32,005 nucleotides of DNA, taken from NCBI GenBank assembly GCA_913776885.1, contig CAJYQC010000501.1, forward strand, positions 1-32,005, given 5' to 3'. Origin of the DNA: an uncultured Variovorax sp. (GTDB taxonomy: Bacteria; Pseudomonadota; Gammaproteobacteria; Burkholderiales; Burkholderiaceae_C). Below the pieces are notes generated by a model. The model did not search any database, was not told the origin of the DNA, and was given only the letters and a program-made list of their open reading frames with translations. Positions within the stretch are counted from its first letter, which is position 1. Every line of letters begins with the position of its first letter. Of this stretch, positions 1 through 32,005 are shown piece after piece. The position numbers and the translations under genes were made by a program.

Positions 1-678
1 GTTCATCACCGCATGCGGCTCGCCCTCGGCGAGCTTGCGGCCGAAGTTGATGACGAGCAGCCGGTCGGCCAACGCCAGCAGGGCATGCACCACGTGCTCG
101 ATCCAGATCATGGTCACGCCCTGGGCCTTGATGCGCTCGAGTTCGTCGACCAGCTGCTTCGCCTCGTGCTCGGTCAGCCCGCCGGCGATCTCGTCGAGCA
201 GCAGCAGGCGTGGCCGGGTCGCGAGTGCGCGCGCCAGTTCGAGCCGCTTGCGGTTGAGCAGGGTGAGGCTGCCGGCCGGCTGGTTGGCATGGGCCATGAG
301 ACCTGTCTGGCCCAGTATCTCGTGCGCGGTCTGCCAGGCCTCGGCTTCGCGCTGCTGCCCGCCGAAGCAGGCCGCGGTCACCAGGTTCTCGAACACGCTC
401 ATGTTGCCGAAGGGCTGCGGCACCTGGTAGCTGCGGCCGATGCCCGCATGGCAGCGCTGGTGCGGCTTGAGCGCGGTGATGTCGCGCCCCCCGTACGCCA
501 CGCGGCCGGCATCCACGCGCACGTCGCCCGAGATCAGGTTGAACAGCGTCGTCTTGCCCGCGCCGTTGGGCCCGAGGATGCCGAGCGTCTCGCCCTGCTG
601 CACCGCCAGCGTGATGTGGTCGGTGACCTGGAGCGCGCCGTAGGCCTTGCTGACGGAATGAAGGGCGAGAAGCGCCAT
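1..678 (-). CDS. Branched-chain amino acid-type (LivG-like) ABC transporter ATP-binding protein, partial
   Basis: This is the cytoplasmic ATPase subunit of a Liv/HAAT-family importer. The 226 visible residues begin at an ATG whose first base is 678, one base past the stop of the upstream binding-protein gene, so the two are probably translated together. Walker A (GPNGAGKT) lies at residues 36-43. A LivG-like signature region (LLNRKRLELARAL) and Walker B (LLLLDEIAGG) follow, then the switch histidine in WIEHVVHAL. The reading frame is open to the left edge, so only the last residues are missing; LivG proteins are usually about 250 residues. The permeases and the second ATPase presumably lie beyond the edge. 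Its place behind aromatic catabolic genes suggests uptake of an aromatic or aliphatic acid rather than an amino acid. The substrate is inference. Confidence 0.93.
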   Translation of the reverse strand, partial: MALLALHSVSKAYGALQVTDHITLAVQQGETLGILGPNGAGKTTLFNLISGDVRVDAGRVAYGGRDITALKPHQRCHAGIGRSYQVPQPFGNMSVFENLVTAACFGGQQREAEAWQTAHEILGQTGLMAHANQPAGSLTLLNRKRLELARALATRPRLLLLDEIAGGLTEHEAKQLVDELERIKAQGVTMIWIEHVVHALLALADRLLVINFGRKLAEGEPHAVMN

Positions 679-679
679 C

Positions 680-1933
680 TCAGAGCAGCTTCAGCGTCCC
701 GGCGGTCGGGATGTTCTTCGCCATGTCGTCGTTGACGATGGTCAGCTCGACCTTGTACTTGCTGCCCTTGTTCCACTGTCCCAGCACGAGCGGCGTCTTG
801 CTCACGTTCTTCATCGGACCCGGGCCGCCCCATTTCACCGGGCCCACCACCGAATCGATGGCGGTCGCCGCCACCGCATCGCGCACGTCCGCCGGCTTGA
901 GCGACGCGGCGCGCGACAGGGCGCTCGACGCCACCTCGAAAAGCGCATGCGCGAAGCCGATGGGCTGCGTCCACTGCTTCTTCGTGCCCGCTTCGTAGGC
1001 CTCGGCCAGCGCCTTGGCGCTTTGCCGCGTCAGGCTGGACGTGTACGGATGCGAGGGGCTCCACCACACTTCCGTGCTCAGGCCGTGGCCGAGATCGCCC
1101 AGCGCCTCGATGGCGCCCGGGAACAGCAGCGCCTTGCCCAGCGTGATGACCTTGGGCGTGAAGCCCTGCTGCTTCGCCTGGGTCAGGAAGGTCTTGGCGT
1201 CGGGCGGAATCACCACGCCCGTGACGATCTCCACGCCGTCTCGCTTGAAGGCCGCGATCTGCGCCGAGAAGTCCTGCGTGCCGTTCTGGAAGCGGCCCGG
1301 ATCGGTGAGCGTGAAGCCCATCTGCGCGAGCGGCTTCGCAAAGCCGAGCTCCTTGTCGCCCCAGGCATTGCCGTCGCCGTCGTTGGGAAACAGCCCGCCC
1401 ACCTTCTTGTTGGTGGCCACCGTCTTCCAGCCGCTGGTGTAGGTGCCGATGACGTCCTCCAGGCCCCAGAACAGGTGGTACGTCCAGTTGAAGCCCTTGG
1501 CCGGATCGCCCTTGCGGCCGAAGAACCACGGCTGCCACGGCACCACCGTCGACACGCAGGGCACCTCGTTGAGTTCGCAGGCATCGCACACCGGATTGGC
1601 CGTCTCGGGCGTGCCGGCGGTCAGCACCAGCGCGACCTTGTCCTTAAGGATCAGGTCGTTCGCGACCTCGCCCGCCCGGTTGGGGTTGGACTGGCTGTCC
1701 TTCAGAACGATCTGCACGGCGTACTTCCTGCCACCCACGCTGATGCCCTCCTTGAACGCCGTCTTCATCTGCTCGATGACCCACTTGTCGGCCTCGCCGA
1801 AGGGTGCGAGCGGACCGGTCTGTGGCGACACGTAGCCGATCTTCAGCGTATCGGCCGCGAAAACCAGCGGGCTCGCGCCCGCCGCCACGAGCGCGGCGCC
1901 GGCATGGGTGAACTGTCTGCGATTGAGGTTCAT
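680..1933 (-). CDS. ABC transporter substrate-binding protein (Peripla_BP_6, Liv-type)
   Basis: This 417-residue periplasmic binding protein would deliver ligand to the Liv-type importer encoded just downstream. The N-terminus has a twin-arginine pattern (NRRQF, residues 4-8), then a hydrophobic stretch and a likely cleavage after VFA near residue 26, so Tat export of a folded protein is likely. The mature part opens with KIGYVSPQTGPLAPFGE, typical of leucine-binding-protein-like folds, and the length is normal for the family. The start overlaps the stop of the maleylacetate reductase gene by four bases (ATGA). That coupling places the transporter in the hydroquinone catabolic operon. In this family such proteins often bind aromatic acids, but nothing in the sequence fixes the ligand. 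Confidence 0.93.
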   Translation of the reverse strand: MNLNRRQFTHAGAALVAAGASPLVFAADTLKIGYVSPQTGPLAPFGEADKWVIEQMKTAFKEGISVGGRKYAVQIVLKDSQSNPNRAGEVANDLILKDKVALVLTAGTPETANPVCDACELNEVPCVSTVVPWQPWFFGRKGDPAKGFNWTYHLFWGLEDVIGTYTSGWKTVATNKKVGGLFPNDGDGNAWGDKELGFAKPLAQMGFTLTDPGRFQNGTQDFSAQIAAFKRDGVEIVTGVVIPPDAKTFLTQAKQQGFTPKVITLGKALLFPGAIEALGDLGHGLSTEVWWSPSHPYTSSLTRQSAKALAEAYEAGTKKQWTQPIGFAHALFEVASSALSRAASLKPADVRDAVAATAIDSVVGPVKWGGPGPMKNVSKTPLVLGQWNKGSKYKVELTIVNDDMAKNIPTAGTLKLL

Positions 1934-3048
1934 GGCTGTCTGCCTGTCGTTGAGTGTGCGAACGGGAATGCGGGCTCGACCGGCGGCGCGCCGGCCCAGG
2001 CGCGCTGCAGCAGTGCTCGGATGGCGTCGCGCTGCGCGGGGCCGAAAGGCTGCGGATTCCAGTACGGGTTCTGCACCGCGATGTCGGCTGCGCGATCAAT
2101 GTCGTCTTCCTTCATGCCGATGTCGCGCAGCGCGATCGGTGCGCCGTTGGCGCGGGCCAGGTCCTGGACGCCCTGCGCGGCGGCCGGCGTGCGCAGCGCA
2201 CGGGCGATGCGCGCCATCGCCTGTGGTGCCGCCGCGGCGTTGAACGCCAGCGCATGCGGCAGCACGACCGTGTGCACCTGCGCGTGCGGCAGGTTGAAGC
2301 TGCCGCCCAGCGTGTGGCACAGCTTGTGGTGCAGCGCCATGCCGACGCTGCCCAGCACGCTGCCGCAGAGCCAGGCGCCATAGAGCGCGTCGCTGCGCGC
2401 GTCGATGTCGTCGGCGCGCACGCCGATGGCCGGCAGCGCGCGCGCCAGCGCGGCAATGCCCTCCTCGGCCATCAGGTCCATCACCGGGTTGCCGTCGCGC
2501 GCATAGAGCCCTTCGGCCGCATGCGCGATGGCGTTGATGCCGCTGGTCACGCTCAGGTCCACCGGCAGCGTGCGTGAGAGTTCGGGGTCGTAGATCACGG
2601 TGCGCGGCAGCACGCGGGGGTCGCTGCCGGTCTTCTTCAGGCCCTGCTCGGTGAGCCCGTAGATCGGCGTCATCTCGCTGCCCGCGTAGGTGGTCGGGAT
2701 CGCCACGATCGGCAGGCCCGAATCGAGCGCGATGGCCTTGCCCAGCCCCGTGGTGGAGCCGCCGCCTATCGCCACGGCACAGTCCGCATCGAGCCGCTGC
2801 GCCTGGGCACGCGCCTCGCGGGCCGTGTCGATCGGAACGTGCATCACCGCGCGGTCGAACACGCCCGCCGCATGGGCGCCGAGCATGTCGGCGACGCGCT
2901 CGGCCTGGCCGCGCTGCTCGGGCGTGCAGAGCACCAGCGCCCGGCGCGCGCCCAAGGCGTCGATCTCCCTGGCCAGGTGCTGCAGCGCGCCCACGCCGAA
3001 GACGACGCGCTGCGCACGGCTCGTATGGATGAAGTCGCGGGTGCGCAT
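1930..3048 (-). CDS. Maleylacetate reductase (iron-type alcohol dehydrogenase superfamily)
   Basis: This cytoplasmic enzyme reduces maleylacetate to 3-oxoadipate with NAD(P)H, the last step before the central beta-ketoadipate route. It has 372 residues, slightly longer than the usual 350-360. The nucleotide-binding GGGST lies at residues 95-99, followed by PTTYAGSEMT at 118-127. The histidine-rich region of the family is present as HHKLCH (240-245) and LPHAQVH (253-259). These match maleylacetate reductases better than general iron alcohol dehydrogenases. It starts seven bases after the stop of the upstream tctC-like gene and overlaps the next gene by four bases. The hydroquinone dioxygenase and aldehyde dehydrogenase in the same operon supply the substrate logically. 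An alternative role on chlorinated maleylacetates cannot be excluded. Confidence 0.9.
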   Translation of the reverse strand: MRTRDFIHTSRAQRVVFGVGALQHLAREIDALGARRALVLCTPEQRGQAERVADMLGAHAAGVFDRAVMHVPIDTAREARAQAQRLDADCAVAIGGGSTTGLGKAIALDSGLPIVAIPTTYAGSEMTPIYGLTEQGLKKTGSDPRVLPRTVIYDPELSRTLPVDLSVTSGINAIAHAAEGLYARDGNPVMDLMAEEGIAALARALPAIGVRADDIDARSDALYGAWLCGSVLGSVGMALHHKLCHTLGGSFNLPHAQVHTVVLPHALAFNAAAAPQAMARIARALRTPAAAQGVQDLARANGAPIALRDIGMKEDDIDRAADIAVQNPYWNPQPFGPAQRDAIRALLQRAWAGAPPVEPAFPFAHSTTGRQP

Positions 3049-3055
3049 CGCTCGC

Positions 3056-4033
3056 CTATTCGAGGCTGAGCTGGCGCTCGCGCACCAGCCGCGTCCACTT
3101 GTCCTGCTCGAGCTTGAGCCGGGCTGCGAACTCCTCGGGCGTGTTGGCGATGCCGACCAGGCCCTGCTCCTGCAGGCGCGCAGCGAAGGCGGGGTCGGCG
3201 ACGATCTTGCGGATCTCCGCGTGCATCCGCTCGACGATCGGCCGCGGTGTGCCGGCCGGCGCCAGCATGCCGACCCAGGAGTTCACCTCGAAGCCGGGGT
3301 AGCCGCTCTGCGCCACCGTCGGCACGTCGGCATAGGCACTCACGCGGCGGGCGCCGGTCTGCGCCAGCGCACGGAGCTTGCCGGCCTTGACGTGGGGCTG
3401 CGCGAGCACCGCGGACAGGAACATCATCTCGACCTGGCCGCCGAGCAGATCCTGCTGGGCCGGGCCGCCGCCGCGGTAGGGAATGTGCGTGACGAAGGTG
3501 CCGGTCTCGGCCTTGAAGTACTCGGCGGTCAGGTGGTTGCTGGACCCCGGCCCTACGCTCGCGTAGTTGAAGCGGCCGGGCTGCGATTTCAGCAGGCTGA
3601 CGAAGCTCTTGAGGTCCTGCGCCGGCACCTTGGGATTCACCACCAGCACCAGCGGATTGCTCGCGATCTGCGTGACGGGGACCAGGTCCTTCGCGACGTC
3701 GAAGCCGAGCTTGGGGTACACCAGCGGATAGGTCGCATAGCTGTCGAACACCCTCAGCAGCGTGTAGCCATCGGGCGCGGCGCGGGCGACCTCCATCGAG
3801 CCGACAGTGCCGCCGGCGCCGCCCCGGTTGTCGATGATCACGGTCTGGCCCAGCGCCGCCTGCAGCCGCGGCTGGATCTGCCGCGCCACGTTGTCCACGA
3901 TGCCGCCGGGCGGGAAGGCCACCACCACGCGCACCGGCTTGCTCGGCCAGGCCGAGGTCTGGGACTGCGCGGGCATCGATGCCGCGAGAAGGAGTGCGCA
4001 GGCGGCCAGACCGCGCGCGAGGATCGAGTGCAT
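3056..4033 (-). CDS. Tripartite tricarboxylate transporter (TctC/Bug) family substrate-binding protein
   Basis: This 325-residue periplasmic protein belongs to the Bug/TctC family, which is greatly expanded in Burkholderiales. I chose the ATG at 4033 rather than the longer open frame because it follows a good ribosome site (AGGAGA, about eight bases upstream). It also starts a clean signal peptide of about 25 residues ending SMPAQSQ. The mature protein begins WPSKPVRVVVAFPPGG and carries IIDNRGGAGG and a DGYTLL segment, all typical of the family. No TctA/TctB membrane genes are visible nearby, as is usual for orphan Bug proteins. It lies between the aldehyde dehydrogenase (17-base gap) and maleylacetate reductase genes, so it probably binds the aromatic substrate or an intermediate. 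The ligand is unknown. Confidence 0.93.
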   Translation of the reverse strand: MHSILARGLAACALLLAASMPAQSQTSAWPSKPVRVVVAFPPGGIVDNVARQIQPRLQAALGQTVIIDNRGGAGGTVGSMEVARAAPDGYTLLRVFDSYATYPLVYPKLGFDVAKDLVPVTQIASNPLVLVVNPKVPAQDLKSFVSLLKSQPGRFNYASVGPGSSNHLTAEYFKAETGTFVTHIPYRGGGPAQQDLLGGQVEMMFLSAVLAQPHVKAGKLRALAQTGARRVSAYADVPTVAQSGYPGFEVNSWVGMLAPAGTPRPIVERMHAEIRKIVADPAFAARLQEQGLVGIANTPEEFAARLKLEQDKWTRLVRERQLSLE

Positions 4034-4050
4034 GAGGGTTATCTCCTGGG

Positions 4051-5529
4051 TCAGCGTTTGAAATGCGGGGGAATCTGCGCATCGACGTTCACCCAGACGC
4101 TCTTGACGTGTGTGTACTCGCGCATCGCGTCGAAGCCCATCTCGCGGCCGTAGCCGCTCTGGCCCACGCCGCCGAACGGCGAGCCCGGGTTGACGCGCTT
4201 GTAGCTGTTGATCCAGACCATGCCTGCGTGCAGATCGCGCGCCATCCTGTGGGCGCGCTGCAAGTTGCCCGTCCACAGTCCGCTGCCCAGCCCGTAGTCC
4301 GTGCCGTTGGCGATTTCCATCGCTTCGGCGTCGTCCTTGAAGGTCAGCACCGTCACGAACGGGCCGAACACCTCCTCCTGCGCCACGCGGTCACGGTAGG
4401 AGCGCGCGCGCACGATCGTCGGCTCCACGTAGCAGCCGCGCGCCAGTTCGCCGCCGGGTGCCCTGCCGCCGGCGAGCACCTCGCCGCCCTGCTCGCGCGC
4501 GAGGTCCACATACGCCAGGACACGGTCGCGGTGCAGCGCACTCGTGAGCGGGCCCATCTCGGTCTCGGGGTCGAGCGGGTTGCCCAGCCGGATCGACTGC
4601 GCGAGCGCAATGAACTTGTCGAGAAAGGCATCGGCGATCTTCTCGTGCAGCACCAGCCGCGAGCCGGCGATGCAGGCCTGCCCCTGGTTGTGGAAGATGG
4701 CCCAGGCGCTGCCGTTGACGGCGGCCGGCAGAAACGCGTCCTCGAACACGATGTTCGGGCCCTTGCCGCCCAGTTCGAGCTGCACCTTCTTCAGGTTCGC
4801 GGCGCTCGCCTGCACCACGCGGCGCCCGGTGGCCGTGCTGCCCGTGAACGCCACCTTGGCGATGCCCGGGTGTTCGGCGATGTACTGCCCCACCTCGCTG
4901 CCCAGGCCCGGGACCATGTTGACCACGCCGTCGGGCAGCCCCGCCTCCTGCATCAGCTCGGCGATGCGCAGCGAGCTCAGCGGCGTGATCTCTGAGGGCT
5001 TCATGACGATGCAGTTGCCTGCCGCCAGCGCCGGCGCCATCTTCCAGCTCGTGAACATCAGCGGGAAGTTCCACGGCACGATCTGGCCCACCACGCCCAA
5101 CGGCTCGCGCAGCGTGTAGTTGAGAAAGCCGGCCTCCACCGGAATGGTCTCGCCCTGGAACTTGTCGGCCATGCCGCCGAAGTAGCGGAAGCACGCCGCC
5201 GTGCGCGGCACGTCGAGCGCGCGCGAGTCGCGGATCGGATGGCCGGTGTCCAGCGATTCGAGCTGCGCCAGCGCCTCGGCGTCGGCCTCGATCAGGTCGG
5301 CGAGCCTGAGCAGGATGCGGCCGCGGTCGGCCGCGGCCATGCGGCTCCAGGCCGGGAAGGCGCGGTTCGCGGCGGCCACCGCCTTGTCGACATCGGCCTT
5401 GCCGGCCAGCGCCACCGCGGCGATGGGCGTGTTGTCATGCGGATTGATCGAGGCGAGGGTTTCGCCGGATTCGGCGTCGACGAAGCGGCCGTCGATGAAA
5501 AGCTGGTGGCGGATGGAGGCTGCGGGCAT
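4051..5529 (-). CDS. Aldehyde dehydrogenase, probable 4-hydroxymuconic semialdehyde dehydrogenase
   Basis: This NAD(P)-dependent aldehyde dehydrogenase has 492 residues from the ATG at 5529. That start is preferred over an in-frame upstream extension of 36 residues because it follows AGGAACACCC and because the extension is encoded by hairpin-rich intergenic sequence. Visible catalytic features are VPWNFPLM with Asn154, LELGGKGPN with Glu252, and GQACIAGS with the nucleophile Cys286. Given its position directly behind the two hydroquinone dioxygenase subunits and two genes before maleylacetate reductase, the expected reaction is oxidation of 4-hydroxymuconic semialdehyde to maleylacetate. Family membership is certain. 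The substrate is inferred from context, since betaine aldehyde and aminomuconic semialdehyde dehydrogenases have the same motifs. Confidence 0.88.
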   Translation of the reverse strand: MPAASIRHQLFIDGRFVDAESGETLASINPHDNTPIAAVALAGKADVDKAVAAANRAFPAWSRMAAADRGRILLRLADLIEADAEALAQLESLDTGHPIRDSRALDVPRTAACFRYFGGMADKFQGETIPVEAGFLNYTLREPLGVVGQIVPWNFPLMFTSWKMAPALAAGNCIVMKPSEITPLSSLRIAELMQEAGLPDGVVNMVPGLGSEVGQYIAEHPGIAKVAFTGSTATGRRVVQASAANLKKVQLELGGKGPNIVFEDAFLPAAVNGSAWAIFHNQGQACIAGSRLVLHEKIADAFLDKFIALAQSIRLGNPLDPETEMGPLTSALHRDRVLAYVDLAREQGGEVLAGGRAPGGELARGCYVEPTIVRARSYRDRVAQEEVFGPFVTVLTFKDDAEAMEIANGTDYGLGSGLWTGNLQRAHRMARDLHAGMVWINSYKRVNPGSPFGGVGQSGYGREMGFDAMREYTHVKSVWVNVDAQIPPHFKR

Positions 5530-5541
5530 GGGTGTTCCTGT

Positions 5542-5631
5542 CCCTCCCCACCGGGGAGGGCTGAAGTCGGGGGATGTCACGTGGGGCGCGGACCCGTCGG
5601 TCCCGCCCGGCTCCCCCGCGACAAGGGGAGC
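5542..5631. repeat. Intercistronic hairpin cluster (REP-like)
   Basis: Three perfect inverted repeats fill the gap between the large dioxygenase subunit and the aldehyde dehydrogenase. They are CCCTCCCC-ACC-GGGGAGGG at 5542-5560, GGACC-CGTC-GGTCC at 5590-5603, and GCTCCCC with an 8-base loop and GGGGAGC at 5610-5631. Their form resembles dispersed intergenic elements common in Comamonadaceae (recollection, not searched). They could stabilise or terminate the upstream message. There is no following U-run, so simple intrinsic termination is less likely. Confidence 0.6.
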
Positions 5632-5640
5632 GAGCAACGC

Positions 5641-6648
5641 TCAGAATTTGACCGGGATCTCCGGTGACTCGCCCTTCTGGATCTCGTAGACCAGCGTCGG
5701 CGAACCGTTCTCCCAGACCAGCAGCATCGAGCGCTTGGGGCTGTAGCCCTGGTGGCGGCAGTACGCCGGCATGGCGGACATGTCGCCTGCCTTCATGATC
5801 ACGCGGGCCATCGGCTTGCCGGTGTTCTTGTCGGCGCAGTCCCAGTGGATCTCGTCGGTCATCTGGAAGAACCACTCGACGCGGTCGTTGCCGTGGATGA
5901 TCGGCAGGATGTGCTCCTCGGTGGTCGGGCACATGAAGCTGTGCTTCACCACCGACGTGAAGCTGGGGTTCCACGTCACCTGCGAGCGGCTCAGGAAGCC
6001 GAACAGGTTGAACGCGTGCACGTCGTTCTCGAAGCCGGGCTCCGGGTGGAGTTCCGGCTGTTCCTGCGGCACGTCGGCGAACGCCCGGTTGACGGGCGCG
6101 CCGCTGGCATCGCTGCGCAGGTCCAGATCGCCCTTGAGCCCGACGCAGCGCGTCGCGAGTTCACGCGCGCGCGTGATCTTGGCCGTGTTGTAGCCATTCT
6201 TCGGGCCGTAGGGCGAGCCGGTCTCCTGGGGCGCCGCGAACGGGTCGAAGGTCTCGTTGGTCCAGTCGTCGAGCATCGCCTCGAAGGTGGCGCGGATCTG
6301 CGCCGTCGGAAAATTCTCGAGCAGGTCGATGCCCGCTTCCTTCATCGTGCCGTTGAAGCTGCCGGCGTACAGGTCGACGGACTGGTAGTGGTTGACCGTG
6401 CCGAACACATGGTCGAAGTTCACCCAGCCATAGAAGAAGCCCCAGGCCACGTCGCGCATCAGCGCCCGCAGGTAGTTGCCGGCGTCCATGGTGTGGCTCA
6501 TCGGCCGGCCGTCGCGTGTCTTCCAGGTGATGTGGACGAAGTATTCGTCGCGCCGGAAATTGAAGTTGCCGAGCGAGAAGTCCTTGTAGCCGAGCGATGC
6601 GTTCGGCTGCGATGCGATGACGCTGGCGAGTTCTGCGGGTGCGTTCAT
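5641..6648 (-). CDS. hqdB: Hydroquinone 1,2-dioxygenase, large (catalytic) subunit, type II
   Basis: This 335-residue cupin-type protein matches in size (about 38 kDa) the large subunit of two-subunit hydroquinone dioxygenases (HapD, PnpD, HqdB). These cleave hydroquinone to 4-hydroxymuconic semialdehyde with Fe(II). As I recall, the iron ligands in the PnpCD structure are His256, Asn258, Glu262 and His303. This protein has the same spacing four residues earlier: His252, Asn254 and Glu258 in HGNDRVE, and His299 in CRHQGYSP. That is the strongest evidence for the call. Public databases often label such proteins hydroxyquinol 1,2-dioxygenase, which is a different, intradiol family. The partner gene lies 139 bases upstream. 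The symbol follows the Sphingomonas naming; hapD or pnpD would be equivalent. Confidence 0.88.
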   Translation of the reverse strand: MNAPAELASVIASQPNASLGYKDFSLGNFNFRRDEYFVHITWKTRDGRPMSHTMDAGNYLRALMRDVAWGFFYGWVNFDHVFGTVNHYQSVDLYAGSFNGTMKEAGIDLLENFPTAQIRATFEAMLDDWTNETFDPFAAPQETGSPYGPKNGYNTAKITRARELATRCVGLKGDLDLRSDASGAPVNRAFADVPQEQPELHPEPGFENDVHAFNLFGFLSRSQVTWNPSFTSVVKHSFMCPTTEEHILPIIHGNDRVEWFFQMTDEIHWDCADKNTGKPMARVIMKAGDMSAMPAYCRHQGYSPKRSMLLVWENGSPTLVYEIQKGESPEIPVKF

Positions 6649-6706
6649 GGTGTTGTCCTTGTCTGGTCTGAGCCGGCGGCCTGCATCCTTCGTGGAACAC
6701 CGCCGA

Positions 6707-6747
6707 CCCGGCGCTGCCGGGCCTCGGGTGTGGCCCCCGGCAGGGGG
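6707..6747. repeat. Hairpin pair between the two dioxygenase subunit genes
   Basis: The 139-base spacer between the small- and large-subunit genes contains CCCGGC-GCT-GCCGGG (6707-6721) and CCCCC-GGCA-GGGGG (6734-6747). A conserved-looking tail, about 6748-6780, contains GCGTAGCGACACGGAGTGCG. I associate this tail with a dispersed intergenic element in Variovorax and Acidovorax, but I could not search for copies. In a transcript the hairpins would form strong secondary structure between two genes whose products are needed in equal amounts. Confidence 0.55.
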
Positions 6748-6787
6748 TTGGCGTAGCGACACGGAGTGCGCGAAGCCTGGCGGCGAG

Positions 6788-7300
6788 TCAATGGGTCTGG
6801 CAGATGTCGGCCCACTTCTCGACCGAGAGTTCTCCCTTGCAGGTCTGCAGCACGATGACGCCCGGCTCGCCGGGGCTGCGGAACTGGTAGGCCGTGTTCT
6901 TGGGCAGGAGGCCCTGGTGGCCCCGCGAGAGCTTCATCCAGCCCATCTTCCTGCCTGCCGGCTCGCCCTGGACCAGGACGGCGCCGTTGCGGTCGGCGTC
7001 CTTCACGCGCTGCGCCGGGTCGAGCTGGACCAGGTGCACCTCGACCTCGCCGTCCATCACCAGGGCGAACTCGTCGTGCGCGCAGGTGTACCAGGGCGAG
7101 GTGCCTTCGGCGCGCAGCGTCTCGAGCACGTAGATCTGGTTCTGGCCGAAGACGACCTTCTCGTAGGGCGCGCTGTGGCTCGCGATCTCGAAGCAATTGG
7201 AGAAGGCATAGTGGCGAACGTCATCGGCGATGGGCTCGACGCGGCCTTTTTCGAACTGCCTGAGCGAGCCGAACTTCGTCTGGTAAGCGACTTGCGTCAT
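6788..7300 (-). CDS. hqdA: Hydroquinone 1,2-dioxygenase, small subunit, type II
   Basis: This 170-residue protein (about 19 kDa) fits the small subunit (HapC, PnpC, HqdA) of two-subunit hydroquinone dioxygenases, which pairs with the catalytic large subunit encoded next. The sequence reads as a single cupin-like domain: the segment YTCAHDEFALVMDGEVEVHL (residues about 71-90) resembles a cupin motif, and GLLPKNTAYQFRSPG resembles a second strand region. GGAG nine bases upstream supports the ATG at 7300. It is the first structural gene after the LysR regulator. Assignment rests on size, pairing with the large subunit and pathway context. The small subunit has no known metal ligands of its own. 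Confidence 0.85.
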   Translation of the reverse strand: MTQVAYQTKFGSLRQFEKGRVEPIADDVRHYAFSNCFEIASHSAPYEKVVFGQNQIYVLETLRAEGTSPWYTCAHDEFALVMDGEVEVHLVQLDPAQRVKDADRNGAVLVQGEPAGRKMGWMKLSRGHQGLLPKNTAYQFRSPGEPGVIVLQTCKGELSVEKWADICQTH

Positions 7301-7382
7301 GAGGTGTGTCTCCGTGGCCTTGGGCCCATGGGTGTGCGATGGGCTGGACTCTAAGAGCCGCGTTGGCCTCGCGGTAGACCCT

Positions 7383-7399
7383 CAATGCAGATCGCATTG
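7383..7399. promoter_or_regulatory. Candidate LysR operator upstream of hqdA
   Basis: A perfect 6-5-6 inverted repeat, CAATGC-AGATC-GCATTG, lies 83-99 bases upstream of the hqdA start, in the 151-base gap after the LysR gene. Its position and ATGC-N5-GCAT core suit a LysR-type activator binding site, although it does not follow the exact T-N11-A form. I could not assign convincing -35/-10 elements downstream of it. Confidence 0.5.
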
Positions 7400-7423
7400 T
7401 TCGCGAAATCCGGTCAATCGGCG

Positions 7424-7433
7424 GGGTTAACCC
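7424..7433. promoter_or_regulatory. Short palindrome GGGTTAACCC after the LysR gene
   Basis: GGGTTAACCC is a perfect palindrome inside a slightly longer imperfect dyad (GCGGG...CCCGC, 7421-7435), about 20 bases after the LysR stop. It could be a second operator half or a weak terminator stem with no U-run. Evidence is only the symmetry and location. Confidence 0.3.
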
Positions 7434-7451
7434 GCAAGCCGGTCTGCTGCA

Positions 7452-8399
7452 TCAATCCGTGATCACTTCGGCCGGCAGGATTTTCTTGGCGATCATGTCG
7501 GCGTCCCATTGGGGAACCTTGCTGAACGCGCCGGCGATGTGCTCGATGAACAGGCGCAGCTTGAAGTCGTTGCGCGACGTACCCGCATAGACCGCACTGA
7601 GCGAGAACGACGACAGCAGGTGCTCGGGCAGGACGACCTGGAGATCGCCCCGCAGGATGGCGTCGCCGGCCACCAGGGTCGGCAGGCAGACGATGCCTGC
7701 ATGCTCCAGAGCGTACTCGCGCAGCAGATGCACGCTGTTGGTGAGCAGCGCCGCGTTCATGTAGAGCGTGACTTGCTCGCCGTCGTGGTGAAAGGTCCAC
7801 CTGTCGCGCGTCGGGTATCCCGAATAGAGGCCGAGCGCGTGCTTGTGCAGGTCGCGCGGGCTTTCGGGCACGCCTGCCTTGCGCAGGTATGCCGGTGTCG
7901 CGCAGAACACGCGCCGCACGGGAAACAGCGGGCGCGACACCAGCTCGGTGGAGGCCGCAGGAAAAATCTGCAGGGCGCAATCGACACCGACCTTGACCGG
8001 ATCGACCACGGCATCGCTCACGATCAGTTCGAGCCGGATGTCCGGGTAGCGCACCTGGAACTCATGCAGCGGCGCGGCGAAGTGGCCGAGCACGAAGCCC
8101 GTCAGCGCATGGATGCGCAGTGCACCCGCAGGCCCCGCGTGGGCGCCGCGCATCTGGTCCAGGATGTCGTTGGCGCGGCCCACGAGGCCGGTGCAGTCCG
8201 CCAGGAAAGCCCGGCCGACCTCGCTGAGCCTGACCACGCGCGTGCTGCGGTGGAACAGCGGCGCGCCGACGTGGTCTTCCAGCTGCTTGATGCGGGCCGT
8301 GACCACCGATCTGGCCAGCCGGAGTTGCCGCGCCGCCTCGGCGAAGCTCTGGGTCTGGGCCACGCGCACGAAGATCTCGATGTTTTGAAGGCGGTCCAT
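7452..8399 (-). CDS. LysR-family transcriptional regulator of the hydroquinone operon
   Basis: This 315-residue LysR-type regulator has an N-terminal winged helix-turn-helix (about residues 1-60: FVRVAQTQSFAEAARQL, then VVTARIKQLEDHVGAPLFHR). A periplasmic-binding-like effector domain follows (about 90-300). The start at 8399 gives the standard MDRLQNIEIF opening and normal length. A long in-frame extension upstream is rejected because it has no LysR homology. It has the same orientation as the catabolic genes and directly precedes them, so it most likely activates them in response to hydroquinone or an intermediate. It belongs to the CrgA/DsdC-like Proteobacterial group by eye. The actual inducer is unknown. 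Confidence 0.93.
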   Translation of the reverse strand: MDRLQNIEIFVRVAQTQSFAEAARQLRLARSVVTARIKQLEDHVGAPLFHRSTRVVRLSEVGRAFLADCTGLVGRANDILDQMRGAHAGPAGALRIHALTGFVLGHFAAPLHEFQVRYPDIRLELIVSDAVVDPVKVGVDCALQIFPAASTELVSRPLFPVRRVFCATPAYLRKAGVPESPRDLHKHALGLYSGYPTRDRWTFHHDGEQVTLYMNAALLTNSVHLLREYALEHAGIVCLPTLVAGDAILRGDLQVVLPEHLLSSFSLSAVYAGTSRNDFKLRLFIEHIAGAFSKVPQWDADMIAKKILPAEVITD

Positions 8400-8572
8400 G
8401 ACGGCGCAATGTACTGTGGACAGGCGGACAGGTGGGCGGGCCGCAGATGCAAAGCAAGCACGTGCCGCCGGCATGGGCGCAGGGCTTTCTGCCTCCCGAC
8501 CGCACGGCTTGCTGTCGAGGGAGGCGAAACAGCAGGAGCTTCCGCTGGCCGGAGCAAAGCCGAGCGCGCTCC

Positions 8573-9502
8573 CTATGAACGATCGGCCCGCGACGCGATC
8601 CGCGGTCTCCGCCTTGCCGCCGGCTGCTGCGCGAGCAACCGCTCGAGCAGCTCCATGCGATGGCGATGCAAGGTGGTGATGGCGTAGAAGTTCTCCTGCA
8701 GCTTCGTCGAGCGTCCCACACTCACCAGCACGCCCGTGCGCAGTTCGTCCTGCACCACGACCTCGGGCAGCACGGTCAGCCAGCCGCTGTCGCGTGCCAC
8801 GAGGCGCAGCATCGCCATGTCGTCGACCTCGGCCCGCAGGCGCGGGGCCACACCCGCCGTCATGCACAGGGCATCGAACTGCCCGCGCAGCGCATGGCGC
8901 GGGCCGGGCACGGCCAGCTCCAGGCCGCCCAGGTCCTCGGGCATCCGCAGCGAGCGGCCGCGCCACACGGCCGCAGGGCCGACTAGCGAGATGTTCTGGC
9001 TGCCGAGGAAGCGGCAGTGCAGGGGCCGGTCGGGATGGGCCGGCACGGCCTCGTTGGCAAGCACCACGTCGAGCTGGTGCTGCAGCAGGCGGCGCAGCAG
9101 GTCGTCGAGCATCCCCGACTCCAGCGTCAGCGTCACACCCGGATCGGCGAGCAGCGGCCGGATCCAGTTCTCCTGGTAGTTGCGCGACAGCGTCGCCACG
9201 CTCCCCACGCGAAGGCGCGTCGAGCCTTCGCCGCTGCCCTTGAGCCGGCCCAGGAGCTCCTGTCCGAGCCCGAAGATGTTCTCGGCGTACGACAGCACCA
9301 TCTCGCCGCTCTGCGTGAGCACCAGCCGGCGGCCGGTGCGCTCAAACAGCGCGGCGCCCAGGTGGTCTTCCAGCTGCCGGATCTGGCTCGACAACGCCGA
9401 CTGCGAGACGTGCAGCTCGTTCGCGACCTGGGTGAGGTGCCCTGCCTTGGCCACGCGCCAGAAGTAGTGCAGGTGGTGGAAGTTCAGTCGCTCGACAAGC
9501 AT
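8573..9502 (-). CDS. LysR-family regulator divergent from dabBA
   Basis: This 309-residue LysR regulator has an N-terminal HTH (HHLHYFWRVAKAGHLTQVANELHVSQSALSSQ, about residues 9-40) of the NhaR-like type and a C-terminal effector-binding domain. The C-terminus is arginine-rich. It is transcribed away from dabB, with 97 bases between the two starts and a clear dyad in that gap. Divergent LysR genes often regulate their neighbour and their own promoter. I infer control of inorganic carbon accumulation, perhaps in response to CO2 limitation, but no effector can be read from the sequence. The ATG at 9502 is the only start that gives the complete HTH. Confidence 0.92.
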   Translation of the reverse strand: MLVERLNFHHLHYFWRVAKAGHLTQVANELHVSQSALSSQIRQLEDHLGAALFERTGRRLVLTQSGEMVLSYAENIFGLGQELLGRLKGSGEGSTRLRVGSVATLSRNYQENWIRPLLADPGVTLTLESGMLDDLLRRLLQHQLDVVLANEAVPAHPDRPLHCRFLGSQNISLVGPAAVWRGRSLRMPEDLGGLELAVPGPRHALRGQFDALCMTAGVAPRLRAEVDDMAMLRLVARDSGWLTVLPEVVVQDELRTGVLVSVGRSTKLQENFYAITTLHRHRMELLERLLAQQPAARRRPRIASRADRS

Positions 9503-9516
9503 CGTTCTATTTTAAA

Positions 9517-9537
9517 GATTGAATCGTTCCAATCAAT
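9517..9537. promoter_or_regulatory. Dyad operator and promoter region between lysR and dabB
   Basis: In the AT-rich 97-base divergent gap, two overlapping inverted repeats occur: GATTG-N8-CAATC (9517-9534) and ATTGA-N10-TCAAT (9518-9537). For dabB a weak promoter fits: TTGAAT (9519-9524), a 17-base spacer, then TTTACA (9542-9547). The operator would overlap its -35, as expected for LysR-type control. Confidence 0.5.
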
Positions 9538-9599
9538 GAATTTTACAGAACGAGTCGGCGCCCGCACCATGCACGGGTCTCCACAACGAAGTCCTTCCC

Positions 9600-11186
9600 A
9601 TGCCCCCTGAAAGCGTGTTGCTGGCCGTCGCCAGCCTGTTGCCTGCGGTATCGATGCTGGCGGCCGTGCCTGTGCGGCGCGATGCCGCCGCGCCGGCGGT
9701 CTGGCGACGCTTCAGGGTGAACGCCGGCATCGCCGTCGTCGCGGCCGCGCTCAGCCTCGGACTGCAGCTCGCCGGCCCGGCCCCCTCGCCCACGCTGCCG
9801 CTGCCAGGCCTCGCGCTCACGCTGACGGCCGCCTGGGTCGCGCTGCTCGTGCAGACGCTCGGCACGGTGATCGGTGTGTTCTCTGCGCGCTACCTGCACG
9901 GAGAAGTCGACCAGCCGCGCTGCGTCGCGGCGCTCGGCGGCGTGCTGGCCGCGGTGCACCTGCTGCTGCTGGCCGACCACTGGCTGGTGCTGATCGCCGC
10001 CTGGGCCGCCGTGGGCTGGGCCATGCAACAGCTGCTGTGCTTCTACCGCGACCGCCCCTTCGCGCTGCTGGCCGCCCACAAGAAGCGGGTGGCCGACCGG
10101 CTGGCGGACGTTCTGCTGGTCACGGCAGCCCTGCTGGCGTGGCACGCCGTCGGATCGGGCTCGCTCTCCGCGATGTGGCGCCATCTGGAAGCCGGCGCGC
10201 CTTCGCCGGCACTGCAGGCCAGCGCGGTCTGCATGGCGCTGGCCGTCGTGCTGCGCACGGCGCTGCTCCCGGTGCACGGCTGGCTGATCCAGGTGATGGA
10301 GGCGCCCACGCCGGTCTCGGCGCTCCTGCATGCAGGCGTGATCAACCTGGGCGGGTACGTGCTGATCCGCTTCGCGCCCCTGCTGGATGCCGTGCCGGCC
10401 GCGCAATGGCTGCTGGTGGCGTGTGGCTTGATCACCGCCATGCTCGCGGGCCTGGTCATGCTCACCCGCGTCAGCATCAAGGTGCAGCTGGCCTGGTCCA
10501 CCGTGGCGCAGATGGGGTTCATGGTGATGGAGTGCGCACTGGGCCTGTACACCCTCGCCCTCCTGCACCTGCTCGGCCACTCGCTGTACAAGGCGCATGC
10601 CTTCCTCGCCGCATCGGGTGCCGTCGAATCGGCCCGTCTGCGGACGATGCGCGGCGCCACGTCGCCATCGGCGGCGAGCCTCGTGCTCGCGCCCCTCGGG
10701 TCCGGGGCGCTGATCGCGGCCTTGCTGGGCCTGCAGTCGCTGTACGGCCATGCCGGTGCGTGGCCGTGGTGGTGGGGCTGCGTGCTGGCGCTGGCCTGGG
10801 CCCCCCTGCTGTGGCTGCCGGCGCAGCGGCATCCCGAGGGTCCGGGCGCCGTGCGCGGCCTGCTCGCCGGTGCCGCGATGGTGACAGGCCTGGCGCTGGC
10901 CGCGCTGTCCGGCCACGCCCTGCCCCTCGGCACCGCCGACGCGCCCCATGCGGCGGCCGGGCTGGTAGCGATGGTCGGCATGGCCGCGCTGTACCTGTGC
11001 CTGGCGCTGCTGAATGCCCGGCCGGGCTGGATGGCGACCTGGCGCCGCTGGAGCTATGCCGGCTTCTACATCGACGAATACGCCACCCGCGCCGCACTGC
11101 GCCTGAGTCCTTCCCGCTGGACGCCGGTCGCCCCCACCGAATGCCGAATGAAACCCCGCGAGGAACCGCCATGCAGACCCTGCTGA
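9600..11186 (+). CDS. dabB: DabB-like membrane proton-channel subunit of an inorganic carbon accumulation complex
   Basis: This 528-residue polytopic membrane protein belongs to the NuoL/MrpA-like proton-translocating family. The stretch around HGWLIQVMEAPTPVSALLHAGVINLGGYVL and the following WSTVAQMGFMVMECALGLY region is typical of complex I antiporter-like subunits. There are roughly a dozen hydrophobic helices. It lacks the length of true NuoL and is followed directly by dabA, which identifies it as DabB (formerly labelled NADH-quinone oxidoreductase subunit L). DabB is thought to couple cation influx to DabA-catalysed CO2 hydration at the cytoplasmic side. The ribosome site is weak. The stop overlaps the dabA start by 16 bases, so translation is coupled. 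Confidence 0.93.
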   Translation: MPPESVLLAVASLLPAVSMLAAVPVRRDAAAPAVWRRFRVNAGIAVVAAALSLGLQLAGPAPSPTLPLPGLALTLTAAWVALLVQTLGTVIGVFSARYLHGEVDQPRCVAALGGVLAAVHLLLLADHWLVLIAAWAAVGWAMQQLLCFYRDRPFALLAAHKKRVADRLADVLLVTAALLAWHAVGSGSLSAMWRHLEAGAPSPALQASAVCMALAVVLRTALLPVHGWLIQVMEAPTPVSALLHAGVINLGGYVLIRFAPLLDAVPAAQWLLVACGLITAMLAGLVMLTRVSIKVQLAWSTVAQMGFMVMECALGLYTLALLHLLGHSLYKAHAFLAASGAVESARLRTMRGATSPSAASLVLAPLGSGALIAALLGLQSLYGHAGAWPWWWGCVLALAWAPLLWLPAQRHPEGPGAVRGLLAGAAMVTGLALAALSGHALPLGTADAPHAAAGLVAMVGMAALYLCLALLNARPGWMATWRRWSYAGFYIDEYATRAALRLSPSRWTPVAPTECRMKPREEPPCRPC

Positions 11187-13747
11187 GACCACCTGCCGCC
11201 AGCCCGCCCCGGCCGCTGCCGCCCGCACCCACCGATGGGACCACCGACGGGCCCGCCGATGAGGCCGCCATCGACGCGCGCATCGAGGCCGCCTGCGCAC
11301 AGGCCTGCCGCGCCATCGCACCAGCCTGGCCGCTGGACCGTGCGATCGCCGTCAACCCGCACTGGGAGCGCATCGGGTTGCGCATGCGCACCGTCGCGGC
11401 GCGCATGGCAGTGCTCGGCGACATCCGCGTACTGCCGCCGCGTGCACTCCTGCAGCAGGCGTGGGCCGCGGGCCGCATCACCGCCGCAGACCTCGATGCC
11501 GCGCTGGCCCGGCACCCCGAGGCGAAGACGGCCCGCCTGGATGCCGTGCGTGCCGTCGCCGAGCTCCACGCACCGCTCGCCTTGCCACGGCTGCCGCTGC
11601 TGATCGACGTGCTCGACGACGATCCCCAGGGGCAGCGGCGGCTGTCGTGGCGCCAGGCCATCACGCACCAGGTCAGCCAGGTCTGCGCGGCGTACTTCGA
11701 CACCCATCTGGCCCACTGGCAGCCCGCCCGCGAGGGCGGCCTCTACGCCTTCTGGCGCGACACGCTGACGCATGACCACGGCATCGGCGCGCTGATGGGG
11801 CTGCCGGACATCGCGCGCGGCCTCGGCGCACTGCCCGCCACGCGCGAACAGGCCGAGCGGTGGGTGCTGCGCCGCCTGGGCCTGCCCGAGGAGGGCTGGG
11901 CCGACTACCTCGAAGCGGTGCTGCTCACCGTGAACGGCTGGGCCTCGTGGTGCGCTTACCTGGGCTGGGAGGCACGCCTGTCAGGCGGCAGCGATGCGCA
12001 CCTGCGCGACCTGCTCGCGATCCGGCTGGCCTGGGGCGCCATCCTGCTGGGATGCGGTGCCGGCCAGCGGGCGCAAAGTGCGTTCGCTGCGCTGCAGGCG
12101 CAGTGGCAACGCGCGTCCGAACTGCTCGCGCAGGCCGACGAGGCGCTGATCGTCGACGAGGTCTGGCAGCTCGCCTTCGAGATCGGCTACCAGCGTGCGC
12201 TGGCGCGCCGGCTGCAGACCGCGACGCCGCCCCCGGCCTTTCCGGAGGCAGCGACGCGCGTCGAGGTACAGGCGGCCTTCTGCATCGACGTGCGCAGCGA
12301 GCCGCTGCGCCGCGCCATTGAAGCCGCATGGCCTGCAGTGCAGACCCTCGGCTGTGCCGGCTTCTTCGGCATGCCGGTGGCCTACACGCCGCTGGCCACC
12401 GAAGCGCGGCGCCCGCAGCTGCCGGGCCTGCTGGCCCCGGCGCTCGAAGCGACGGACCGCGTGGCAGCCGCTGCGGCCGACTTCGGCTCGGCCGGCGACA
12501 CGCTGCAAGCCTTGGCCCGCCGCTCACGGCTGCACCGCCTCGCGCACGGCGAGCGCTGGGGCACGGGCACCGTCTGGCCGAACGCGGCCTACGTGTCGGT
12601 CGAGGCGATCGGCCTGGGCTACGTGGGCAAGCTGGCGAAGTGGCTGCGCCCTTCCGCCGCTGCACGCAGCCCACTGGAGCAAGCCGGCCTGGCACCGCGC
12701 TACCGGCCTGTGTGCAGGCCGGTGCTCTCAGGGCTGGATCTGGCCGGGAAGGTGGACCTCGGTGCCGGCGTGCTGCACGCGATGGGACTGGACCGCGGCA
12801 TCGCGCCGCTGGTGCTGCTCGTCGGGCACGGCAGCCAGAGCGCCAACAACGCGCAGGCCGCGGCGCTGGACTGTGGCGCGTGCTGCGGCCAGACCGGGGA
12901 GGTCAACGCGCGCGTGCTGGCACGCCTGCTCAATGAGCCCGAGGTGCAGGCAGGTCTGGGCGCCCGTGGCATCGCGCTACCCGAGGGCGTGGCGTTCGTG
13001 GCAGCGCTGCACAACACCACCACCGACGAGATCGAGGGTTTCGACCTCGACCTGCTGGAAGCCGCCGCACGCGCACGCTGGGCACGCCTGCAGCCGGTCT
13101 TCGCGCAAGCAGGCGACCAGGTGCGCCGCGAGCGGGCGCCGGCGCTCGGACTGGCCCCCCAGCTGCCGCGTGCCGCGCTGCTGCAGCAGCTGCGCCGCCG
13201 CGCCAACGACGGCGCGCAGACGCGTCCCGAATGGGGCCTGGCCGGCAACGCGGCCTTCCTCATCGCGCCGCGCGCCCGCAGCGTGGGCGCGGTGCTCGAC
13301 GGGCGCAGCTTCCTGCACGACTACGACGCGAGCCACGACCCCGACGGCAGCGTGCTGGAGATGCTGATGACCGCGCCGATGCTTGTGACGCACTGGATCA
13401 ACTGGCAGGACCACGCCTCCACCTGCGACCCGCGTCATCTGGGCAGCGGCAACAAGGTGCTGCACAACGTGGTCGGCGGCCGCATCGGCGTGTTCGAAGG
13501 CAACGGTGGCGACCTGCGCATCGGGCTGGCGAAGCAGTCGCTGCACGACGGCGACCGATGGCGCCACGAGCCGCTGCGCCTCACCGTGGTGATCGACGCG
13601 CCGGCCGAGGCCATCGACCGGGTGATCGCCAGGCATGCCGTGGTGCGCCAGCTGCTCGACAACGACTGGCTGCATCTGTGGCGATTTGCCCGAGGCGGCG
13701 GCTTCGAACGCCGTGCGCCGGGCCGTTGGGAACCGCTCGCGCTTTGA
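11171..13747 (+). CDS. dabA: DabA-like (DUF2309) zinc-dependent CO2 hydration subunit
   Basis: This 858-residue DUF2309 protein is the peripheral catalytic partner of DabB and resembles a beta-carbonic anhydrase active site. Zinc-site residues are visible: Cys371 and Asp373 in FCIDVRSEPLRR, with Arg375, then His553 in LVGHGSQSANN and Cys568 in ALDCGACCGQ. The spacings (2 residues between Cys and Asp, 15 between His and the second Cys) equal those I recall for Halothiobacillus DabA (Cys351, Asp353, His524, Cys539). The ATG at 11171 is chosen for its GAGGA site; an ATG ten codons upstream is possible. The long open frame further upstream is the dabB gene read in another frame. The protein is on the long side for the family, with a proline-rich N-terminus of about 30 residues. 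Confidence 0.95.
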   Translation: MQTLLRPPAASPPRPLPPAPTDGTTDGPADEAAIDARIEAACAQACRAIAPAWPLDRAIAVNPHWERIGLRMRTVAARMAVLGDIRVLPPRALLQQAWAAGRITAADLDAALARHPEAKTARLDAVRAVAELHAPLALPRLPLLIDVLDDDPQGQRRLSWRQAITHQVSQVCAAYFDTHLAHWQPAREGGLYAFWRDTLTHDHGIGALMGLPDIARGLGALPATREQAERWVLRRLGLPEEGWADYLEAVLLTVNGWASWCAYLGWEARLSGGSDAHLRDLLAIRLAWGAILLGCGAGQRAQSAFAALQAQWQRASELLAQADEALIVDEVWQLAFEIGYQRALARRLQTATPPPAFPEAATRVEVQAAFCIDVRSEPLRRAIEAAWPAVQTLGCAGFFGMPVAYTPLATEARRPQLPGLLAPALEATDRVAAAAADFGSAGDTLQALARRSRLHRLAHGERWGTGTVWPNAAYVSVEAIGLGYVGKLAKWLRPSAAARSPLEQAGLAPRYRPVCRPVLSGLDLAGKVDLGAGVLHAMGLDRGIAPLVLLVGHGSQSANNAQAAALDCGACCGQTGEVNARVLARLLNEPEVQAGLGARGIALPEGVAFVAALHNTTTDEIEGFDLDLLEAAARARWARLQPVFAQAGDQVRRERAPALGLAPQLPRAALLQQLRRRANDGAQTRPEWGLAGNAAFLIAPRARSVGAVLDGRSFLHDYDASHDPDGSVLEMLMTAPMLVTHWINWQDHASTCDPRHLGSGNKVLHNVVGGRIGVFEGNGGDLRIGLAKQSLHDGDRWRHEPLRLTVVIDAPAEAIDRVIARHAVVRQLLDNDWLHLWRFARGGGFERRAPGRWEPLAL

Positions 13748-13751
13748 ACAT

Positions 13752-13766
13752 GCGGCCCATGGCCGC
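13752..13766 (+). terminator. Candidate hairpin after dabA
   Basis: GCGGCC-CAT-GGCCGC begins five bases after the dabA stop, between convergent genes. The 6-base stem is all G/C with a 3-base loop. There is no U-run on either strand, so it may act only as an RNA-stabilising stem. Confidence 0.33.
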
Positions 13767-13836
13767 GGCAAGGATGGACATCGCGCTTGCGGGCAACTCG
13801 GAGAGTTCGACCTGGCGCGCCTACCTCGGCTTGAAA

Positions 13837-14406
13837 CTAAAGCGCGCACTCGAGCACGCTGATGTACAGGCCCTTCAGGTTGATGACCAGGCCATCGCCG
13901 TCCAGCCTTACCTCCTTCATGCCGACGGAATCCGATTCATTGCCGCCAATCGTGCGCAGATAGCGCCCATGGTTGTCCGTCCCCACCTCCATCACGATGG
14001 CTGAATGCGACACGTAACCTGAATGCTGCGAAGCGTAGGCAAAGTCGAAGCGATTTCCCGCACGGTTGTTCTGAAGGATGTCGCCCAGTTTCGGCGGGTA
14101 CGTCGATACGGGTCGCCCGCGAAATGCCGAGTTCGGCTGATCGGCATTCTTGATGGCTTCGTAGACGAAAGCGCTGTGACGCGCCGAGAACTTGAACTGC
14201 GCAGCCGTTGCACCGGCTTGCTTCACGCACCACGAGACGAACACCGCCGACCAGGGCGGCTCGACGCCCGCGAAGACATGACCTGTCTCCGTCCAGTACC
14301 TCTCGATTTGCTCCAGAAGCGGGGATTGGTTCTCGCGCTGGAAGCGGTAGGAGGCGTACTGCTCCTGTGCCACGGTGGCGAGCTTGCGTTGAAACGGCGT
14401 GGACAT
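13837..14406 (-). CDS. DUF2272 protein (CHAP/NlpC-P60-like fold)
   Basis: This 189-residue protein matches the DUF2272 family by eye. Features resemble a CHAP-type cysteine amidase: PWSAVFVSWCVKQAG with Cys60, PPKLGDIL (about 104-111), SHSAIVMEVG with His134, and TIGGNESDSVG with Asn156. These would make a Cys-His-Asn active site for peptidoglycan amide or related bonds. No signal peptide or membrane segment is present, so it is cytoplasmic or is released by another route. A strong AAGGAGA site precedes the ATG at 14406. It diverges from the metallophosphatase gene. Function in DUF2272 proteins is not established, and the active-site reading is inference from motif order. Confidence 0.75.
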   Translation of the reverse strand: MSTPFQRKLATVAQEQYASYRFQRENQSPLLEQIERYWTETGHVFAGVEPPWSAVFVSWCVKQAGATAAQFKFSARHSAFVYEAIKNADQPNSAFRGRPVSTYPPKLGDILQNNRAGNRFDFAYASQHSGYVSHSAIVMEVGTDNHGRYLRTIGGNESDSVGMKEVRLDGDGLVINLKGLYISVLECAL

Positions 14407-14627
14407 CGTGATCTCCTTTGCAATGTCTGTGCAGTTAAAGGGAATGAAGGCCTGACTGCCGAGGCGCAGACTAATGCTCGGGTGGATGCCGCGCGTCCTC
14501 TGTCCATAGGAGGTGGCATCACCCTGGATGCGCTACAGCTGCCGCAGGCATCACATGAAAGAGGGAGGCGTTGACGACGCACCGCGTCCTAGCATTCGCT
14601 CCAACGATCGAACGAGGTCAATGCGCC

Positions 14628-15602
14628 ATGCGAATCGCCTTCACTTCCTGCTTCAGCGCCCAAAGCTTCAAGCAGCAGCCTGTCTGGGATCAGATTGACG
14701 CGGCCAACCCCGAGCACCTTCTCCTGCTGGGAGATTCGGCTTACTACGATGCGGACGGATCGAGCACGAGCGCAGTCAAGGCCATGGACGCCGACCCCTT
14801 TGCGAGGCATGCCATGAGGCGCCTTCGAGACCAATTGAACCAGCCGCAGTTCGCCAAGCTGGTCCGTCGCAAGGACCTGCGCATCCACCCGATCTGGGAC
14901 GACCACGATTTCCTCTGGAATGGGGCCTGCGGCGTGGAAGTATTCGAGGCGAGATTGCACGCACACCTCATTCCCCCGACCCGCGCGGCGTTCCAGGCTT
15001 ATCGAGATGCGCTCGACGCTCATGACCCTGCAGCCTTTCCCGAGCCGTCGGACCCGTGGCGCTCGGATGTCAAGGAGCCGGGCTACCGGATGATCGACAT
15101 CGGAAGTGCGGCCAATCCGGTGCGGCTGCACCTCACCGACGGCAGGAGCTACAAGACCGCCGGCGGCAAGGATGCGGTTCTAGGCGCGGCGCAGATGGAC
15201 AAGTTGGCATCCGCCATTGCCACTTCCCCGGAAGACACGGTGCACCTCGTCGCCAGCGGATCCGTCTTCGAGGCAAACCATGGAGAGACATGGATGTCAT
15301 GCGAGGCAGAGCACGCCAGGATGCTCGCGCTGGCCCGAGACCGGCGCATCCTCATCCTGAGCGGCGATATCCACGAGAACCGTTTCGCCGTACCGCAGAC
15401 CGCAGGCAAATGGAGCTTGTTCGAGGCGACGTCTTCGGGCGCCGCCCTGCGCACGGGGGTCAATGTCGGAGCACTGCAATGCAACTGGGGGCTCCTGGAA
15501 CTCACGCCGCAGACCGTGGCGATCGAGCTCTCACAATTGCACATGCCGCCGCGCAAACGCCTGATCGATCGAAAGTCCTGGGAACTCATCCCCGGCCCTT
15601 GA
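14628..15602 (+). CDS. PhoD-like metallophosphatase family protein
   Basis: This 324-residue protein has metallophosphoesterase motifs in PhoD order: LLLGDSAYYD (residues 32-41), IWDDHDFLWN (89-98), ASGSVFEANHGETW (209-222) and LSGDIHENRF (244-253). PhoD enzymes are phosphodiesterase/phosphomonoesterase-type with calcium and iron. This one is short and has no signal peptide, so it probably acts in the cytoplasm, unlike exported PhoD. I chose the ATG at 14628 because GAGGT lies nine bases upstream and the protein then begins with the strand MRIAFTSC, typical for the family. An in-frame start 19 codons earlier has no support. The substrate is unknown. Confidence 0.82.
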   Translation: MRIAFTSCFSAQSFKQQPVWDQIDAANPEHLLLLGDSAYYDADGSSTSAVKAMDADPFARHAMRRLRDQLNQPQFAKLVRRKDLRIHPIWDDHDFLWNGACGVEVFEARLHAHLIPPTRAAFQAYRDALDAHDPAAFPEPSDPWRSDVKEPGYRMIDIGSAANPVRLHLTDGRSYKTAGGKDAVLGAAQMDKLASAIATSPEDTVHLVASGSVFEANHGETWMSCEAEHARMLALARDRRILILSGDIHENRFAVPQTAGKWSLFEATSSGAALRTGVNVGALQCNWGLLELTPQTVAIELSQLHMPPRKRLIDRKSWELIPGP

Positions 15603-15619
15603 GCGAGTTGGAGTTCGCG

Positions 15620-15641
15620 AAGGCCCTGGCCGAAGGGCCTT
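15620..15641. terminator. Hairpin between convergent genes
   Basis: AAGGCCCT and AGGGCCTT form a perfect 8-base stem with a 6-base loop (GGCCGA) in the gap between the metallophosphatase and hydrolase genes, which converge. Its position suits a bidirectional terminator, but no U-run follows on either strand. Confidence 0.45.
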
Positions 15642-15710
15642 GCGCTCCACAGCTGCCGGTGCGGTCGGCGGGACCATGGCGCGCCGGCACAGCGCTCGCT
15701 AGGCGACGCC

Positions 15711-16709
15711 TCAGCTCTTGAAGAACGCCAGCAGATCCGGATTGATCACGTCCGCGTTCACGGTGAGCATCCCGTGGGGATAGCCCTTGTACACCTTGAG
15801 CGTGCCGTTCTTCAGAAGCTTGATCGACTTCAGTGCGGCGTCGGCGATCGGAACGATCTGATCGTCGTCGCCATGCATGACCAGGGTCGGAATGGTGATC
15901 GCCTGCAGGTCCGCCGTCTGGTCGGTTTCCGAAAACGCCTTGATGCCGTCGTAGTGAGCCTTGGCGCTGCCCATCATGCCCTGGCGCCACCAGTTCTGGA
16001 TCACCCCCGGGTAGACCTTCGCGCCCTCGCGGTTGAAACCATAGAACGGACCGGTCGCGACGTCGAGGAAGAGCTGGGCCCGGTTGTCCGCGACACCCTT
16101 GCGAAAGCCGTCGAACACCTCCATCGGCAATCCTTCCGGATTGCTCGCGGTCTTGAGCATCAACGGCGGAACGGCGCTCACGAGCACGGCCTTCGCGGCG
16201 CGGCCGCTGGGCTGGCCGAATTTCGCGACGTAGCGCGCGACCTCGCCGCCGCCGGTCGAGTGGCCGACGTGGAAGACCTTGGTCAGGTTCAGAGCCTCGA
16301 CCACGGCGAAGGCATCGGCCGCGTAGTGGTCCATGTCGTGGCCCTCGCTGACCTGCGCCGATCGCCCGTGGCCGCGCCGGTCGTGGGCGATCACGCGGTA
16401 GCCGCGCTGCACGAAGAAGAGCATCTGGGTATCCCAGTCATCGCTCGAGAGTGGCCAGCCGTGATGGAACATGATGGGCTGGCCGTCCTTGGGCCCCCAG
16501 TCCTTGTAGAAGATCTCGACGCCGTCCTTGGTGGTGATGGTGTTCATGCGGTGATGCCCTTTCTGAGAATGCGCTGTTGCGCGGTGCTGGGTGGAGGGGT
16601 TTGCATGCCCCGCCAACGGGAGACCGGTGATCGCCAGGGCTCCCGCGCTGGCGAGCAGAAGCTTGCGCCTGTCGCTGTCGAAAGCGGTGTGAAGATCGAG
16701 CTGTTTCAT
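15711..16709 (-). CDS. Alpha/beta hydrolase of the non-heme haloperoxidase/arylesterase type, with Tat signal
   Basis: The core from residue 55 (MNTITTKDGVEIFYKDWG) is a standard cofactor-free chloroperoxidase/esterase of about 278 residues. The oxyanion segment is HHGWPLSSDDW, the nucleophile serine is in GHSTGGGEVARY, the acid is in MHGDDDQIVP and the histidine in YPHGM. Such enzymes hydrolyse esters and can form peracids. This copy carries 54 extra N-terminal residues with a twin-arginine signal (DSDRRKLLLASAGALAITGLPLAGHA). GAGGT precedes the ATG at 16709, so the exported form is annotated. The internal ATG at 16547 also has an upstream AAGGG, so a cytoplasmic form could be made as well. 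An AraC gene lies upstream on the other strand. Confidence 0.9.
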   Translation of the reverse strand: MKQLDLHTAFDSDRRKLLLASAGALAITGLPLAGHANPSTQHRATAHSQKGHHRMNTITTKDGVEIFYKDWGPKDGQPIMFHHGWPLSSDDWDTQMLFFVQRGYRVIAHDRRGHGRSAQVSEGHDMDHYAADAFAVVEALNLTKVFHVGHSTGGGEVARYVAKFGQPSGRAAKAVLVSAVPPLMLKTASNPEGLPMEVFDGFRKGVADNRAQLFLDVATGPFYGFNREGAKVYPGVIQNWWRQGMMGSAKAHYDGIKAFSETDQTADLQAITIPTLVMHGDDDQIVPIADAALKSIKLLKNGTLKVYKGYPHGMLTVNADVINPDLLAFFKS

Positions 16710-17386
16710 GTGTTACCTCGACGGCTTCAAGCTTGCTTCAAGGGCGCGACTGTCCTAAGAGCTGCGAAAACGACATTGGTCTGAGACTGCGGTTCAACCG
16801 CCCGGCCTGTGTGAACCGGCAATGCTGTGATGCTGGAATCGGCGGGAATATTCATGGGTTTCTTGAAACAAATCAACGGGCCTGGATCGCGCGAGCCGTC
16901 CTTTTTCCAAGACGGCGGCGAACCATGGGGCTGACTATGAATCGCTGCGCGACGCGCGTATTGCACATTCGGCGTCCGGATTGAACGCTTGTTTTTTCTT
17001 CCGCCCCTGAGGCGCCGCATCGCCCGACGACAGCCGCACGATACCGACACCTCTGGTTGCCCGCTCAGCTGTCGAGGTTGAGGAACAAGTTTTTTGCTGC
17101 CGGAGCGGTTTTCCTGCGGATGGGACGAACGCACGCTCGGTCCCGCTAGGGCACCGGTCCGCGTCGCGCGCGAGGCTTGCCGCGGCTGCGCGATCAAGGC
17201 ACGCGCCATCTACACTGAGGGCTGGCACACAATGTGCAAAAGGAAAAGGTTGAGCAGACGGGGTGCAAGCCCACGAGCCCGGTCGATTGCGCGCGGAAGC
17301 TTCGAGGAAGCGCAAAACTCCTACCCATCGTTGGTCGCAGCGCCACGAATCGGATACTCCGCAAGTCCAACTCCTGCCCTCCCATC
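16710..17386. other. Long intergenic region between hydrolase and AraC genes
   Basis: These 677 bases separate two divergent genes. Open frames exist on both strands, but none has a ribosome site, a family signature or the codon bias of the neighbours, and parts are less GC-rich than the flanks. I see no RNA gene or clear repeat. It presumably holds the two promoters and may contain degraded coding sequence. Confidence 0.5.
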
Positions 17387-18334
17387 ATGCGCGCCGATAG
17401 CAGTCTCAACCAGGCGAGAAGTCAACCGCTCTCCGCAAGGCAAGGGCTCACGCCGCAGGACCTGCTCGGCTGCACTGTCGATCATCTGCAGAGGGATCAG
17501 GAACTTTCGGCTGACGGGGTGCGGATCTATCGCAAGACCGTCAACGCCCATCAGCTGCAGTACGTGGAGACCCCTGCCAGCGGGCGCGGCGTCCTGCTCG
17601 GCGTCTCGCTGCGCGACGGCCATCGCCGGCGGATCCTTCATGAGCACCACGCGTCCTGCCACGACTTCGGAAAGGGCTCGATCTACGTGCGCGACTTCAG
17701 CGACCGCTATCGCGCAGACATGCAAAGCGGCTTCGACTTCGTGCTGCTCGAGATCTCCCATGCCGTGCTGGCGCGCGCCATCGACGAAAGACCAGGACCG
17801 CGCGTGGGTGGCCTGGTCGAGGTTGCAGGCGTCAGGGACGAGGTCCTCGCCCATCTCGCAAGCGCGCTGACCCCTGCCCTCGAGCGACCTGCCGAGGTCA
17901 GCCTGCTGTTCGTCGAACAGCTCAGCGTCGCGATGACGAGCTACCTAGTCGACAACTACGGCCGCGCCGCGACTGCGACCGAGCCACGGGCGAACCGGCT
18001 GCTTTCTCGTTCGCACGAGGCGCGCGTCAAGGAGATGCTGCGCAGCAAGATGGACGGCAACGTGTCGATCACCGAGATCGCCGACGCCTGCAACCTGTCG
18101 CGCAGCTATTTCATCCGCGCCTTTCGCGAGACCACCGGCCAGACGCCGCACCAGTGGCTGACCGCACAGCGGCTGGAACGCGCGCGGGCGCTGCTGGAGG
18201 ACTTCGAACGGCCTCTGGCGGACGTGGCCGCTGCCTGTGGCTTTGCGGACCAGAGCCACTTCACGCGCGTCTTTTCGCAACACACCGGCATGCCGCCGGG
18301 CGGCTGGCGCAAGAAGATACAGCTCGAAAAATGA
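17387..18334 (+). CDS. AraC-family transcriptional regulator
   Basis: This 315-residue regulator has a sensory N-terminal domain of the AraC_binding_2 type (about residues 20-190) and a C-terminal pair of helix-turn-helix motifs (about 215-312). These include VSITEIADACNLSRSYFIRAF, and RPLADVAAACGFADQSHFTRVF with the usual GFADQSHFTRVFSQHTG ending. The ATG at 17387 gives normal family length but has a poor ribosome site. An in-frame GTG at 17234 would add 51 residues with no recognisable homology. It is divergent from the Tat-exported hydrolase, which it may regulate, although the 677-base distance makes this less sure. The inducer is unknown. Confidence 0.9.
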   Translation: MRADSSLNQARSQPLSARQGLTPQDLLGCTVDHLQRDQELSADGVRIYRKTVNAHQLQYVETPASGRGVLLGVSLRDGHRRRILHEHHASCHDFGKGSIYVRDFSDRYRADMQSGFDFVLLEISHAVLARAIDERPGPRVGGLVEVAGVRDEVLAHLASALTPALERPAEVSLLFVEQLSVAMTSYLVDNYGRAATATEPRANRLLSRSHEARVKEMLRSKMDGNVSITEIADACNLSRSYFIRAFRETTGQTPHQWLTAQRLERARALLEDFERPLADVAAACGFADQSHFTRVFSQHTGMPPGGWRKKIQLEK

Positions 18335-18437
18335 GGTTGACCGGCCGCCGCCTGGATGCCCGCGCCAGGCAGCTCGATTTCGACATGCCTCGCTTTGCGA
18401 GACACGCCCGCACGCCAGGCGAACTGCGCAAGCGCGG

Positions 18438-19880
18438 CTAGAGGCCGAGCCGCGATGCGATCTTCTCTCCCAACACCGCATCGACCAGCCGGAAGTGCTC
18501 GATCTGCCGCCGCTGGATGACCTCGGGCACGCCGGCCATCGCCGCTGCGATATTGGCGGCCAGACGCTGCCGCTCGGCGCTTTCCATGAGTCTGTACAGC
18601 GCCGTGGCCTGCACGTGGTCGCCAACGCCCTGGCGATCGTCGAAGCGCCCCGCGTCGCCGCTCAGTGCGAACGCCGGCTCCGCGTGCTGCCGGTCAGGAC
18701 GTGGTCCGCCGAAGGAGTTGGGCTCGTAATAGGCATCGGTGCGGGGCGGCACGTCCAGTCGCATCGCACCATCGGCGTGGTAGGTGTGCACCGGTGCGCG
18801 CGGGCGGTTCACCGGCAGCGCCGCATGGTGCGTGCCGACGCGGTAGCGCTGCGCGTCGGCATACGCCAGCAGCCGTCCTTGCAGCAGCCTGTCGGGCGAG
18901 ATGCACAGGCCCGGCACCATGTGCGCCGGGTTGAAGGTCGCCTGCTCCACCTGCGCGAAATAGTTGTCCGGGTTGGCGTGGAGGGTGAGCTCTCCCAGTT
19001 CGACGAGCGGAAATTCGGCTTGCGGCCAGACCTTGGTGGGGTCGAAGGCATCGAACGGCAGCGCCTGGGCCTGCTGCTGGCTCATGAGCTGCACATGCAG
19101 CGACCAGCGCGGGTGCTCGCCACGCTCGATGGCCTCGAACAGGTCGCGCTGCGCGCTCTCGCGGTCCTCGGCGATGGTGGCGCGGGCTTGCGCATCGGTG
19201 AGGCAGCGAATGCCCTGCCGTGTCTTGAAATGAAACTTGACCCAGCAGCGCTCGTTGGCGTCGTTGATGAAGCCGAACGCATGTGCGCCATAGCCATGCA
19301 TGTGGCGGTAGCTGGCAGGCAGGCCGCGGTCCGAGAACAGCATCACGATCTGGTGGATGCTCTCCGGCGAGAGCGACCAGAAGTCCCAGATGGCGGTGGG
19401 TGAACGCAAATGGCTCACCGGGTGGCGCTTGAGTGCGCGCACCAGATCGGGAAACTTCTGCGGATCGCGGATGCAGGCCACCGGCAGGTGGCTGCCGACC
19501 AAGTCCCAGTTGCCTTCTTCCGTGTAGGCCTTGAGGGCGAAGCCGCGCATGTCACGCTCGGCGTCCGCGCAGCCGCGTTCGCCCGTGAGGCCCGAGAAGC
19601 GCACCAGCACCGGCGTGATCCGGCCCGGCTGCAGAAAGCGCGCGCGGGTGTGGCGCGTGATGTCGCCCGTGATGCGCAGCTTGCCCAGCGCGGCCGCGCC
19701 CTTGGCGTGCAGCACCCGCTCCGGAATGCGCTCGCGCGCCAGGTAGGCGAGCTTTTCGGCCATCTGGTAGTCCTGCAGCAGGATCGGCCCGCGCGGCCCG
19801 GCGGTGATCGAGTGCTGGCTGTCCGCCACGGGTGCGCCACCCGCGGTGGTCAAGGTCGGCGGCCTTGGATTCGTCGTCAT
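18438..19880 (-). CDS. Monofunctional heme catalase, short form, with catalytic Asn replaced by His
   Basis: This 480-residue protein is a heme catalase, which disproportionates hydrogen peroxide to water and oxygen. The distal histidine is His58 (RVLHAKG). RFSGLTGERG and the RDMRGFALKAYTEEGNWDLVG block follow, then DFWSLSPESIHQIVMLFSDRG and the proximal heme-ligand tyrosine Tyr340 (RLLAYADAQRYRVG). The position equal to bovine Asn147, 73 residues after the distal His in both proteins, is His131 in VGSHLPVACIRD; typical catalases read GNNTPIFFIRD. The two usual Phe residues there are Ala and Cys. The rest of the fold is intact, so peroxide chemistry may be altered or directed to another substrate. 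It is monocistronic with a hairpin and direct repeats upstream. Confidence 0.92.
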   Translation of the reverse strand: MTTNPRPPTLTTAGGAPVADSQHSITAGPRGPILLQDYQMAEKLAYLARERIPERVLHAKGAAALGKLRITGDITRHTRARFLQPGRITPVLVRFSGLTGERGCADAERDMRGFALKAYTEEGNWDLVGSHLPVACIRDPQKFPDLVRALKRHPVSHLRSPTAIWDFWSLSPESIHQIVMLFSDRGLPASYRHMHGYGAHAFGFINDANERCWVKFHFKTRQGIRCLTDAQARATIAEDRESAQRDLFEAIERGEHPRWSLHVQLMSQQQAQALPFDAFDPTKVWPQAEFPLVELGELTLHANPDNYFAQVEQATFNPAHMVPGLCISPDRLLQGRLLAYADAQRYRVGTHHAALPVNRPRAPVHTYHADGAMRLDVPPRTDAYYEPNSFGGPRPDRQHAEPAFALSGDAGRFDDRQGVGDHVQATALYRLMESAERQRLAANIAAAMAGVPEVIQRRQIEHFRLVDAVLGEKIASRLGL

Positions 19881-19903
19881 GGCGATCTTTTTCCTGATCG
19901 AGT

Positions 19904-19919
19904 CTCACCGGATGGTGAG
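19904..19919. promoter_or_regulatory. Hairpin in the catalase leader
   Basis: CTCACC-GGAT-GGTGAG, a perfect 6-base stem with a 4-base loop, lies 24-39 bases upstream of the catalase start, just before its AGGA ribosome site. It could be an operator or a leader hairpin affecting translation. Confidence 0.4.
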
Positions 19920-19938
19920 CCGGACGGGCGCGCGTGTC

Positions 19939-19966
19939 TTGAACGGGAGTCGTCGGTTTTGAACGG
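19939..19966. promoter_or_regulatory. Direct repeats TTGAACGG spaced two helical turns apart
   Basis: TTGAACGG occurs at 19939-19946 and again at 19959-19966, a spacing of exactly 20 bases, 59-86 bases upstream of the catalase start. Same-face direct repeats at this distance suit tandem binding by a regulator. Evidence is limited to sequence repetition and position. Confidence 0.4.
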
Positions 19967-20045
19967 TCGCGGGCGGTAGCGCCGCAGCGCGGCATACGCC
20001 CAGGACCAAGGCAACGCCGTCCCAGGCTGTGCTACTGCTACCGCG

Positions 20046-20374
20046 TCACTTGCAGAGCCAGAGCGCCATCAGGCGCCTATACCTCGGCATGATGAGGTAC
20101 ACCATCAGCCCCACGACGGCGGCCGAAGCCAGCAGGTGCTCGACGCCATACAAAGACAGCACGGGCACCGGCGCGAGCAACCGGTGCAGCACCGCGGGCA
20201 CCAGCATGGTCAGCGGGTAGATCACCGACAGCGTCAGCAGGAACTGCTTGTAGCGTTTGGCGGGCGGCTGCCCCGCCGGCGGATGGAACCAGAACTCCAG
20301 GCCACTGCCGCGCGCCCGGCGATCTCGTCCAGCGTGGCCGTGCGCAAGGCGGGTTGCCGGTCGTCGGTGGTCAT
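20046..20374 (-). pseudogene. Frameshifted remnant of a membrane protein resembling the C-terminus of antibiotic biosynthesis monooxygenase-like proteins
   Basis: From about 20312 to 20046 the minus strand encodes a convincing peptide, RGSGLEFWFHPPAGQPPAKRYK, then two hydrophobic helices (FLLTLSVIYPLTMLVPAVL and LASAAVVGLMVYLIM) and a stop. This looks like the membrane tail found after an ABM domain in many Proteobacteria. There is no start codon in that frame. An ATG at 20374 opens a different frame (MTTDDRQPALRTATLDEIAG) that would join it after a one-base insertion near 20305-20320. No ABM domain is present, so the gene has lost its N-terminal part, carries a frameshift, or both. It could instead be a short intact protein with a sequencing error. 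Confidence 0.55.
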
Positions 20375-20398
20375 GTGCGGTGCCCCTGTTCGAAGGTC

Positions 20399-20734
20399 TC
20401 AGAGGCCGATCAGCTTGCGGCCTTCGTCGCTCAGCAGATCATGCGTTTCGGGGTGCACACGCATGTAGCCGTTGAACACCGGGCACTGCGGTACCACGCG
20501 CAGGCCACGCTCGCGCGCCGAGGCCAGGCCGGCGAGCACCAGCTGCTTCGCGATGCCCTGCCCCTGCAGGGCTTCGGGCACCAGCGTGTGAATGAAGGTG
20601 ATGACGTTGCCTTCGAGCGAATAGATGGCGACCGCGTGGTGGCCTTGCGATATGTATTCGAAGCGGTGCTTCGACGGGTTGTCGTGGACCTGGACAGAGG
20701 CCGGAGAAGAAGAAGAAGAAGGAACGATGGTCAT
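20399..20734 (-). CDS. GNAT-family N-acetyltransferase (COG2388/YjdJ-like)
   Basis: This small cytoplasmic protein of about 111 residues matches the short GCN5-related acetyltransferase group. HHAVAIYSLEGNVITFIHTLVPEALQGQG is followed by the acetyl-CoA loop QGQGIAKQLVLAGLASARERGLRVVPQCPV. The conserved end is FNGYMRVHPETHDLL. A serine-rich stretch (SSSSS) follows the start. The ATG at 20734 has AGGACC upstream; a TTG ten codons earlier is also possible. It starts 26 bases after the stop of the truncated AraC gene and precedes the membrane-protein remnant. The substrate is unknown; relatives are orphan acetyltransferases. Confidence 0.85.
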   Translation of the reverse strand: MTIVPSSSSSPASVQVHDNPSKHRFEYISQGHHAVAIYSLEGNVITFIHTLVPEALQGQGIAKQLVLAGLASARERGLRVVPQCPVFNGYMRVHPETHDLLSDEGRKLIGL

Positions 20735-20760
20735 GAAGGTCCTCGACAGGGGTGTTCGAT

Positions 20761-21399
20761 TCAATGCAGGCGCCGCATGTGCAAAGCCCCACGTGACGCT
20801 GCGGCAGAGGCTTCGTCGTCATTGTTCCCGAACCTGCGCACCAGGTGGGCGCAGATGGCCAGTGCCAGGTGTTGCTGCACGCGCGAGCCGGTGCGATGTG
20901 GCCGATCGAACAGGGCCAGCACGGCTGCACCCAGGCTGCGCATCACCGGGTCGACCAGGCCGGGCGCGCAGGCCAGACTGCTCACATGCACCATGCCCGC
21001 CGCGCGCGCCACCGCACGCACGAGAGCGTGGGGCACGTAGAACTGCAGCGCATCCAGGGGATTGCCCAGGTAGCTCGCGACCTCGTCGCGCAGGTCGACG
21101 ATGCCGAGTGCACCCGGCGCATAGCTGCGCACCACCGAGGGCCGACCGCGCACCCAGGTTTCATGATGGCGCATGCCCACGAGGTGCAGCGTGGCGAGGA
21201 AGGCGTCCTCGGGCGGGATCTCCCGCTTCATGCCCAGCTGTCCGGGCAGGCAGGTGATGCGCGTGACGACGAAGGGCGCGGTGAAGGACGCCGCGCCAGC
21301 GGTCGGCGCGTCGAGCGCCGGCAGCATGACGAGCGAAGGCGCGGATGGCAGCTCGAAGTACCGGCCCAGCAGGTCGCCGTAGGCGCCCTCGCCGTTCAT
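20761..21399 (-). pseudogene. AraC-type regulator lacking its DNA-binding domain (truncated)
   Basis: The 212-residue frame starting at the ATG at 21399 reads as the sensory half of an AraC-family regulator. PFVVTRITCLPGQLGMKREIPPEDAF, HLVGMRHHETWVRGRP, LDALQFYVPHALV and LALAICAHLVRRFG are all typical, with the last normally followed by a linker and the two HTH motifs. Here the protein ends 23 residues later in ASRGALHMRRLH and the GNAT gene begins at once. No HTH is encoded in any frame downstream. It is either a decayed regulator or a free-standing sensor domain. I favour decay because the next genes are also damaged. The start is uncertain: in-frame ATG codons also occur upstream. Confidence 0.65.
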
Positions 21400-21910
21400 G
21401 GAGAGAATCGGCCCATGACGAAGGCCGGCGGATCGTCGTTCATTCCCGAACCCCATTCCTTGCAGGAGCGCCAGATGCCGTCGCGCGATGCAAGAGTGGT
21501 CACAGCGAGGAGGACGCAGGAGCTCCGCCTTGGCGCAGCGATTCGATCGGCAACCAGGTGTGGCACTCGGCGTGTACTCAGTGGGCCCAAGCAGCTTGGC
21601 GCCGGCTTGGGGATCTCTTTGAGGGGCATGACAATGATTCCGCGAAGAGGCAGAAGGCAAGCCAGGGAACCGACCGGCCCCATGGATCGCATCCTCGCTG
21701 CGTCGAGGATGCGTGTCTTGTCGATTGTTGAGACCGTTTGGACATTTGCCGTCGCGCTTCGAAAAAAGCGTCGCCTCCGTTCAAATCCCGGCCGTTGAGG
21801 ACGACCGGTCATTCGCCGAACCAGCCAGATTCGGCTGGGGAGGGCGTGGCAAAGGCCTTCAACGAGAAGACTTACCGCAACACTGCGCATGCAGAAGGAG
21901 TCCACCACAG
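21400..21910. other. Non-coding or decayed stretch at the edge of the defence-like region
   Basis: No intact gene is supported in these 511 bases. An ATG at 21414, preceded by GGAGAG, opens a frame divergent from the AraC remnant that looks gene-like for about 25 residues (MTKAGGSSFIPEPHSLQERQ) and then turns into arginine-rich, non-family sequence. This suggests the cut-off beginning of a lost neighbour. The rest holds only the presumed promoter of the next gene, with AAGGAG ten bases before its start. Confidence 0.5.
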
Positions 21911-22660
21911 ATGACCTGGTCACTGTTCTACCGCTTCGACGATGAGGTCCCCACCGACTTTCAAGAGCTGCGCCAATTCGGCAGTTCGCTTTGGACCGCG
22001 AATGGCAGGGTGCACACCATGGGGCACTCGCAGGTCGCCGAGTTCGCAAGCCCCGAAGCCGCAAAGGAAGCCCTCGCGCAGCGCAGCAATGAGATCGAAG
22101 CGCAGGGCTACGAGCGAGTACGCCACGGCATGCACGACCCTTCTCGAATCGACTTCCCTTTGCTCACTGCAGAGATTCGCGAAGGTGCTCGTCGCACCTT
22201 CCAGGCCATCCGCGCGGCCCATCCTGACAAGACCATCCGCCTTTTCGCGCTTGGCAGCGATGACGGTGCGATGACCGTCGTCCATGCAGCCAGCGACCTC
22301 TCACTCGGCGCTCCCGGAGACCTGGACGACGAGAGTGAAATATGGAGCTCCGCCGAGTGGCCCTACACCGAGGGCGGTGAGTTCCTCGACATCGCCTACC
22401 GCATGATCCTGTCATGCCACCGCAGCGACTTGCCTTGCGAGGTCGAGTTCGATGACTTGCGGGCGGGTCTCTTCGAGGCTTGCATCGCGGCGATGGAGCA
22501 ACTCGACCGTGAAGGTTTCTTCGGCACGGGGGACGCGCGTGAAGAGGTCGTGCTGCTTTGCCAGATCGAGGGCAACGAGGACATGGAGGGCTCGGTCGGC
22601 AGGCTCAACACGCCGCGCGTGGTGGGGCGGCTCGAACGCTGGATCGAGCTCTGCCAATGA
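21911..22660 (+). CDS. WGR-like / DUF4303 domain protein
   Basis: This 249-residue cytoplasmic protein has two parts. Residues about 28-68 (SLWTANGRVHTMGHSQVAEF, then EAAKEALAQRSNEIEAQGYE) look like a WGR domain, a small module that binds nucleic acid or protein in PARPs and bacterial relatives. Residues about 84-245 match DUF4303: REGARRTFQAIRAAHPDKTIRLFALGSDDGAMTV and IWSSAEWPYTEGGEFLD. DUF4303 proteins occur near toxins and in accessory regions; their function is not known. No signal peptide or helix is present. AAGGAG lies ten bases before the ATG at 21911. It converges on the helicase-nuclease gene with a 114-base gap, so the two are neighbours but not an operon. Confidence 0.75.
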   Translation: MTWSLFYRFDDEVPTDFQELRQFGSSLWTANGRVHTMGHSQVAEFASPEAAKEALAQRSNEIEAQGYERVRHGMHDPSRIDFPLLTAEIREGARRTFQAIRAAHPDKTIRLFALGSDDGAMTVVHAASDLSLGAPGDLDDESEIWSSAEWPYTEGGEFLDIAYRMILSCHRSDLPCEVEFDDLRAGLFEACIAAMEQLDREGFFGTGDAREEVVLLCQIEGNEDMEGSVGRLNTPRVVGRLERWIELCQ

Positions 22661-22774
22661 GGTTGGATCCGGCCGGCAAGGCAAGGTCGCTGACGTGAAC
22701 CCGAACGCCTACGGCTCTGCGATGTGATCAGGTGTCCGCAGCACCTCCGGATGGCGCCGCCCGTGGAGTTTGGA

Positions 22775-25700
22775 CTAGCGGCCGTCCAAAGCGCGCGCCC
22801 CGCCAACTGGGTCGTTCTCGAAGATGCGAAGGGCACCCGAGTCGCTCAGGCGTTTTGCAGCGACGAGCGCATCGACCGCCTCCACGACACGTCGCTCAGC
22901 CTCCGCTGGCATGCGGGCCATGCCGATCAGCCGGCATACCGCTCTTGCGGTGTCGGACCGGGAAGGCCGGCCCGCCTCGCGAACGACATGCAACACCAAG
23001 GCGGCCACTTCCTCTGTGCAGACCTCGCTCACGTGCCGTTTGGACGCTTCGCTCGCGTCGGCGATACGGAATCCGTCCCAGTGCCTCGGGTCAGCGTTCG
23101 CCGGCCAATAGAAGGTCTCATGGCCCTCTTGCGTCCGCGGCAGCCTGGCCGGGATCAAACCCCTGAGCCGCTCGACAATCCTGGCGCCTGTGCGCTCGAG
23201 TCCCCACGCTCGTGCAACCCGCTTGAACAGCGCCGACTCGGGGACGGGTCCTTCGGCTTCGATCACGAGCTGAAGCTGATCCGAAAGCCGGCGGCTCGAA
23301 TGCAACTCGTAGAACGCGAGCGCGTCGCCAGGCGCGACGGTGGCTGGCGCGTACACCTGCAAGCTGCGGCCTTGCGGACCTGCCGTGGGCGCCTGTGCTG
23401 CAACGGGATCCAGCGCCGGCGTTTGTGCCGCACTGCCAGGCTCGGGATTGGCATCCGTCACCTCTGCATCGATCGGCGACGCTGGCGCAAATTCGTCCAG
23501 GCCCTCTCCAGTGTCGTCGCTCTCTTCTTCCACCAGGGACTGAAGCAACGCCGCCAGCTTCTGCATCTCTGACTCGGGATCGACCCACCAGTCCGTGGAC
23601 CAGATGCGGTGAATTCGCCAGCCGAGGCCCTCGAGCACCAACTGGCGCAGGCGGTCGCGATCGCGCGCGGTGGCTGCTGAGTGGTACGCGCGGCCGTCGC
23701 ATTCGATCCCGACAAGGTAGCGGCCCGGGGCACGCGGGTCCACGACGGCCATGTCGATGCGATAGCCCGAGCAGCCGACTTGAGGATGCACGGTCCAGCC
23801 CATGTCGCGCAGGACCTTGATGACCGCCAGCTCGAATGGACTCTCGGGCTCCAAGCCGGTCGGTGAACTCTGCTCGACGAGAGCCCGCGCACCGCGGATG
23901 GCGAATTCGAGATAGTGCTTCAGATCACGCACGCCGGCGGCGCGCACCCTCGCGAGGTCGATCTGCTCGGGCATGAGCGAGCTGTAGATGACCACCGCCT
24001 CACGCGCCCGCGAGATGGCGACATTCAGCCGACGGTGCCCCCCTTCGCCATTCAGTGGCCCGAAGTTCATGGTGGTCTTGCCCGCGGCGTCGGGGCCGTA
24101 GGTGATGGAGAAGAAGATGACGTCGCGCTCGTCGCCCTGGACGTTCTCGAGGTTCTTGACGAACAGCTTCTCCCGGGTCTGCGCCGCGATGGCACGGTCG
24201 AGGTCCGAATTTGCACGGCGCCGTGCATCCAGCAAGGTGTCGATGAGCGATTGCTGGGTCTGGTTGAAGGTGACGACACCGAGGGTCAGGTCACGCTTCT
24301 TCGGATTCAGGAAGTGCTCCTCGATGCCCGCGACGACGGCCTCCGCCTCCGCGCGGTTCGTCCTGCTGCCCCCACGGTCGTAGACACCCGCGACCCGCTG
24401 GAACTTGACTGCCAGGTCGTCGGTCACCGGTGACGGGAAGGTCACCAGAGAGTCGTCGTAGTAACGGTGGTTGCTGAAAGTGATGAGGCTTTCGTGGCGG
24501 CTGCGGTAGTGCCACTGGAGGCTGAGCCTGTTCATGCCGGCACCGAGGCATTCGTCAAGGATGCTCTCGAGATCCTCGACCCGCTCGTCGTCACCAGAAC
24601 CTCCGTCGTCACTGTCGGAGGATTTGTTGAAGAAGTTGGTGGGAGGCAACTGCTTCGGGTCGCCCACCACCGCCAGTTGCTTGCCGCGGGCAATCACGCC
24701 CACCGCGTCCCACACGGGAATCTGCGACGCTTCGTCGAAGATGACCAGATCGAACTGCGAGAAGCCTGCATCCAGGTACTGCGACACCGAGAGCGGCGAC
24801 ATCAGAAGGCACGGCTTGAGCTTGGGAAGAAGCGTGGGCATGGCCTGAACGAGCTGGCGCACGGGCATATGGGCACGCTGCTTCTGGCGCTCGCGCAGGA
24901 GGCGCCCCATCTCCGGGTTTGCCTTCGCTGCCACGCCCGTCGCGGAAGGAATCCGCCCCGCCAACGTCGCGGCAAGGTATCTTTCCGTCAGCTTCCAGTT
25001 GCGGTAGCTGAATTCGAAGTGCTCACCGACCTCGCTCAAGCCGATGACGCCCTCCTCGAGGTCCGACACGAGCCCCTGGAGTCCTTGCGCCACAGCCTTA
25101 TCCCGCACATTCCTCCACAGGCACCAGGCTTGCAGCCGCTGCTTGGACGCTTGCCAGCCAGCAATGACGCCTTGGAGACGCTCCAACGTCCCGTCTGCGT
25201 TGCTCGGCCCGGCAATCGGCGCAATCGGTCTGGCAGCATTGTTGAGCGCTTCGAGCTTCTGGCGCATATCGCGCCAGGCGCTGCGGAACTCGATGAGCGC
25301 CTGCCCGACCTTGCCGTTCGATTCGAGCGCGACGCGGTTCTCCGCAACCAGCGGCTGCAGGGCACTGCGCAGCGCCTGCGCGCGTGCATCGTCGCCTGCG
25401 GCGACTCGCGCCACCGCCTGGGAGAACCGATTCGCCCAGTCATCGTGAGCCGCCACTGCGCTCCAATCGGTTTTCAGGCCGTCGTAGGCGTCTTCGAGCA
25501 ATGCCTGCGCATCGGTGTGCATCGACCGCAGCACCAGGTCTTCCTCGTTGAGCTCCATCAGCGGGTGGAGCATTGCGTCGACCTGGGCCGCGGAGGGGCG
25601 CTTTCCGTCTTCGCGGAAGCCGGCCAGTTTCGCCGTGATGGCGCGCCTGCCCCATATCGCCTTCAGCCACCAGGATGCATTCGCCTCGGACCAGCTTGAA

Positions 25701-28700
25701 AGCAGCTCGGCGCCATTGAGCTTGGCCAGCTGCGGCGTCCATCCGGGGCCGACGCTTTCCCAGTGCTCGGCCCGTGCGGTGCCGTGCTTCACCAGTGCCT
25801 GGAGGCGCGCATGCGTTGCGGGCTCGTGGGCCTGGCGCGCGACCGCAACGGGTACCTTGGGCGCCGCGAGCAGCATGTCGGCAAGCGTGTCCGTGTGCCC
25901 GAAGGTGTCCATGCTCGAGCCCGCAAGGTTCAGCCCGAAGACGGCCTCGAGGGTTCGTGCCTTGGCCTGGAAGACCGTGACCACGCGGGAGAGATCCTGG
26001 CAAGCGACAAACAGCTCGTCTCCCCAGCCGTTGCTCCACTGCGTCATGCCGATGAGGCCGAGCGGGTGACCGTTCAGTCCGCCGATGGCGCCCGCCAGGG
26101 TGGCCATGCTCCGAGAGGTTTCCCTGAGCCCGTCGAGCTCGTCGCGCTTGTGCGTCATGGCGTCGGCCCACGGCATCGGGGACGGCTTCCTGACGCTGTT
26201 GCCGATGCAGGTGCCAATGGCGTCAAAAACCGTGAGCCCATTGGGGTGGACCTGATGCAACGAGCCGACGAGCCCGTTGAGCTCCTGGCGCAACTGCGCA
26301 AGGCGCTCGGCCTCGCGAGACCAGTCCTCCGAAGTGCGCTGGCCGGCCATGTCCAGCGCGCTGCCCAGTTGCTGCAGGACCTCCGACTTCTTCGACTTCG
26401 AGGAGTGAAGCTCGAGGCAGAAAGGCCCCAGCCCGATGGCTTCGAGCCGCCGATGCACGACCGACAAGGCTGCCATCTTCTCCGACACGAACAGGACGGT
26501 TTTGCCGCGCCCTAGCGCGTGGGCGATCATGTTGGTGATGGTCTGGCTCTTGCCTGTGCCTGGAGGCCCCTCGAGCACCAGGTCGCGACCCGTGTCAACG
26601 CAGCAGATGGCTTTCAGCTGCGACGAGTCGGACAGAAGCGGCGCGAGGATGTCCTGTGGCTTGTGGCTCAAGTCGAGCTGTGCAAACTCGGCAACTTCGC
26701 CATCGCGCTCGAAAGCCTGCCCAGGGTGGTCGATCAGGTGCTTCACCACGCGGTTGGCCTTCAGCTGCTCGGTGCGGTCCTGCAGGTCCTTCCACATCAG
26801 GTACTTCGTGAAAGAGAAAAGGCCCAGATGGGCCTCCTCACGGACTTCCCAGTGCTTGATCTCAGCGACTGCGAGGCGAAACGCCTGCAGCACGCGGCCC
26901 ACGTCGATACCCTTCTCGTCGCTGGGCAAGACTTCCAGCCCGGGAATACGGAGCTCGAAGCTGGCCTTGAGGAACTGCAGGAGCGTCGGGTTGACGATGG
27001 CTTCGTCGTCGTGCCTCGCGAGCCTGAAACCGGAACGCACCGACTGCCGTTGGAGCGTGACGGGCACCAGAAGGATCGGAGCGAGGTTCCTGCGCTCGGA
27101 CTTCTCGTCTTCCGTCCACCGCAACAGGCCGATGGCCAAGTAGAGCGTATTGGCGCCGCCTTCTTCCAGGCCCGTGCGCGCGACGGTATGGATGGCGAGC
27201 AGGCGCCCGTCCAGTTCATCCGCTTTCACCTCGGCGAGCAAATCCCTGTTCGCCAGTGCCTCAAGTGCCATGTCATCCAGCGGCGAGCTGCCACTGCGGC
27301 CGGCGTGGACCTCAGCCATCCGCGGGTCGGCCCCTTCCATGATGCCGGGTAGCGGCCGGACCTTGAAGTCCTTGCCGTCAGACAAAACGTCTTCGAGGCG
27401 TGCCAGGTCAGGCGCAACGAGCTTCAGGGTCGTCTTCGTGGCCTTGAAGTTCAGGAGCTTGTTGCGCAGCGTCAAATCCAGAAGGCGGGCTTTCCACTTC
27501 GACAGGCGCCCCTCCGGCGTCTCGTCAAAGGACAGGTCCAGCGGGTCGATCGCCGCCACATCCAGCTCGGGCAGCTGTGGGGGCGGCTCGATGCCGACCG
27601 GCGGCTGCTCCTCTTCGCTTTCTACCCGCCGTACTTGCACCGCCCTGGAAGGCAGGGGTTTGATCTGGACTTGGCGGGCACGGTGAATGTCCACCGCATA
27701 CCTGAAGGCATCCTCGTCGAGCAGGTGCGCACTGCCCTGCTCCATCGCAATCCGCAAGGTGGGACGGTGGCTGTGATGCAGCGCGATGCCTGTGGTCTCG
27801 AAGACCAGGAGTTCCCCGCTGTCGACACGCTTGCGCACGGCCTGCACGTCATCGGTCAGAGGGTCTGGGAAGCTCGCCTGGTGCAGCCACACCCCCACCC
27901 ATGCGTGCCCCTCCTTGATCAAGACCACAGGCCGCAGGCCCGCCTGCTCGAAGCAGGATGCAAAGAGCATGGCCAGATCCAGACAGGTGGCCACGCCGGT
28001 ATCAAGGACGCGGTCTGGCGTGCGAATCTTCTGGCCGTCGGTTCCAAACGACGCGGGCGGCTCCGCGTAGTGCAGCCCAGCGGCGGCGACGATGCTGTAG
28101 ACGGCAGATATCTGCTTCCACACCACATCACGGCTCTTGGACTGGTAGCCGTTCATCGACAGCTCGTTGTGCGCCTCCCGCAGCAGCCCCGAAGCCTTTT
28201 GCAGCAGCACATCGATGGCCGGGTTGTTGGGCATGCAGAAGGCCGCGAGCAGTTCCGGCAACGCGCGGGTTCCAGCCCATTGGTCGTAGGCAAGGACCTG
28301 CACAGCCTGGGTCCTGCGGGCCAATTCCGTATTGGCAGCCGTCACCGTCACGGTGATCGTTGCCTGCACGGCTTCCGAAAGCTCGGCCAGGAAGGTGTGA
28401 TCCGGGCGCAGGTCGATCGGCGAGATCCGGCGCGACTCGCCGGGTGCCAGTCGGTCGAACCGCAGCCTGGCTCCATCAGCAAAGCGCGGATTGCAGCCCA
28501 CCTGCACCTCCAGGCCTTCGAGCGCCTGCGACCCGTTGTTGGTCAGTCGCAGGGACCGTATGACCGGCACCGCGTTCTGAATCGACGCATACCCCAGCGT
28601 CCCATCCGCTTCGATGTCCACGAGGACCACTTCCGGCGGCTCATCGGGCTGCGCCCCTTCCTTGGCCCCAGTCGGCAAGGCTTCTTCGTTTTCCAGGACT

Positions 28701-28705
28701 TCCAA
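22775..28705 (-). CDS. DUF4011 / SF1 helicase / Vsr-like nuclease / DUF3320 protein (Hhe-type anti-phage defence)
   Basis: This 1976-residue protein combines several domains. Residues 40-140 look like a beta-sandwich. A transglutaminase-like fold follows (Cys241 in GVATCLDLAM, His267 in GHAWVGVWL, Glu303 in VFETT). DUF4011 spans about 400-470 (WKARLLDLTLRNKLLNFKAT). A Upf1-like SF1 helicase has Walker A GPPGTGKS at 713-720, DEASQIP with Asp1324 and Glu1325, GDPKQLPPTNFF, HYRSRHESL, and NVAISRAREAV near the end. A Vsr/MTES_1575-type PD-(D/E)xK nuclease has Glu1625, Asp1651 and the ECDGRAYHS motif at 1668-1676. DUF3320 follows from about 1795. I recall this architecture as the Hhe system that protects bacteria from phage. 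The start is TTG, supported by a perfect GGAGGAG six bases upstream. It is a single-gene unit. Confidence 0.92.
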   Translation of the reverse strand: MEVLENEEALPTGAKEGAQPDEPPEVVLVDIEADGTLGYASIQNAVPVIRSLRLTNNGSQALEGLEVQVGCNPRFADGARLRFDRLAPGESRRISPIDLRPDHTFLAELSEAVQATITVTVTAANTELARRTQAVQVLAYDQWAGTRALPELLAAFCMPNNPAIDVLLQKASGLLREAHNELSMNGYQSKSRDVVWKQISAVYSIVAAAGLHYAEPPASFGTDGQKIRTPDRVLDTGVATCLDLAMLFASCFEQAGLRPVVLIKEGHAWVGVWLHQASFPDPLTDDVQAVRKRVDSGELLVFETTGIALHHSHRPTLRIAMEQGSAHLLDEDAFRYAVDIHRARQVQIKPLPSRAVQVRRVESEEEQPPVGIEPPPQLPELDVAAIDPLDLSFDETPEGRLSKWKARLLDLTLRNKLLNFKATKTTLKLVAPDLARLEDVLSDGKDFKVRPLPGIMEGADPRMAEVHAGRSGSSPLDDMALEALANRDLLAEVKADELDGRLLAIHTVARTGLEEGGANTLYLAIGLLRWTEDEKSERRNLAPILLVPVTLQRQSVRSGFRLARHDDEAIVNPTLLQFLKASFELRIPGLEVLPSDEKGIDVGRVLQAFRLAVAEIKHWEVREEAHLGLFSFTKYLMWKDLQDRTEQLKANRVVKHLIDHPGQAFERDGEVAEFAQLDLSHKPQDILAPLLSDSSQLKAICCVDTGRDLVLEGPPGTGKSQTITNMIAHALGRGKTVLFVSEKMAALSVVHRRLEAIGLGPFCLELHSSKSKKSEVLQQLGSALDMAGQRTSEDWSREAERLAQLRQELNGLVGSLHQVHPNGLTVFDAIGTCIGNSVRKPSPMPWADAMTHKRDELDGLRETSRSMATLAGAIGGLNGHPLGLIGMTQWSNGWGDELFVACQDLSRVVTVFQAKARTLEAVFGLNLAGSSMDTFGHTDTLADMLLAAPKVPVAVARQAHEPATHARLQALVKHGTARAEHWESVGPGWTPQLAKLNGAELLSSWSEANASWWLKAIWGRRAITAKLAGFREDGKRPSAAQVDAMLHPLMELNEEDLVLRSMHTDAQALLEDAYDGLKTDWSAVAAHDDWANRFSQAVARVAAGDDARAQALRSALQPLVAENRVALESNGKVGQALIEFRSAWRDMRQKLEALNNAARPIAPIAGPSNADGTLERLQGVIAGWQASKQRLQAWCLWRNVRDKAVAQGLQGLVSDLEEGVIGLSEVGEHFEFSYRNWKLTERYLAATLAGRIPSATGVAAKANPEMGRLLRERQKQRAHMPVRQLVQAMPTLLPKLKPCLLMSPLSVSQYLDAGFSQFDLVIFDEASQIPVWDAVGVIARGKQLAVVGDPKQLPPTNFFNKSSDSDDGGSGDDERVEDLESILDECLGAGMNRLSLQWHYRSRHESLITFSNHRYYDDSLVTFPSPVTDDLAVKFQRVAGVYDRGGSRTNRAEAEAVVAGIEEHFLNPKKRDLTLGVVTFNQTQQSLIDTLLDARRRANSDLDRAIAAQTREKLFVKNLENVQGDERDVIFFSITYGPDAAGKTTMNFGPLNGEGGHRRLNVAISRAREAVVIYSSLMPEQIDLARVRAAGVRDLKHYLEFAIRGARALVEQSSPTGLEPESPFELAVIKVLRDMGWTVHPQVGCSGYRIDMAVVDPRAPGRYLVGIECDGRAYHSAATARDRDRLRQLVLEGLGWRIHRIWSTDWWVDPESEMQKLAALLQSLVEEESDDTGEGLDEFAPASPIDAEVTDANPEPGSAAQTPALDPVAAQAPTAGPQGRSLQVYAPATVAPGDALAFYELHSSRRLSDQLQLVIEAEGPVPESALFKRVARAWGLERTGARIVERLRGLIPARLPRTQEGHETFYWPANADPRHWDGFRIADASEASKRHVSEVCTEEVAALVLHVVREAGRPSRSDTARAVCRLIGMARMPAEAERRVVEAVDALVAAKRLSDSGALRIFENDPVGGARALDGR

Positions 28706-28710
28706 CGCTC

Positions 28711-28718
28711 ACTCCTCC
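28711..28718 (-). promoter_or_regulatory. Ribosome binding site that fixes the TTG start of the helicase-nuclease gene
   Basis: The minus strand reads GGAGGAGT six bases before TTG at 28705. No in-frame ATG near the N-terminus has comparable support. The pairing is stronger than for most genes in this window. Confidence 0.7.
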
Positions 28719-29026
28719 AGAGGAAAAGCCATTTTGCGCCCAGTGCAACAAGTCTCAGCTCACACGTTCAGGTGAATCACGCACTTTTCCGGGTGAAGCA
28801 AGTGCCGCGCGTCCGGTCGACTGCGCATCGACTGCGCGACCCCGGTCAGGTCGTGAAGCCGCCGTGGGCCATTCGATGGCTGCCCGGGCTCGGGCCTGAG
28901 CGTCCCCGACACGCAACACGCGCCGCCCGCAGCATGCCGCCGCCGGGCATTCCTGTGCCATGATGAAGTTAACAATTCCAATCCGAAACCCCGGGCGCCC
29001 CCCGCCCCCGATCGCATCGCGTCATC
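28719..29026. other. Intergenic region between the defence gene and the TRAP-like gene
   Basis: These 308 bases separate divergent genes. A minus-strand frame ending near 28760 (HLLHPEKCVIHLNV) looks faintly like a protein C-terminus but has no start or recognisable family. I see no tRNA, terminator or repeat. Promoters for both flanking genes are expected here, but none is obvious. Confidence 0.45.
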
Positions 29027-30070
29027 TTGGCCTACCTCGTCGCACTTCTGATGTTCGTCGCATCGCTGTGCCATGCGCAGACGGCGCCTGTCCAGCGCCT
29101 GCGCATCGTCGGAGGGCTCGGAGGGGTCACGCAATACACAGGCCAGGAGGAGCAGTTCTGGACGCGCGACCTCGCGGCGCTGTCCGGCGGGCGCTACACG
29201 GCCAGCATCGTGCCCTTCGACCGCGCGGGCGTGCCGGGCCAGGAGATGCTGAACCTGATGCAGCTGGGCGTGGTGCCCTTCGGGACGGCGCTGCTGAGCC
29301 AGGTGTCCGTCCAGCTTCCGGAGCTCGGCGCGCCGGACATGGCCGGCCTCAGCCCCGACGTCGCCACGCTGCGCCGCGTGGTCGGCGCATTCCGCCCCTA
29401 CCTGTCGCAGGTGCTGCGCGAGCGCTATGACGTGGAACTGCTGGCGATCTACATCTATCCGGCGCAGGAGGTGTTCTGCAGCAAGCCGATGCGCCGGCTC
29501 GGCGATCTCGCGGGCCGCCGCATCCGGGTGTCCAGCTCCATGCAGGCCGACTTCGTCTCGGCGCTGGGCGGCACGCCGGTGTACACAGAGTTCTCGCAGA
29601 TCGTCGCGAACATGAAGTCGGGCAACACCGAGTGCGCCATCACCGGGACCATGTCCGGGCACTCGCTGGGCCTGCATCAGGTGACCAGCGTGCTCTATGC
29701 CATGCCGTTGAACTGGGGTGTGGCGGTCTTCGCCGCCAACCGCGAGAGCTTCCTTGCGCTGCCGCCCGACCTTCAGGCGCTGCTGCGCAAGGAACTGCCG
29801 CGGCTGGAGAACGCGGTATGGACGCAGTCGGAGCGAGAGACCGAGGAAGGCATCGCGTGCAGCACCGGGGCCGCGGGCTGCAGCAGGCCCTCCCCGGGCA
29901 GCATGACGGCCGTGCGGCCCTCGCCGCAGGACGAGGCGCGCCGCCGCGAGATCTTCGCCACCCGCGTGCTGCCCGGATGGGTGCAGCGCTGCGGACCGGC
30001 GTGCGCCACCGTCTGGAATCAGACGATCGCGCCGGCAGTCGGCATCCAGGCCAGGTCGACGGGACAGTGA
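29027..30070 (+). CDS. Orphan TRAP-type (DctP-like) periplasmic substrate-binding protein
   Basis: This protein of about 347 residues has a hydrophobic export signal (AYLVALLMFVASLCHA, cleavage before QTAPV) and a DctP-family core. FDRAGVPGQEMLNLMQLGVVPFG and VFCSKPMRRLGDLAGRRIRVSS are followed by GGTPVYTEFSQIVANMKSGNTECAITG, the ligand-pocket region of TRAP binding proteins with its conserved arginine. No TRAP membrane genes (DctQ, DctM) are present. Its stop (TGA) overlaps the ATG of a GGDEF sensor gene by one base, suggesting a role in sensing rather than uptake. The start is uncertain: the only candidate in frame is TTG at 29027 without a ribosome site. The signal peptide then lacks a basic N-region, so a start or frame problem upstream is possible. 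Confidence 0.85.
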   Translation: MAYLVALLMFVASLCHAQTAPVQRLRIVGGLGGVTQYTGQEEQFWTRDLAALSGGRYTASIVPFDRAGVPGQEMLNLMQLGVVPFGTALLSQVSVQLPELGAPDMAGLSPDVATLRRVVGAFRPYLSQVLRERYDVELLAIYIYPAQEVFCSKPMRRLGDLAGRRIRVSSSMQADFVSALGGTPVYTEFSQIVANMKSGNTECAITGTMSGHSLGLHQVTSVLYAMPLNWGVAVFAANRESFLALPPDLQALLRKELPRLENAVWTQSERETEEGIACSTGAAGCSRPSPGSMTAVRPSPQDEARRREIFATRVLPGWVQRCGPACATVWNQTIAPAVGIQARSTGQ

Positions 30071-32005
30071 TGACGCGATTTCCCCGCCGTGTCACCGCCA
30101 TCGTCTATGGCGTGGCGCTGGCGTTTCTCGTCACCGTGGGGACGGTGGCCTCCGTCATCGTCTGGGAGGCCAGACAGAAGGCCATCGTCGATCACGAGAA
30201 CCAGACGGTCCGCTTCGTGGGTGGTTCCGAGGCCGCGCTCAATCGCGCGCTGCTGAGCGTCGACATGCTGCTCGCAGGCGCCAACGAGATCGTGCGCGGC
30301 TCGACCGCCGCCAGCGCCGGCGACGACGCGAAAAGCCCCGGCCCGCGCCAGCTGCTCGAGAGCCTGGTTCGGCAGAACCTGCTCGTGCGCCACGTCGCCT
30401 TCGTCGATGCGCGAGGCACTGTGCTGGCATCCTCGGACCGGCGCGGCGACCGCCTGCCGCTCGCGCTGCCCGATGGCTTCGTCGACAGCGTGCTCGCCAA
30501 GCCCGTGTCCACGCTGGCGATCAGCCTGCCGGCCACGAGCATGGTGACCTCGCAGAAGGTGCTGTATCTCGCCCGCGCCGTGACGCTGGCAGACGGCTCG
30601 CGCATCCTGGCGGTGGCGGAGGTGCAGCTGTCGCTGCTCACGACGATCATGACCCAGGGTGCCGGCCTGCGCGGCCTGGAGGTCACGCTGGAGCGCGACG
30701 CCGGTCCGCTCCTTGCGAGCCTGCCGACGCGCGACGACCTGGGCGGCCGGCAGATCGAGCCGCCGCTGCACGAACAGACCAGCGACGGCAGGCCGCAGCG
30801 CATGGCTGCACGCCTGAGCGGTGAACCGGCCATCGTGGTGGCCCGCCCCACGCTGCACCGAAACCTGCTGATCGTGGCCAGCATGCCGATGAGCGCTGCG
30901 CTGCGGGACTGGCGCCGCGAGAGAAGCCTGATCGCGTGGACTGGCGCGCTGATCGCGCTGATGATCGTCGCCGTGGCGTGCTTCGCGCACCTGCAGCTGC
31001 TGCGCCAATGGCGCTCACGCGTGGAGGTTGTGCGATCCAAGGCCACGCTCGATCAGGCGCTGGAGTCGATGGTCGACGGCTTCATCCTCCTGGACGCGGA
31101 GCATCGCGTGCTCACCTGGAACCGCCGCTTCGTCGCGATGTTCCCGTGGACTGCTTCGATGATCGCGCCGGGGCTTCCCTTCCAGCGCATCATGGATGAA
31201 ACCGCAAGGCACGTGGTGCACGGCGGCGGGCCCATCGGCTGGTCGGCGCTGAATGTGCCCCAGTTGGCACAGCCGCACTCCGAACAGGAGGCGCTGCTGC
31301 AGAACGGCCAGGTGATCCGCGCGGCCCGCAGCCGCACACCCGATGGCGGCATGGTGTGCGTCTACCAGGACATCACCGAGAAGCGTCGCCACACGGCCGC
31401 CATCATCGAGAGCAAGGCACAGCTGCAGGCCACGCTCGATGCCCTGCCCGACCTGCTGCTCGAAGTCGGGCTCGACGGCCGCTGCCATGGCCACCACACG
31501 CCGCGGGTGCCCTTCCCGGCCACAGGACTCGAAAACCCCGTGGGACGTACCCTGCAGGAACTGCTGCCGCCCGACGCCGCCTCGCAGGTGATGGCGGCCC
31601 TGCGCGAAGCCCACGCCAGCGGCTATTCGGCAGGGCGCCAGTTCGAGCGGCGCGACCAGGGCGAACGCACCTGGTTCGAGATCTCGGCGTCGCGGAAATC
31701 GCTCGACGAAGCAGACGGCGAGACGGTCGCTGGCCCGCTCGACGAACCGTCGGCCGGCAGCGATGCGAGCGGCGCCCGCTTCATCGTGATCCTGCGCGAC
31801 ATCACTCAGAGCAAGCGCGCGGCACGCGAGATCGAACACCTCGCCTTCTACGACACCCTCACCGGCCTGCCCAATCGGCGGCGGCTGCTCGACCGCCTTC
31901 ACCAGACCATCGGCGACGCCGCGCAGCGCCCCGGGCTGTGCGCGCTGCTGTTTCTCGATCTGGACAACTTCAAGACATTGAACGACGCGCTCGGCCACGA
32001 TGTGG
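30070..32005 (+). CDS. Membrane sensor with periplasmic domain, two PAS domains and GGDEF (diguanylate cyclase), partial
   Basis: The 645 visible residues run off the right edge. The layout is: basic N-terminus (MTRFPRR), transmembrane helix 1 (about 10-32), a periplasmic region of about 250 residues that looks like a dCache-type sensor (with HVAFVDARGTVLASSDRRG), transmembrane helix 2 (about 286-308), PAS domain 1 (about 327-430, MVDGFILLDAEHRVLTWN, ending VYQDITEKRR), PAS domain 2 (about 445-575, ending ILRDITQSKRA) and the start of a GGDEF domain (FYDTLTGLPNRRRLLDRL, then LFLDLDNFKTLNDALGHDV). The GGDEF signature itself and any EAL domain lie outside. The product should make cyclic di-GMP in response to a periplasmic ligand, probably together with the binding protein encoded just upstream. 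Confidence 0.92.
   Translation, partial: MTRFPRRVTAIVYGVALAFLVTVGTVASVIVWEARQKAIVDHENQTVRFVGGSEAALNRALLSVDMLLAGANEIVRGSTAASAGDDAKSPGPRQLLESLVRQNLLVRHVAFVDARGTVLASSDRRGDRLPLALPDGFVDSVLAKPVSTLAISLPATSMVTSQKVLYLARAVTLADGSRILAVAEVQLSLLTTIMTQGAGLRGLEVTLERDAGPLLASLPTRDDLGGRQIEPPLHEQTSDGRPQRMAARLSGEPAIVVARPTLHRNLLIVASMPMSAALRDWRRERSLIAWTGALIALMIVAVACFAHLQLLRQWRSRVEVVRSKATLDQALESMVDGFILLDAEHRVLTWNRRFVAMFPWTASMIAPGLPFQRIMDETARHVVHGGGPIGWSALNVPQLAQPHSEQEALLQNGQVIRAARSRTPDGGMVCVYQDITEKRRHTAAIIESKAQLQATLDALPDLLLEVGLDGRCHGHHTPRVPFPATGLENPVGRTLQELLPPDAASQVMAALREAHASGYSAGRQFERRDQGERTWFEISASRKSLDEADGETVAGPLDEPSAGSDASGARFIVILRDITQSKRAAREIEHLAFYDTLTGLPNRRRLLDRLHQTIGDAAQRPGLCALLFLDLDNFKTLNDALGHDV

Follow-up and report, generated by a model that had tools for sequence, protein, structure and literature searches.

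A gene for a DctP-type solute-binding protein and a gene for a membrane sensor form a two-gene unit at the end of the window, i.e., the whole stretch of 32,005 nucleotides analysed here, and the two genes are strictly co-conserved in related genomes. We propose, with a probability of roughly 0.7, that this DctP has left TRAP transport and would serve as a dedicated periplasmic co-receptor of the dCache sensor. In the proposed mechanism, DctP would bind a small, probably carboxylated molecule in the periplasm and, in either its liganded or its empty form, would contact the dCache domain of the sensor encoded on the same message. The signal would then pass through the second transmembrane (TM) helix and PAS_7 to GGDEF-EAL, leading to a change in c-di-GMP.

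The gene pair and its two proteins

The window is the entire contig C501 of a 5.48-Mb assembly of 625 contigs, and its closest relatives are Variovorax. The gene for the DctP-type (TRAP family 7) protein of 347 aa occupies 29027-30070 (+), with a TTG start and the stop TGA at 30068-30070, and the sensor gene runs from 30067 (+) to the contig end at 32005, leaving its first 646 codons. An earlier note on this DNA had placed both genes correctly, and the contig simply stops there. The junction had been described as a one-base overlap in TGATG; these letters do stand at 30068-30072, but the conserved sensor start is the GTG at 30067, which gives a 4-base overlap of the dctP stop and the sensor start, GTGA (30067-30070, +), in 7/7 Variovorax copies. 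The ATG at 30070, a second possible sensor start, is present only in the window among these seven copies, and the dctP start position is the same in all of them (TTG, GTG or ATG). Across the 47 pair loci described below, the 4-base overlap is found in 29 and a gap of −4 to +22 in 43, as counted with a start-picking procedure that favours overlaps.

The sensor begins with a TM helix, a dCache-like periplasmic domain and a second TM helix (residues 7-320; 30085-31026, +), as placed by an AlphaFold model, HMM comparison and Foldseek. The periplasmic head matches 3lif by HMM (E 4.4e-8), and its AlphaFold model has a mean pLDDT of 74.8, with the part 214-254 under 50. The Foldseek neighbours of this model are Cache chains (E to 3.5e-7, with modest TM-scores), and Pfam dCache_1 reaches 30.9 bits on the window head, under its cut-off of 45. 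The head is modelled as a dCache sensor domain, with a tandem PAS-like fold between the two TM helices.

Behind the head, Pfam recognises PAS_7 at 31060-31395 (+) (PF12860, 2.1e-20), PAS_4 at 31435-31725 (+) (PF08448, 1.6e-9) and the first third of GGDEF at 31843-32004 (+) (PF00990 positions 1-54), the gene being incomplete in the window because C501 ends inside GGDEF; the GGDEF motif and EAL lie outside the window. Its likely remainder is found at G000:C513:15325-16474 (minus strand), where the end of another contig of the same assembly matches, at 91%, the 3′ part of the sensor from V. paradoxus 110B and contains GGDEF positions 61-160, the GGDEF motif and EAL. Since no overlap was found when the ends of C501 and C513 were compared, it is by homology and orientation that the two parts would belong to one sensor gene.

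Five complete Variovorax sensors (L013-L016 and L018; 1008-1036 aa), among them those of V. gossypii (L013) and V. paradoxus 110B (L014), carry both GGDEF and EAL, and all catalytic motif patterns tried for these domains match in 5/5, so that both enzyme activities may be possible. Given EAL in these copies, and EAL and the GGDEF motif on C513, the window sensor is, by its predicted domains, a GGDEF-EAL protein rather than a plain diguanylate cyclase, and with such an output net breakdown of c-di-GMP would be as likely as its synthesis. The periplasmic domain, the two PAS domains and the GGDEF described earlier are present, but GGDEF is incomplete in the window, EAL has to be added, and the assignment as a diguanylate cyclase only does not hold. 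A sensor ending without a functional GGDEF had been named as counter-evidence; the motif is present on C513. The designation of the binding protein as an orphan stands, since no DctM was found on C501 or C513 in a search of the contigs of its own genome, and the 8 DctM matches of that genome sit on seven other contigs, which argues against a DctM just beyond the window, a further piece of counter-evidence named earlier.

The window DctP matches PF03480 (E 1e-13; 51.7 bits vs. a cut-off of 23.4) and NCBIfam TRAP_S1 (E 8.7e-18; 64.6 bits vs. a cut-off of 50), and falls below threshold with the narrower TIGR00787 dctP model (38 vs. 175). Pfam assigns it to the DctP family only, and not to the PotD/PotF family. 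Its export to the periplasm is assumed, because the signal sequence has no basic residue ahead of the hydrophobic stretch. R167 and six cysteine residues are common to sensor-linked and DctM-linked DctPs (46 vs. 38 rows, the latter including L144, which lies at a contig end with no DctM in view). In alignment, Arg167 falls on the Arg of DctP-type proteins of solved structure, making a carboxylate a plausible ligand. In contrast, position 216 is L in 46/46 sensor-linked DctPs vs. W in 38/38 relatives, position 165 is R in 91% vs. K in 38/38, and at position 215 the sensor-linked proteins mostly have G in place of K. The nearest solved relatives are the Bordetella-type set 4n4u, 2pfy and 2pfz, of which 2pfy and 2pfz are presumably the crystals with bound pyroglutamate. 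Two Bordetella DctPs were crystallised with this ligand, according to the available part of a review (PMC5812351). A structure model of DctP built from 7 rows had a mean pLDDT of 42.9 and was set aside.

Upstream of dctP, at 28954-28970, the stretch TGTGCCATGATGAAGTT is kept with small changes in 6/7 Variovorax copies, as judged by eye; in the window, the dctP reading frame is non-coding there, and the stretch may be a promoter. The window also encodes binding proteins of the Peripla_BP_6 type (683-1933, −) and the TctC type (3059-3976, −), and an inorganic-carbon transporter pair of Proton_antipo_M and DabA genes (9615-13744, +). Beside the dctP/sensor pair, 22778-28705 (−) encodes a 1976-aa DUF4011 helicase with an MTES_1575 nuclease domain, a candidate anti-phage defence protein on the strength of its scores with two PADLOC models, PDC-S37 (1290.8 bits) and Hhe (612.8 bits).

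Co-conservation and descent

A profile of seven DctPs was searched against 250 genomes of the family, with the first 8 or 9 candidates per genome considered, and matched in at least 60 of them at E ≤ 1e-30. Sixty of the matching places, the window and six named Variovorax loci make up the 67 loci that were compared, with G101:C242 and G104:C127 left out. At 348 bits or more, 47 loci have a sensor-head frame adjoining dctP in 47/47, and DctM lies beside dctP in none of them; in the pair locus L079, a DctM is found 4 kb off on the other strand. At 302 bits or less, the sensor head is present in 0/20 loci and DctM lies on the same strand in 20/20, within ~2 kb downstream in 19 and ~1.1 kb upstream in L099. 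The expectation of the earlier note that related genomes would hold the same pair without dctQM is borne out, as regards an adjoining DctM, by 47 of the 67 loci, and a lack of co-conservation, which it had set against the idea, was not what the comparison gave. The pair is present in at least 41 of the 250 family genomes, its own included, and spans 27 genera. Its distribution is patchy, since it is missing from the two other genomes of the same genus in the 250-genome draw: among the matches listed, G122 has the DctM-linked DctP type only, and G215 has no DctP match.

Searching in the opposite direction, from the sensor head, over the same number of genomes and again with the first 8 or 9 candidates per genome, gave at least 45 matches over 200 bits, of which 41 are the DctP/sensor pair. 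Four strong heads (L109-L112) are without DctP. In L109 and L110, an SBP_bac_8/SBP_bac_1 protein gene ends ~12 bases before the sensor, and in L111 the nearer of two tandem TctC proteins ends ~330 bases before it. In the stretch examined for L112, neither DctP nor another recognised binding protein was found beside the sensor head, and the upstream gene looks, by eye, like a short-chain dehydrogenase. The SBP_bac_8 type genes (L109:6611-8125 and L110:7572-8915) belong to two genomes of genus g62, both of which also have the DctP pair. In the stretches examined around 13 weaker head matches (<78 bits), where only DctP was looked for, no DctP was found.

At the order level, 21 of 349 genomes have a DctP match at E 1e-60. 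Twenty loci outside the family, with second copies in G424, G383 and G420 and two loci in G509 left out, have the sensor head in none, DctM in 17 and neither in three (L131, L136 and L144); the stretch of L144 stops at a contig end. L131 and L136, without DctM or sensor in 18 kb, cluster with each other (98/96) and could represent a different sort of orphan.

The 47 pair sensors comprise 32 of the GGDEF type, 13 hybrid histidine kinases and 2 that are cut off (L017 and L074), with the label of L012 taken from C513 and that of L087 from Pfam; little sequence follows the sensor in L012, L017, L054 and L074. An EAL profile match is found in 30 of the 32 GGDEF-type loci, the exceptions being the window, with its EAL on C513, and L054, which ends early near a contig end. 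All four kinase-type sensors scanned (L050, L064, L082 and L087) contain PAS_7, HisKA, HATPase and REC. Over the seven sensors scanned, head and PAS_7 are kept in both output types, with PAS_7 below cut-off in L086. The head, i.e., dCache then PAS_7, is constant while the outputs vary, and the c-di-GMP output claimed earlier applies to 32 of the 47 loci and not to the 13 with a kinase.

Of the 86 DctPs placed in a tree, the 46 linked to a sensor form one clade (support 100/100, root unknown). Its stem is 0.75 changes per site long, and DctM-linked DctPs surround it, L144 being counted among the latter despite its contig end. A single capture of DctP from TRAP transport would be the simplest reading. 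L088 (G003) was left out of the trees; its dctP lies in two frames and its sensor is open, which is either decay or a sequencing error. DctP and head distances are correlated (r 0.81 for 46 rows and 0.72 without Variovorax, vs. a best of 0.28 in 1000 permutations), and the DctP and head trees have several groups in common, although r comes without species-tree control and common descent alone could produce both results. Both output kinds occur within one clade, which is firm, and the DctP and head trees suggest repeated swaps of the output domain, although holding the GGDEF rows together is not rejected by the AU test (p 0.063 for the DctP tree and 0.177 for the head tree).

Weighing the explanations

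The co-receptor reading is supported by the linkage to the sensor in 47/47 loci vs. 0/20 DctM-linked ones, by the 41 DctP pairs among at least 45 strong head matches, by the position of the sensor-linked DctPs as one clade on a long stem and by the change of output while DctP and head stay. The binding proteins of other families near three of the four other strong heads, the correlated distances, and the retention of R167 and the six cysteines with replacement of W216 by L and K165 by R point the same way, and precedents exist in NspS-MbaA (PMC9993111) and BctC-BctE (PMC5812351), as described in the available parts of these papers. L112, a sensor head with no DctP found in the stretch examined, weakens the reading. 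The earlier note had already proposed that the binding protein presents a carboxylate to the sensor; co-conservation, the absence of adjoining DctM, the DctP clade and the partners from other families strengthen the co-receptor part of that proposal, whereas the GGDEF-EAL output, the kinase in 13/47 loci and the 4-base overlap depart from it.

Alternatively, DctP could feed a DctQM encoded elsewhere while the sensor reads the same nutrient by itself, in a pocket of its dCache domain, with nothing but co-expression joining the two genes. DctM is found elsewhere in 40/40 pair-bearing genomes searched and, with 8 matches, in the own genome, so that DctP could serve a permease in trans and a test for DctM absence does not discriminate; in addition, most structural neighbours of the head are receptors whose solved structures contain a ligand bound directly. 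However, DctM adjoins dctP in all 20 DctM-linked relatives and at none of the 47 pair loci, the sensor-linked DctPs sit on a long stem and have lost W216 and K165, and near-strict one-to-one conservation over 27 genera would be surprising for mere co-expression. We regard this alternative as unlikely. Somewhat less probable again is a negative partner, whose empty form would hold the sensor off or on until ligand releases it, with the sensor reading the absence of ligand. For NspS, the form that contacts MbaA is a matter of model, with apo and liganded forms both discussed in the sections available (PMC9993111); this is in effect a sub-case of the co-receptor reading, with which either direction would agree. 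It is very improbable that the genes adjoin by descent only, with no functional link. Part of the conservation does reflect common descent, because the wider upstream gene order is common to several family members, but what surrounds the pair varies from locus to locus (SDR, EamA, MFS, catabolic and other genes, with no common ligand hint, among 19 proteins scanned) while the pair stays, and the output is swapped behind the kept head.

The co-receptor reading may extend to a modular receptor family, which we suggest tentatively and at slightly less than even odds: the dCache sensor would read only via a partner binding protein, with DctP captured once, SBP_bac_8 or TctC proteins as alternatives, and c-di-GMP or kinase outputs. 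If true, such a family would be a plug-in route turning orphan binding proteins into signal inputs in Burkholderiales. How partners are chosen could be probed by comparing the domains of the kinase-output pairs and of the heads that go with binding proteins of other families.

Comparison with known systems

The abundance in Burkholderiales of orphan binding proteins without an obvious permease is a standing question, treated for TctC-type orphans in the available part of PMC5812351, and one such group would gain a clear likely job as sensor input. Binding proteins as sensor partners are an accepted principle (PMC9602780, in the portion available). In a literature search of open-licence papers, no pair of a TRAP-type binding protein and c-di-GMP was found; the word DctP is absent from a 2022 census of c-di-GMP inputs (PMC8846402), and the accessible portions of PMC2405808, PMC2147049, PMC3375315 and PMC4268860 hold nothing on a DctP/sensor pair. 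Within the open-licence literature searched, c-di-GMP would here be linked for the first time to a binding protein of the TRAP type.

The likeness to NspS-MbaA of Vibrio cholerae and Sinorhizobium meliloti lies in a binding protein without a transporter role of its own, which informs a membrane c-di-GMP sensor about polyamines and whose gene overlaps or adjoins the sensor gene (the overlap is 3 bases long in S. meliloti, 16 in Vibrio), as the available sections of PMC9993111 describe. Here, too, the binding-protein gene overlaps that of a membrane GGDEF-EAL sensor, MbaA and the present sensor being likened by description and not by sequence. NspS, however, is PotD/PotF-like, of the ABC polyamine type (PMC9993111, same sections), whereas the partner here is a DctP of the TRAP type. 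In BctC-BctE of Bordetella pertussis, a secondary-transporter binding protein also contacts a sensor, but it belongs to the TctC family, its sensor is a histidine kinase, it still serves transport and the gene order is another (PMC5812351, part available). DctS-DctB-DctA of Bacillus subtilis likewise joins a C4-dicarboxylate co-receptor to a sensor kinase (PMC6978683, part available). That system differs in that kinase and transporter are in complex and the output is not c-di-GMP. B. subtilis DctB is itself a member of the DctP family. The TRAP DctPs of DctPQM systems, the nearest relatives by tree, share the fold family and the carboxylate-type Arg, and differ in that a DctM gene adjoins there and a sensor gene adjoins here. 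The present pair differs from the known pairs in the family of its binding protein, which appears to have given up transport entirely for sensing, and in the exchange of partners and outputs around one head.
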